The position numbers and the translations under genes are program-made. 64,000 bases of DNA from Chitinophagales bacterium (GTDB lineage: Bacteria; Bacteroidota; Bacteroidia; Chitinophagales; Chitinophagaceae): NCBI GenBank assembly GCA_015654595.1, contig JAATGQ010000041.1, forward strand, positions 62,001-126,000. Reading direction: 5' to 3'. The notes under the pieces were generated by a model. The model was not told the origin of the DNA. It saw only the letters and a list, made by a program, of their open reading frames with translations, and ran no database searches. Of this stretch, positions 1-64,000 are shown piece after piece (the first letter of the stretch is position 1; the number at the start of each line of letters is the position of its first letter).

Positions 1-269
1 ACCAAATAGGGGCTTGGAGGTATGAATTTTGTAGTTTAAAATCCACACTTTTTTAAGTAGCTGATTAATAATCTATATAGAATTTTTCATAATGAGTTAA
101 TTACTTAGAGCCGGCAAGTAATTTCCCTATTTGTAGAAATTTCGCAATTCGCAGATAGCCGGAAACGCTCGGGCGATAGTCTTTTCAGCCGTCAGACCAG
201 CCCCCGGGGAGCATTCGGAAATTGTATGGAGAAGGATATATTTTTATCAACACCGGAGCGAACCTTCAA

Positions 270-1730
270 CTAATGCTCAGAAGGCATTTTAGCAGACACT
301 TTATATTGGTTGCACGGAGTACCATCCGGATGAAGCAGACAATAAGGAGAAGTCACCAGTTTGTTTTCTTTTAATGAGAACGGGTCCACAGCCGTCACCT
401 TTGTTACATCCCAGGAATTGGGATAGGTAGCCAGAATATCGTTGCTCGCGCCAACGATGCCATTACCCAATACGGAGCCCTTATTACGACCCCAGGAATA
501 AAGCTGACCTGACGCCGTCAGCGCATAACTGTAAAATACGGCACAGCCGCCGCCATACACGCATATAAAGTCTTTAACTCCAGGCGCTAACCGCACGGGT
601 TTTTCGACCAGTTTTTGACCAGGACTCCAGTCCCAGGCATAAGGAGGATTGTGTTTGGCATAATCGAGCTCTTCGCCATTACCGACACAACCGCAGGCAT
701 TATCGCCCCAACCCCAGAGAGTACCGTCGGTAAGGATGACGTGAGTAGAAACGCTATTGGTAGTGACGGATGCAACGGGATGGGGAAGCCGCAGATCGGT
801 CGTCAGGTCCTTTGGCGTCAACGGCGCAGGCGCCTGATGCGCCCAGCCGCCATTACCGATACACAGGTAAGACGTTAGATATCCCCAACCATAAAGGGTT
901 CCATTAATGCCCAACGCATAAGAAAAGAAGCCGCCCCCGGCGATATCCTTTGCCTTTTGCGGCAGCGGCAGCTGATGCGGATGCGTGTAGTCGGTCGTGT
1001 TAGTCCCCAGTAATTCCTTGCGGTTGTTGCCGCCCCAGGTCCAGACAGTGCCATCACTGGCCAACGCTATTATTATAGATCCGGCTACGACCTTGACGAT
1101 CTTCTTCCCCTTTGGTATATCCACCTGCACAGGTCGTGTGTTCAGCTGCCCCTTTTGTCCATTCCCCCGCATCCCCTCTGTCGTCAACCCCCATATCCAG
1201 ACGGTCCCGTCCGACTTGAGCGCGATATTGCCGTTGCTGCCCCCGCTGGACCAGCAAACGACCTTGACCACCCCGGTAAAAGGATTGCCGGCGCTGTCTT
1301 TTTTGATCTTCACTGGTTGATAACCAATGTCCTCTGTCGTGCCCGTCCCTGATTCCCCCGAGCCGTTGCCGCCCCAGGTCCAGACATTCCCCTCTCTGTC
1401 GGCCCCCAGACTGTTGTGAAGCCCCGAAGCCACATCCACAAACCGGACCTCCTCCGGCACACCGACCCGTATGGGAAGCCCCGGCGTCCCGGCATCCCAG
1501 GCCACCCCCGCCGTGACCAGCGCACTGCTGATCCCATATAACTTGCCACTCTCGGTATTCAGTATAAAACATTGGTATTCGCCCAGACCGACGATATATT
1601 TAGGGGAACGCCCACCCGAAGAAGACCCCGGGCCGGATGAACCGGACAAGACGCTCGTACCCGCCGGAGCCTGCGCGTGTAAAAGATTACAAAGGATAAA
1701 CGATGTAAAAAGGAAGGCGATGCGGTTCAT
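270..1730 (-). CDS. Secreted RCC1-repeat (alpha-tubulin suppressor-like) beta-propeller protein
   Basis: 486-aa ORF with an N-terminal signal peptide (MNRIAFLFTSFILCNLLHAQ) and repeated RCC1-like motifs (VASGLHNSLGADREGNVWTWGGNGSGESG, VVAGSIIIALASDGTVWTWGGNN, ALTASGQLYSWGRN). Confidence 0.85.
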   Translation of the reverse strand: MNRIAFLFTSFILCNLLHAQAPAGTSVLSGSSGPGSSSGGRSPKYIVGLGEYQCFILNTESGKLYGISSALVTAGVAWDAGTPGLPIRVGVPEEVRFVDVASGLHNSLGADREGNVWTWGGNGSGESGTGTTEDIGYQPVKIKKDSAGNPFTGVVKVVCWSSGGSNGNIALKSDGTVWIWGLTTEGMRGNGQKGQLNTRPVQVDIPKGKKIVKVVAGSIIIALASDGTVWTWGGNNRKELLGTNTTDYTHPHQLPLPQKAKDIAGGGFFSYALGINGTLYGWGYLTSYLCIGNGGWAHQAPAPLTPKDLTTDLRLPHPVASVTTNSVSTHVILTDGTLWGWGDNACGCVGNGEELDYAKHNPPYAWDWSPGQKLVEKPVRLAPGVKDFICVYGGGCAVFYSYALTASGQLYSWGRNKGSVLGNGIVGASNDILATYPNSWDVTKVTAVDPFSLKENKLVTSPYCLLHPDGTPCNQYKVSAKMPSEH

Positions 1731-1796
1731 ATGGTCATTTCAGGAATATACGCAAAGTAAGAAAAAGGAAGCTATCTTTAAGCCCATTTACTGACC

Positions 1797-2975
1797 ATGC
1801 GTTATTTAAGAAATCCCCTCCTCCCCATTGCCCTGCTAAGTGCTCTGCTCCTGCTGTTTCAATGGAGAACGGCCCTGGTTCAACCAGGAGCCGCGACGGA
1901 TTTTGATATCTATTATCACGCAGCCGGTTCCTTCGATAAGGCCACCCCCCTGTATTCTACTTCAACCACTTCCTTTGACCAATACCTCTATCCCCCGCCC
2001 TGTATCCTGATCTTCCGGTTCTTTCACCATTTCCGGGAAAGAACGGCCTGGCTGGTCTTCGATATCCTGATGTACGGATGCCTGATGACGGCATTATGGA
2101 TTGCCCTGGCCATGGTAAAGACAACCCCGGCCAACCGCGTCTACCTGCTATTCTTTGCGCTGGCCTCCGCGCCGGTTTACCACCAGATGCTGCTCGGGCA
2201 GATCAACGCCCTCGTGCTGCTGCTTTCCATCAGTTATCTCTATTGGTATAAACGCAGACCTGTACTGGCAGGCGCCTGCCTGGCCTGCGCCATCTGGATC
2301 AAGGTCTATCCTGTCCTGCTGCTGGCCCCGGCACTTTTCTACGCCCCAGGCCGAAAAGCCTTCGCCTGGACCATCCTCGCCGGAATCCTCGTCCCCCTGC
2401 TGTGCCTGCCCATACTTTCCTTTCATCAATACCTGGATTTCGCCCGGACCCTGGCAGCCCTCTCGCAATATACGGCCGCCAATATCATCAATCAGTCCTT
2501 TACGGGGTTCAGCATGCGGATCATGCTGCCCTGGCAGAACGGCTTTTCCTGGCCCAGCGTTTACTGGATACCAAGAGCAATTAAGATATTCAATTATGCA
2601 TTATTGCTGCTCGTCCTCATAAAGTCCATTATCAAGGTCAAACAGAGCTTTTTCCTGAGCGGCATCATCATTTTGGCCGCCTGCGCGGTATTTTCCCCTT
2701 TAGGCTGGGGTCACACCTTTGTCTTTTGCCTCCCCTTATGGCTGGCCGCCTTCGCCCAGTGGAATGACCCCGACCTGAACATACCGCTGACCAGGATATT
2801 GACCATCGTGCTGGCCCCGCTTTTGCTTATCCCGGTATACAACCATCCGGGGCTGCTGGACCGCTGGCCGCATATCATCGGAGCGCTTTACTTTTCCCGG
2901 TTCTTGTTCATTACGCTATTCTTAATTTTTTTAATCGGGAATCCCTTTGCAAAAAGCAATCTCACAAGCGATTAG
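1797..2975 (+). CDS. DUF2029/GT87-family polyprenol-phosphate-mannose-dependent glycosyltransferase-like membrane protein
   Basis: 392-aa multi-TM ORF with the features ATDFDIYYHAAG..LYPPPCILIF and LLGQINALVLLLSISYLYWYKRRPVLAGACLACAIWIKVYPVLLL typical of this family. Confidence 0.75.
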   Translation: MRYLRNPLLPIALLSALLLLFQWRTALVQPGAATDFDIYYHAAGSFDKATPLYSTSTTSFDQYLYPPPCILIFRFFHHFRERTAWLVFDILMYGCLMTALWIALAMVKTTPANRVYLLFFALASAPVYHQMLLGQINALVLLLSISYLYWYKRRPVLAGACLACAIWIKVYPVLLLAPALFYAPGRKAFAWTILAGILVPLLCLPILSFHQYLDFARTLAALSQYTAANIINQSFTGFSMRIMLPWQNGFSWPSVYWIPRAIKIFNYALLLLVLIKSIIKVKQSFFLSGIIILAACAVFSPLGWGHTFVFCLPLWLAAFAQWNDPDLNIPLTRILTIVLAPLLLIPVYNHPGLLDRWPHIIGALYFSRFLFITLFLIFLIGNPFAKSNLTSD

Positions 2976-3045
2976 CCGTTCTCGTACCGACTTTTTATCG
3001 TATGTTTGAGCGCCCCTGCACCATTCCTTATAAATTCTTAGGCCG

Positions 3046-4506
3046 TTGAAGAAAGTCTTTTCATCATACTGGATCCGTTCTGCATTCTTTTCCCTGCTGC
3101 AGCGCTTCTCCGTTACTTTCTTCGGATTTGTCAATATGGTCATCCTCTACAGGAACCACTCGCTTTCCAGGTCACAGGTTGGTATATGGTCGCTCTTTCT
3201 GGCTATCACGACAATCTTCGAACAGTCAAAGGTCGGTCTCCTCAAGAACGCACATATCCGTTATGTCAGCAGCAGCGACGACGAACACGAAAAGGTGGTC
3301 ATCGCTTCTTCTTCCTTTCTTATCAATGCAGCCATTACACTGATATTTATCGTACTGATCGCTCTTTTCTCCAACTGGGTCGGCGCCATATTTCATTCGG
3401 AGAATGAACTCGGATCGATGTTCCAATGGTTTATCCCGGGACTCATCATCATGGTGCTGTTCTCCCACCTGGAAGCCATCCAACAATCTTTCCTGGATTT
3501 CAAAGGGGTATTCGCCGGTTATTTTGTACGACAGATCGTCTTCTTTGTATTTCTCGGAGGCAGCTGGCTGCTTCACATTCCGTATACGCTGCGTAATGTC
3601 GTTATTTATCAGTCAGCAGGCTTTCTCTGCGGAACGATCGCGATCTGGTACTATAGCCGGGCTTATCTCCATTATAAATTCATCCCCACCAAAAGCGGCG
3701 TCATTCAGATCGTCCAATACGGCAAATACATCTTTGCATCCGGTACCATCTCCCAGATGTTCACCAATCTGGACCAGATGATGACGGGAAAGTTCAAGGA
3801 TACCAGCATGGTCGCTCCCTACAATGCGGCCCTTCGGATCAACAGTCTGCTGGACGTCCCTTCCTATGCAGCCGCAGATATCCTCTTTCCAAAAAGTGCA
3901 CGCGCATCCATGGAACAGGAAGAAGGCAAAGTACGCTACCTCTTCGAAAGAATGGTTGGCATCCTGCTGGCCTTTAGCGCTCCCATCGCCCTTTTTATCA
4001 TCCTGTTCGCCAAACCGATCATCTATATCATCGTCGGCAGCCAGTATATCTCCGCCGCTCCTATCCTGCAACTGTATATGATCACCGGCCTGATCCGCCC
4101 CATGCAGAATCAGTCGGCCAACCTCCTCAATTCCATCGGCAAACAAGCGATATGTTTCTGGATGAATACCGCAGCACTTGTGCTTAATCTGCTGATCAAC
4201 TACGCCTGCATGCGCACCATCGGCTTTTATGGCGCAGCCGTCGGCAGCACACTCAGCTATTCGGTCGCATTGATCGCCTGGTGGATCCTTATGCGCAAGC
4301 TGATTGGATTTGAAGGAAAGAATATCTGGAAGTACATGCTGGAGTCCTATATGATGATGTACGGCTTTGCGATAAAACTGCTCCGCCGCGGCAATACGGG
4401 CGGCACGCCGGAAAACAACACGGGCGGACCCGGCAACATGCCCGTCTTACCCGATCACCCCTCAGAACCTATCTCCCACCCGACATCCGATCTTCCAGTC
4501 GAGTAA
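3046..4506 (+). CDS. Wzx-like polysaccharide flippase (MATE/MOP superfamily)
   Basis: 486-aa multi-TM ORF, probable TTG start, Wzx/RfbX-like topology (VNMVILYRNHSLSRSQVGIWSLFLAITTIFEQSKVGLLKN; QMFTNLDQMMTGKF), EPS gene neighbourhood. Confidence 0.8.
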   Translation: MKKVFSSYWIRSAFFSLLQRFSVTFFGFVNMVILYRNHSLSRSQVGIWSLFLAITTIFEQSKVGLLKNAHIRYVSSSDDEHEKVVIASSSFLINAAITLIFIVLIALFSNWVGAIFHSENELGSMFQWFIPGLIIMVLFSHLEAIQQSFLDFKGVFAGYFVRQIVFFVFLGGSWLLHIPYTLRNVVIYQSAGFLCGTIAIWYYSRAYLHYKFIPTKSGVIQIVQYGKYIFASGTISQMFTNLDQMMTGKFKDTSMVAPYNAALRINSLLDVPSYAAADILFPKSARASMEQEEGKVRYLFERMVGILLAFSAPIALFIILFAKPIIYIIVGSQYISAAPILQLYMITGLIRPMQNQSANLLNSIGKQAICFWMNTAALVLNLLINYACMRTIGFYGAAVGSTLSYSVALIAWWILMRKLIGFEGKNIWKYMLESYMMMYGFAIKLLRRGNTGGTPENNTGGPGNMPVLPDHPSEPISHPTSDLPVE

Positions 4507-4510
4507 GTAC

Positions 4511-5371
4511 TCAACGCTGCACCCTCACTCTTTCCTCCAATCGGGCAACCACTTCCGCATCCTTTTCGGTGTCGAACTTCCGGGCAAATAATTTATCCGT
4601 CGCCAGTAATGCAGGCAGATCAGCCATCGTCAGCAACTTGGGATTGGCGACATGCTCCGACCAGTCGATATAAACCAGGTGTTCCTGCACCTTGTCGCGA
4701 TATGCGGGATGGTTATAAATAATCGTAGAAAAGATCAGTTCATCGGCGCCCCATACGTATTTGAAGAACCGCACCACCTCGGGATGCCGCTTCAGATAGT
4801 CCAGCATAAACGCTGCGCTTTCCGACGTGATCGTAAACCAATTGGAATGCCCTACCACCTCGTGCCCGGCAACAGGGTATTTACGGCGAGGCATGATCTT
4901 ATTGACCAGCGCCTCCAGCCGATATTTTCCTGGAATGCTCAGGTTGTGAAAATTGTACTTCCAGGTATGTAAAGCCGCGTCCTTCCACCATTCATGCCCA
5001 TCGGATTCACGGAGACAAGTGATAAACTCGGTCCCCTTATTAGCCACCAGATACTGGTAGATCTCCTCCATTGGTTTGATCGGAAAGTCCTGGGCCGACA
5101 TCACGTGGATATATTCGTATTTGCCCCGATCCATCACCTCTGCGATACCATCCAGCGTCGCCTGAACCAGGCTATATTTCCCCCAGAAAACCTTTACCCG
5201 GTTACGAACCAGGAACACCCGGGGCCGTTCAGCCAGGTATTCGAACGGCGCCTGATCGGATTTGCCGTCGATATGAAGATAAAGGTCAAAAGCAGGATGA
5301 TCCATCGCCCGGAGCAGCCGCTCCACTTGTTCGGGATTCTTATGAGCAAGGATCAGACAACCAATCCGCAT
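4511..5371 (-). CDS. GT14-like (core-2/I-branching beta-1,6-N-acetylglucosaminyltransferase family) glycosyltransferase
   Basis: 286-aa ORF with MRIGCLILAHKNPEQVERLLRAMDHPAFDLYLHIDGKSD and YEYIHVMSAQDFPIKPMEEIYQYL, characteristic of bacterial GT14. Confidence 0.85.
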   Translation of the reverse strand: MRIGCLILAHKNPEQVERLLRAMDHPAFDLYLHIDGKSDQAPFEYLAERPRVFLVRNRVKVFWGKYSLVQATLDGIAEVMDRGKYEYIHVMSAQDFPIKPMEEIYQYLVANKGTEFITCLRESDGHEWWKDAALHTWKYNFHNLSIPGKYRLEALVNKIMPRRKYPVAGHEVVGHSNWFTITSESAAFMLDYLKRHPEVVRFFKYVWGADELIFSTIIYNHPAYRDKVQEHLVYIDWSEHVANPKLLTMADLPALLATDKLFARKFDTEKDAEVVARLEERVRVQR

Positions 5372-5427
5372 GGGTTCGAGTTTTTGGTGATCACCCCCGA
5401 TTCGCTAATGCCGTGAAAGCAACGGGG

Positions 5428-6648
5428 TTATTGTTTTGTTGAATCTTTATACAGGGTATTGCTCACTTCCGTCTTTGTATGAACGGTATGGATAAAGGTT
5501 TGATTCGACTTCTTGATCTGGAACAAAGCGCCGACCATCACAAAGATCGCCTTTGGCAGTCTTCCGATGGCAACCAGCAGATCCTTGTTGAACAACTGCG
5601 ATGGGACACCCAGCAACAACGTGATAAAGTAAAGCAATCCGAGGCCAAGCGCGATCAGCCCCCAGCTCAGACTAAAAAGGAAACCGCCGGCCACCAGCAA
5701 AGGCAGCAGTACAAAGAGGAACGCACGCGGAAGAACCAGGTTGCTGGCCACCGCCAGGTTAAAATAAGAGAGATTTCCCCGGAACAACTTCCCAAAGGCC
5801 GGCAAAAAGAACCGTTTCAGATAAATGAACTGGCTCGACACCCAGCGTTTCCGCTGCTGCTGGAAAGCCTCGGAAGAATCCACCTTTTCGTCAAAGACAA
5901 GCGCGTCTTCCAGGTAGTGGATGCGAACACCAGAACCAACCACCTGCAGCTGCAGGATCTTGTCAAAACCACCCACCGCAGAGATCTCGCTCAATATCTT
6001 TTTTATCCGGTCGTATTCAAAGCTCATCCCCGAACCGATCACCGAAGAAGAAAGCCCTAGCGCATATGGGCCCTTACGGAAGATATGATTGTTGATCGCC
6101 TCGCTGCAGGCATCCAGGATCGCAAAAGAGGTATCGAGATTCTTGGCAACTCTTCTGCCCTGCACCGCCCGAGCCCCGCCAGCAAAGGCCGCATCGACCA
6201 GCCGCAGAAAGTTCGGCGCCATCATATTGTCCGCATCACAGATCAAAGCGATATCGTACCGGTCGGGGATCCGGCTGAAGGCCTCGTTTAGGGATTTCGT
6301 CTTCGTACTCTTGTCGAACGCTACTTCCAGCACCGTCAACGGCAGCTGCTTCAGCTCGACAATCGTCTCCGGCTTAAAGGAATCGGCAATGATAAATACA
6401 CGGTATTTGTCGGCAGGATAATCCTGCTGGAGAAGATTCTTTGCTGTAGAGAGGATGATGCCGTCTTCCCGGTAGGCTGGAACCAGCACGGCAAAGCTCC
6501 GCTTTTGGGCGTCGGGAACCTGGGGATCCTTCCTCTTCCGGAAAAAAAGTCTTCCGGAAAGGGAAAACAGAAACAGATAACCCACCGAAAGCGCACAGTA
6601 TCCAAAACAGAGGAGAAAAAGAAGATATATTATTTTATGGAAGAACAT
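5428..6648 (-). CDS. GT2-family membrane glycosyltransferase
   Basis: Track ORF 5428..6789; the natural start is likely the Met at 6648 (MFFHKIIYLLFLL). GT-A motifs (LICDADNMMAPNFLRLVDAAF, QQQRKRWVSSQFIYLK) and C-terminal TM segments. Confidence 0.8.
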   Translation of the reverse strand: MFFHKIIYLLFLLCFGYCALSVGYLFLFSLSGRLFFRKRKDPQVPDAQKRSFAVLVPAYREDGIILSTAKNLLQQDYPADKYRVFIIADSFKPETIVELKQLPLTVLEVAFDKSTKTKSLNEAFSRIPDRYDIALICDADNMMAPNFLRLVDAAFAGGARAVQGRRVAKNLDTSFAILDACSEAINNHIFRKGPYALGLSSSVIGSGMSFEYDRIKKILSEISAVGGFDKILQLQVVGSGVRIHYLEDALVFDEKVDSSEAFQQQRKRWVSSQFIYLKRFFLPAFGKLFRGNLSYFNLAVASNLVLPRAFLFVLLPLLVAGGFLFSLSWGLIALGLGLLYFITLLLGVPSQLFNKDLLVAIGRLPKAIFVMVGALFQIKKSNQTFIHTVHTKTEVSNTLYKDSTKQ

Positions 6649-6834
6649 ATTGAAATAACAATTTGGAAGCCCTATTATTGTGCCGGGTTCTATTATCGAA
6701 TCCCTATTTATCAGCCCGGTTCTTTTAGCGATTCGCGATCCGTCAGGCCCAATTCCTGGCTTTTGCTTGCCTGCGCCGAAATTAAACATTCAAGTTGATT
6801 TTAATCTTTATTTTTAAGCCTATAATTTCCCCTC

Positions 6835-8019
6835 ATGCACTTCTGGCTGTACCTATTCGCAGTATGTTGTTTCTTAATCTTTTACAATTATGCCGGGTAT
6901 GCGATCCTCGTGGTCTTAGCCAATCGCGCCGGTAAAAAAAAGCGGGACTTCCCCAGGATACAAGACCAGCAGCTGCCCACGGTTTCTTTTATCGTCGCCG
7001 CCTATAACGAAGAGTACTGTATCGCCCGGAAGATCGCCAATTCCCTGGAACAGGACTACCCCCGGGAAAAGGTGGAATTCCTGTTTATCAGTGATGGCTC
7101 CACCGACCAGACGGAAGCCATTATCCGCGGGTCCGACGGCGTACAAAGTCTTTACCAGCCGGAAAGGCAGGGAAAGTCAGCCGCATTGAACAGGGCGGTG
7201 GGGCTGGCAAAAAATGACATCCTCATTTTCAGCGACGCCAATACCATCCTGAACAAGGAGGCGATCCGCAATATCGTCCGGCACTATACGGACCCGAAAA
7301 CCGGAGGTGTGGCAGGCGAAAAGAAGGTGCTGCCAGCCGCCAACGGGAAAGACCAGGTAGGGGAAGGCGAAGGGCTTTACTGGAAATATGAATCTTTTTT
7401 AAAGAAAGAAGACGCCCGATTCTATTCGGTCGTCGGCGCCGCAGGCGAATTATTCTCCTTTCGCCGCAGTCTTTATGAAGCCCTGCCGCATAATATCATT
7501 CTCGATGACTTTGTCAGCTCACTGCGAGTGACACAACACGGCTGCCGGGTAGCATACGAACCCGACGCCTATGCAATGGAACTGCCCTCCTTTTCCCTCC
7601 AGGACGAAAAGAAAAGGAAGGTACGCATCGCCGCCGGCGGATTTCAGGCTATCGGCTTGCTAAAACCGCTGTTCTGGTTCTGGAAATACCCCCGGCTTTC
7701 TTTCTTATACATCTCTCACCGGGTAATGCGCTGGGCAGTCAGCCCCTTTTGTATGATCCTGGCCTTTATCGCCAACGGCGTGCTCGCCGTCAGCGGCGCC
7801 GGTACCATCTGGACAGTACTCTTTGCCGGCCAATGCCTCTTTTATGGCGTAGCGGTGCTCGCAGGCGCACGCCCTGGTCTGCAGAAGAAGTCAAAGATCA
7901 TCAGGCTGGCCTATTACTTTTACTTCATGAACTATTGCGCAGTACTTGGCTTCTTCCGATATCTGAAAGGCGGTCAATCCGCCGTCTGGGAAAAAGCCCG
8001 ACGCGCTGAAATGGCCTGA
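6835..8019 (+). CDS. GT2-family membrane glycosyltransferase
   Basis: 394 aa; SFIVAAYNEEYCIARKIANSLEQDYPREKVEFLFISDGSTDQTEAII, FSDANTILNKEAIRNIV, C-terminal TM region. Confidence 0.85.
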   Translation: MHFWLYLFAVCCFLIFYNYAGYAILVVLANRAGKKKRDFPRIQDQQLPTVSFIVAAYNEEYCIARKIANSLEQDYPREKVEFLFISDGSTDQTEAIIRGSDGVQSLYQPERQGKSAALNRAVGLAKNDILIFSDANTILNKEAIRNIVRHYTDPKTGGVAGEKKVLPAANGKDQVGEGEGLYWKYESFLKKEDARFYSVVGAAGELFSFRRSLYEALPHNIILDDFVSSLRVTQHGCRVAYEPDAYAMELPSFSLQDEKKRKVRIAAGGFQAIGLLKPLFWFWKYPRLSFLYISHRVMRWAVSPFCMILAFIANGVLAVSGAGTIWTVLFAGQCLFYGVAVLAGARPGLQKKSKIIRLAYYFYFMNYCAVLGFFRYLKGGQSAVWEKARRAEMA

Positions 8020-8033
8020 TGTTCTCACTTCCC

Positions 8034-8073
8034 AAAAAGAAATGCCGGTTCGAAAGAACCGGCATTTCTTTTT
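8034..8073. terminator. Bidirectional intrinsic terminator between convergent genes
   Basis: Perfect 18-bp inverted repeat AAAAAGAAATGCCGGTTC-GAAA-GAACCGGCATTTCTTTTT with GNRA-type loop and T-tracts on both strands, between stops at 8019 (+) and 8087 (-). Confidence 0.9.
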
Positions 8074-8086
8074 ATCCATTCTACTT

Positions 8087-10024
8087 TTAGAGTTTTACCA
8101 CTCTCAGCGTTTTCGTTACATCCCCAACCTGAACCTTCACGATATAAGCTCCAGCCGGTGCACTGGCCAGCGGAATGCTGATCCTGTTCGTGCTGGCGCT
8201 GACCGTCGTCATCAGACTAGCTACCCGGGTTCCAGACAGACTGTATACTTCGATGGAAGCATTACCGCTGTTAGAGGCCGCGATTTCCACTTCAGCATCC
8301 TGCTTGTTCGCCAGGATCGGATTGTTCAGCAGGTTTACGGTGAAAGCGCCCTTGACGGTTACACTGATCACCTTGCTGTAGATAGACTTGCCATCCAGAT
8401 CGGTTTCCAGGATCCGATAGTAGTTAGCACCATCCAGCGGGCTCTCGTCAACATAACCATACGTAATCACATCAGCAATATTCGAAACCTTTCCGATGGT
8501 CGTGAAATTAGCTCCGTCAGCAGAACGTTGAACCTGATAGTAGCTGGCGTTCTCATTGGCGCCAACCGTCCAGTTCAGATTCACATTACCGTTGGAAAGC
8601 ACACCCGTAAAGCTGGCCCAGGTCACAGGCAGCGGCGTAGAAGCGGAAGCGCCGGAGATAATGGTCATAACCGTCTTGGGGGCTGCAGTAAAGTTTACGC
8701 CGGTAAAGGTTACTGTTGTACCGTCATAGCTTGCGGCTCCATTGATGTTCTGCGTACCGGTAGTAAAGTCTCCATCTCCGTCATTGTCTACCAGCAGGCG
8801 GAAGTCGCTGGCTGTCGTGCCGGTCAGACTAAGCCCCGTTGTATTGAACGCTACGGTTACAGCGCCTACAGAACCGGTATTCTGAACCAGCCACTGATTA
8901 GAAACGCGCTTGCTTCCGGAAGCCATAGACGGCAGGTTCGAGGTAATTTCGGAGAAACCGGCATTGTTGCTGCCCACGATCATATAGCCGCCATCTGTCA
9001 GGGAACCGGGACCGGACAGGACCAGGTTACCAGCACCGCTGACACCAGCCGTAGAAAGGCTGTTGGATTGTGTCGTCAGCAAGCCGGCGGCATTATCCTG
9101 TGCAAGACCGAAAACGAAATTGTTATAAGCGGAATTCGCTGTTGCGTCCCAAACAGTCGTACCCGCAGAGTTGACAATATTGGCCTTCGTTGCAATACCA
9201 TATTTTAAAGACAGGTAAGAGAAGATCTGGCTGCGGGCCGCTGTAGTAACAGGACCGTTATAAACGATCAGTTCAGCCAGGCTTCCATAAAAAGGCTCGT
9301 CGCCAGCAGTACTGCGGGCGCCAATGATATTCAGCCCATCGTTTAAAACCCGGTTGGTCAAAGCCTGACCGTTCGGATCGGTGCTTATCGTCCCCCCGCC
9401 GGAGGCAAGGTTGCTCTGGTCAACCAGGGTCAGGTCGTTGGTATTGTTAGCAGTGAGATTGATCTGAGAAACATAAACGGTGTTTGGAGCATAAGTCAGC
9501 ACATTCCCGCCTGGTCCTGCAACACCCGTAGTAAAGGGAGAGATCTCAGGCTGATCGCCATAAGTAGCGCCGCCGGCATAGACCCACAAAGCAGCTCCGT
9601 CGAAGTTATTGTCAACAGCCGTCCCATTGTTGGGACGCTCACACCAAACGCGCTGGTTGGCGCCGCCTACTCCAACAGTAGAATTCCAGACGGCAAATAT
9701 GGAGTACTCATGCGCGCCGGCAGCGATCGGCGCACCTGCTCCGCTGGGACCAGTCATAAACTGCAATCCATTAAACGTAACAACAGGCAGGAAATTGATC
9801 GCATTCGGAGTAACCGTCGGCTGCGTCCCCGAAATAGTCGTAAAGACATTGGCAGGGTTGTTGGCGTAAGTCCAGGAATTGAGATTGCTTCCGGAAGTGG
9901 CGAGAGTGGATGTGGCGTCAGCCTTTATCCACATGGACAGATTGGTATTGACTCCTCCGGGGCTTTGTGCATGCAGCACAGATACGGCGATAAGAGACAA
10001 AAGGGTAGTGTAAAGTTTATTCAT
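8087..10024 (-). CDS. Secreted T9SS-sorted protein with concanavalin-A-like/lectin-type N-terminal region
   Basis: 645 aa; signal peptide MNKLYTTLLSLIAVSVLHAQ; MWIKADATSTL..VTFNG and LAELIVYNGPVTTAARSQIFSYLSLKYGI; C-terminal Por-type tail (GAFTVNLLNNPILANK..ISIPLASAPAGAYIVKVQVGDVTKTLRVVKL). Confidence 0.8.
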   Translation of the reverse strand: MNKLYTTLLSLIAVSVLHAQSPGGVNTNLSMWIKADATSTLATSGSNLNSWTYANNPANVFTTISGTQPTVTPNAINFLPVVTFNGLQFMTGPSGAGAPIAAGAHEYSIFAVWNSTVGVGGANQRVWCERPNNGTAVDNNFDGAALWVYAGGATYGDQPEISPFTTGVAGPGGNVLTYAPNTVYVSQINLTANNTNDLTLVDQSNLASGGGTISTDPNGQALTNRVLNDGLNIIGARSTAGDEPFYGSLAELIVYNGPVTTAARSQIFSYLSLKYGIATKANIVNSAGTTVWDATANSAYNNFVFGLAQDNAAGLLTTQSNSLSTAGVSGAGNLVLSGPGSLTDGGYMIVGSNNAGFSEITSNLPSMASGSKRVSNQWLVQNTGSVGAVTVAFNTTGLSLTGTTASDFRLLVDNDGDGDFTTGTQNINGAASYDGTTVTFTGVNFTAAPKTVMTIISGASASTPLPVTWASFTGVLSNGNVNLNWTVGANENASYYQVQRSADGANFTTIGKVSNIADVITYGYVDESPLDGANYYRILETDLDGKSIYSKVISVTVKGAFTVNLLNNPILANKQDAEVEIAASNSGNASIEVYSLSGTRVASLMTTVSASTNRISIPLASAPAGAYIVKVQVGDVTKTLRVVKL

Positions 10025-10325
10025 CTTGTGCGGTTTGACGAAGTTTTAAGGTTAGATCGATAGAATAAAGGCGTGTGGGAGGAGATTGGAGGTAAACTAA
10101 AAACCGGGATTCAAAGGATGAATGGGGAGATTCCAGAGGATGGAGGCCGTAAAGATAGGAATTACAAGGATAACTTGCAAACCTTCGGATATGGTATTAT
10201 ATTTGGGCCGCTGAAACCACGGTCGCTAGTACGAGCCAACATATCCATATACTTGAAAATCAACTAATTATTTCTATTAAATAAGGGTTGATCACGCTTT
10301 CAGTCCCCTTTAAAATTTATTTTTG

Positions 10326-12551
10326 ATGGATTTCCTGTATTTGTTGAGGATACTGCTAAAAAGAAAATGGCTCATCGTAGGGGCTGGTATGGCTGCCGCA
10401 GTCATCGCCTACGTCCTTACAATGGGACAGCCCAAAAAATACCGCTCCTACGCCCAATTCTCAACCGGTTTTACAATTAATGATGAAGTAAAGATAGGCA
10501 ATGACAATGCGGACATTTTTGCCGCCGACGTCAAGTTCAACAACGTCATTGCCACGATGACCTCTCCCTCCGTGGTCAGTCTGCTTTCTTATAACCTGAT
10601 CCTGCACGACCTGCAAAGTTCCTCTCCCTTTAAGCACCTGAGCCCCAAACAGCTTCAGTCGCCGGTCTACCGCCAGGTCAACCAAAGACAAGCTATCGAA
10701 ATATACAGGAACAAGCTGAACAATATGACCCAGCTGGCCTCTTCTAATACGGACGAGAAGAACCTGCTGGAATTTCTGAGCCTCTATGGTTATGATTATA
10801 AGTCTCTCAACAGCATCCTCCTCGTACAACGCTATCAGCACACGGACTATATGGAGATCGACTGCATCAGCGAAAACCCTGATCTGTCGGCATACATCGT
10901 CAATACGCTGTTCCCGCAATTCCTTCGTTATTACAAAGGCGTCCGCAGCAGCAAGTCCAACGAATCCATCGATACGCTGCAAAGCCTGATGGATAAAAAG
11001 AAACAGGAGCTGGACGCCAGGAATAAAGCGCTGGTCGACGCTGGGGTAACAGCCGACATGAACGACGAGAACAGCAGCAACCGGGAAACGGTCAATAACC
11101 TCATCTCATCCCTGACCGAGGCGCAAAGCAGACAAACACAGATCACCTATGACCTCCAAAAGGTCAACCAGCGTATCAGCAACCTTTCCGGAGGACCCGC
11201 CGCTACCAATAAAACGGACAATTCGATAAACGACGAGCTCGTCATCCTTCGCCGGAATATGAACGACGCCTATCAGGCCTGGCTGAATTCTGGTAAAACC
11301 GACGCCGCTCTCGAAAAAAAATACGAAAATCTTAAAACAGACTACCAGGCAAAAGTTGCTTCTTCACAACCCAATATCGGCTCATCGACCCCTTCCAGCA
11401 CAAACGAAGAAACAAGATCCGCGCTCCTGCTGAAGAAAGGAGACCTTGAAGCCGACCTGAAAGCAGCCAACCAGACCATCGACGATATCCAGGGCAGGAT
11501 CAATGCGCTAAAAGGAACGCTGTCAAAAGATGCCTCAAAAAGCGCCATGGTAGAAACACTGATAAAAGATGCTGAACTGGCCAACCGGGAATACCTGGCA
11601 GCCAAACAGAAATATAGCGACGCCGTCGACATCACCAGCTCTTCAGTCAATAATTTCCGGCTGATCATCGGCGCTCAACCCGCAATCGATCCGGAACCCT
11701 CGAAAAGACTGGCTATCGTCGGTATGGCCGGCGCATCCGCCTTTATCATTACCATCCTCGTCCTCGTACTGCTGACCTACCTGGATTCTTCGATCAAGAC
11801 CCCCGTCATCTTCTCCAAGACGGTTGGACTCAAGCTGATCAGTCTCATCAATTTCATGAACCTGAAGGCAAAAGACCTCAAAGCCATCGTCACTACCCGG
11901 GAAACCACGGTGGACGCCTTTGATAACAAGCGGCATAATCAATTCCGCGAAGCCCTCCGCAAGCTGCGCTTTGAGATCGAACACAGCGGCAAGAAGATCC
12001 TGCTCTTCGCCAGCACCAAGAAAGGAGAAGGAAAAACAACGCTGATCCAGGCGCTTAGCTATAGCCTGAGCATGAGCAAAAAGAATATCCTGATCATCGA
12101 TACGAATTTCTGTAACCCTGATCTGACCGCTGCACTCAACGCCGATCCTATCCTCGAAAAGATTCATCCCGATAAAACCAATAGCCGCAGTATCGTAGAA
12201 CAAGTCCGCGACGCAGCCACCAAGGTCGGCGACCATATTTTCGCCATCGGCAGCGAAGGAGGCGATTATACGCCTTCCGAAGTACTGCCCAGGGAAAACC
12301 TGCTGCACCACCTCCAGGCACTGACTGCTGAGTTCGACTATATCTTCCTCGAAGGACCACCCTTAAACGATTTCACGGACAGTAAGGAACTGGTACAATA
12401 TGTGGATGGAGTTATCGCCATCTTCTCGGCCAACCATATCATCAAACAGATCGACAGACAATCCATGATGTTCTTCAATGAACTCAACGGAAAATTCGTC
12501 GGCGCCGTATTGAACATGGTAGACCTCGAAGACGTCAATACCGCCAGCTAG
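10326..12551 (+). CDS. Wzc/GumC-like polysaccharide co-polymerase with C-terminal P-loop ATPase (BY-kinase-like) domain
   Basis: ~741 aa; N-terminal Wzz-like domain (DFLYLLRILLKRKWLIVGAGMAA), coiled coil, second TM, Walker A FASTKKGEGKTTLIQAL and ILIIDTNFCNPDLT. Confidence 0.85.
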   Translation: MDFLYLLRILLKRKWLIVGAGMAAAVIAYVLTMGQPKKYRSYAQFSTGFTINDEVKIGNDNADIFAADVKFNNVIATMTSPSVVSLLSYNLILHDLQSSSPFKHLSPKQLQSPVYRQVNQRQAIEIYRNKLNNMTQLASSNTDEKNLLEFLSLYGYDYKSLNSILLVQRYQHTDYMEIDCISENPDLSAYIVNTLFPQFLRYYKGVRSSKSNESIDTLQSLMDKKKQELDARNKALVDAGVTADMNDENSSNRETVNNLISSLTEAQSRQTQITYDLQKVNQRISNLSGGPAATNKTDNSINDELVILRRNMNDAYQAWLNSGKTDAALEKKYENLKTDYQAKVASSQPNIGSSTPSSTNEETRSALLLKKGDLEADLKAANQTIDDIQGRINALKGTLSKDASKSAMVETLIKDAELANREYLAAKQKYSDAVDITSSSVNNFRLIIGAQPAIDPEPSKRLAIVGMAGASAFIITILVLVLLTYLDSSIKTPVIFSKTVGLKLISLINFMNLKAKDLKAIVTTRETTVDAFDNKRHNQFREALRKLRFEIEHSGKKILLFASTKKGEGKTTLIQALSYSLSMSKKNILIIDTNFCNPDLTAALNADPILEKIHPDKTNSRSIVEQVRDAATKVGDHIFAIGSEGGDYTPSEVLPRENLLHHLQALTAEFDYIFLEGPPLNDFTDSKELVQYVDGVIAIFSANHIIKQIDRQSMMFFNELNGKFVGAVLNMVDLEDVNTAS

Positions 12552-12565
12552 TCCGCCAGTCCGCT

Positions 12566-13348
12566 ATGAGTAAAACACAACTAAAAACAGAAAAAATAAT
12601 CCCCATGGATTCTTGCGTCCGTATTATGCGCCCCCTGTGTTCCCTATTGGCTATTCTTATTATCCATCATAGCATCGCCCATGCACAGCACTTGGCAGGC
12701 GGCCGCAAAAAGACGGACAGCGTCCCCGTCTTCCGCCATGAACCACCAACGGATTCGATGATCGAAAACAGGCTTGTCGCCCTGGCGCTGGAAGGCCCCA
12801 GATACTCGGCCTCCAACCACCAGGTGAAAGTATCCGCCGCCAACCTGCAAAAGGCAAAACGCTCCTGGATGAACCTGCTGTCGGTCTCGGTCAACTATAA
12901 CGACCAGTCCTTCGCAAAACCCTCGACACTCAACCAGACAGGTTATGTCTATCCAAAATATTTCTTTGGCCTGACCATCCCTATCGGTCTCTTCTTTACC
13001 ATGGGCCCGGATATCAAAGCCGCCAAAGAAACGATGGAGATCAATAAAAGCAACCAGGAAAGCCTGGCCCGCAATCTCCGTACGGAAGTCCTGGGAAAAT
13101 GGAAGCAATACAGGAATTACGGAGAGCTGATCCTTTTACAGAATACGATCGTCGTCGACCAGCAGACAGTGCTCGCCACCGCAGAAAAGAAGTTCAAAGA
13201 CGGCGGCTCCTTCGACGACTACAACAAACAAAATCACAGCTATAGCGACGAAAAGGCAAAGATGCTGAACCTTCAGCTCCAACAGGATCTCATCCGACTG
13301 GATATTGAAGCGCTGATCGGTACCAGCCTCGACTCGGTAATCAGATAG
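12566..13348 (+). CDS. Short TolC-like outer-membrane efflux/export protein
   Basis: 260 aa with signal-like N-terminus (SLLAILIIHHSIAHAQ) and TolC-type helices (ATAEKKFKDGGSFDDYNKQNHSYSDEKAKMLNLQLQQDLIRLDIEALIG); about half the length of canonical TolC; directly downstream of the Wzc-like gene. Confidence 0.6.
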   Translation: MSKTQLKTEKIIPMDSCVRIMRPLCSLLAILIIHHSIAHAQHLAGGRKKTDSVPVFRHEPPTDSMIENRLVALALEGPRYSASNHQVKVSAANLQKAKRSWMNLLSVSVNYNDQSFAKPSTLNQTGYVYPKYFFGLTIPIGLFFTMGPDIKAAKETMEINKSNQESLARNLRTEVLGKWKQYRNYGELILLQNTIVVDQQTVLATAEKKFKDGGSFDDYNKQNHSYSDEKAKMLNLQLQQDLIRLDIEALIGTSLDSVIR

Positions 13349-13349
13349 T

Positions 13350-14642
13350 ATGAGCAACACGCCCCCCACCCCGACAGCAGCAGCAGCCGGATCGGCCGCC
13401 ATCCCGCAACCGACCAGCAACTCCGGCGCCACCGCAGGCTCACCCGGCGCTGCGCCCACACCCGTCGCAGCCCAGCCAACCTCCGGCAACTCCACGCTTG
13501 CTGCCCTCTACCGGCTTTTCTCGAAAGCCTTCAACCTGCCGCTGCTCAATATCAGCCGCCTGGCCTGGGTTGACTACCTAAAAGGCATTGCCATCCTGCT
13601 CGTCGTCTACCGCCACGTACTGATCGGCATCCAACGCAGTGTTGCCGCCGCCAACGAACACGGCGCCGGCCTTACACCCGTCCCGGAATACCTCGAGACC
13701 GCCAACATGATCTTTTTCAGCTTCCGCATGCCCCTCTTCTTTATCCTCTCAGGGATCTTTATCAGCGGCAGCCTCGCCAAAAGAAGCCTTGGCAAGATAC
13801 TGGGTATAAAATTCGAGAACCTCATGTACCCCTATTTCATCTGGGTCACCCTGCAGGTCACACTCCAGATCATTCTCGGCAGCAACACGAACTCCAACAG
13901 ATCCCTCATCGACTATACTTATATCCTCTATCAGCCAAGATCACTCGACCAGTTCTGGTACCTGCCCGCATTATTCAACACCACAGCCATCTACCTGCTG
14001 GTAAAACACTACCTCAAGCCCCCTGCCTGGGGACAGATCCTGCTGGGTCTCGCCCTGTACTTCCTTTCTCACCTGGAATACTTCCATAGGATCAGCATGA
14101 TCTCCGACTGGATGGAATTTTACTTCTTCTTCGCACTGGGTGACATAATCTCGGTCTACTTCTTCCAGGAAAAAACGCAAAACTTCCTCAAGAGCCCGAT
14201 CACCCTGCTCTGCATTACGCCGATCTTTTTCCTGACGCAATGGTGCTACCTGAGCCACCCCTTTATGGATCATGTGACGGAATCAGGTGAAGCCCCCTTT
14301 ATGGCCGTTGCGCTGATCGGATGCTTCAGCATGTTTGTGCTTTCCTTGCGGATGCAGATCTGGGGAGTAATGAAATTCCTGCGGATCATCGGCTACCACT
14401 CCCTGTATATTTATGTAACCCATGTCTTTGTCGCCGCCCTCGTCAGGGTAGCGCTTACTAAATTCGGACATATCCACAACCCCTTTATCCTGCTGGCAGG
14501 TGGGATCTTCTTTGGTATCACCATCCCGATCATATTCTATAACCTCCTGATCGTAGACGGACCGCTGTGGTTTCTTTTCTCGTATAAAAAACGCAAAAAA
14601 CAAACGGGCTCCCCATCGGCAAAAACCAGCTTACCCTCATGA
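13350..14642 (+). CDS. Acyltransferase 3 family membrane protein
   Basis: 430 aa; RLAWVDYLKGIAILLVVYRHVLIG, FRMPLFFILSGIFISGSL; multi-TM; Pro/Ala/Ser-rich N-terminal ~50 aa. Confidence 0.85.
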   Translation: MSNTPPTPTAAAAGSAAIPQPTSNSGATAGSPGAAPTPVAAQPTSGNSTLAALYRLFSKAFNLPLLNISRLAWVDYLKGIAILLVVYRHVLIGIQRSVAAANEHGAGLTPVPEYLETANMIFFSFRMPLFFILSGIFISGSLAKRSLGKILGIKFENLMYPYFIWVTLQVTLQIILGSNTNSNRSLIDYTYILYQPRSLDQFWYLPALFNTTAIYLLVKHYLKPPAWGQILLGLALYFLSHLEYFHRISMISDWMEFYFFFALGDIISVYFFQEKTQNFLKSPITLLCITPIFFLTQWCYLSHPFMDHVTESGEAPFMAVALIGCFSMFVLSLRMQIWGVMKFLRIIGYHSLYIYVTHVFVAALVRVALTKFGHIHNPFILLAGGIFFGITIPIIFYNLLIVDGPLWFLFSYKKRKKQTGSPSAKTSLPS

Positions 14643-15217
14643 TGAACAGACGTACAGCACTCGGAAGGATCATCCTGACCGCTATTGGCGGAGGTTTTAT
14701 TTTTGGCGGCTATAAGTGGTACGACTGGCACAAATTGCCCGATTCGGCGTGGCTCATCCAACACAAACCCCTGCTGGCTTCACTGGCCGACACGATCATC
14801 CCTCCTACCGACACGCCCGGCGCTGGCGAAGCCAAGGTAGAAGAGTATATCATCGCCATGATCAGGGATTGTATAGACCGCAAGACCGGCAATAAGTTCG
14901 TAGACGGACTGAAAGAACTGGAACACTATTGCCACTCGGAATACAGCAAGCCTTTTGAACAGTTAAGCCTGGCCGACAAGAATAAAGTGCTGGATCATTT
15001 TGAAAAGAAGGCCCGGCCTTTCAATGCCCTCGTTGGAAAAGCAGAAAGCCTTTACCTGGGTTCCCCCTTCTTCGCCACCCTCAAGAAACTGACGGTAGAA
15101 GGCTATTGCACCTCTGAGCTGGGCGCTACAAAAGGACTGTCCTATCTCTATATCCCCGGACACTTCCAAGGCTGTATCCCGCTGCAGCCCGGCCAGAAAA
15201 GCTGGGCCACACGATAG
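14639..15217 (+). CDS. Gluconate 2-dehydrogenase subunit 3 family protein
   Basis: 192 aa; LLASLADTIIPPTDTPGAGEAKVEEYIIAMIRDC..LADKNKVLDHFEKKA..FFATLKKLTVEGYCTSELGATKGLSYLYIPGHFQGC. Confidence 0.85.
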   Translation: MMNRRTALGRIILTAIGGGFIFGGYKWYDWHKLPDSAWLIQHKPLLASLADTIIPPTDTPGAGEAKVEEYIIAMIRDCIDRKTGNKFVDGLKELEHYCHSEYSKPFEQLSLADKNKVLDHFEKKARPFNALVGKAESLYLGSPFFATLKKLTVEGYCTSELGATKGLSYLYIPGHFQGCIPLQPGQKSWATR

Positions 15218-15281
15218 ACCCCGCACACATCGCCCAAGCGCCAACCGCCCCCTCCAAGCCGCCAACCGCCCCAAAGCGCGG

Positions 15282-16445
15282 CTAAACTCTTGTCAACACC
15301 ATCTCGAACTTCTTCTTCTTCTTCAAGAACCACATCTCATAGTAGTTGTAAGACAACCACGCCACACAACCCACCGCCGCCAGACAAACCAGCGGATACA
15401 CCAGGTCGTACAACCACCTTGCCTCAGGATGCCCGATCTTTGTCGTAAACACCTTCAGCACCAGTTGACAGATCGCGGTATGAAAAAGATAAATACCAAA
15501 GGAGACCCGCCCCAGCGTCTTCAACAAGGGGATCTCCAGATGATAGATCGAGTTGTCGACAACAGCCGCCAGCAAGACATACCCAAAAAGGATATCACAG
15601 ATATAGTGATCCACGAATAACTGAAACCATAATTGCTCGGAACCGATCAGCGAAAGCACATACGCCAGCGCCATCAACGTCATTACTACTTGTATCCAGG
15701 GCTTGAAAAAAGTTCTGAAAAAACTGGCGTACCGCTCGCGGTTATAGAACAACAAGGCGGCAATAAGCCCCCCGCCAAACAGATCGAGCTTGTCCGTCAA
15801 CAACACATAGTTCATCAATACCACCTTTGCCTGCGGCCATTCAGGGAAGAAATGTGGAAGTATGAACACGATAAAAACACGCACCAGGATACTTAACAAG
15901 AACATCCCCGCCAACAAACTTTTTAGCCGTCGACGAAAATTGTTGATCAGGATCGGCCAGACCAGATAAAATTGCTCTTCGATACAAACCGACCAGCTCA
16001 CCTCGAACATCCCTTGATTGCTCCCGACAAAAGCGATCTGCATGTTCACCGAGAATAAGATCAGGAAAACTAAATTCAGCAGCATCGTCGGAAAATCGGT
16101 ATTGCTGACCCATCCCAACCTTGACGCCAGGTAAGGGCTGAAGAAGGTCAGAAAAAGCCCGTATCCAAGATAAAGCGGCCATATACGCAGCACACGCCGG
16201 AGATAAAAGTTGCGATAACTGACCGTTCCACTGGCATCCTTTTCCATCAACAGCAGATAACTGATCAAAAAACCACTGAGCACAAAGAAAAGGTTGACGC
16301 CCATCTTGCCCGTCTCATGAAACAAATTATACAGAAAGGGCGGAGCATCGGAATAAGCCTTCTTAAAGTCATAGGAATGCTGCATCAGCACCAGAAATGC
16401 CGCTATAAACCGTATCCCATCCAGATTTTTAAAGTAGACCTTCAT
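15282..16445 (-). CDS. Acyltransferase (OafA/YrhL, acyltransferase 3) family protein, tandem copy B
   Basis: Likely start at Met 16445 (MKVYFKNLDGIRFIAAFLVLMQHS); SWSVCIEEQFYLVWP; multi-TM. Confidence 0.85.
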   Translation of the reverse strand: MKVYFKNLDGIRFIAAFLVLMQHSYDFKKAYSDAPPFLYNLFHETGKMGVNLFFVLSGFLISYLLLMEKDASGTVSYRNFYLRRVLRIWPLYLGYGLFLTFFSPYLASRLGWVSNTDFPTMLLNLVFLILFSVNMQIAFVGSNQGMFEVSWSVCIEEQFYLVWPILINNFRRRLKSLLAGMFLLSILVRVFIVFILPHFFPEWPQAKVVLMNYVLLTDKLDLFGGGLIAALLFYNRERYASFFRTFFKPWIQVVMTLMALAYVLSLIGSEQLWFQLFVDHYICDILFGYVLLAAVVDNSIYHLEIPLLKTLGRVSFGIYLFHTAICQLVLKVFTTKIGHPEARWLYDLVYPLVCLAAVGCVAWLSYNYYEMWFLKKKKKFEMVLTRV

Positions 16446-16447
16446 GT

Positions 16448-17623
16448 TTAGATTCTGGTTTTGACCAATTCCCACTTTTTCTTTTTGAGCAGGAACCAAC
16501 GCTCATAATAGTTATAGGACAGATACGCAACGGTACAGGTGATCGTAGCATTGACCACCGGGTAAACTACATCATACAAAAGACGCGACTCGGGATGCCC
16601 GATCTTTGTCATAAATACCTTCAGCACCAGCTGACAGATCGCCGTATGAAAGAGATAGACGCCAAAGGTCACCTTCCCAAGGGTCTTTAACAAAGGATGC
16701 TCCAGCCGGTAAACGGAATTATCCACCACAGCCGCCAGCACCACATATCCATAAAGTATATCGCAGACATAGTGATCGAAGAAAGTAAGATATACGCCTT
16801 CTCCGGAACCGGGGTTGACCAGCGAGATCGTAAACGCCAGCGCCAGCAAGGTCATGATCCACTGCACACCAGGCTGAAACAGTTTTTTGAACAACTCCTG
16901 GTAACGTCCCTGACGATAGTCGTACAACAGGATAGCGGCGAACAACCCGCCGCCGAAAAGATCAAGCTTATCGAACAACATCAGATAATTGATATTCAGA
17001 TATTGATTCGACGGTACAGGCGGACGGACCGCAGGTAGGATATAGTAAAGCAATACGCGCATCAGGATACTCACCAAAAACATCCCCGCCAGCAAAAATT
17101 TTAGCTTCTTGCGGAAAATATTGACAAGAGGAGGCCAGACAAGATAAAATTGTTCTTCGATACAAACCGACCAGCTCACCTCGAAGATACCCTGGTTCCA
17201 ACCCACAAATCCCAATTGAAAATTGACAGCAAAAAGAAACAGGAATAAGCAGTTCAACAGCATCGTTGGCAGGTCCGATCCATTACCCAGTCCCAGCTTT
17301 TGCGTAACAAAAGGGGCGGCAAAGGTCAGCACGAGCCCATACCCCAGGTACAACGGCCAGATCCGCAAAACACGACGCATGTAGAAGCTGCGATAGCTGA
17401 TCGTACCCGTCGTGTCTTTTTCCACCAGCAGCAGATAACTGATCAAAAAGCCGCTGAGAATAAAAAACAGATTCACGCCAAGACGACCGGTATGTTCAAA
17501 ACATTTTTCGACAAAAGAGATGGATGGGGAATAATTGTATTTAAAAAAGAAAGAATGGTGCACCAACACCATAAATGCCGCCACAAACCTAATTCCATCA
17601 AGGTTCTTAAAATAAACTTTCAT
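16448..17623 (-). CDS. Acyltransferase (OafA/YrhL, acyltransferase 3) family protein, tandem copy A
   Basis: Likely start at Met 17623 (MKVYFKNLDGIRFVAAFMVLVHHS); FEVSWSVCIEEQFYLVWP; strongly similar along its length to the neighbouring copy B. Confidence 0.85.
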   Translation of the reverse strand: MKVYFKNLDGIRFVAAFMVLVHHSFFFKYNYSPSISFVEKCFEHTGRLGVNLFFILSGFLISYLLLVEKDTTGTISYRSFYMRRVLRIWPLYLGYGLVLTFAAPFVTQKLGLGNGSDLPTMLLNCLFLFLFAVNFQLGFVGWNQGIFEVSWSVCIEEQFYLVWPPLVNIFRKKLKFLLAGMFLVSILMRVLLYYILPAVRPPVPSNQYLNINYLMLFDKLDLFGGGLFAAILLYDYRQGRYQELFKKLFQPGVQWIMTLLALAFTISLVNPGSGEGVYLTFFDHYVCDILYGYVVLAAVVDNSVYRLEHPLLKTLGKVTFGVYLFHTAICQLVLKVFMTKIGHPESRLLYDVVYPVVNATITCTVAYLSYNYYERWFLLKKKKWELVKTRI

Positions 17624-17772
17624 TTTCGTTCGTTTTCCACCCCGCCGCTCATGCCGCCGGCAGGCAGTATATCGCTCAGGTCCAGGACCCGCTGTTGGGT
17701 TTGCTGGGTTATAGGGGTAAAAATAACGTGAATTCGCTATATTTATGCGTAAACATTTCAAATTGAAATACT

Positions 17773-19461
17773 ATGGGCGACCCCAGAAAGGGCAATAGTT
17801 ACGACGCGATAGTGGTAGGGTCTGGTATCAGCGGAGGCTGGGCAGCAAAGGAGCTATGCGAAAAAGGCCTCAAAACGCTGGTAATAGAAAGGGGTCGGAA
17901 TGTCGAACATATCAAAGATTATACAACCGCCTTTTTACACCCCTGGCAATTCCCACACCGGCTGAACAATACCATGAAGAACGTGGAAGATGATCCGGTC
18001 CAGAGTAATGCCTATAACGAAGGCAGCAGGCAATTCTATGTCAGCGACAAAGAACATCCCTATATACAGGACAAGCCTTTTAACTGGATACGCGGTTATC
18101 AGGTAGGCGGCCGCTCCCTGACCTGGGGCCGTCAGTGCTATCGCCTTAGCGATCTGGACTTCGAAGCCAACGCAAAAGAAGGGATTGCGGTAGACTGGCC
18201 CATACGCTATGCGGATATCGCCCCCTGGTATGACTATGTGGAGAAATTCGTAGGCATCAGCGGCCGCCCCGAAGGCCTGCCCCATCTCCCCGACGGCCAG
18301 TTCCTGCCCCCCATGGAGATGAACTGTATCGAAGATTATTTCGCCGGCCAGCTGAAGCATCGATATACGGATCGTATCGCCACCATCGGACGGGTAGCCA
18401 ACCTCAGCGAAGGCCATAACGGACGAGGTCCCTGCCAGTATCGCAACCTTTGCGACCGTGGCTGCCCCTTCAGCGGTTATTTCAGCAGCAACGCCGCCAC
18501 GCTTCCCGCAGCTGCCGCCACCGGCAACATGACCCTGCTGACCGACAGCATCGTCCAGGAAGTGATCTATGACGACCAGCAGCACAAAGTCACCGGCGTC
18601 CGTGTCATCGATGCACATACCCATGAGGTGACGGATTACTACGCCCGCATTATCTTCCTGAATGCCTCCACCGTCGCCACCGCGGCCATCCTGCTCAACT
18701 CTACGTCCCGCACCCATCCCGATGGACTAGGCAACACCAGCGGACAGGTAGGACATAACCTGATGGACCATTTCACCGGAACAGGTGCCACCGCCCAATA
18801 CGAAGGCTTTGCAGACAAATATTACACCGGCAGAAGACCCGTAGGTATTTATATTCCCCGCTTCCGCAATACCAGCCCCGCCAATAAACGTAAGGATTTT
18901 ATCCGTGGCTACGGCTTCCAGGGCAGCGGCGGCCGGTATGAATGGCCCGAACTGTCCTCCTCACCCGGATGGGGAGCCGACTATAAAAGGAATTTGAGTC
19001 AACCAGGCCCCTGGTCGCTATGGCTGGGCGCCTGGGGCGAGACCCTCCCCTATTACGACAATAAAGTGACACTCGATAAGGATCAGAAAGACAACTGGGG
19101 ACTGCCCATCCTAAGGATCTCCTTTGACTACCACGACAACGAAATTGCGATGAGAAAAGATATCCGCGCCTCCGCAGAAGAAATGCTGCACAAAGCCGGC
19201 TTCAGGAACATACACTCGTATAGCCATGCCGTGCCTGGCGGATCAGCCGTACATGAAATGGGAACGGCCCGGATGGGACGCGATCCAAAAACCTCCGTGC
19301 TCAACGGCAATAATCAATTGCACGAAGCAAAGAATGTGTTCGTCACCGATGGAAGCTGCATGACATCTTCGGCTACGCAAAACCCATCGCTGACCTATAT
19401 GGCCCTCACAGCAAGAGCCTGTGATTTCGCAGTAAATGAATTGAAGAAAGGGAACCTATAA
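17773..19461 (+). CDS. GMC-family oxidoreductase (gluconate/sugar dehydrogenase large-subunit type)
   Basis: 562 aa; FAD-binding GxGxxG (YDAIVVGSGISGGWAAKELCEKGLKTLVIERG) and C-terminal GMC motif (VFVTDGSCMTSSATQNPSLTYMALTARACDFA). Confidence 0.9.
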   Translation: MGDPRKGNSYDAIVVGSGISGGWAAKELCEKGLKTLVIERGRNVEHIKDYTTAFLHPWQFPHRLNNTMKNVEDDPVQSNAYNEGSRQFYVSDKEHPYIQDKPFNWIRGYQVGGRSLTWGRQCYRLSDLDFEANAKEGIAVDWPIRYADIAPWYDYVEKFVGISGRPEGLPHLPDGQFLPPMEMNCIEDYFAGQLKHRYTDRIATIGRVANLSEGHNGRGPCQYRNLCDRGCPFSGYFSSNAATLPAAAATGNMTLLTDSIVQEVIYDDQQHKVTGVRVIDAHTHEVTDYYARIIFLNASTVATAAILLNSTSRTHPDGLGNTSGQVGHNLMDHFTGTGATAQYEGFADKYYTGRRPVGIYIPRFRNTSPANKRKDFIRGYGFQGSGGRYEWPELSSSPGWGADYKRNLSQPGPWSLWLGAWGETLPYYDNKVTLDKDQKDNWGLPILRISFDYHDNEIAMRKDIRASAEEMLHKAGFRNIHSYSHAVPGGSAVHEMGTARMGRDPKTSVLNGNNQLHEAKNVFVTDGSCMTSSATQNPSLTYMALTARACDFAVNELKKGNL

Positions 19462-19509
19462 CCCCGCAGCCCACGCTGCCGCCAGCACCCGTATAACCCC
19501 ACAGCCGCA

Positions 19510-21183
19510 CTAATAATACTTCACGCTCACCCCGGCCGGGAGCCGCCTCTGGTAATCCATCAGCTGCTGCTTCAATACCGGCGCATCTTCGGGCTTCAAC
19601 GAAAAGAAAGACACGGTATCGTCCCCGCAGATAACGTTATCCTGTATCCCCCAGGTTGCGACCTTACTCCAGTTATGGGTCAGACTATCCCCAAACCACT
19701 TCTCATAAAACACCGCCGTCTTTACCTGTTCTCTACGACAAAGACTATCCAGGAAAGCCGGACTCCATATGCCTTTCTTCCTGCTCCTTGCCACGGTGAT
19801 GTTCCCAAGTCCCCACAAATCGATCGTCTTGCCGGAAGTGAAAAATGAAATGGCCCCGATATCGTTAGCCGCCACAGCATCGGTGTCGTAATAGGTATGC
19901 AGGAACTGTCCCATCTGGTACTGCTGCTGATAGATATTGATACATGCCGTGCCCGTCTTTGTAAAGGCAGCACTGCTCCTCAAAAAGAAAGGGAAACAAA
20001 GCCCAAACAATGCAATCCCCGCAATCCAGCAGACACCTGCCGGTCTCTCCGCCAGCAGCGCCTTCCCATAACGGACAGCCAGCACCCCGATGATCAGCAC
20101 CGAACAAAAGACAAGCGAAGCCTCATATCGATACAACCAACCCGTAGAAGCAAAACAAAGCTGCGCCAACACGCCCATCGTCAGCAACAACAACACATAA
20201 CCATAGGCAGGTCTGATATACTTGTAAAATGCCAGCCAAACCAATGGCAGCAACATCAATAATCGTTGTGTCGCCAAAAGACTGATCCCCGGACGAGGCG
20301 TACCCGCCGGTATCCCATCGGTCTTGACCACCGTCAGCCGCTGTACAAGCATATTATCCAGCCAGTGCATGATCCCGCTGACCGACAAGGGAAGACTATC
20401 CGATTTCAAAAGCACAGAGTTCGGTAAAAAATAACTTCCCCTGGCAACGGAGTAAATACCAAACAGGATCAAAGGCAGCAAAGACAACAAACCAAGCCGC
20501 ACACCCAGCCAGAACTGACGATACCACAGCAGTAGCAGACAGGCTACGCCAACCAGGAACATGCCTTCATAACGAATGCCTGTGACCAGCATGCCAAAGA
20601 CCGGCAAAGCCCAGGGCATCGTCCATTTTGATCCGCTGCCGGAAGAACCCGACCCGAACAATGGTACGGCGCCGCCGGCAGTCCGCACCTCCAGCCACCC
20701 GGCAAACCCAAATATGAAAAGAAAGGAAAAAAGACACTGCAGGGTATGCTCCATACCGCAAACCAACAAGATCGGCAACGGCGTAAAGAACAACAGTGAT
20801 AAAAGTATCCAAAGCTGCGGCCCGCCATTGATCCCCTCCTTCTTTAACCAACGTTGAACCGCCAGCAGCAGCACAACCCCGGCCACGCAATTGACCAGGA
20901 AAGGAATGATCACCTGGACGCTGAACACCCGGAACAAGACAGCAAGAAGCACCGAATAAAGGACAGAAGAAGAAGCCGACGCAAATTCATGCGCACTGAT
21001 CCCCCAGGTCCCATGAAAGGCCAGATTCTTCGCGAGCGCCATATGAATAAACGTATCGTCGAGAGGATAAGTCCAGGCGCCATTGGTTTTCCTAAGAACA
21101 GCATACTCGATAACGGAAACCGGCAGCGCCAGCGCCGCCAGGGTCAGGATCATTACAAGTCTAGGCGAAAGCGTTTTTTTCAT
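19510..21183 (-). CDS. Multi-TM membrane protein, glycosyltransferase-39/ArnT-like
   Basis: 557 aa; WTYPLDDTFIHMALAKNLAFHGTWGISAHEFASASSSVLYSVLLAVLF (GT-C-like first loop), many TM segments, soluble C-terminal domain. Confidence 0.65.
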   Translation of the reverse strand: MKKTLSPRLVMILTLAALALPVSVIEYAVLRKTNGAWTYPLDDTFIHMALAKNLAFHGTWGISAHEFASASSSVLYSVLLAVLFRVFSVQVIIPFLVNCVAGVVLLLAVQRWLKKEGINGGPQLWILLSLLFFTPLPILLVCGMEHTLQCLFSFLFIFGFAGWLEVRTAGGAVPLFGSGSSGSGSKWTMPWALPVFGMLVTGIRYEGMFLVGVACLLLLWYRQFWLGVRLGLLSLLPLILFGIYSVARGSYFLPNSVLLKSDSLPLSVSGIMHWLDNMLVQRLTVVKTDGIPAGTPRPGISLLATQRLLMLLPLVWLAFYKYIRPAYGYVLLLLTMGVLAQLCFASTGWLYRYEASLVFCSVLIIGVLAVRYGKALLAERPAGVCWIAGIALFGLCFPFFLRSSAAFTKTGTACINIYQQQYQMGQFLHTYYDTDAVAANDIGAISFFTSGKTIDLWGLGNITVARSRKKGIWSPAFLDSLCRREQVKTAVFYEKWFGDSLTHNWSKVATWGIQDNVICGDDTVSFFSLKPEDAPVLKQQLMDYQRRLPAGVSVKYY

Positions 21184-22678
21184 TGAGAGGGGTTGGGGAT
21201 CCGTAATCGTTGACGCGTAAAAATATAGCGATAATCGGATAGTAAAAAGCCATATCCGTTATATTTCCAAGAGTGTTTTGCGCAAACATCCCGATATAAA
21301 AACAAAAGAGCGCACAGGTTCCCGCCGCAAACACAGGCCGCATCTCTTCGTCCGCACAATTGAAATACCCATATACCCCACGCCGAAGCACCGCATAGTA
21401 TAACACACAAAGCAAACCCAGACCAATCCATCCAATCTCAAGCGCCATCTGCAGATAACCGCTGTCCGTCTGAAAACCGGCGAGGAAGTGGCCGGGATTA
21501 AGGGTCAACCCTGCGTTGCCGGTCGTCCCTAACCCGCCCCCAAACGGATGAGACTGCATATAAGGCCTTATAAAAGCCCGCGCCACTTCCCGGACCTTAT
21601 AAGACTCATCGTGCGTTCCCGAAAAACTGGACCGAAAACGGTTGATCGTATTATTGTTGTAGACCGGCGCATACAGGATCCCCAGAAACACAACCGCGCC
21701 GACAATCGCAAAAGCCCGCGTCCCTCTCCGGTTGATCGTCAACAACACAAACATCACAAGACCTGCCAGGAGCATGACATTCGCCGTTCGGGTTCCAGAA
21801 TAGGCCATCGCCAGCAACATCAGGATCACACCCAAAAATTGCCGCCGCCGTTTCTTCTTGTCTTTTTCGTTGATCGCCAGTACAGTAAAGAAAACGCTGC
21901 AAGCCGCCATCATCCCGCCAAACGCCGTCGGGTCATTGAATGTCGAAAACTTTCGGAACTCCCCGTTGATAAAGACCAGCCCATAACGGACGTCATCGGC
22001 CATAACCCAGGTACGTTCATAGTCGAAGAGACCATGCCACTGCTGGATACAACCATACAAGGCCGTGCCTACACAACAGATGAAGAGCACGCGTATATAC
22101 CGCTGAACCCCTCCCTTATCCCCCACGATCAGCCAGGTGATGAACAGGAATATGAACGTTTCTATACTCCGGCGGATAGCCTGTGTCCACGCTGTCATTG
22201 AATGGCCTTCCGGATTAAAGACCTGCATCGCGCCATACAGGAAGTTGATGACGATCAACAGCGTGATCGTCGCCCGCGCAAACTCGTTAAAACCTTTCTT
22301 GATCGCAACGCCCTTTATAAAAAAACCCAGCAGGATACCGACGGTTAATACGTCGATGACAATACCTACCTGTAGACTATCCGAAAAGATAAGCCGGTTG
22401 AAATAGTAGACGACAAAACAATAAATCAGGTTGATATAAAAGCCCGTCTCCGGACTCAACAGACAGGTAATGACCACTCCCAGTCCAAGTATAGCCCCTA
22501 GCACGCCAAGACCAAGGATCATGTTAGCCGCCAACGAATACCCCATCACAACGGCAACGATCGTGGCGATCAGTACCCCCACCCAATTGTTTAGCTTGGC
22601 CTGAAGAAAGATCCTCTGCATAGGAGAACTTGCCTTGGGCTGGTTCTTTCTTCTCTGATTCGTGGTTGGTTTATTCAC
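21161..22678 (-). CDS. O-antigen ligase/polymerase (Wzy/WaaL) family protein
   Basis: 505 aa multi-TM; LLAMAYSGTRTANVMLLAGLVMFVLL and HPFGGGLGTTGNAGLTLNPGHFLAGFQTDSGYLQMALEIGWIGL are typical O-antigen ligase loops. Confidence 0.85.
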   Translation of the reverse strand: MNKPTTNQRRKNQPKASSPMQRIFLQAKLNNWVGVLIATIVAVVMGYSLAANMILGLGVLGAILGLGVVITCLLSPETGFYINLIYCFVVYYFNRLIFSDSLQVGIVIDVLTVGILLGFFIKGVAIKKGFNEFARATITLLIVINFLYGAMQVFNPEGHSMTAWTQAIRRSIETFIFLFITWLIVGDKGGVQRYIRVLFICCVGTALYGCIQQWHGLFDYERTWVMADDVRYGLVFINGEFRKFSTFNDPTAFGGMMAACSVFFTVLAINEKDKKKRRRQFLGVILMLLAMAYSGTRTANVMLLAGLVMFVLLTINRRGTRAFAIVGAVVFLGILYAPVYNNNTINRFRSSFSGTHDESYKVREVARAFIRPYMQSHPFGGGLGTTGNAGLTLNPGHFLAGFQTDSGYLQMALEIGWIGLGLLCVLYYAVLRRGVYGYFNCADEEMRPVFAAGTCALFCFYIGMFAQNTLGNITDMAFYYPIIAIFLRVNDYGSPTPLNEKNAFA

Positions 22679-22701
22679 TTGATGGTGTCAAAAAGGGTGG
22701 A

Positions 22702-22797
22702 TCAAAAGAGTACGACCTTGACAAATACGGCGATCATTATCGCTGCGATCACAATCGTGATAAAACGCTCGTGGGCAGATGGTTTCGTATCCTGCAT
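22702..22797 (-). CDS. Possible 31-aa single-TM small protein upstream of the O-antigen ligase gene
   Basis: In-frame MQDTKPSAHERFITIVIAAIMIAVFVKVVLF (Met at 22797, stop at 22702), 23 bp upstream of the 22678 start; one hydrophobic helix flanked by charges. Confidence 0.4.
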   Translation of the reverse strand: MQDTKPSAHERFITIVIAAIMIAVFVKVVLF

Positions 22798-22816
22798 AGT
22801 GGCCCAAAAATAGTAA

Positions 22817-22858
22817 AAAAAGCCGGCGTCTACCAACAAAAGTAGCCACCGGCTTTTT
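22817..22858 (-). terminator. Intrinsic terminator downstream of giant paralog 1
   Basis: Inverted repeat AAAAAGCCGGCGTCTAC-N8-GTAGCCACCGGCTTTTT (2 mismatches of 17), T-tract on the minus strand. Confidence 0.75.
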
Positions 22859-22867
22859 CGTCTATGT

Positions 22868-22921
22868 CCGGCAAAGGACCCTTTGCCGGGGGCCGGTCCG
22901 GGCAATACTGCCCGGACCGGC
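22868..22921. repeat. Two adjacent perfect hairpins between giant paralog 1 and its terminator
   Basis: CCGGCAAAGG-AC-CCTTTGCCGG (22868-22889) and GCCGGTCCGGGCA-ATAC-TGCCCGGACCGGC (22892-22921). Confidence 0.75.
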
Positions 22922-22942
22922 TCCCCGAGGCGGCACCTCCCC

Positions 22943-25900
22943 CTATTCTTTCAAAATGGTAAAGGTCCTTATCAACTGCCCATCCTTATTCGTCACCTGC
23001 AGGAAGTAGACCCCAGCCTTTGTAAAGTTGTTATTCGCCTCTATCGGCAGATAATTGGCCCCCGCAACAAGATTATCAAATTCCTTGACATATACCTGGT
23101 GCCCCAGCGCATCTACGATCGACACCTTCATCTTAGCCCCGTATGTCGATGACGGTACACGAAGGGTAAAGGCTTGTTTGAACGGATTAGGATAAACCAT
23201 CACGATACTGTCATGCGCCGCAGTCTGGTTTGGCGGCGGTGTCGTCGACGACGTCGATGTATCCTTTCCGCCCGGCAACGCGTTCGGCGGTGTCGGCGCC
23301 GCCCCGGTATAAGGGGTATAACCGGAAAGAACGACCGAGTTCAGCCAGCCGCCGCCCGACGCCTGGCCATAAGCCAGCAAGGTCAGATTCAACCTGCCAT
23401 TGTTATCCGGCCTGACCCCATGCATCGTAACCGTTCCCTTGCTATTGTACATCGCGTTGAGGAAGACGGTATCTCCATTCACCACATAAGCAGAGGTGTT
23501 GTCCCCATAAAGATTCTCGCTTCCAAAGAAGGTCAGATCATAAGCCTGACCCAGGTTCAGACCGGAAAACTGCAAGCTGCCCGGATCTCCCTGGAAGGCG
23601 ACATATTCTTCCGCGATGACGGCATCGGGATAGACGCCCGAGTTGTTGCCCGTCACATACCCCAGCGAGTTCAACCCCGCAAAGTCCGTAGTCTGCGTCA
23701 TGCTGATGCTCGTGCCCGTTCCGGTACTATCCATAAAGTTGTTCCATACCTGCCCCTTCTGCGGCAACGCATTCAGGTTGTTCCAGGGTCGAGGCGCGGT
23801 ATCGACATCGTTGAAATTGATAAAGACCATATTCGCCGCGGTCGTGACAGCGGCTACATTGCTGTAATCGGACGTATCAGCCCCGGCATACGCGCGAACG
23901 GTATAATAGTAGGTGCTGTTCGGCGACAGCGCCGCATCGGAATAAGTCGTCGTACCCGCCGGCAGCGTAGCAATCTTTGTAAACTGCCCGGAGACATCGG
24001 ACCTCCACAATTCAAAGGCGCTCTCATTGGCCGACCGATCCTGCCACTGCAGACTGGCAGCATGCATCGAATGCTGGGTAACGCGCAGATCGGCCGGATT
24101 CAGGATAAGATCCTTCGCCGTATCATAAGCCTGAATAACAACAGCCCCCAGATATGCATTGACAGCCGCCGAATCCTTTGCCACGCTGATCGTAAAGGCC
24201 CCGCTCGTATCGGGAACAAGCCCGTTGATCGAAACGGTCTTATTGATATTGTAGCTGGCCTGCAGGCTTACGGTCTGGTCGCCAATCGTAAATTTCGTCA
24301 ACCCGTTGGTCCCATCCGACTGGCTGTTGAAGAATACAAAATTGTATTTCTTAGCCTTGCTGAGCCCCGCCACCTTGATATGCCGGACGGTCGTCGTCGG
24401 CTCATAAAGACCATTGCGCATGACAACATCGGGATAAAGCCCATCGGAATTACCGGTATACCTTCCGGAATTGTCAAACCAATAGAACCCATCGGTCAAC
24501 GTCAGCGAAAGAGCCGTGGCATTCCCCGCATCATCTTTTAATCCCGTCATCGCAGTTCCGGAATACGGCGGCGTCTGCAGCGTGTTCCAGGGTTTTGGCG
24601 TCGCAGCGCCACCGGTAAAGTTGACATACACGGACGTAACATTGGGCTCGGTAACGGCCAGGTTAAAGGTCGCCGACCCGCTGGAATCCATCGCATCTGT
24701 AGCCGTAATGGTGATATTGGGATAGAAACCGACAGTACCCGCAGATGGCGCGATCGTGACCAGCCCTGTGCCATCCCCATTGTCATTAAAGGTTGCAAAA
24801 GCCGGTAACCCGGTTGCCGTCAGCGTCAATTGAGTACCCGGCGCCGCCGTTGTCCTTACGGTAAAGGTATCTTCCTGGTTGTTCTTTATCGTCACATCGC
24901 CAATCGGATTGACCACCGGCGGATGATTCCCCGTTATCACATTCGCGGTATCGGAATACCCGGAATAGCCATGATTGTTATAGGCCCGAACGGTATACAG
25001 GTATCTGGTATTGCCGGCAACGGAACTGTCGGTATAAACATTAGCCGCATTCCCCGCTACCGTCCCGATCATCGAGAACACGCCGGTTGAAGCCGGAGCC
25101 CGCCAGATCTGATACCCCAACGCATTGTACGCGGAATCCGCCCAGTTAAGTCCCACACCAGCCGCAACATCCTGCGCAGTCAGCAAACCTGGCCCCGCCG
25201 GTCTTGTACCATCGTCATAATGTTTGGTGAGGACCAGCGCATTCAGATAACCCAGCGCAGTACCCGCCGCCTTGCCCATAGAGAAGGCAATCGTACCCGC
25301 CGCAGCAGGCTTGATGTTCGGAATGGTCACGGTATTGGTCTTGTTATCCTGAACATACAACTGGACAGTCTGCGTTCCAACGGTATAAGTCGTCGTACCA
25401 TTGTCGGACACGCCATTGTAAACGCTGTTCGCAAAGAAAGTAAGATCATACATCGAAGAGGTATCCAGCCCGCTGTACGTACCGTTCAACACATCGGGAC
25501 CACCATAAATACTGCCCCACCATAGATAGTCCTGCAGCACGTGATCGGGATAGACACCGGAATTATTCCCCGTCGAAGAACCGCCGTTAAAGGTATTCCA
25601 CCAGGTAGAAGGGCTAAAGGCCAGTCCTACTGCCGTAGAGGTACCCGAAGAATCTTTCAGACCCGTCGTCGTTGTCCCCATCAACGCATTCCAGGGTAAC
25701 CCCAGCGCGCTGGAATCCTGGTACGCCATCCGCGCATAGATCTTTGTATCGGGACTCTTGTTGGTCACGGTGACGGTAAAGGTCCTGACCGCCGAAAGCC
25801 CGTTGTTATCGTTGACAGTCACCTGAACGGTATAAACGCCCGCAGCCGAAAAACCGGGGTGCAAGGCCAGCGTAGCCAATCCATTCCCCGTAGCCGTAAG

Positions 25901-28900
25901 CACGGACCCCGCCGGCGCCCCGCTGACGGATAGCTTCAGGGTGTCCGCCGTATTGTGCTCCTGCGCCTTCAGCCTAACGCTCAGGGTATCCCCCTCGGGA
26001 AGGGTATAGTTGACGACACTGTCGATCGTCGGCGTCCAGGCATCATTGACCAACAGGTTAAAACTGGTGGAATCGGACATACCAAAGACATCGGTCACTT
26101 TTACTTTCAGACCGGTATAGGTTCCCTGATCGGATACCGCCGGACTGACAACCAAAGCACCCGATCCGTCCCCATTGTCTGTCAGCGTCACAAAAGCAGG
26201 AAGATTGCTGGCGCTGAAGGTCAGTGTTCCGCCGCCGGCATGTGTCGCGCTAAGCGCAATCGTCGTGGTCGTTCCATAACGGGCCTGCTGGTTGCCGAGC
26301 TTGGTGATGACAGGCGGATTATCCAGCGTCCTGGCACTCACCGCTGGCGTAAAGGCGGAGTTGCCGCCGGAATTGATCGCCCTTATCTTATAGTAATAAA
26401 GTGCATCGGCAAAAAGACCGGAGTCGACAAAACTCGTCGCTGTCGCCGGTAATACCCGCCACAATACATAGCTGTTACTGTCTGCCGCCGACCGGTAGAT
26501 CTGGATATTATCGGCGTTCGTCGCAGCGTTCGACCAGGACAGATCGATCTGGGATGCGCTGACCGCAGTTGCCTTCAGACCGGAAGGCACAGCGGGTACG
26601 GCCGGCAAGGCCGGTGTCGTAACATTGGATTGTTTATAGGTAAAATTCTTTATCGTATTGATCGTCGTCGCATCAAAAGCGGTGCTGTAAACGCCAAAGT
26701 CATCGATCCAGCCGCCAAAACGCTGCCCATTATCATGGTACGCATTGGTATAGGCATAACCTCCATTCGTCACCCCGATACTGGACAGATCGGTCGTCGT
26801 AAGGATCGAATGGAAAGGCAGGTTGTAATTGGAAGCCGCCAATACGCCATTGACATAAAGCTGAAGGGAATCGCCGTTATACACCACGGTAATAAAATTC
26901 CAGTCGCTGCTGTTATAAGTAGTGTAAGTCACGCCCACCACACTATTACTGGCCGCAGCAGCAATCAACGTAGTATTGTTCAACACAAGCCCCAGCCCAT
27001 TGTCCGCCCCGCCAATGTCAAAGATGACCCGGTTTGCGCCCGCCGTGCTGCTGGATTTCAGCCAAAGGGAGACAGTCCGCTGGGTATAGTTCTCCTGCAG
27101 GAAGCCATTCGTCGGCGGGATCGTCATCGCCTGGCTGCTCCCGTTGAGCTTCACGGAATAAGCACCTTCCGCCTTTGTACCCGCATCGAATGTGGGAGAG
27201 CCCACCGCAGTCAGCAGATGCCCGTTGCCGGTACTGTCCGCAAAACTGTTGTTGAATTTCCATTCTGCTTCGGTATAATTGCTGGCCAGGTTAGATCCGC
27301 CATATTGACCGATAGCCCTGACCTTATAATAGTAATGGGTACTCGCCGCCACCGTAGAATCGACAAAGCTCGTAACATTCGGACCAGTCGTGCCGATCGT
27401 ATTGAAACCGGTGCTTCCGCTCGTAGAACGCCAGATCTCAAAACCCGTCTCATTGCTGCTGTTGTCGGTCCAGTTAAGGGTAACACGGTTATAGGCATTA
27501 GCCGTTGCCATCACATTGGAAGGCGCCGCCGGCGCAACGCCGCCAGGAATAGCCAGATCTCCGAAGACACTGTCGGGCAGCGCCGTATACCCCGCAGCCC
27601 CAGGCATCTTCCACGACACATTCAGAATAGCGGCTCCCGTCCCCTGCAAATAAGTCACGGCTATAGGATAAACCCCCACCTGCAGATTCATCGTGCCGGA
27701 ATAAATGGTCTTGGTACCATGCAGCCCGTCATTATTGACGACCGGGAAAGCGGTATAACTATAAGCGGAACCGGTAGCATTCAGCGATCCGATATACAGC
27801 TTGCTGCCATCATCGGAAGTCGTCGAGAAACTGTACGCGCCAGCCTTCGTGACATGCAGATAGCCTTCAAACAGGAAAGAGTAATTGATCGCCTGTGTGG
27901 CCGGCGAAAGGGTAATATTTGGCGCTATCCCGGTAAGGGTCGGCGTCATCGTCGAAAAGTCTGGCAGCTGCGAAGGCGCCGCAGCATAAGGATAATACTT
28001 CCAGGTCACATTGCCATTGATCGGCTGTGCCACGACCTGGTTGCTCGGCGCAGAGTTGTTACCCGCAGAATCGACAGCCTTTACGACAAACGCATAGGTC
28101 TGCTGGTAGGTCAGCCCAAAAACGGTAAACCGGACGGAATCCTTCGATACGACGTATTGCTTCACACCGTTGACATAGACATCGTATTCGGTCACGCCGA
28201 TATTATCCTTGGACGCAGTCCAGGCCAGCGAGACGGAACTACGCGTTGTCCCGGTAACGGATAGATTGCCCGGAGCCGTGGGCGGGATCGTATCGGCAAT
28301 CGTAGAACCGCTGGCCTCCGCAGAAGACGCAGCCGCCCCCGAAGTATCGACGGCCCGGACGATATAATAGTATTTGGTTCCAGGAGTAAGCCCGGTAAGC
28401 GAGTCCTTGGTCACATCAGGACCGGTGATCGTTACAAGTTTGTAAGGACCGCCGGAATGAGTGGCCTGGTAGACTTCAAAATTGGTTTCGTTAAACGCAG
28501 GAGAAGGATTCTGACTCCAGTTCACCAGCAGCGACGTAAGCGAGACAGGCGTTACGCTAACCCCCGAAGCGGGATCAGGCTTATTAGGACCATTCGCGTC
28601 GATGACCTTGAACGGCGGAGAGGCGATCGTACTACAGCCATATTTTTCTGTTACACTCGCCCTATAATAACCGGCAGTCGCGTTGTTATGCACACTCATG
28701 GTATCGATCACCACCGTCGACGGCTGCTTAAACCAACTGTAAGATGTATACCCCGCCGGCTCCATCAGACTGACCCCGGTATTCCCATCCGGCGCCGGCA
28801 CCACCTTACTCATCAGCCCGTTGACAGTGATCGCCGGCGTTTGCGTTGGCTGTTTGATAGAAAGGACCACCGGCACAGGCGACCAGTTCGACCATATCCC

Positions 28901-29941
28901 ATTCCTCTCCACCCTGCAATCATAAGAACCCAACGCCGTCGCCGTGATCGTATTCGAAGTAGCCCCGGGGATCACGATCCCATCCTTTCGCCATTGATAG
29001 GCGTCAAAGCCTTTCACGACCCCGATAGTAACGCTAAAAGCCTGGTTAGGACAAAACTGCGTCCGGCCAAACAAAACCCAGGGATTGGAAGAATAAGCTT
29101 TATTGATAAATGGCCAGAAGGCAGGCATACTCCAGGTGCTATCCCAGGTATCATGCGCCTGTGTGGTCATATTCAGATCGACATAATTGGCCCCGGCAGC
29201 CTGCAAAGCCGTGTTTACCTGTGCAGCGGTATACGGCGTCGGATTGCCATCCAGACCGCCATGTATATTCCAGATAGGCGTAAACTTCAGCTTTTGTACC
29301 ATCGAGTCGACAGTATAAGCCACATCGACGGAAGACATCGGGATCAACCCCGCAATATAGGTAGGATAAGAAAGGAACATATTCCAGGTACCGCCCCCGC
29401 CGCCAGACAGCCCGTTGTTCATCACCCGGAAAGGATCGAGTTTGTTATTGGCAACCATATAATCGATCAGCTCCTTGATCGGACCATACTGACTGGGGCC
29501 CCATCCGCCGGAGGTCTGCATGACCAGTATATAACCATCAAAAGTTCCGTTGTCCACGGACTGCGCAAAGAACTGACCGCCATGATAAAGGGAAAGCTCA
29601 TTGTCATAGATCGTCGCCCCCGCCTCTCCTACCCCATGATAAAAGATCAGCATCGGGTATTTCTTGCCGTCGTTGGCCGTTGGGTTATAACTCTTGGGAA
29701 AATAAAGCCGGAAAGGATTGTTCTTATAGATATAACATTTATAACCCGTGGTATTCCAGGTCAGTTTGACCGTCCGTACCCATTTCCCGATCGTTCCATA
29801 AGGGGGCTGGGCAGGTGGTGAGGCGGAATTATAGGTTTTTACGGTATCCGTGGGGTTCAGTATACTTTGAGCCCGGAGGGACACAAGGGGCAATAAAAGA
29901 ACGCACAACAACAGGTTGACAAACCGGGTAGAAATTTGCAT
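22943..29941 (-). CDS. Giant T9SS-secreted multidomain protein, paralog 1: alpha/beta-hydrolase, Ig-like, FN3, PA14, LamG, cadherin/He_PIG-like and repeated beta modules
   Basis: 2332 aa; signal peptide; FRLYFPKSYNPTANDGKKYPMLIFYHGVGEAG, nucleophile elbow NGLSGGGGG, IHGGLDG, AHDTWDSTW; FN3 units (TKYYYIVRAVDTSG); PA14 (FLFEGYLHVTKAGAYSFSTTSDDGSKLYIG); LamG (QRTVSLWLKSSS..NGVLAASN); T9SS tail (VYPNPFKQAFTLRVPSS..KAGVYFLQVTNKDGQLIRTFTILKE). Confidence 0.9.
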   Translation of the reverse strand: MQISTRFVNLLLCVLLLPLVSLRAQSILNPTDTVKTYNSASPPAQPPYGTIGKWVRTVKLTWNTTGYKCYIYKNNPFRLYFPKSYNPTANDGKKYPMLIFYHGVGEAGATIYDNELSLYHGGQFFAQSVDNGTFDGYILVMQTSGGWGPSQYGPIKELIDYMVANNKLDPFRVMNNGLSGGGGGTWNMFLSYPTYIAGLIPMSSVDVAYTVDSMVQKLKFTPIWNIHGGLDGNPTPYTAAQVNTALQAAGANYVDLNMTTQAHDTWDSTWSMPAFWPFINKAYSSNPWVLFGRTQFCPNQAFSVTIGVVKGFDAYQWRKDGIVIPGATSNTITATALGSYDCRVERNGIWSNWSPVPVVLSIKQPTQTPAITVNGLMSKVVPAPDGNTGVSLMEPAGYTSYSWFKQPSTVVIDTMSVHNNATAGYYRASVTEKYGCSTIASPPFKVIDANGPNKPDPASGVSVTPVSLTSLLVNWSQNPSPAFNETNFEVYQATHSGGPYKLVTITGPDVTKDSLTGLTPGTKYYYIVRAVDTSGAAASSAEASGSTIADTIPPTAPGNLSVTGTTRSSVSLAWTASKDNIGVTEYDVYVNGVKQYVVSKDSVRFTVFGLTYQQTYAFVVKAVDSAGNNSAPSNQVVAQPINGNVTWKYYPYAAAPSQLPDFSTMTPTLTGIAPNITLSPATQAINYSFLFEGYLHVTKAGAYSFSTTSDDGSKLYIGSLNATGSAYSYTAFPVVNNDGLHGTKTIYSGTMNLQVGVYPIAVTYLQGTGAAILNVSWKMPGAAGYTALPDSVFGDLAIPGGVAPAAPSNVMATANAYNRVTLNWTDNSSNETGFEIWRSTSGSTGFNTIGTTGPNVTSFVDSTVAASTHYYYKVRAIGQYGGSNLASNYTEAEWKFNNSFADSTGNGHLLTAVGSPTFDAGTKAEGAYSVKLNGSSQAMTIPPTNGFLQENYTQRTVSLWLKSSSTAGANRVIFDIGGADNGLGLVLNNTTLIAAAASNSVVGVTYTTYNSSDWNFITVVYNGDSLQLYVNGVLAASNYNLPFHSILTTTDLSSIGVTNGGYAYTNAYHDNGQRFGGWIDDFGVYSTAFDATTINTIKNFTYKQSNVTTPALPAVPAVPSGLKATAVSASQIDLSWSNAATNADNIQIYRSAADSNSYVLWRVLPATATSFVDSGLFADALYYYKIRAINSGGNSAFTPAVSARTLDNPPVITKLGNQQARYGTTTTIALSATHAGGGTLTFSASNLPAFVTLTDNGDGSGALVVSPAVSDQGTYTGLKVKVTDVFGMSDSTSFNLLVNDAWTPTIDSVVNYTLPEGDTLSVRLKAQEHNTADTLKLSVSGAPAGSVLTATGNGLATLALHPGFSAAGVYTVQVTVNDNNGLSAVRTFTVTVTNKSPDTKIYARMAYQDSSALGLPWNALMGTTTTGLKDSSGTSTAVGLAFSPSTWWNTFNGGSSTGNNSGVYPDHVLQDYLWWGSIYGGPDVLNGTYSGLDTSSMYDLTFFANSVYNGVSDNGTTTYTVGTQTVQLYVQDNKTNTVTIPNIKPAAAGTIAFSMGKAAGTALGYLNALVLTKHYDDGTRPAGPGLLTAQDVAAGVGLNWADSAYNALGYQIWRAPASTGVFSMIGTVAGNAANVYTDSSVAGNTRYLYTVRAYNNHGYSGYSDTANVITGNHPPVVNPIGDVTIKNNQEDTFTVRTTAAPGTQLTLTATGLPAFATFNDNGDGTGLVTIAPSAGTVGFYPNITITATDAMDSSGSATFNLAVTEPNVTSVYVNFTGGAATPKPWNTLQTPPYSGTAMTGLKDDAGNATALSLTLTDGFYWFDNSGRYTGNSDGLYPDVVMRNGLYEPTTTVRHIKVAGLSKAKKYNFVFFNSQSDGTNGLTKFTIGDQTVSLQASYNINKTVSINGLVPDTSGAFTISVAKDSAAVNAYLGAVVIQAYDTAKDLILNPADLRVTQHSMHAASLQWQDRSANESAFELWRSDVSGQFTKIATLPAGTTTYSDAALSPNSTYYYTVRAYAGADTSDYSNVAAVTTAANMVFINFNDVDTAPRPWNNLNALPQKGQVWNNFMDSTGTGTSISMTQTTDFAGLNSLGYVTGNNSGVYPDAVIAEEYVAFQGDPGSLQFSGLNLGQAYDLTFFGSENLYGDNTSAYVVNGDTVFLNAMYNSKGTVTMHGVRPDNNGRLNLTLLAYGQASGGGWLNSVVLSGYTPYTGAAPTPPNALPGGKDTSTSSTTPPPNQTAAHDSIVMVYPNPFKQAFTLRVPSSTYGAKMKVSIVDALGHQVYVKEFDNLVAGANYLPIEANNNFTKAGVYFLQVTNKDGQLIRTFTILKE

Positions 29942-30117
29942 GACAGATGATTATAGGTAACGTACCAGCGTAAAGACGCTGGCAGCCTATAATAGAATAA
30001 TAGCAGGATGATAGCAGCCAGTTACCAGGGAGGGATTGTCTCTACCGGCTAAAGGGTTGTGGGGGGGTGATCAATTTCGGGTACAAAATACAAATTTTAT
30101 ACCATATAATACAAGAA

Positions 30118-30141
30118 GGCCGGGGATAATTATCCCCGGCC
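30118..30141 (-). terminator. Likely terminator downstream of giant paralog 2
   Basis: Perfect 24-bp palindrome GGCCGGGGATAATTATCCCCGGCC just 3' of the stop at 30169 (minus), followed by a T-rich stretch. Confidence 0.65.
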
Positions 30142-30168
30142 CTCTTACAAGGTATTGATTGACAAACT

Positions 30169-33100
30169 CTAATTCTTCAAGAGCTTGAAGGTCTTAATAG
30201 TCTTGGCATCCCCGTAAACCACTCTCACAAAGTATACGCCGCTCTTGGTAAAACTGCTGTTGGCATCCACACGGAGGAAGTTATCCCCCTGTACAAGGTT
30301 GCCAAATTCCTTTGCATATACCTGCTGCCCGGCCACATTGAAGATACTCACCTTAGCCTTTTCGTTATTGCTGAAGGCAGGGATCTGCAGCGTAAAGAAG
30401 GTCACGAACGGATTCGGATAGGCCTTCGCGACAGTATCCATCGAGATCGTCTGCTGGGTTTGAGCTGCGGTAACGGCAGTATTGGTGCCCGTTGCCATTA
30501 CCCTGATATTAGACGCCGTATTCGTCGTCACCGGAGGCGCCGGCGCATTCGAAGTAGACGCGGTATATCCTTGGATCACAAAGGCATTGAGCCAACCGCC
30601 GCCGGATGCCTGGCCATAAGGCGCTACATAGATATTCAGCTTACCGCTGTTATCGGGTTTCACGCCGTGCATGGTTACCGTTGCATTGGTATTGAACATC
30701 GCATTCAGGAAGACGGTATCGCCGTTGATGATATAAGCCGATGTGTTATCGCCGAACAGATTGTCGCTGCCAAAGAACGTGATGTCGTAGGTCTTGGAAA
30801 GGTTCAGCCCAAAGAGCTGCAAACCACCCACCTGACCCTGGAAAGCAACATAGTCTTCCTTGATAACGGCATCGGGATAAACCCCGGCGTTGTTGCCGGT
30901 CACATTACCAAGCGCATTCAGACCCGCCCATTCCTGCGTCACACTCATACCGGTACTGGTCAGATTGCCCGAGCTGTCTGCGAAGTTATTCCAGATCGTA
31001 CCCACTTCAGGAACGGAGTTCAGATTGTTCCAGGGCGCATTACCGGCACTCGTAGAGTTAACGTTGATATAGAGCTGATCAGCCGCCGTCGTTACCGCCA
31101 GCACATTGCTGTAGTCGGAGGTGGTGGAACCCATCACCGCACGAACGATATAGTAGTAATTGCTGTTGGCCGTCAATCCTCCATCGGTATAAGAAGTCGT
31201 TCCGGCAGGCAGGCTTACGACCTTGGCATAAGACCCGGCGCTGCTTGCACGCCATACTTCGAAGCCGGTCTCATTGGCCGCACGATCCTGCCATTGCAGC
31301 GTTACGGTATGCTGTGTATAACCAAGCGAACGCAGATCGGTCGGATTCAGCACCACAGCGCTGTTGGTAGCATAACCCTGTACGACGATGCTGCTCAGAT
31401 AAGCATTCGAAGCACTCACATCCTTCGAAACGGCAATCGTAACCGTTCCGCTGGCATCCGGCACGATACCGTTGATCTGAACGGTCTTGTTGATATTGAA
31501 CATAGCCTGCAGAGACACCGTCTGGCCATTGATCGTAAAGTTGGTCAGACCATTGGTGCCATCGCACTGGCTGTTAAAGAAGACAAAGTTATACGTCTTC
31601 GTCGCGTCAAGACCGGAGAACACCAGGTGACGGGTAGCCGTCGTCGGCTCATATACGCCATTGCGGAGAACCACAGAAGGATATACCCCATCGTTATTAC
31701 CTGTGAAACGGCCGGAGTTGCTGAACCAATAGAAACCTTCGGTCATCGTCAGCGAAATATTAGTCGCGTTGCCGCCGTCATCCAACAGGTTCGACATGAC
31801 CGTATTCGCAAATGGCGGTGTCTGCAAGGTATTCCAGGGCTTGGGACTGCTTGGCCCGCCAGTGAAGTTTACATAAACGGAAGACACATTTGGCTCGGTC
31901 ACTGCCAGCGTAAAGCTTGCCGTACCGACGGAATCCAGCGGATCGGCAGCCGTAACAGTAATATTGGGATAAATACCCACCGTACCCGCAGACGGAGTGA
32001 TATTGATCGTTCCGGTTCCGTCGCCATTGTCGACAAACGTAGCAAAGGTCGGCAGACCTGTCGCCGTCAGCGTCAGCCTGACACCGGGATCATCCACCGT
32101 CGTCACATTGATCGTCTGCGACTCGTTGTTCTTCAGCGAAACATCGGCGATCGCAGTTACCTTGGGCAGACGGTTCAACGTCGTCAACGTAACGGTATCG
32201 CTGAAGCCGGAGTTGCCACGATTATTATAAGCACGTACTGCATAGAGATACTTTGTATTTCCAACAACGGTAGTATCGACATAAGCATTGGCAGAATTAC
32301 CGGCAACGGTTCCAACCTGCACAAACGCACCCGTCGAAGCCGGCGCACGCCAGATCTGATAACCCAACGCATTGTAAGCGGAATCCTGCCAGCTGAGACT
32401 TACCTTCCCCGTAGCGGCCTGACCGCTCAGCATGCTTGCGCCGGCAGGAGCCTGGCCATCGTCGTACTGCCTGGTGATGACCATCGCACTGAAGTAACCC
32501 AGCGGTGTCGTCGAAGTCTTGCCCATCGCAATAGAGATCGTTCCATCGGCAGCAGGCTTGATATTGCTGATCGTAGCCGTGTTGTATCTGTTATTCTGTA
32601 CGGCCAGCGAGACGGTCTGAGAACCTACCGTGTAGGTAGAAGTGCCATTGTCGGCAAAACCATTGTAAGTACTGTTGGCATAGAAGGTCAGGCTGTACTG
32701 CTGCGCAGTATCAAGACCCGTCAACTGGCCGTTGAACACATCGGGACCGCCATATAGGCTGCCCCACCACATATAATTCTGAAGAACGGCATCGGGGTAA
32801 ACGCCGGAGTTGTTGCCGGTAGATGAACCGCCGTTGAATGGCGTCCACCAGTTTGACGGGGTAAAGTTCAGGCCAACGGTCGTAGTATTACCGGAGCTGT
32901 CCAGCAGGTTGCTGTTAGTCGTACCCAGCAGCGCATTCCAGGGCAGGCCGATCGCATTCAGATCGTTGTACGCGACACGCGTAAAGATCTTTGTATTGGG
33001 GCTCTTGTCCTTAACCGTGATAGTAAAGGTTCTTACGGCAGACAAACCGTTGTTGTCATCGACCGTAACAGTCGTGCTATATACACCGGAGGCAGCATAG

Positions 33101-36100
33101 CCCGGGTGCAGGAACAGAACAGCATTACCATTGGTGCCCGGCGTCAGGGTGTAACCCGCAGGAGCGCCGCTTACTGAAACTTTCAGGGTGTCAGCCGCAT
33201 TGTTCTCGTGAGACGTCAGCGGGATGCTGAGGGTATCGCCTTCATGGATCACATAGCTGGCGACGGTATCGATAACGGGCGCATAATTATTATTGACGAC
33301 CAGGCTGAACTTCGTCGTATCGGCGCCGCCCGCAGCATCGGTTACGATCACCTGCAGATTGCTATACGTTTTCTGATCGGCAACGGCAGGCGTAAAGTTC
33401 AGCGCCGCAGTACCGTCATGATTATCGGTCAGGCTGGCAAACGCAGGCAGATTGGCGCTTGTAAAGATCAGCGTACCGCCGCCAACATGTGTCGCGCTTA
33501 CGGCAACAGTCGTCGTCGTACCATAGCGGGCCTGCTGGCTTCCCAACTCGGTGATAACGGGGAGATTATCCAGGGTCGTCGCACTGACTTCTGTAGAGTA
33601 GGCAGAAGAACCGCCGGCATTGACCGCCTTGAGTTTATAGTAGTACTTCGCGTTTGCAAACAATGCGGAGTCGGAAAAGCTGACCGTGCCCGCCGGCAGG
33701 GTCGCCCACAACACATAGCTTTGGTTGTCTGTAGCGGAACGGTAAACCTGAATGCTCGTAGCCGTAGTCGCATTGTTGTTCCAGCTCATATTGATCGAAG
33801 AAGAGCTGGCCGCAGCCGCCCTCAGGCTGGCCGGAACAGCAGGGATCGCAGGCAGCGCCGCCGTAGTCGCATTGGATTGCACATACGTAAAATTCTTTAT
33901 TGCATTGATCGTTGCAGCACTGAACGCATTGCTATAGACCCCGAAGTCATCGATCCAGCCATTAAAGTAAGTGCCGGTCGTGTTATAAGCATTGGTGCCA
34001 TTGGTCTGACCGATACGCGCGCCATTGGTAGTCGTGCTCAGCGTATGGAAGGAAAGGCTTGTATTGGAAGCCGCCAGTACGCCATTGACATACAACAAGA
34101 GCGAGTCTCCATTATATACGACCGCAATATGATTCCAGGCCGTGCTGGAATAGGTCGTAGAGATCGACGTCCTCGTGCTGCCGCTGGCAACAGCCGCGAT
34201 CAGCGTCGTCTTGTTCAGGATCAGCGCCAATCCATTGTCGCTGCCGCCGATGTCGAAGATGACGCCGTTGGTAACGGTCGTACTGTTGGATTTCAGCCAC
34301 AACGAAATGGTCCGTTGACTATAGGCCTCCTGCAGGAAGCTGCTGGTATTGGGCAGGGTCACCGCCTGGTTGGAACCATTCAGCTTGATCGAATAGACCC
34401 CCTCAGCCTTATTGGAAGCGTCGAAAGTAGGCGTACCAACAGCCGTAGCCGTCCGGCCGTTACCGGTGCTATCGACATAACTGTTGTTGAACTGCCATCT
34501 TGCCTGTGTATAGTTGCTGGCAAAAAGCGACTGACCATAAATACTAACCGCTCTTACCTGGTAATAGTAACGGGTGCTGGCCGATACACCCGAATCGACA
34601 AAGCTCGTAGCGCCCGCAGCCGTCGTTCCGATGGGATTGAAACCAGTCGTTGCACTGGTCGAACGCCATACTTCGAAACCGGATTCATTGGTGCTGTTAT
34701 CGGTCCAGCCAAGGGCGATCTTATTATAGGAGTTAGCAACCGCAGTAACATTGGATGGAGCAGCAGGCGCATCTCCATTGTCAACTGCCGTGTCGACAAA
34801 AGCGCTGTTTGGGATCGCGACATAGCTCGAAGAACCGGGTATCTTCCAGGTGACGGAGAGTGAAGCCGTTCCGGACGCTTCAAAGAATGCGACCGCGATC
34901 GGATAGATCCCCTTCTGCAAGGTAATGTTGGAAGAAGTGACGGTCGCCGTGTTATTACGTGATCCGTCATTGCTGACAACAGCTGTTCCGGAATAACTAT
35001 ACGCGGATGCAGTGCTGTTCAGCGCTCCCAGATACAGCTTGCTGCCATCGGCAGAAGTCGTACGGAAACTGTAGGTACCCGCGGTAGTAATATGCAGATA
35101 ACCTTGATAAAGGAAAGCATAGTTGGTAGACTGAGTCGCAGGCGTCAAAGAAATATTCGCCACCTGACCCGATACCGCCGGAGACAGCGTGCTCATATTG
35201 GGCAGCGCCGTCGGCGTAGAAGCCAGCGTGTAGAAGTTGTAGCTGAGACCGCCCGCCAGGGGCTCTGCCGATACCTGCGCACTCCCTGGAGAAGAATTGC
35301 CCGCCAGATCCGCCGCCTTGACCACAAAAGCGTAAGACTGGCCAAAGTTCAGATTGTAGACGGTGAACTGGGTCGTACCAGGCCCGACAACATACGATTT
35401 TGCTCCATTTATATAGATATCGTACTCTGTAACGCCAACATTGTCGGTAGACGTTCCCCAGCCCAGCGAGACAGAACTGCGCGTTGATCCTGTCACCGTA
35501 AGATTGGAAGGCGCCGTCGGAGGGATCGTGTCAGCGATCGTCTTTCCGCTGGCTTCACTGGATGCTGCAGCCGCAGATGTGCTGTCGACGGCGCGTACTA
35601 TATAATAATAGGTCGTTCCGGAGCTAAGACCGGTAAGAGTGTCTTTCGTCACGTCGGCCCTGGTGATGCCAACGAGTTTGTAAGGCCCTCCCGTATGGGT
35701 TCCCTGGTAGACTTCAAACCCGGTCTCATTATAGGTCGGAGTTGGGTTCTGGCTCCAGTTCAGCAGCAGCGAAGTCGGAGACAAAGCGGAAACATTGAGC
35801 CCGGAAGCCGCATCCGGTTTGTTCGGACCACTGGCGCTGGCCACCGTAAAGGCAGGCGAGAAATTGCTGCTACAGCCGTATTGTTCGGTGACCTGTACGA
35901 CATAACTGCCTGGTGTCGCATTTGGCAATACATTGGCGGTACCGATCGTTGCCGTACTGCCGACCTTCTGCCACAAATAAGAAGCATAACCAGCAGGTAC
36001 CATCAAATTGACGGTGCTGTTGCCATCCGGAGCAGACAATACTCTGCTCATTGTTCCACTCACCGTGATGGGCGGAGTAATGGTTGGCTTCTTGATCGCA

Positions 36101-37182
36101 ATCACAACAGGAATGGGCGACCAGCTGGACCAGTTGCCATTCCGCTCAACCCGGCAATCATAGGTCCCGGTATCCTTTACGCTGATCGTGTTGGCAGTAG
36201 CCCCCGAAATGACCACTCCGTTCTTACGCCACTGGTAAGCCTGAAACCCCGTAACCACCCCTATCGTTACATTGATCGGATCACCCGGACAAAACTGTGT
36301 CCGTCCGAATAAGGTCCAGGGGTTCGAAGAATAAGCATTGACCAGGAAAGGCCAGAAAGCAGGCATGCTCCAGGTACTGTCCCAGGTATCATGCGACTGA
36401 GTGGTCATATCCAGATCGGTATAGTTAGCGCCGACAGCCGCCATAGCATTGGCGACCTGTGTAGCGGTATAAGGCGCAGGTGCCCCGTCAAGACCACCGT
36501 GGATATTCCAGATCGGAGTATACTTGACCAGGTTTGTCGTAGCCGAAGCAGTATAATTGATATCCACCGAAGACATCGGGATGATCCCCGCAATATAGGT
36601 CGGATACGTAAGGTACATATTCCAGGTACCTCCGCCGCCGCCCGACAAACCATTGTTCGTTACCCGGAAAGGATCCACCTTGTTGTTGGCGATCATATAA
36701 TCGATCAACTCCGTCAGCGGAGTATATTGATTGATCCCCCATCCGCCCGCCGTCTGCATACACAATACATACCCGTCAAAAGTGCCTTTGTCGACCGCCG
36801 ATTGAAAAACCTGCCCGCCATGATACAGCTGCTCTTCATTATCATAGATGGTGCTGTACGCTTCCCCTACCCCATGATAGAAGATCAGCAACGGATACTT
36901 CTTGCCGTCATTGGCAGTAGGATTATAAGACTTGGGAAAGTAAAGCCGGAATGGATTACCCTTGTAGATGTAAGCCTTGTAGCCATTGGTGTTCCAACTG
37001 AGCTTCTTCGTCCTTACCCACTTTCCGATGGTGCCATACGCTGGCTGAGTCGGAGGAGCCGCAGAGTTATACGTGTAGACGGAATCGGTAGGATTCAGGA
37101 CACTCTGTGCCTGAACAATATGCCCGAAGAAGGCAAGCAATACGATCAACGAAAGGCTGAAAATCCGGGTAGAATTTTTCAT
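30169..37182 (-). CDS. Giant T9SS-secreted multidomain protein, paralog 2: alpha/beta-hydrolase, Ig-like, FN3, PA14, LamG and repeated beta modules
   Basis: Track ORF extends to 37209; the signal peptide suggests the start at Met 37182 (MKNSTRIFSLSLIVLLAFFGHIVQAQ). Hydrolase motifs FYHGVGEAYST, NGLSGGGGG, IHGGLDG, SHDTWDSTW; T9SS tail AYPNPFVTFFTLQIPAFS..SGVYFVRVVYGDAKTIKTFKLLKN. Collinear with paralog 1. Confidence 0.9.
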   Translation of the reverse strand: MKNSTRIFSLSLIVLLAFFGHIVQAQSVLNPTDSVYTYNSAAPPTQPAYGTIGKWVRTKKLSWNTNGYKAYIYKGNPFRLYFPKSYNPTANDGKKYPLLIFYHGVGEAYSTIYDNEEQLYHGGQVFQSAVDKGTFDGYVLCMQTAGGWGINQYTPLTELIDYMIANNKVDPFRVTNNGLSGGGGGTWNMYLTYPTYIAGIIPMSSVDINYTASATTNLVKYTPIWNIHGGLDGAPAPYTATQVANAMAAVGANYTDLDMTTQSHDTWDSTWSMPAFWPFLVNAYSSNPWTLFGRTQFCPGDPINVTIGVVTGFQAYQWRKNGVVISGATANTISVKDTGTYDCRVERNGNWSSWSPIPVVIAIKKPTITPPITVSGTMSRVLSAPDGNSTVNLMVPAGYASYLWQKVGSTATIGTANVLPNATPGSYVVQVTEQYGCSSNFSPAFTVASASGPNKPDAASGLNVSALSPTSLLLNWSQNPTPTYNETGFEVYQGTHTGGPYKLVGITRADVTKDTLTGLSSGTTYYYIVRAVDSTSAAAASSEASGKTIADTIPPTAPSNLTVTGSTRSSVSLGWGTSTDNVGVTEYDIYINGAKSYVVGPGTTQFTVYNLNFGQSYAFVVKAADLAGNSSPGSAQVSAEPLAGGLSYNFYTLASTPTALPNMSTLSPAVSGQVANISLTPATQSTNYAFLYQGYLHITTAGTYSFRTTSADGSKLYLGALNSTASAYSYSGTAVVSNDGSRNNTATVTSSNITLQKGIYPIAVAFFEASGTASLSVTWKIPGSSSYVAIPNSAFVDTAVDNGDAPAAPSNVTAVANSYNKIALGWTDNSTNESGFEVWRSTSATTGFNPIGTTAAGATSFVDSGVSASTRYYYQVRAVSIYGQSLFASNYTQARWQFNNSYVDSTGNGRTATAVGTPTFDASNKAEGVYSIKLNGSNQAVTLPNTSSFLQEAYSQRTISLWLKSNSTTVTNGVIFDIGGSDNGLALILNKTTLIAAVASGSTRTSISTTYSSTAWNHIAVVYNGDSLLLYVNGVLAASNTSLSFHTLSTTTNGARIGQTNGTNAYNTTGTYFNGWIDDFGVYSNAFSAATINAIKNFTYVQSNATTAALPAIPAVPASLRAAAASSSSINMSWNNNATTATSIQVYRSATDNQSYVLWATLPAGTVSFSDSALFANAKYYYKLKAVNAGGSSAYSTEVSATTLDNLPVITELGSQQARYGTTTTVAVSATHVGGGTLIFTSANLPAFASLTDNHDGTAALNFTPAVADQKTYSNLQVIVTDAAGGADTTKFSLVVNNNYAPVIDTVASYVIHEGDTLSIPLTSHENNAADTLKVSVSGAPAGYTLTPGTNGNAVLFLHPGYAASGVYSTTVTVDDNNGLSAVRTFTITVKDKSPNTKIFTRVAYNDLNAIGLPWNALLGTTNSNLLDSSGNTTTVGLNFTPSNWWTPFNGGSSTGNNSGVYPDAVLQNYMWWGSLYGGPDVFNGQLTGLDTAQQYSLTFYANSTYNGFADNGTSTYTVGSQTVSLAVQNNRYNTATISNIKPAADGTISIAMGKTSTTPLGYFSAMVITRQYDDGQAPAGASMLSGQAATGKVSLSWQDSAYNALGYQIWRAPASTGAFVQVGTVAGNSANAYVDTTVVGNTKYLYAVRAYNNRGNSGFSDTVTLTTLNRLPKVTAIADVSLKNNESQTINVTTVDDPGVRLTLTATGLPTFATFVDNGDGTGTINITPSAGTVGIYPNITVTAADPLDSVGTASFTLAVTEPNVSSVYVNFTGGPSSPKPWNTLQTPPFANTVMSNLLDDGGNATNISLTMTEGFYWFSNSGRFTGNNDGVYPSVVLRNGVYEPTTATRHLVFSGLDATKTYNFVFFNSQCDGTNGLTNFTINGQTVSLQAMFNINKTVQINGIVPDASGTVTIAVSKDVSASNAYLSSIVVQGYATNSAVVLNPTDLRSLGYTQHTVTLQWQDRAANETGFEVWRASSAGSYAKVVSLPAGTTSYTDGGLTANSNYYYIVRAVMGSTTSDYSNVLAVTTAADQLYINVNSTSAGNAPWNNLNSVPEVGTIWNNFADSSGNLTSTGMSVTQEWAGLNALGNVTGNNAGVYPDAVIKEDYVAFQGQVGGLQLFGLNLSKTYDITFFGSDNLFGDNTSAYIINGDTVFLNAMFNTNATVTMHGVKPDNSGKLNIYVAPYGQASGGGWLNAFVIQGYTASTSNAPAPPVTTNTASNIRVMATGTNTAVTAAQTQQTISMDTVAKAYPNPFVTFFTLQIPAFSNNEKAKVSIFNVAGQQVYAKEFGNLVQGDNFLRVDANSSFTKSGVYFVRVVYGDAKTIKTFKLLKN

Positions 37183-37243
37183 GTTAGCTTGATTAATAGG
37201 TATATTCAAACAGTGTTATAAACTATTCGGGGGTCTTTACGCC

Positions 37244-37263
37244 GGATGGATGGATGGATGGAT
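37244..37263. repeat. (GGAT)5 tetranucleotide tract upstream of giant paralog 2
   Basis: Direct read: GGATGGATGGATGGATGGAT, 62-81 nt upstream of the likely start at 37182. Confidence 0.9.
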
Positions 37264-37531
37264 CACTTGATCACAAGGATCAAAAATGGATAATGGGAAA
37301 ATGATAAGGTGTAAACATAATAGTTCCATACCGCGATTGCAGTAAAGGAATTGGAATCTTACAAGGTCTCAGAGAAACGGAATTCTCAGGTGGTGGTAGT
37401 AGTAGTTAATGCACTGATTGGTTCTACAGAGGGAGATTAGATATAGGATCAGGGTGATTGGGTCAAATTTAAACACTTTTTTAATCTCTGTCAAGCGTAT
37501 ATATACCTTTTTTTAACTATACCCAGAAACA

Positions 37532-37559
37532 GGGAGCCCGCGCTTTAGCGCGGGCTCCC
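37532..37559 (-). terminator. Intrinsic terminator downstream of giant paralog 3
   Basis: Perfect GC-rich inverted repeat GGGAGCCCGCGCT-TT-AGCGCGGGCTCCC immediately 3' of the stop at 37586 (minus). Confidence 0.75.
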
Positions 37560-37585
37560 CTATCATAGTGTATATCACCTGATTT

Positions 37586-40500
37586 TTACTTCTTCAACAC
37601 CTTCAGGGTCTTTGAAGTCTGTCCACTTGGATAAGCAACCCGTACAAAGTACACACCGGAGTTGGCAAAGCTGCCGTTGGCAGCGATCGACAGGAAGTTC
37701 TCTCCCTGGATCAATCCGTCGAATTCCTTCGCGTAAACCTCCTGACCAGCCATATTATAGATGGTCACCACCACCTTGTCACCCGTCGTGAATCCAGGGA
37801 CCTGCAGGGTAAAGGACTGCTGGAACGGATTAGGATACGCCCGGATGACGGAATCTATCGTCGATGCAGCCGTCGAAGTCGCAGACACAGCAGCAGTCCG
37901 GGTCGCCGTCGTCATCACCCGGTTCGTAGCCGCCACCATCGTTACCGGCGGAGCAGGCACGGTAGAAGTAGAAGGGGTATAACCCTGGATAACCATCGCG
38001 TTGATCCAGCCGCCGCCCGAAGTAGTCTTATAAGGCGCCACACTCAGACTGATCTGCCCATTAGCATCCGGCGAAACGCCATACATCGTAACAGTGCTGC
38101 TATTGTTATACATCGCATCCGACAGAACAGTGTCGCCGTTGACGATAAAGGCTGTGTTGTTATCGCCATACTGATTACAGCTGGCCAGGAACGTAAGGTC
38201 ATATTGCCTGGACAAGTTCAGACCCGTCAGCAGCAATCCGCCCACCTGACCCTGGAAAGCAACGTAATCCTGGAGGATAACCGCATCGGGATAGACACCG
38301 GAGTTGTTACCCGTCGTATAACCCAGGGCGTTAAGACCAGCCCAAACACCCGTACACTGCATACCCACGCTGGTTGTCTTACCGGTGCTGTCCATGAAGT
38401 TTGACCAGGTAACGCCAGTCGCCGGAAGCTGATCCAGGTTATTCCACGGCGTAGAACCATTGCTCGTCGACGTCACGTTGACATAAATGGCATCGGAGTA
38501 GGTCGTCACCGCCACCACATTGCTATAATCGGAAGCAGTAGAATCCTTCATCGCACGGACGATATAGTAGTAGGAACTATTCTTCGCCAGTTTGGTATCG
38601 CTGTAGGCCGTAGTACCTGCAGGAAGCGTTGCTATCGGAGCATACACGCCGGAATTATCGGCACGCCATACCTGGAAGCTGGTCTCGTTGGCCGAACGAT
38701 CCTGCCATTGCAGATTTGCCGTCGTCTGAGTCACCTTGAGCACACGCAGATCGGTCGGGTTCAACACCAGGGTCGAAGCGGTATCGTAAGCCTGGATCAC
38801 CACGCTGCTGATATAAGCATTGTTGGCTGTTGCAGAATCCTTCTGAACCGCAATCGTTACCTGACCACTGGCATTCGCCCGGATACCATTTATCTGAACG
38901 GTCTTGTTGGAATTGAAAGAAGCCTGAAGGGTTACAGTCTGACCGTTGATCGTAAAGTGGGTCAGGCCATTCGTCCCATCTTCCTGGCTCCCAAAGAATA
39001 CAAAGTTGTATTGTTTTGCCTGGCTCAGCCCACTGATCACCAGGTGACGGACTGCCGTTGTCGGCTCGTAGACACCGTTGCGAACAACCGAAGGGGGATA
39101 AACCGTCGTACCGTTGTTGGGCTGCATACCCGTGTTGTAATACCAGTAGAAACCTTCGGTCATCGTCAGCGACACGCCAGAAGCAACCCCGGCGTCGGTC
39201 GTCAGGTTGGATAGCACAGTACCCGCAAAAGGCGCAGTCTGCAAAGTATTCCAAGGCTTCGGACTGCTTGGACCGCCAGTGAAGTTGATATAGGTCGATG
39301 TTACGTTTGGCTCGGTCACCGACAGATTGAAGCTGGCGCTTGCAATAGAATCGAGGGCATCAGCGGCAGTAACGGTAATATTCGGATAGACACCCACAGT
39401 ACCGGCCGTCGGGTTGAAAGTGAGGATACCCGTCCCATCGCCGTTGTCGACAAAAGTGGCGAAGTTAGGCAGGTTCTTAGCCGTCAGCACCAGTTCTGCG
39501 CCCGGATCGTCTACAGTCGTAACCACGATCGACATCGAAGCATTATTCTTCATCGACGTATCGGCGATCGCCGCCACCTTGGGCAGACGATTCAACGTCG
39601 TCAACACAGCAGTATCACTGTATCCGGATACGCCATGCGCGTTGTAAGCCTGCACGGTATAGAGATATTTTGTATTGCCGGTGATATTGCTATCCACAAA
39701 GCTATTGGCAGTGTTGCCGGCAACGGATCCGATCTGGGTAAAGGTTCCTGTGGAAACCGGAGCACGCCAGATGGTATAGCCTGTAGCATTGTAAGCGGAA
39801 TCCTGCCAGCTGAGGCTTACTTTACCCGTAGCTGCCTGGCCCGTCAGACCACTGGCGCCGGCAGGAGCCGTACCATCATCGAACTGCTTGGTGATGACGA
39901 TCGAGTTCAGCCAACCCAGGATATTCGTAGAAACCTTACCAAGAGTGGCAGTGATCGAACCATCGGCAGCCGGTTTGATATTGCTGATCGTAACTGTATT
40001 GTATTTGTTGTTCTGCACCTCCAGCGATACGGTCTGCGAACCTACTGTATAGGTCGTCGTACCATTGTCGCCCCAACCGCTGTAAACGCTGTTGGCAAAG
40101 AAGGTCAGACTATACTGCTGTGTCGTATCCAGACCCGTCACCTGCGCCGTCATCTGATCCGGACCTCCATAATAAGTACCCCACCAGATACAATCCGTCA
40201 ATACAACATCGGGATAGACACCAGAGTTGTTACCGGTAGTGGAACCATTATTTAAAGGCGTCCACCAGGTGTTGGGACTGAAATTAAGACCAACACCCGT
40301 TGCATTACCGCTGGAATCCAACAAATTGCTATTGGTCGTACCGTTCAGCGCATTCCAGGGGAGGCCCAGCGCACTCGCGTCATTGTAAGCCACCCGGGTA
40401 AAGATCTTGGTATTAGGACTCTTGTCTTTTACCGTGATGGTGAAGTGGCGGACCGCAGACAAACCATTGTTGTCATTGACGGTAACAGTCGCATTATAGA

Positions 40501-43500
40501 CACCGGCCGCAGCATAGTTGGGATGCAGGAACAGCACCGCATTGCCATTCGTCCCCGGCGTCAGGGTATACCCTGCAGGGACACCCTTGACAAGAACAGT
40601 CAGGGTATCAGCCGCATTGTTCTCACGGGAAGTCAACGCAACGCTGAGAGTATCCCCTTCATTCATCATATAATTGACGACGGTATCCAGAACAGGCGCA
40701 TAATTGTTATTCACCACGAGATTGAACTTCGTCGTATCGGTACCGCCCGCAGCATCGGTTACGAGAACTTCAAGATTGTTGTACGTATTCTGATCGGTAA
40801 CAGCCGGGCTCAGGCTCAGAGAGGCAGAACCATTGCCGCTGTCTACCAGTTTTGCAAAAGCCGGCAGGTTGATACCGCTATAAGTCAGCGTTCCACCGCT
40901 GGGATGGCTGGTCGTCAGGCTCAGCGTCGTCGTGATGCCATAACGAACCTGCATGTTGCTCAGCTTGGAGATGACAGGAAGGTTGTCCTGGGTCTTTACG
41001 GATACATAAGCAGAAGGCGCTGAATTACCACCCGCTCCAACCGCGATTATGCGATATAAGTAGGCGGAGTTCGCATACAGCGCTGTATCGGTGTAGCTGG
41101 TTCCGGTGATCGTCGTCTGCAGAACAAAGTTCGACGTATCGGTTACGGAACGATACACTTTAAAGCCGGTGACAGCAGCAGAGCTGTCTTTCCAGCTGAC
41201 AGCGATCGCAGAAGAAGAGATCGCCGTACCGGCAACGCTATAAGGTACAGAAGGAGCCGCAGGAAGAGCCGGCGTCTTCGTAGACATGTTGGCATTCGCA
41301 AAAGCAGAATCGGGAATCGCCGCCTTAGTGATGCCAGGACCAGCATAAGAAGTCGTCATCACATAGCTGCCGCCCTGCTGGAAGTATGTAGCATAGAAGG
41401 GATAAGAACCCGCCGTCAACGTCACCGTTCCGGACCTTTCGGTAGTCCCTTGCAGAAAGTCGTTCCTGACAACCAGGTGCGTACTGTCAAAACCGCCGAT
41501 GTACAAATCACTGCCATCATCGGAAGCGGTGTAGAAAGTATAGGTGCCAGTCGCCGGAACCTTGATCGAACCGGCATATTTAAAGGCAAAGTTCGTAGTA
41601 GCCGTCGCAGGAGACAACGATACGTTATTGATCACTCCCGTTGCACTTGGCGTCAGCGTTGGCAGCGTAGCCAGGTTGGAAGCGGTATAGCTGGAATAGT
41701 AGGAATAAGTAATGCCGCCCAGTGACTTGGGGTCAAAACCGGAAGCGCCATAAAGATTCACCGCCTGCACCTTATAATAATAGGTAGTAGAAGGCGCAAC
41801 AGTTGAATCGACAAAGCTGGTGACATTCGCCGACGTCGTAGTCACGATGCTATAGCTTCCGGACAAGGATGTAGAACGATAGATCTCGAACCCTGTCTCG
41901 TTATTGCTGGAATCGACCCAGGTAATATCGACCTTGTTATAAGCCGTAGCCAGCGCCTTGATCTGAACAGGCGCTTTTGGCGCGGTGCCCGCCGGTACAT
42001 AAGCACTCGTAAAAGAAGAATCGGGAATGGTCACATAAGCGCTGGAACCCGGCGTCTTCCAGGACAATACCATCGAAGCGCCGCCCGTCGCCTGGAAGTA
42101 TTCGACCAACACGGGATAAACACCAGGTGTCAGGGTCAACGCCGCACTCTGACGAGCCGTAGCCGACTGAGCATAGTCGTTGTTGACCGTAGCGGAAGAG
42201 GTAGCCGTAGCAGTCTGGGTGTTAAACCAGAAAGCACTGCCGTCATCGGAGGTCGTCTGGAAATAATAAGTACCGGCAGTCGGGATCTTGATATAGCCTT
42301 TCCATACTACACCATAGTTCGTAGACTGTGTAGCCATGGTCAGATTGACATTCGCCGCTTTGCCCGTAAGGACCGGCGTCAGCGTCGTAAAGTCCGGCAG
42401 CTTGCTCCAGGATGTCGTCGAGTTATATAAAGAATAGGTAAACCCATTGATCACGCTTGCCGCAGAAACAAGGCTGCTCTTCACAGACTCGTTGTTGCTG
42501 CCGTCGACCGCCGTCACGGCAAACGAGAACTGCTGCGCAGAATCAAGATCGCCAACAGTAAAGGTCGTATCGGGCGCCGTCACCACATAGCTCTTGGCGC
42601 CATTGACATAAACGTAGTATTTGGCAACGCTGACATTATCGGTAGCCGTATTCCAGGACAACGTAACGGAAGACTGATTCGTCGTCACGACCTTCAGACC
42701 GGCAGGAGCTGAAGGCGGCGTCTGATCCGACTGCGTAGTCGCGCTGGCTTCATTGCTGAGCGCAGCAGCAGCGGTAGTGTCGATAGCACGGACGACATAA
42801 TAATATTTGACATTCGGCTTCAGCGCGGTGTCGGTAAAATGAACGGTATCGGCAGCTACCTGACCGACAAATGTATAGGGGCCGCCGGATGTCGTGCTGT
42901 GATAGATCTCAAACCCTGTCTCTGGATAGGTCGGAGTAGGATTCCGGGCCCAGTTGAGCTGAACCTGGGTGTAGGACAGCGGATTGGCAACAAGGTTCGA
43001 AGCCGTGGTCGGCGGATTCGGACCCGAAGCGTTCACTACACGAAAAGCAGGAGACCAGTTGCTCGAACAGCCATACAATTGCGTGACCGATACGATGTAC
43101 TGACCCGGTTTAGACACAGTCAAAATGCGCGAGGAACCAATGACCGAATCACTCCCTACTCTTTTCCAGGTGTAGCTGGTGTATCCGCTGTCCGGCACCT
43201 GCAGGTTGACGGTTGTTTTGCCATCCGCTCCGGGAAGTACGTCGCTCATCAACCCGGATACTGAGATTGGCGGGGTAATCGTAGGACTCTTGATGGAAAT
43301 AACAACGGGGGTATGTGACCAATCGGACCAGATCCCGTTTCTTTCGACACGGGCGTCATAAGTACCGACTGTGGTAACTTTTATACTATCTGTCGTAGCG
43401 CCGCTGATCACAACGCCATTCTTTCTCCACTGATACGCCTGAAAACCGGCCGCAAGACCGATCCTGACATTGATACTGTCCGCAGAACAGAACTGCGTTC

Positions 43501-44377
43501 TCCCAAACAAGGTCCAGGGATTGGAACAATAGGAGTTGACCAGGAAAGGCCAGAACCCGGCCATCTGCCAGGTACTGTCCCAGGTATCATGCGACTGGGT
43601 CGTCATGTTCAGGTCGGTGTAGTTGGCGCCCGCAGCAGCCATCGCATTGGCAACCTGCGTCGCAGTATAAGGTGCAGGCGAACCATCGAGACCACCATGG
43701 ATATTCCAGATAGGCGTCCACTTCGCCTCATTGACAGTCGAACTGGAAGTATAAGAAATGTCGACATCCGACATCGGGATAATAGAAGAGATATAAGTAG
43801 GATACGTAAGATACATGCCCCAGGTCCCGGCCCCACCGGCAGAAAGACCATTACAAACGACATGGAAAGGATCCACCTTGTTGTGGGCCACCATATAATC
43901 GATGATATCCCTCAACGCCGAAAGCTGGATAGGTCCCCAACTGCCCGAAGTCTGCATACAAAGGACATAACCATTCCAGGTGCCATTCTGCTCCGCCTTC
44001 TGGAATACGTCACCGCCATGATACAACTGCTCTTCGTTGTCATAAACGGTTCCCCCTTCGCCAACGCCATGGAAAAAGATCAGCAAAGGATAAACCTTGC
44101 CGTCGGAATCTGCTGGATTGTAAGTCGGAGGAAAGTACAACCTGAAAGGATTGTTGTTGTAAATGTACGGCTTGTAATTGGCGGTACTCCAGCTAAGTCT
44201 TGGCGTTCTGACCCAATGCCCGATGACGCCATTGGCAGGCGCTGTCGGTTTGTGCGTACTGTCGTAGTTGACGACAGTATCGGTGGGCTGCATCACGCTC
44301 TGACCAAAAGCGGTCACACCGGTCGCAAGGAATAGGGCAATCAACAGGGAGTTGATCAAAAGGGTAAATTTTTGCAT
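37586..44377 (-). CDS. Giant T9SS-secreted multidomain protein, paralog 3: alpha/beta-hydrolase, Ig-like, FN3, two PA14 domains, repeated beta modules; no LamG
   Basis: 2263 aa; LLIFFHGVGEGG, nucleophile elbow NGLSAGGAG, IHGGLDG, SHDTWDSTW; PA14 copies at IKIPTAGTYYFQTTSDDGSAFWF and IKVPATGTYTFYTASDDGSDLYIG; T9SS tail AYPNPFQQSFTLQVPGF..NSGVYFVRVAYPSGQTSKTLKVLKK. Confidence 0.9.
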   Translation of the reverse strand: MQKFTLLINSLLIALFLATGVTAFGQSVMQPTDTVVNYDSTHKPTAPANGVIGHWVRTPRLSWSTANYKPYIYNNNPFRLYFPPTYNPADSDGKVYPLLIFFHGVGEGGTVYDNEEQLYHGGDVFQKAEQNGTWNGYVLCMQTSGSWGPIQLSALRDIIDYMVAHNKVDPFHVVCNGLSAGGAGTWGMYLTYPTYISSIIPMSDVDISYTSSSTVNEAKWTPIWNIHGGLDGSPAPYTATQVANAMAAAGANYTDLNMTTQSHDTWDSTWQMAGFWPFLVNSYCSNPWTLFGRTQFCSADSINVRIGLAAGFQAYQWRKNGVVISGATTDSIKVTTVGTYDARVERNGIWSDWSHTPVVISIKSPTITPPISVSGLMSDVLPGADGKTTVNLQVPDSGYTSYTWKRVGSDSVIGSSRILTVSKPGQYIVSVTQLYGCSSNWSPAFRVVNASGPNPPTTASNLVANPLSYTQVQLNWARNPTPTYPETGFEIYHSTTSGGPYTFVGQVAADTVHFTDTALKPNVKYYYVVRAIDTTAAAALSNEASATTQSDQTPPSAPAGLKVVTTNQSSVTLSWNTATDNVSVAKYYVYVNGAKSYVVTAPDTTFTVGDLDSAQQFSFAVTAVDGSNNESVKSSLVSAASVINGFTYSLYNSTTSWSKLPDFTTLTPVLTGKAANVNLTMATQSTNYGVVWKGYIKIPTAGTYYFQTTSDDGSAFWFNTQTATATSSATVNNDYAQSATARQSAALTLTPGVYPVLVEYFQATGGASMVLSWKTPGSSAYVTIPDSSFTSAYVPAGTAPKAPVQIKALATAYNKVDITWVDSSNNETGFEIYRSTSLSGSYSIVTTTSANVTSFVDSTVAPSTTYYYKVQAVNLYGASGFDPKSLGGITYSYYSSYTASNLATLPTLTPSATGVINNVSLSPATATTNFAFKYAGSIKVPATGTYTFYTASDDGSDLYIGGFDSTHLVVRNDFLQGTTERSGTVTLTAGSYPFYATYFQQGGSYVMTTSYAGPGITKAAIPDSAFANANMSTKTPALPAAPSVPYSVAGTAISSSAIAVSWKDSSAAVTGFKVYRSVTDTSNFVLQTTITGTSYTDTALYANSAYLYRIIAVGAGGNSAPSAYVSVKTQDNLPVISKLSNMQVRYGITTTLSLTTSHPSGGTLTYSGINLPAFAKLVDSGNGSASLSLSPAVTDQNTYNNLEVLVTDAAGGTDTTKFNLVVNNNYAPVLDTVVNYMMNEGDTLSVALTSRENNAADTLTVLVKGVPAGYTLTPGTNGNAVLFLHPNYAAAGVYNATVTVNDNNGLSAVRHFTITVKDKSPNTKIFTRVAYNDASALGLPWNALNGTTNSNLLDSSGNATGVGLNFSPNTWWTPLNNGSTTGNNSGVYPDVVLTDCIWWGTYYGGPDQMTAQVTGLDTTQQYSLTFFANSVYSGWGDNGTTTYTVGSQTVSLEVQNNKYNTVTISNIKPAADGSITATLGKVSTNILGWLNSIVITKQFDDGTAPAGASGLTGQAATGKVSLSWQDSAYNATGYTIWRAPVSTGTFTQIGSVAGNTANSFVDSNITGNTKYLYTVQAYNAHGVSGYSDTAVLTTLNRLPKVAAIADTSMKNNASMSIVVTTVDDPGAELVLTAKNLPNFATFVDNGDGTGILTFNPTAGTVGVYPNITVTAADALDSIASASFNLSVTEPNVTSTYINFTGGPSSPKPWNTLQTAPFAGTVLSNLTTDAGVASGVSLTMTEGFYWYYNTGMQPNNGTTVYPPSVVRNGVYEPTTAVRHLVISGLSQAKQYNFVFFGSQEDGTNGLTHFTINGQTVTLQASFNSNKTVQINGIRANASGQVTIAVQKDSATANNAYISSVVIQAYDTASTLVLNPTDLRVLKVTQTTANLQWQDRSANETSFQVWRADNSGVYAPIATLPAGTTAYSDTKLAKNSSYYYIVRAMKDSTASDYSNVVAVTTYSDAIYVNVTSTSNGSTPWNNLDQLPATGVTWSNFMDSTGKTTSVGMQCTGVWAGLNALGYTTGNNSGVYPDAVILQDYVAFQGQVGGLLLTGLNLSRQYDLTFLASCNQYGDNNTAFIVNGDTVLSDAMYNNSSTVTMYGVSPDANGQISLSVAPYKTTSGGGWINAMVIQGYTPSTSTVPAPPVTMVAATNRVMTTATRTAAVSATSTAASTIDSVIRAYPNPFQQSFTLQVPGFTTGDKVVVTIYNMAGQEVYAKEFDGLIQGENFLSIAANGSFANSGVYFVRVAYPSGQTSKTLKVLKK

Positions 44378-44705
44378 GTGTCGTACTTAATAATTATATA
44401 TATCTCCAGCTATAAAATGCAAATTGGGGCCATAGGACGGACACGGCAATTCACGGCGATCTCTTGGTCGCGAGGAAAATTGGAAGGATAAAGAGATGGA
44501 AAGACAGAAGATATCAGACAGGGTTATTCTATAGGAGATATAGACGGGGGTCGGCGTCTGTTAATAGGTAGATTAGCGATAAGATTCGAGGAGAAGGTTG
44601 TTAGAAGCGAGTGCAATGTACACTCAATTTTTTGCTTGTGCAAACTACAAAATATTTTGATCACACGATTAACCGCATGATAACAATTGTTAACCGATTT
44701 TTCCC

Positions 44706-45470
44706 CTAAATTTTTTCCCAGACTGTCATGAAACCGCCATTAAATGAATAGGGCAGTATCTCAGCGACAGCACAGTCAAACTTTTGAAGGACTTTTATCT
44801 TTTTGGTAAGGAACGAAAAAGGAAATACGTCCTCGATAAAATTCGTCTTCCCATACCGGACAATGCTGAATTGATGATCACTTGCCAGCTTTTTCAGCAA
44901 ACTGCGGGTAAAGAACTGGATATGCGTCAGGTCGTCGGCGCTGCTCTGAACGGTAGTTCCGCTATAACCAAAGGCCTTCTTCGTCTTCTGCACAAACTTC
45001 CACATCCAGTTGTTCTTCTTCTGCATGGAAATGACAGGACGCGTCACAAAGAGCTCACGGGGCCCCTGCCCGTTCGGAACGGTTACGATCAATACCCCAT
45101 CCTTATGCAATACCTGGTGCAATACGCCCAACAGTTTACCAGGCTCATTGAGATGCTCGAGCACCTCGCTGCAGATCACGGCATGATAGGTCTGGCCATC
45201 AGCTACCAGCTGCTCAGCACTGACGACATCGAACTTCACATTAGGGAATTTGTTGAGCTCGCGGGCACGCGCAATAGCCTTATCACTCACATCGATCCCC
45301 TTGACATTAAAGCCTTTTTCACCCAGGCCCCTGGAGATTACTCCATTGCCACAGCCTACGTCCAGCACCTCAGCACCCGTAGGCAGCTGCTTTTGCAGTA
45401 CATCGATAATGAAGTTCAAGCGTTTAACGTCAGCAAACCTTTCAAATTCCATAGTTAGAAGTTTATACAA
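44706..45470 (-). CDS. Class I SAM-dependent methyltransferase (UbiG-like)
   Basis: 254 aa; motif I GAEVLDVGCGNGVISRGLGEKGFNVKGIDVSDKAI; CSEVLEHLNEPGKLL. Confidence 0.9.
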   Translation of the reverse strand: MYKLLTMEFERFADVKRLNFIIDVLQKQLPTGAEVLDVGCGNGVISRGLGEKGFNVKGIDVSDKAIARARELNKFPNVKFDVVSAEQLVADGQTYHAVICSEVLEHLNEPGKLLGVLHQVLHKDGVLIVTVPNGQGPRELFVTRPVISMQKKNNWMWKFVQKTKKAFGYSGTTVQSSADDLTHIQFFTRSLLKKLASDHQFSIVRYGKTNFIEDVFPFSFLTKKIKVLQKFDCAVAEILPYSFNGGFMTVWEKI

Positions 45471-46593
45471 TTACGTGCGAATATACATTCTCAATTTCTC
45501 TTGTCATAACGGCAGCGTTAAATCGTTGCTGCACAGTCGCTATGGCCTTATTGCTGAGGCTTTTGCGAAGCGCCTCATCCGCGCTTAGCTTCAGGATGGC
45601 TCCGGCCAGCGCCTTGATATCCCCCGGCTCCGTCATCAAACCATTGTCACCGTCCACCAACACCTCCCGCGTCCCGTCCACTCTTGTAGCAACAACAGCC
45701 TTGCCCATTGCCATAGCCTCCAGGAGTCCGATAGGCAGCCCTTCCCAAAGCGACGGAAGGACAAAAATATCAGCCGCAGCCAGCACATCCGGTACATCCT
45801 GACGGAAAGGCTGCAGATTCGCCCTGTCCTCCAGTCCCAATTCTTTGACCAGCTGGATACCCGCCGCACGCTCATCCCCATCCCCTACCATCAACAGATA
45901 CAGATCGGGATTCACCGCCAGCGCCTCTTTAAAGGCCCGGATCAGGGTCAAAGGCTGCTTGTGGCTTGTAAATCGGGCGATGAACAACACCACCATCGCT
46001 CCTCCAGGGATACTCAACTCCTCCCGGATATTCTTAAATGCTCTTACAGGAGAAAATTTCTGCTGGTCGATCCCATTGTTGATCACCATCGCTTCCAGCT
46101 TCGGGATCTGTTCGAGCCCCGACTGACGGTTCGACGCCGACACCGCAATATTGACCGCCGACCGCGAAGTGATCCAGCGCTCGCCCAGGATACGAAGACG
46201 ACGGACCAGCGGATTCTGGTCGTTATGGAAAGACCATCCATGGATGGTATAGATTAAGGGAAGCCCGAGCTTTTTTGCCGCCCAAAGGGTATTGGAGCTG
46301 GCACGCGTACCATGCGCATGGACCAGGTCTACATTTTCGGACTGTATAAAATCCTTTACTGCCGGCCATTTGGTCACATCGAAAGGCCGCTCGGTGTAGA
46401 TGACCTGGGTCTTAACACCCATAGCCTTCAGCCGGTCAACCATCGGTCCTTCTGTAAAAGAAAGCACCACCGGCTCAAAACGATCGCGGTCGAGATTTTC
46501 CACCAGGCTCAGCAAATGGGATTCCCCACCACCGATCTGTCCCTGACGGATACATTCCAATACTTTTATCTTACGGTCTAAGGTCGTTTTCAT
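45463..46593 (-). CDS. GT4-family glycosyltransferase (GT-B fold)
   Basis: 376 aa; GGGESHLLSLVENL, DLVHAHGTRASSNTLWAAK, LPSLWEGLPIGLLEAMAMGKAVVATRVDGTREVLVDGDNGLM. Confidence 0.95.
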   Translation of the reverse strand: MKTTLDRKIKVLECIRQGQIGGGESHLLSLVENLDRDRFEPVVLSFTEGPMVDRLKAMGVKTQVIYTERPFDVTKWPAVKDFIQSENVDLVHAHGTRASSNTLWAAKKLGLPLIYTIHGWSFHNDQNPLVRRLRILGERWITSRSAVNIAVSASNRQSGLEQIPKLEAMVINNGIDQQKFSPVRAFKNIREELSIPGGAMVVLFIARFTSHKQPLTLIRAFKEALAVNPDLYLLMVGDGDERAAGIQLVKELGLEDRANLQPFRQDVPDVLAAADIFVLPSLWEGLPIGLLEAMAMGKAVVATRVDGTREVLVDGDNGLMTEPGDIKALAGAILKLSADEALRKSLSNKAIATVQQRFNAAVMTREIENVYSHVIV

Positions 46594-46602
46594 CCGGGTT
46601 CA

Positions 46603-48504
46603 CTATAATTTTTCGATCCAACGGTCATACCAAAGCTGGAACATCAGAACCTGCCACAGCTTTTGATAGTTCACCTTTTTACCAGCCAGATACTCGTCTC
46701 TCAACCTTACGATCGGCCCAGCAGCAAAAACGCCTGTTTTCGAAAGACTGGTTTCGCTCAGATAATAACGAAGCTGCTCCTTCAGATCCTCGCGGAACCA
46801 AACCATCAGCGGTGCGATAAAAGGACGCTTAGGCCTTTCCATCAGCGGCTTCGGGATATACTTGTGCACGACTTCCTTCAACAGCCACTTGTTGACGCCA
46901 TCGCGGATCTTGAATTTTGAATCGAGACGGGCCAGAAATTCGATCACCCGATGATCCAGCATGGGTTCGCGTCCTTCCAGGCTCACCGACATCGTAGCCC
47001 TGTCCATCTTGACCAGGTTATTGTCCACGAGGAAGGTCTTATAGTCGATCGCCAGCAGCCGGTTCACAACCCCATCGTTGTGCTCCAGCTTGTCGCCTTC
47101 TTCGAAGAAAGTAGGATAACGTTCGAAACGATGCCCCAGGAAAGATTCAACCTCTGATTCGGTAATGTATTGGGAGATATATTTTACCGCCGTTATCGGA
47201 TCCTGGCTCTTCCAGATCAGCTTCATCTTCTCGTAACGGGTCGTAAAATTGTACTGCTTGTTGAAATAAGGAATGATCTCTGGATTGATCAGCGACATCG
47301 TACCGCTAAGCAGGCTCTGCGCAAAAGCCGGCATCTTTGTCGTATACTTTTCCGCCTGGTTGAATTTATTGTAACCGCCAAAGATCTCATCGCCGCCGTC
47401 GGCACTAAGCGCAACCGTGACCTGCTTGCGCGCCAGCTGACTGACCAGCACCGTCGGCACGGTGGAATTATCGGCAAATGGCTCGTCATATATCTCAGGC
47501 AGACGACTGAGCACGCCGCCGGCTTCTTTTGCCGTCAGATACCATTCGGTATGATCGGTGCCAAGATATTCGGCGATCTTCTTTGCTTCGGGGGCTTCGT
47601 TGAATTCGTTCTCGTGGAATCCAATGGTAAAGGTCTTTAGCTTCTCCGTACGGCCCGTCTGCAGCAAGGCGGCAACGCTGCTGCTATCGTAACCGCCGCT
47701 CAGGAAGATGCCGACAGGCACGTCGGATACCATTCGGTATTCATAAGCGCTCTTCAACAACGCATCGGTATGTTCGATAGCCTCCTTATCGGAAATGTCG
47801 AGCTTGGGTTGATTGTAGTAATCAAAAACGTCCCAGTATTTATGCAGCTCCTGGCTGCGTGAAGGCAGGTCGATGATCAGGTAGTGACCCGGCAGCAGCT
47901 TGAAGGTATTGTGGAAGATAGAGTGCGGCGCCGGGATATAACTGTATTGCAGGAAGAGCGCAAGACTGTTCACATCGATCTTTTTTTCAAAAGCGGGATG
48001 CGGGAACAAAGCCTTCAGCTCGGAACCAAAAAGCAATACGTCGTTGCTCCAGTAATAATATAAAGGCTTGATGCCGGCGCGGTCGCGGATCAGGATCAGC
48101 TTCTGCTTGCTCTTGTCATACAAAGCGATCGCAAACATCCCGATGAATTTCTGTACGACTTCCATCCCCCAGCAATGATAGCCTTTCAAAATGACTTCGG
48201 TATCGGACCAGGAGGTAAACGTATAACCTTTCTCTTCCAACTCCTTGCGGATCTCCTTGAAGTTATAGATCTCTCCGTTGAAATTGACGATCAGATCGCC
48301 AAAGTGCATCGGCTGGTGACCCAGCGGAGAAAGATCCATGATGGCAAGACGACGCTGACCAAATCCGACCTGGGCAGCCGGAGAATCATACACTTCATGC
48401 CCGCCGTCATCGGGACCACGATGAAGCATTGCATCGGTCATCCTACGCAGCAGCTCTTCGCTGCTGCTCTTTCTGAAATCCACAAAACCACTGATACCAC
48501 ACAT
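46603..48504 (-). CDS. asnB: Asparagine synthase (glutamine-hydrolysing)
   Basis: 633 aa; N-terminal class II glutaminase MCGISGFVDF..HRGPDD..NFNGEIYNF; PP-loop SGGYDSSSVAALL; C-terminal synthetase domain. Confidence 0.95.
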   Translation of the reverse strand: MCGISGFVDFRKSSSEELLRRMTDAMLHRGPDDGGHEVYDSPAAQVGFGQRRLAIMDLSPLGHQPMHFGDLIVNFNGEIYNFKEIRKELEEKGYTFTSWSDTEVILKGYHCWGMEVVQKFIGMFAIALYDKSKQKLILIRDRAGIKPLYYYWSNDVLLFGSELKALFPHPAFEKKIDVNSLALFLQYSYIPAPHSIFHNTFKLLPGHYLIIDLPSRSQELHKYWDVFDYYNQPKLDISDKEAIEHTDALLKSAYEYRMVSDVPVGIFLSGGYDSSSVAALLQTGRTEKLKTFTIGFHENEFNEAPEAKKIAEYLGTDHTEWYLTAKEAGGVLSRLPEIYDEPFADNSTVPTVLVSQLARKQVTVALSADGGDEIFGGYNKFNQAEKYTTKMPAFAQSLLSGTMSLINPEIIPYFNKQYNFTTRYEKMKLIWKSQDPITAVKYISQYITESEVESFLGHRFERYPTFFEEGDKLEHNDGVVNRLLAIDYKTFLVDNNLVKMDRATMSVSLEGREPMLDHRVIEFLARLDSKFKIRDGVNKWLLKEVVHKYIPKPLMERPKRPFIAPLMVWFREDLKEQLRYYLSETSLSKTGVFAAGPIVRLRDEYLAGKKVNYQKLWQVLMFQLWYDRWIEKL

Positions 48505-48511
48505 AAACTAA

Positions 48512-49444
48512 CTAATTAAAGGTTATTCTACGATTAAATTGCCACAAGATTCCCTTCCAGAAGGACTTCAGATGCTCCTTTTGTCCTTTTAAAAGATATT
48601 GCAGCGTGTTCTTGGGTATAGTCATAAAAGTAAAATACAGCGCGAAAACCATTTTCACCGGCAGAGGCATATTCCTTCGCATAAAAAGGATACGATTCCT
48701 GGTAAGGTAAAAGGTCTTTAGCGGGCTGGATTTCCCGGTAGTCATCGACTCTTTATGATATATAAGGGATTTGGGCTGATAATAGATCTTATACCCCTTT
48801 CTTTTTACCTGCTCCGACCAATCGAATTCTTCATAATATAAGAAAAATTCTTCAGGCATAACGCCGACTTCGTCCACAACTTTTCGAGGGATCATCATTC
48901 CTCCGCCGTGTACGTAGTTGGTCTGGACGATCTCGTTATATTGACCGTTGTCTGGTTCTTTACAGCCGACCATGGCATTTCGCCCGGTAAAGGGATTGAC
49001 CGCCTGATAGCCGGCATATTCGATGGTGCCTTTGGCAAAAAAGTAATGGAATTTGGGACTGGCCATTCCGGCGTCCGGATAGGCTTCGAAGATCTGCAGC
49101 AGCCCTTCCAGCAGACCAGGAGTAAATTCGGTGTCGTTATTGACGATAAAAAGATATTCGCCTTTGGCGATGCGGATACCGGCATTGTTGCCAGCCGAAA
49201 AACCCAGGTTTGCGGAGTTGCGGACGATCCTTGCCTTGGGATAAGCTTCGAGGAAAGCGGCGGTAGGATCTTCTTTCGAGGCATTGTCGACGACGATGAC
49301 CTCGATATTAGAATAAGTATTTTGATCCCGGATCGAGTGGAGAAAATCGCAGGTTACTGCAGTCGTATTCCAGTTGAGAGCAATAATGGATATTAAAGGG
49401 GTATCCTTCAACATAAACGGTTTTCTTTTTGAGGGTAGGCACAC
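48512..49444 (-). CDS. GT2-family glycosyltransferase (rhamnosyltransferase-like)
   Basis: 310 aa; ISIIALNWNTTAVTCDFLHSIRDQ..EVIVVDNASKED, NLGFSAGNNAGIRIAKGEYLFIVNNDTEF. Confidence 0.92.
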   Translation of the reverse strand: MCLPSKRKPFMLKDTPLISIIALNWNTTAVTCDFLHSIRDQNTYSNIEVIVVDNASKEDPTAAFLEAYPKARIVRNSANLGFSAGNNAGIRIAKGEYLFIVNNDTEFTPGLLEGLLQIFEAYPDAGMASPKFHYFFAKGTIEYAGYQAVNPFTGRNAMVGCKEPDNGQYNEIVQTNYVHGGGMMIPRKVVDEVGVMPEEFFLYYEEFDWSEQVKRKGYKIYYQPKSLIYHKESMTTGKSSPLKTFYLTRNRILFMRRNMPLPVKMVFALYFTFMTIPKNTLQYLLKGQKEHLKSFWKGILWQFNRRITFN

Positions 49445-49486
49445 TAAACACCAATGTAAATATCTCCTTTGCGGAGATATTTACAT

Positions 49487-50659
49487 TTATACGTTCTCTT
49501 TTTGGAATAACGCCGAAGGCGTGTTCGCTATTATCCAAAGATCGGTCGTGAAACTGCATTTCTCAGCGTAATGAATGTCCATCGAAATGCGTTCTTCTAC
49601 CGACATATCTTTATTTCCTCTCTTCTTTACCTGCCAGAGTCCGGTGATGCCCGCCGGCGCCATGAAACGGGCTGCATAGTCATCTGTGGTCAGGGTCCTC
49701 GCTTCGTACAAAGGCAGCGGACGGTTTCCAACCAGCGACATATCGCCCAGGAAAACATTCAACAGCTGAGGCAGTTCGTCCAGGCTTGTGTTACGCAGGA
49801 ACTTACCAACCTTGGTAATACGTGGATCATTGCTGATCTTGAAAAATACGGGGCCTTTTGCACTGGCCTCGGCGCCATATTGATTCAAATGCGTCAGCTC
49901 CTTTATTCTCTTATCGGCATCCGTGACCATCGTCCGGAATTTGTAAAAATTAAAGATCCGGTAACCACGACCCGCACGCTTGGCGATATAAAAGATCGGA
50001 CCGCGTGATTCGATACGGATAGCCAGCGCAATCAGCAGCAACAGCGGACTCAACAACAACAATGCAATACCGGCAACCAGCACGTCGAACGAACGCTTGA
50101 AGAAAAGCCCCAGTCTGAAACCTTTGGCCGGATGTTTCTCTTCGATCATCGGGGTTACAGCATTGCGGCGCGCTTCTTTCATTTTGCGCAGGAACCGCAC
50201 TTTTGTATGCAGATGATGCTCTTCGCAATCCTGCAAAAAGAGCAGTTCGTCGGGACGCGTATTTTTTCTGTAGAGCTGTAATTCGGCGCCGGAAAGACCA
50301 GAACCATCCAGGACAAACGGTACAGCACTCAACACAGGATGCTGACGAAGGAATTCGCTAAAACGACGGATAGAAGCAAAGTCAAAACGCGCTTCACACA
50401 CGATCACTTCGGGAAGAATATTGTTTTCCTGCGCAAGACTGCGAAGCAGTTCAGCCTTTACATTCTCCATTCCTTCAGACGCATATCCACGTTTGTACAT
50501 GTGTACCAGCTTTTCGATATGCGTGGATCTATCTCCAATATAGTAAAAACCACTATGCTGGAAATTACCCGCTATGGGCATGGAATAGGAACGGAAAGCC
50601 ATTCGGGGAGTCCAGGTCCTATTTTGTTGTGCAGTTTGGGGTATAAATAATAAATCCAT
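49487..50659 (-). CDS. WcaJ/PglC-type sugar transferase (polyprenyl-phosphate glycosylphosphotransferase) with a possible degenerate receiver-like N-terminal domain
   Basis: 390 aa; KRSFDVLVAGIALLLLSPLLLLIALAIRIESRGPIFYIAKRAGRGYRIFNFYKFRTMVTDADKRI, LDELPQLLNVFLGDMSLVGNRPLP, GITGLWQVKKRG. Confidence 0.92.
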   Translation of the reverse strand: MDLLFIPQTAQQNRTWTPRMAFRSYSMPIAGNFQHSGFYYIGDRSTHIEKLVHMYKRGYASEGMENVKAELLRSLAQENNILPEVIVCEARFDFASIRRFSEFLRQHPVLSAVPFVLDGSGLSGAELQLYRKNTRPDELLFLQDCEEHHLHTKVRFLRKMKEARRNAVTPMIEEKHPAKGFRLGLFFKRSFDVLVAGIALLLLSPLLLLIALAIRIESRGPIFYIAKRAGRGYRIFNFYKFRTMVTDADKRIKELTHLNQYGAEASAKGPVFFKISNDPRITKVGKFLRNTSLDELPQLLNVFLGDMSLVGNRPLPLYEARTLTTDDYAARFMAPAGITGLWQVKKRGNKDMSVEERISMDIHYAEKCSFTTDLWIIANTPSALFQKENV

Positions 50660-50743
50660 ACAACAGGTTTAAGTTTCATAAATACGGTGGTCCAGAAATA
50701 TTCGTTCTACGTAGGAGTTATTTACTCAATAGGATCTACTCAC

Positions 50744-51130
50744 TTATACCAACTCTCCAGCTTTCATCAATTTTTTTACCTCTTCCATCAGCTCAACCGG
50801 GTTAAAAGGCTTCATGAAGTATTTTACAACACCATATTCCACACATTTAACCGCTGTCTCGCTTTCTTCCAGTCCAGACAAAGCGACGACAGGAATACCG
50901 CCGTACATACCGCTGGTGGAAAGCTGATGGATCAACTCCCAGTTCTCCATATCCGGTAACTGGGGATCAGCTATAATAAGATCCGGATGCTCCCGGTGAG
51001 ATAAGTAATACATGGCAGAATATCCATCAGGTACTGTAACTACCTGGTAATCCTTTCCCAAAACAGTCTGCAACAAGAATCTGATCGCTTTACTATCATC
51101 AATAGCCAAAATTTGCTTTTTCATTGCCAA
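50744..51130 (-). CDS. Stand-alone response-regulator receiver protein
   Basis: 128 aa; ILAIDDSKAIRFLL, phosphoacceptor region DLIIADPQLPDM, VVALSG and conserved Lys (YFMKPFNP). Confidence 0.92.
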   Translation of the reverse strand: MAMKKQILAIDDSKAIRFLLQTVLGKDYQVVTVPDGYSAMYYLSHREHPDLIIADPQLPDMENWELIHQLSTSGMYGGIPVVALSGLEESETAVKCVEYGVVKYFMKPFNPVELMEEVKKLMKAGELV

Positions 51131-51919
51131 TAATTTGCTTTAAGGGTTTAAGTAGAAACTTAATTTTTCCAGGACAGGAATGAAAAGACAGGCTAACACA
51201 AGGTATTGGCGTGATGATACTTCGGTTTGAGAAGCAGGCTTTACTAAAAGTGGACGTGGATTATCATCTAAATCTTCTTAAAAATTCGAGGAATTTCAAG
51301 GATTTCTTTCTTGGTCAATCAATGATTAATACAAGAGTATTATATAGCCAAAGATTCAGAGATTTCGAATATGGCAGGCGATTTTGCATGGTAAAAATAC
51401 GGACTAATTTCAATTATTCAAATTTATGAACGATTATTTTAGGACCGCAGTGCAAAAATGGGAATATTTCCACAATTAAGGAATACCCAGATCAGGGTAT
51501 TTTATGATTTAAGTAATCCCTTTATTCATATAGTAAATAAATTTATCCGTCTTGGTTCGCTTTGATTCGCAATAGCGTATATATACGTAGCAAACCTTCT
51601 GCCAGCCCCCGGGGTCTTTCCTGCCTCAATACGGTCTGACAATCTTTGGGGCTCATATAGTTAGGTGGTTTGTAGTACCCTTACTACCGGTCATGGCCAG
51701 CAGATACCAATTGTATTACAGTTTGTATTATTTGTATTTCCTTAGCTCTCAGCAGTAGCAACCTGGCGTTAACAGTCTCCATTTTTACACAACCAATGAC
51801 TGCTCCTACGCAAAGAACTACTCAAATTCATAGGCCGATCAGGACAGGCGAAACGACTGCATCCGATGAACTGTGTAATTTATTCCCCTTCTTCCATCCC
51901 ATAAAATTCTGCCTCTCCA

Positions 51920-52011
51920 CATCTTGGGGCGGAGCCTGCATTACATCTTGGAGCGGAGCATGCATTGCATCGGGGCGGAGCCTGCATTACATCGGGGCGG
52001 AGCATGCATTA
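51920..52011. repeat. Four-copy tandem repeat (24, 24, 22, 22 bp) abutting the 3' end of the PhyH-like gene
   Basis: Direct read: CATCTTGGGGCGGAGCCTGCATTA / CATCTTGGAGCGGAGCATGCATTG / CATCGGGGCGGAGCCTGCATTA / CATCGGGGCGGAGCATGCATTA. Confidence 0.95.
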
Positions 52012-52827
52012 CAAAACAAGAGGGTTCAGCTCGGAAGCCGCCAGCCGCCCCGGCGGCAGCGCTCTTAGCCAGGTTTTCCATTCATAGACCTGCGCCTGAT
52101 GCATAGGCTGCGCGACCCGGGCCCCATCGGCCATATAAGTGATCGTCACGATCTCGCGTCTCGAACCGGATTCGTTCGCCGCCGTATGATGCACGGTATT
52201 GCCGTAATGCCAGGTCGCATCACCCGCCCGCATCCCCGCCGCCCGGCTCAACGGAAACTGATGTTCCCGGATATACTTGCGATAAAGGCTATCTGGCTCC
52301 GATGACAGCTTTGGATCGGTGATCGTACCATGATGATGTGATCCGGTCGCAAAGACAAACATCCCCATGTCGATATGCATATCGGTTAGCGGAATGGCCA
52401 CGGTAATCGTATCTGCTGTATCCAGCGGCCAGTAATACTGATCCTGGTGCCAGTAGGTAGCCTTGCCCCCTGCCTCTTTGAACAACGTATGATCATGATA
52501 GATCCTTACATTCGACACACCCAACAGATCGGCAGCCACCTTTCCAAGCCTCCGGGACAAAACCAGCTGCCTTACTCCTTCATCTATCTGCCATAGATTT
52601 ACCCAATGTCCAAAGGAACGTCCATAGATCCCCCTGTCCGGCCCCTTTGTTTTGTCCCGGGAAAGACGCTTTACCGCATCCAGTATCAAGACGCGATATG
52701 CAGCCATCTCCCAGGTCTCCAGCAAGCCCCGTACACGTAAATGCCCGGCCTCCCGAAACTCATCCCGCTGCGCAGTTGAGATCTCGTGGATAGTATCCAG
52801 GGGTGGAACTATTTTTACCATTGCCAT
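52009..52827 (-). CDS. Phytanoyl-CoA dioxygenase (PhyH) family protein
   Basis: 272 aa; YHDHTLFKEAGGKATYWHQDQYYWPLDTADTITVAIPLTDMHIDMGMFVFATGSHHHG with the 2OG-Fe(II) HxD motif (WHQDQ) and distal His/Arg region. Confidence 0.9.
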   Translation of the reverse strand: MAMVKIVPPLDTIHEISTAQRDEFREAGHLRVRGLLETWEMAAYRVLILDAVKRLSRDKTKGPDRGIYGRSFGHWVNLWQIDEGVRQLVLSRRLGKVAADLLGVSNVRIYHDHTLFKEAGGKATYWHQDQYYWPLDTADTITVAIPLTDMHIDMGMFVFATGSHHHGTITDPKLSSEPDSLYRKYIREHQFPLSRAAGMRAGDATWHYGNTVHHTAANESGSRREIVTITYMADGARVAQPMHQAQVYEWKTWLRALPPGRLAASELNPLVL

Positions 52828-53019
52828 ACCGCCCTAAGTTAGTTTTTTTTGTACAACCACAACAGGATTTCATGTAGGTTCTAACACTTACAATCACGTT
52901 AATCTGTCCTTTCAGGGCATTCCCCCAATTATTTTCTATTATTTTAGGACTACGTATCGGACACGTCCTCGTCCATTACGCATCCTCCAATATCAACGAA
53001 TTCTAAAATCAATATTCCT

Positions 53020-54975
53020 ATGAGAAAAAGCTACACGTTTCTCCCTCTATGGGTGTTTCTTTTATTTTCTGTCAGAGCTTCAGCACAAAATGAAGCACTT
53101 AATCTTCAAAGCACAAACTACGGGATCGTCTACTCTGATGTACTCTCCACCTACGGACCTTTGACCGTAGAGTTCTGGACTTATGTCGACAGCGCAGCGA
53201 CTCCCAGCGGCTATGATGGGTTCAGCCATCAATGGTTATCCCAGGGCAGCTATGGCTCGGCATTCTATGTGGGCTATGATCCAAATGGGTATATCTCGAT
53301 AGCCGACTTTGGGGGATCAACCACCACTAAACTCCCATTGAAGCGATGGGTACACATCGCCGTGACCTATGATCCGAACTCGGAAAATGTCTATCTCTTT
53401 GTCGACGGCGCTCTCCGGGATTCACTGCAGTTCGTCTTTTTTACGGATGGCAGCAACCAGCTCTTCTTCGGATCCTATGTAGACGGCTCACAACCCATCA
53501 CATCCAAAATGGATGAGGTCAAGATCTGGAATACGGTTCGTACAAACAGCCAGATAAAAGCAGACCTGTTTACGCCGCCTTCCCCGGGTGACATCGACCT
53601 GGAAGCCTGGTACCAGATGAACAGCACAACCGGAACCTCCATCATGAACAGCGCCGCCACAACGGGAAGCAATCTCCTTGGATATATTTATGGAGACCCC
53701 AGTGGAGCCGACTCCTGGGCCAGAAGCCCCGTTGTCGGCAACCTCAACGGTCTGACCTTTGACGGGGTCGACGACCAGGTCATCATCCCTGCCAATGCCG
53801 CTTACAACATCGGCGCTGCCGGAGGCACGATTGAATTTTGGGTCAAACCCGCTGCCGGAAGCCTGAACAGCACAATGCGCACGATGATCGGTAACCGCGG
53901 AACGGGCGGCATTAAGTACAGCTACCACCTATCCTCCACCACAATCGGGTTGGAAACAAGCGCCGGCATGAGTACGGTGAGCACGACCGGCATGTTCCCC
54001 GGTGGTTTCCCGGACACGGGCTGGACACACCTCGCCTTTGTATACAATGGCACCAGCACCACCACGGTCTATGTCAACGGCGTAAACATCGGCAGCCTGA
54101 TGGGAACCTATGCCTCCAGCGCCGCCAACCAGGATCTCGTACTCGGTATCGCCAGGAATACGAACGGGTCCCAAGACCGGCCCTTCAGCGGAGGCATAGA
54201 CGAGGTCCGTATCTGGAGTACTCAGCGGGGCCAGATGGACATTCTGAACAACATGGCCGTCTCATTGACAGGTCTCGAGAGCGGCCTTACCGGCGAATTT
54301 ACCTTTGACAACGGTACCGCCTCCGCGGATAACACCGGCCTGATTACGGCTCTCGACAACAGTGCTTCAGCCAACCACGGCACGCTGACCAATTTCGCTC
54401 TTACCGGCACTTCATCAAACTTCGCACTCCATACCGCCGTTGCACCCGTCAACCTGCCTCTTGTACTGACGAAGTTTACGGCAATAAAACGCAACAACAA
54501 CTCGATCCTCCAATGGACAACAGCTATGGAACAGAACACCAGCGAGTTCCTGGTACAGCGGAGCACCGACGGTGAAAACTATACGACGATAGGCGTGGTC
54601 GCCGCCGCCGGCAACAGCAGCACGCCAAAGAACTACACCTTTACGGATATGGCGCCGGATAAAGGCAGCGATTACTACCGCCTCAAACAGGTTGACCTGG
54701 ACGCCAGGTATACCTATAGCCCCATCTGCGTGCTGAACTTCCCGCTGTCCAGCCAGCTGATCTGGTATCCTATCGGCAAATCGTCAGCCGAAATCTACCT
54801 GCAGCAGGGCTCCAGCGAAATGTATATGCTGTCGGATATGAATGGACGCACCCTCAGCGTAGGCCAGCTTTCGGGTGGAAAGGTTACGCTAGCAAACCTG
54901 ACTCCCGGTATCTATGCCGTGTCGGTTAGGACAAAGGCCGGCATTATGGTCGCAACGGAAGTACTAATTCCATAA
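53020..54975 (+). CDS. Secreted LamG-domain protein with C-terminal sorting-like region
   Basis: 651 aa; signal peptide MRKSYTFLPLWVFLLFSVRASAQ; two LamG-like units (GPLTVEFWTYVDS..WVHIAVTYDPNSENVYLFVDGALRDS; GGTIEFWVKPAAGS..WTHLAFVYNGTSTTTVYVNGVNIGS); C-terminal QWTTAMEQNTSEFLVQRSTDGENYTTIG motif common in Bacteroidetes T9SS proteins. Confidence 0.85.
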   Translation: MRKSYTFLPLWVFLLFSVRASAQNEALNLQSTNYGIVYSDVLSTYGPLTVEFWTYVDSAATPSGYDGFSHQWLSQGSYGSAFYVGYDPNGYISIADFGGSTTTKLPLKRWVHIAVTYDPNSENVYLFVDGALRDSLQFVFFTDGSNQLFFGSYVDGSQPITSKMDEVKIWNTVRTNSQIKADLFTPPSPGDIDLEAWYQMNSTTGTSIMNSAATTGSNLLGYIYGDPSGADSWARSPVVGNLNGLTFDGVDDQVIIPANAAYNIGAAGGTIEFWVKPAAGSLNSTMRTMIGNRGTGGIKYSYHLSSTTIGLETSAGMSTVSTTGMFPGGFPDTGWTHLAFVYNGTSTTTVYVNGVNIGSLMGTYASSAANQDLVLGIARNTNGSQDRPFSGGIDEVRIWSTQRGQMDILNNMAVSLTGLESGLTGEFTFDNGTASADNTGLITALDNSASANHGTLTNFALTGTSSNFALHTAVAPVNLPLVLTKFTAIKRNNNSILQWTTAMEQNTSEFLVQRSTDGENYTTIGVVAAAGNSSTPKNYTFTDMAPDKGSDYYRLKQVDLDARYTYSPICVLNFPLSSQLIWYPIGKSSAEIYLQQGSSEMYMLSDMNGRTLSVGQLSGGKVTLANLTPGIYAVSVRTKAGIMVATEVLIP

Positions 54976-55025
54976 ACATAGCGCTCAGGCAGCCCGGCAA
55001 AGCTCGCTTTACCAGGCTCAAAGTG

Positions 55026-55065
55026 AAAGAGAGGCTGTATCAAAAGGTCGATACAGCCTCTCTTT
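55026..55065. terminator. Bidirectional intrinsic terminator
   Basis: Perfect 16-bp inverted repeat AAAGAGAGGCTGTATC-N8-GATACAGCCTCTCTTT between convergent genes. Confidence 0.85.
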
Positions 55066-55213
55066 ATTCGGGTCCCCCTGATGGAGACAATTTCCGTTTA
55101 AGCGATTCTCAGGGCCTTCATTTTACTTTTGAGTCATCCTTTCTTTTGTTATCCCCCTGCCGCCCGTCCCCGCCGCATCCCCTGTTTCACATTTCCCGCG
55201 CAGACAAACAAGC

Positions 55214-56914
55214 CTATTCGCCAAGCCAGGCTTTTCGGATAGCCTTCTGCTGCTCATCCGCCGCCGGGAGCGGACGGATCCGATAGGTATCGGGGTCGAT
55301 CCCCAGGCCCCCATAACCCAGGTATTTTGCGTAGTCCGGCTCTTTTACCGTAAATACATAGTCGAAGATATCCGGCAGCGGCTGACCCGCTATCTTCTCG
55401 CAGACCTGCCGGAATTCGTCATCCGTAAACCCCCGCTTTTTCTGCTGATAAAACTCGCGATAAAGCATCCGCATCACATCATCCAGCGACTGCCGCCCCC
55501 CGGTGGCATGCCGGATCGCCATATCCAGCAAAAGGCCCACTGCCGGCCCCTTATCGTAATAAGAAATAGTCTTGTTGATAGAATCTCCCGTCCTTCCAAA
55601 AGGACCGTCCGACCAGGTTTCATAGCTCGCCTGCGCCAGCGTCTGATAAAGATGACCCGGCTGCTTTTCATAGGCAGCTATGTTGTTCTGAAAGTCTTTC
55701 AGGAAGTCTTCATTGCTCATCAGCCCGGCACTATGCACCATTTTGTATTCGTAGTATACGGTCAGCCCTTCGGAGATCCACAACATATTCGTCCGGTTCT
55801 CTCTTTCGTAGTCGAAGGGTCCAAGGGCAATGGGTCGTATCCGCTTGACATTATAGTGATGGAAATATTCATGCGAGAGAAAACTCAGCGTCCGCTGGCG
55901 TCCGCCCTTTGTCGACAAACCATCCCCGCCAAAACTAACCGTCGTGCTATTCAGATGCTCGATACCACCCCGCCCCGGCCCGATGGCGAGGAAGGTATAT
56001 TCTTTATAAGGGATGTCGCCGATGATATCCGCCGCCGCCGTAACCACCTTTTTCAGGTCCTCTGACAATTGTTTTTTATCAAACTCTCCCAACTTATAGC
56101 CCACAAAGTAGTGCGGAATCCCCCTGACCGTAAACATCGGGATCTCTTCCAGACTGCCCACCAGGATCGGCGCATCGTAGAAGACGTCGTAGTCTTCCGC
56201 GGAGTAAGTGTGAGTGGCGGCCCGGCTCATAGCCTTTGCCTCGGCCGGCCCGGCATTAGCACCCTGCCCCGCCGATCTCATTTGCTTTGGCTGGCTTGCC
56301 CCCTTCGACCCCGCCGGCCCACCAACTCTCGTCAACCCGGTAGCGATCAGCGTCCGCTCATCTCCCGATGTATCCGGATGCCATCCCGACCAAGGTTTTA
56401 CCGTCACCGAAACAGCATGCCGCAGATACCCGTCGGGATATACAAAGACACCCGGGCTGTTGATATAAGCCCTGGTGCTGTCAAGCCAGGGATTAGCGAC
56501 AAATGCCTTGTCGGCCAGCACGTCATAGTCGATGATAATCGCCGCCCCGGCAGGATGCTCTACCCGCCAGGTATTGCCCGAGATCTGCTCCCACCCCAGC
56601 GTCCGCCCAGTCCCATCCACCGCATGAAAATGTTCTACTTTCTTTGCATAGTCGACGATCTGGTAATAACCCGGCATCCACACGGGCATCTTAAAATCGA
56701 TGACGGGCCCCGAAAGCCCGGTAGTATGAAAAACGACATGGAACCGATGGGTTTCGGGATGATCCATCGAGATATCGAAATGAAGAGTGACCTGGCTAGC
56801 CGACGGCTGGCCGCCAGTCAGCTCCCCAGCCGTAGCCCGGCTGGTCAAAGCCATCACAAAAAGCAATGGGAAAAGAATACCGCGTCGAAGGCCAGATAGT
56901 TTGGTGTGTATCAT
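55214..56914 (-). CDS. M61-family metallopeptidase (glycyl aminopeptidase-like)
   Basis: 566 aa; HEYFHHYNVKRIRPIALGPFDYERENRTNMLWISEGLTVYYEYKMV (HExxH plus downstream Glu). Confidence 0.92.
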   Translation of the reverse strand: MIHTKLSGLRRGILFPLLFVMALTSRATAGELTGGQPSASQVTLHFDISMDHPETHRFHVVFHTTGLSGPVIDFKMPVWMPGYYQIVDYAKKVEHFHAVDGTGRTLGWEQISGNTWRVEHPAGAAIIIDYDVLADKAFVANPWLDSTRAYINSPGVFVYPDGYLRHAVSVTVKPWSGWHPDTSGDERTLIATGLTRVGGPAGSKGASQPKQMRSAGQGANAGPAEAKAMSRAATHTYSAEDYDVFYDAPILVGSLEEIPMFTVRGIPHYFVGYKLGEFDKKQLSEDLKKVVTAAADIIGDIPYKEYTFLAIGPGRGGIEHLNSTTVSFGGDGLSTKGGRQRTLSFLSHEYFHHYNVKRIRPIALGPFDYERENRTNMLWISEGLTVYYEYKMVHSAGLMSNEDFLKDFQNNIAAYEKQPGHLYQTLAQASYETWSDGPFGRTGDSINKTISYYDKGPAVGLLLDMAIRHATGGRQSLDDVMRMLYREFYQQKKRGFTDDEFRQVCEKIAGQPLPDIFDYVFTVKEPDYAKYLGYGGLGIDPDTYRIRPLPAADEQQKAIRKAWLGE

Positions 56915-57014
56915 TCTTCAAATTACGCCGCCCCCGCCGCCGCCGCTTCCCCGATTTTAACCAGTTGTATGATCGGATTCGCCATCCTGCCTGGTCGCGC
57001 AACTTTTAGCGATT

Positions 57015-58310
57015 TCAGCCAATTGTCTGCAAAGCGCCATCCCAGTCCTTCCACACCGCCTCATAACCCTGCCGCCGGATCATCGCCGCAATCTCCGCAG
57101 GACTCCGGTCGTCATGAATAGCAAACTGCTCCAGCGATTCGGGATCGACGACATATCCCCCCGGATTCGTCCTCGAACCTGCACTCAACGCCGTAATACC
57201 CAGCTTTATCGCATGATCCCGAAAAACCGGGCTTTCCCTTGTCGACAACGAAAGCTCCACATCCCCATCCAGCAGCCGATAAGCGCAGATCAGCTGGATC
57301 AACTCCCGATCCGACATCTCTACTTTCGGATTGACCCAGCCCGGGGGCAAGCCGCTGGCGCCGCCCGCAACAGCACCTTCTGTCGCATAGCTATTGCCAT
57401 CTTGCCGCCCAAGCGCCCCCCATCCAGCCTCTACGACGCCACCGCCATTCACTACCCCAGCATTACCACCCACACCCGTCGGCGCCCCATCTTGCCGCCC
57501 GGCGTCCACAGCGGCAGCACCCGCATAAGGCCTCAGCCGGGGAAACGACAGGGAGTATTTCGTCCTCCAATACCGCTGCTCCAGGTAACGCAGATGCAGC
57601 GCCGTAAACCAGCTATCCACACGCCAATCCTCGAGCCCGATCAATACCCCCAATCCCATCTTGTGAACCCCAGCCCTGCCCAGCCGATCCGGCGTCTCCA
57701 GCCGATACGTAAAATTGGACTTCTTTCCTTTCGGATGATGCAGCTTATAATCCTCCCGATGATAGGTCTCCTGGTAAACCAGCACGGTGTTCAAGCCATG
57801 CTCCACCAGCCGTGCATAGTCCCCCTCTTCCAAAGGCTGCACCTCCATCGAGATATGCGCAAAATGCGGCCGGATGATGTCCAGCGCTTTTATAAAATAG
57901 TCAACCCCTACCGTCAGATTGGCCTCTCCGCTTACCAGCAATACATGCTCGTAACCCATCGCCTTTATCGCGCCGATCTCCTGCAGCAGCTCGCCAGCAC
58001 TCAGCGTCCTTCTTCTTAATTTATTGTCATAACTGAACCCGCAATACCGGCATATATTCTGACATTCGTTGGACAGATAGAGGGGGATATAAAGTTGAAT
58101 GGTTTTCCCAAATCGCCTCTGTGTCAGCCGATGGCTCTCCTTGGCCATCTCTTACAGATATGGCGCCGCCGCGGGAGAGATCAGGGCAGCAAAGTCTTCC
58201 AGGTCGCGGCTGGAGCGGCCCAAAGCGCGCTCGACATCAACCTTCGTTTTTTTATAAATACTTCGCTTAATATCCTCCCAGCTATATTGCTCAAATACTG
58301 ATGTAAACAT
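57015..58310 (-). pseudogene. thiH: 2-iminoacetate synthase ThiH with an in-frame TAA at 58152-58154 (disrupted, or translated as two parts)
   Basis: The minus-strand frame from ATG 58310 reads MFTSVFEQYSWEDIKRSIYKKTKVDVERALGRSSRDLEDFAALISPAAAPYL*EMAKESHRLTQRRFGKTIQLYIPLYLSNECQNICRYCGFSYDN. Both halves match ThiH and are in the same frame; radical-SAM CxxxCxxC is present. The track ORF is only 57015..58148. Confidence 0.85.
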
Positions 58311-58423
58311 GTCTTTTCATTTATCGCGACCCGAAGGTCGCTGTTACTCAAAACAGTCCGGTCATGCTCAATAGCCTCCCCCCGCATTCCTGGCCGATCA
58401 CCTTTCCCCGGCACGGCCGCACT

Positions 58424-59191
58424 CTAATCCAAAAACGCGGTCAACGGACTACTCGCCTCTGCTTCAGCCAAAGGCTGCGCCAGCCTTGCTTCAAAAGCCA
58501 TCCTTCCCGACTCCACAGCCAGTCGAAACGCTTCCGCCATCTTCACAGGATCAGCGCTTGCCGCAATCGCCGTATTAACCAATACGGCATCAGCCCCCAT
58601 CTCCATCGCCTTTGCCGCATCCGAAGGCGCCCCTATCCCCGCATCTACCACCACCGGCACATTGCTCTGCTGAATGATGATCTCCAAAAACTCCGCGGTC
58701 TTCAATCCCTTGTTACTCCCGATTGGCGAGCCCAGCGGCATCACAGCGGCAACCCCTACTTCCTCCAATCGCCGGCAAAGCACAGGATCGGCATGAACAT
58801 AAGGCAATACCACAAACCCCCTCCGCACCAGCTCCTCAGCCGCAGCCAACGTCTCTATCGGATCAGGCAGCAGCCACCGCGGGTCCGGATGGATCTCTAG
58901 CTTCAACCAGTTAGTGCCCAGCGCCTCTCTTGCCAGCTCCGCAGCAAATAATGCCTCGCGCGCGCTTCGAACACCCGATGTATTCGGCAGCAAATGCTGA
59001 TGCGGATGCCGCAGACGCATCAATAACCCTTCGCCGGATCCGCCGTCACGAATATCGACCCTCCTGAGCGCAACAGTGATCAACTCCGAACCGCTGGCCA
59101 GCAAAGCGTCTTCCATGACCTGGTCCGAACCAAATTTGCCGGTCCCCGTAAACAGACGCGATTGAAATGTTTTATCAGCTATCGTCAACAT
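58424..59191 (-). CDS. thiG: Thiazole synthase
   Basis: Start likely Met 59191 ([46 protein letters not shown]); [32 protein letters not shown]. Confidence 0.95.
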
Positions 59192-59226
59192 AGTATGTTT
59201 GTTTTTATCGTTCACCCATAATTTTA

Positions 59227-59268
59227 TTGTCACCCACTCTTTGTCACCCACTCTTTGTCACCCACCCT
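59227..59268. repeat. Three tandem 14-bp units in the thiE-thiG gap
   Basis: TTGTCACCCACTCT / TTGTCACCCACTCT / TTGTCACCCACCCT read directly on the + strand. Confidence 0.95.
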
Positions 59269-59289
59269 TCACCCGCCGCCCACCTGGCT

Positions 59290-59937
59290 TCATCCTTTCC
59301 CCGCGAGCATCCGGTGCAGCTGCGCTTCCAGCATTTTTACCTGCGCCGGCGCATCTTCCGCATGTACCAGCATCCCTGAAAAGGCAATCCCATAAACGCC
59401 AGCCTCGATAAGCAAGGGCACATCCTCACTGCCAATCCCACCGATGGCCACCATCGGAAGCCGTATACCTTCGGCAAGCATCTGCTGTATAATGTGCTGA
59501 TACCCTTCCAGACCCAATATGGGACTCAGTTTTTTCTTTGTCGTCGTATAACGGAACGGACCAACGCCTACATAGTCTGCTCCCTGCCGGTAGTGTTCCC
59601 GCACATGCGCTATGGTATTGGCCGTACCTCCAATAATCGCTTCTTCCCCCAACAACCTGCGCGCATCGCCAACAGCCATATCCTCCTGCCCCAGATGGAC
59701 ACCGTCTGCACCCGCAGCAACGGCCACATGCACGCGATCATTGATGATCAGGGTAGCCCCATGGATCTGACATATTTTCTTTGCGGCGAGCGCCGTCTCC
59801 AGCACCTCTTCGTCGGTTGCCTCCTTCATCCGAAGCTGGATCAGATGGATACCCGCCTTGCAGGCCATTCCCACTTGCTTCAGATGAGAAGGCCCGCCAT
59901 CCATCGTAATAAAGTATAGTCGGTTTAGTGATGCCAT
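59290..59937 (-). CDS. thiE: Thiamine phosphate synthase
   Basis: 215 aa; GIHLIQLRMK, TLIINDRVHVAVAAGADGVHLGQEDMAVGDAR, DYVGVGPFRYTTTKKK, PMVAIGGI. Confidence 0.95.
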   Translation of the reverse strand: MASLNRLYFITMDGGPSHLKQVGMACKAGIHLIQLRMKEATDEEVLETALAAKKICQIHGATLIINDRVHVAVAAGADGVHLGQEDMAVGDARRLLGEEAIIGGTANTIAHVREHYRQGADYVGVGPFRYTTTKKKLSPILGLEGYQHIIQQMLAEGIRLPMVAIGGIGSEDVPLLIEAGVYGIAFSGMLVHAEDAPAQVKMLEAQLHRMLAGKG

Positions 59938-61001
59938 CCTAATGTTGTCGTATTACTGGTTAAAAAACGGTGGATGTATTTTTTTGATCGGCATGCTGCC
60001 TCATATAAAGAATATCCCAGCGCCAGATTGGCCGTCAAAGCAGAAGCCATCACGCAGCCAGAGCCATGCTTTGGATATACTTCCTGTAAACCAGGCTCCG
60101 GCTTTAGCACGCGAACCTCGCCCTGACTCCACAAAAAATCCTGTCCTGGCCTATGAGGATGATGTCCCCCCTTCAGATAAATATTCGTCTTTCCCGATTG
60201 CGTCAACAACGCACAACGTTTCTGTATATCATCCCCAGGATAAAGCCAGCCCATCTCTTCCCAGTTTGGCGTCAACAAATAACAAGACGCCAGAATTTCC
60301 TCCCAGTCCTCACGGCCGTTTCCCAATGTCCAGAAAGCAGCGCCGCTGCTGGCCCGGATAACAGGGTCCATCACCATTCGAATAGCGGGATTATGCTGGC
60401 GGAGATGATGAAAGATATTCAAGGCCTGTTGCATCGACCTCGTGATACCCATCTTCACCCAATCAAAACCCGTCGATTCGAAACAAAGGTCTATCTGCTC
60501 AAAGACCTCCTCATCCGAAAACCATTCCAGACGGCGGATGGTCTTTTCATTCTGGAAAGTAAACCCTGTACAAACCGCATAGCCATAGACGCTATGCGCT
60601 TCCAATGTCTTCACATCCGAAAGCACACCCGCTCCGGCACTCTGGTCGTAACCGGCAATGACCAGAACTTTAGGACGGCAAACCTCCTGTCCATCCATGC
60701 CCGCGTCCGGCTGATCATGGCGGCCCGTACCTGTGCCCATCCCAGCTGACCGATCGTCCCGGCCCGTACCTGTGCCCATCCCAGCTGACCGATCGTCCCG
60801 GCCCGTACCCGTTCCCATCCCAGCTGACCGATCGTCCCGGCCCCTGCTTGTGCCCATCCCATCTGACCGATCATCCCGGCCCGTGCATGATGCGCCCATC
60901 ACCTCCCGGGAGTGCTCGCCTTCGCCGGCCCCTCCTGCGATGCACTCGCCCCTCCCGTCCATAAGAACGACTCTTCCGCCTGCATTATCCTCCTTCCGCA
61001 T
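59925..61001 (-). CDS. thiD: Hydroxymethylpyrimidine/phosphomethylpyrimidine kinase with a repetitive N-terminal extension
   Basis: 358 aa; VLVIAGYDQSAGAGVLSDVKTLEAHSVYGYAVCTGFTFQN; GSGCVMASALTANLALGYSLYEAACRSKKYI; ~110-aa N-terminal extension. Confidence 0.9.
   Translation of the reverse strand: MRKEDNAGGRVVLMDGRGECIAGGAGEGEHSREVMGASCTGRDDRSDGMGTSRGRDDRSAGMGTGTGRDDRSAGMGTGTGRDDRSAGMGTGTGRHDQPDAGMDGQEVCRPKVLVIAGYDQSAGAGVLSDVKTLEAHSVYGYAVCTGFTFQNEKTIRRLEWFSDEEVFEQIDLCFESTGFDWVKMGITRSMQQALNIFHHLRQHNPAIRMVMDPVIRASSGAAFWTLGNGREDWEEILASCYLLTPNWEEMGWLYPGDDIQKRCALLTQSGKTNIYLKGGHHPHRPGQDFLWSQGEVRVLKPEPGLQEVYPKHGSGCVMASALTANLALGYSLYEAACRSKKYIHRFLTSNTTTLGWHH
60721..60876. repeat. Four tandem 39-bp (13-aa) units inside thiD
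   Basis: Units of CGGCCCGTACCTGTGCCCATCCCAGCTGACCGATCGTCC (two identical, then two diverging), encoding GRDDRSAGMGTGT-type repeats on the minus strand; degenerate units flank both sides. Confidence 0.95.
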
Positions 61002-61695
61002 CGATTATTTTTTTCAATTGTAAAAACCGATTGAGAGCCTTCTTTGGCTCCTCCCAGATATAGCCCAGCACCGCAGCGCCTTTCCAACCCATCCGGATCA
61101 TTTCGCCAAGCGAATCCGCCCCTATCCCCCCTAGTCCAACCGGCGTACAAGGCAATAGCCCCGACGGCAGCTGCAGCAGTCCGGTCCCTGCCGCATAACC
61201 CGGCTTGGAGATACTGTCGAACAATGGACTGATAAAGGCATAGGACAATCCTGAAGGCAATAGCCCGAACTCCGTCCAGGAATGCACAGACGTGGAAACG
61301 GCAAAGGCTGAGCGCTCTTCTATAAAAGGTCCGCCTCCGCTTCGTCCCTGGCCATTGCTATAGCCGACCGAACCATGCAGCTGCGGAATATGATACCGCT
61401 TTGCCAGTTGCGGTGAACCATGCAACACCAGTCGTGAAGACCAGCGAGGACAGAGCAGCGACAGCAAAGCGGTCAACTGCATCTCGCTGGCATCCGGCTT
61501 ACGGATATGAAGCTTTGGCAAACCCGCCTCCAGCAACTCTTCCAATAAGAGCGCTTCGTCGGGAAAATTATGCGGCAGCGTCAGCAGTGCCAGCAGAAAT
61601 GGCGGAGCCTCTTCCGGCGTATCCACGGCCCAGTCCTCGACGCCTTCAACGGGCCCGCTCTTTGCGGTCCCTCTATTTTCATTTTTATTGGTCAT
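60985..61695 (-). CDS. TenI/ThiE-like thiamine phosphate synthase family protein
   Basis: 236 aa; LEELLEAGLPKLHIRKPDASE, RLVLHGSPQLAKRYHIPQLHG, YAFISPLFDSISKPGY, PVGLGGIGADSLGEMIRMGWKGAAVLGYIW. Confidence 0.85.
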   Translation of the reverse strand: MTNKNENRGTAKSGPVEGVEDWAVDTPEEAPPFLLALLTLPHNFPDEALLLEELLEAGLPKLHIRKPDASEMQLTALLSLLCPRWSSRLVLHGSPQLAKRYHIPQLHGSVGYSNGQGRSGGGPFIEERSAFAVSTSVHSWTEFGLLPSGLSYAFISPLFDSISKPGYAAGTGLLQLPSGLLPCTPVGLGGIGADSLGEMIRMGWKGAAVLGYIWEEPKKALNRFLQLKKIIDAEGG

Positions 61696-61697
61696 GC

Positions 61698-63830
<2,133 letters not shown>

Positions 63831-63887
63831 CTATCCCACAGTCACATCTCTTCTTACGCGCCATCCCGTCATGCGCCCAGCTCTGCT

Positions 63888-64000
63888 CTACCCCCCTTGC
63901 GTCGCGCGGATCACAAAAACTTTGTCCTCCGCGCGCAGCACATAAGAACCCCATTCGGTCCTTGGGATCACCTTGTCGTTAACGGCAATGGCTATCCCAT
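63888..64000 (-). CDS. thiS: Sulfur-carrier protein ThiS, C-terminal part; truncated at the window edge and absent from the ORF track
   Basis: Minus strand from 63999 reads GIAIAVNDKVIPRTEWGSYVLRAEDKVFVIRATQGG*, with the ThiS VNDKVIPR..W motif and terminal Gly-Gly. Confidence 0.92.
   Translation of the reverse strand, partial: GIAIAVNDKVIPRTEWGSYVLRAEDKVFVIRATQGG

Follow-up and report, generated by a model that had tools for sequence, protein, structure and literature searches.

An in-frame stop at codon 53 of thiH in a Chitinophagales draft genome, probably a recent nonsense mutation in the thiamine operon

In the crystal structure of ThiH, residues 1-71 form a compact alpha-domain and residues 71-356 the radical SAM barrel, and this compact N-terminal domain is common to BioB, HydE, PylB, HydG and NosL (PMC9046217). 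Here, we analysed a stretch of 64,000 nucleotides (the window) from a Chitinophagales bacterium (GCA_015654595.1, contig JAATGQ010000041.1), in which thiH lies on the minus strand and its reading frame is interrupted by an in-frame TAA at codon 53 (58152..58154), as seen from sequence reading and from homology on both sides. The draft genome comprises 6.03 Mb in 265 contigs and is 87% complete, and the contig that contains the window is 190 kb long.

The thiH frame starts at ATG 58310, runs through 52 codons (58155..58310, minus strand) to the TAA and continues for 378 more codons to the stop at 57015. The minus strand around the stop reads GCG CCA TAT CTG TAA GAG ATG GCC, and a second ATG is thus found at 58148, 3 nt beyond the TAA with one GAG codon between. 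Our re-reading agrees with the preliminary description in the position of the TAA, in the continuation of the same frame back to ATG 58310, where it encodes a ThiH N-terminus, and in a single substitution with no frameshift, since the frame and the residues are intact on both sides. The ORF list made by the program contains only the downstream part (57015..58148, minus strand, from ATG 58148, 377 aa), and the 52 upstream codons have a hexamer coding score equal to the median of random open windows. Therefore, these codons are taken as coding because they are homologous to relatives, not because of their composition, and, judged from this homology, the interrupted frame is not a chance ORF.

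Comparison with relatives places the lesion in this genome. Nine same-genus and ten further same-order ThiH genes (19 in total) together with 80 GTDB loci were compared, and none of these 99 relatives has a stop at codon 53; the whole-gene alignment of the 19 contains no internal stop, and no stop was found in the compared segment of the 80 loci. When the first 262 residues were searched with X at the stop, they aligned end to end with 76-81% identity to the nine intact same-genus ThiH proteins, with one internal TAA in the window locus and zero in the nine genes, and the upstream 52 residues alone still showed 62-71% identity. At position 53, 78 of 79 GTDB loci have Glu (46 GAA and 32 GAG codons) and the remaining one has Ala. 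Of the two ancestral codons proposed in the preliminary description, GAA is thus favoured, but CAA is not, because no locus has Gln. In 79 of the 80 loci the N-terminus is retained and the alignment begins with residue 1 or 2; the exception (L068) starts at a contig end, so the suggestion that relatives may start naturally at MAKESH did not hold. ATG 58148 was also rejected as the natural start, because relatives encode the N-terminus and it forms the alpha-domain in the ThiH crystal structure. Since the relatives have no stop, keep the N-terminus and use Glu codons here, the simplest origin is a continuous ancestral thiH in which one G-to-T change hit GAA. The absence of the lesion from all 19 genus and order genes and all 80 GTDB loci is as expected for a recent nonsense pseudogene. 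We consider, with a probability of roughly 0.6, that a recent nonsense substitution at thiH codon 53, most simply GAA to TAA, has left the host with no full-length 2-iminoacetate synthase.

The part of ThiH downstream of the stop is well preserved. The 377-residue ORF alone matches TIGR02351 with 449.9 bits, above the curated cut-off of 380 (NCBIfam), and contains the radical SAM domain (PF04055) and the BATS domain (PF06968); the cluster motif CX3CX2C is present as CQNICRYC, and the alignment is unbroken through the full barrel to the C-terminus. The motif carries an unusual Arg (58047-58049), compared with Thr in 78 of the 80 GTDB loci and Val in 7pd1, and this Arg codon is at least two base changes away from Thr codons. 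The alignment also revealed a Gly/Ala-rich insert of about 60 residues (57342..57521, minus strand) in a loop of variable length across the genus, and the downstream ORF is as long as 377 residues because this insert compensates for the lost N-terminus. Alignment to the 7pd1 chain places the stop within the alpha-domain, ahead of its final part, so that codons 1-52, which are homologous to all relatives and make up most of this domain, are now cut off, whereas the cluster motif, barrel and C-terminus all lie downstream.

This arrangement raises the idea of a split working gene, in which translation restarts at the ATG just past the TAA and a ThiH without its first 53 residues works by itself or together with the 52-residue fragment. 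The short distance between stop and ATG, the complete downstream barrel, motif and C-terminus and the unrelaxed downstream part are in its favour, but relatives retain the N-terminal domain and none of them starts at ATG 58148, and the compact domain at this place is shared with the related enzymes named above. In addition, conservation of the N-terminal remnant remains high, which leaves little time for selection to maintain a new form of the gene. We therefore find a split working gene unlikely, and it is slightly less likely still that the protein lacking most of its alpha-domain, produced by reinitiation at ATG 58148 after termination and perhaps helped by the 52-residue fragment in trans, would remain an active 2-iminoacetate synthase. 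Stop readthrough or a suppressor tRNA giving full-length ThiH would account for the conservation of both halves in frame, but no TTA anticodon was seen among the 30 tRNAs read (a list that may be incomplete), the stop shows no stable structure (z 0.68) and no RNA family above the gathering score, TAA terminates other genes of the contig normally, and no relative shares the stop, all of which makes this reading very improbable.

The four options of the preliminary description (pseudogene, split gene, readthrough, error) can accordingly be ranked as recent pseudogene, consensus error, reinitiation and readthrough, and the second of these deserves more weight than the last two. According to it, the fragmented draft carries at this position either a wrong consensus base or one from a minority strain, and thiH of the organism is intact. 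The lesion is a single substitution, thiH shows no other decay and its operon neighbours carry no stops, which speaks for an error and against a recent nonsense mutation, and the possible rescue of activity by reinitiation also counts against the latter reading; moreover, the lesion is known from the draft consensus of one genome of the species, the nearest genomes being other species. On the other hand, the stop is exceptional within the assembly. No stop was found inside 176 domain matches of the draft genome (62 ABC-ATPase and 114 TonB-plug matches), and scanning the 190-kb contig for coding potential returned 30 candidate stops, that of thiH among them. No other convincing interrupted gene was found in this set: the rest read as normal gene termini with a new start behind them, or as shadow frames, and two long candidate pairs checked by domain proved to be different genes. 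An assembly riddled with premature stops was therefore rejected, and the length of the contig suggests fair coverage. Thus, a consensus error is possible but tentative, and the base is more probably real.

The age of the lesion was also considered. Mean nonsynonymous divergence of the N-terminal remnant is 0.239, the highest of ten genes but only marginally above the others (0.173-0.228), and the ratio of remnant to rest-of-gene divergence is 2.03, compared with 1.35-1.95 in the others. Changes at otherwise invariant columns of thiH number 7 of 218, within the range of 2-9 in relatives, in a comparison that left out thiG and thiD, whose gap-free alignments each suffered from one sequence that was divergent or badly extracted; the downstream part has no excess of unusual changes. 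Long-standing decay of thiH, of which these values show no sign, was disfavoured. Because the segment before the stop has drifted little beyond its relatives, the stop is either young or not real, and a very young lesion would be expected to leave such values; with even the nearest relatives so distant, the estimate can be no finer than "young".

In the genome, thiH is the last gene of an operon in the order thiS-C-E-D-E-G-H, and all the other genes are open (ORFs given below with coordinates are on the minus strand). thiG (58424..59191) matches PF05690 over its full length with 354.8 bits and has no stops; its ORF is listed from GTG 59251, and the start at ATG 59191 is our reading of the sequence. 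thiE (59290..59937) is above the cut-off of NF000736, and a 14-bp tandem repeat (3.1 copies, 59227-59269) lies between thiE and thiG. The thiD-like ORF (59925..61001; TIGR00097, E 2.6e-38, below cut-off) has a repetitive N-terminal extension with an in-frame 39-bp tandem repeat (4.2 copies, 92% matches, 60721-60884), and most relatives align only from residue 109. It is preceded by a second thiE/tenI-like ORF (60985..61695), which has no NCBIfam match and is named from its operon position and its homologues in the genus, and by thiC (61698..63818; NF006763, 1052.6 bits), which has no stops and also carries a Gly/Ala-rich insert, around residues 200-260. Upstream of thiC, across the window end, a short ORF resembles by eye ThiS with terminal Gly-Gly, and a TPP riboswitch (77.5 bits) lies beyond it. 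The order thiC, thiE/tenI-like, thiD, thiE, thiG and thiH is the same in the same-genus genomes read.

Within the genus, thiC, full-length thiG and thiH are all present in 10 of 33 genomes (G000-G032) and all absent in the remaining 23, a group that includes many genomes of 97-100% completeness. Short PF05690 matches in these 23 cover part of the profile only and were rejected as ThiG. Retention is seen mostly in the larger genomes of the genus, and the window genome is the only one of the 33 that has thiC and thiG with a broken thiH. The assembly contains one ThiH only and no ThiO above cut-off (best 126 against 250.8 bits); as it is 87% complete, a substitute gene could be missing from the data. 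On another contig (L172, G000:C161:34001-44000, at about 1729-4147), a second TPP riboswitch immediately precedes a TonB-dependent receptor, and this receptor is a possible candidate for a thiamine uptake route. Two PF04973 proteins were considered for PnuT uptake; one, beside what we read as a NadR-type kinase, is probably PnuC, and the other lies at a contig end. Since 23 of the 33 genomes lack thiC, thiG and thiH, dependence on outside thiamine seems tolerated in the lineage.

From this evidence, we propose that in the host, which belongs to the same genus as Puia dinghuensis, a recent change, most simply of GAA to TAA, has probably hit the last gene of the thiamine operon. Translation from ATG 58310 would then stop after 52 residues and yield no full-length 2-iminoacetate synthase, and a protein initiated anew at ATG 58148, if there is one, would retain the radical SAM barrel while lacking most of the N-terminal alpha-domain. 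Because there would be neither a second ThiH nor ThiO, dehydroglycine would not be supplied for thiazole synthesis, and the organism would depend on outside thiamine or thiazole; on these sequence grounds, the nonsense mutation probably abolishes thiazole synthesis. The case has a practical side: with its 377 residues and a score above the ThiH threshold, the downstream ORF would pass for an intact thiH in automatic annotation, and the genome would be scored as that of a thiamine prototroph. Provided that the TAA is genuine, this genome shows the first step on the way to losing a pathway that is wholly absent from most members of the genus sequenced so far.

In conclusion, the thiH stop is confirmed as an observation and is ordinary in kind, and our literature search found no account of this lesion. 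Compared with the known 2-iminoacetate synthase ThiH (TIGR02351; Thermosinus carboxydivorans, PDB 7pd1), the window ThiH has the same radical SAM and BATS domains, CX3CX2C motif and operon place after thiG, but it differs in the motif Arg, in the Gly/Ala-rich loop insert and in the TAA at codon 53, which breaks the otherwise continuous frame that includes the N-terminal alpha-domain. Compared with a typical nonsense-mutation pseudogene of a biosynthetic gene, it is set apart by a single lesion with no further decay, known from a draft consensus, and it shares the main feature of this class, one substitution that turns a codon of an otherwise undamaged gene into a stop, in a genus where loss of the pathway is common.
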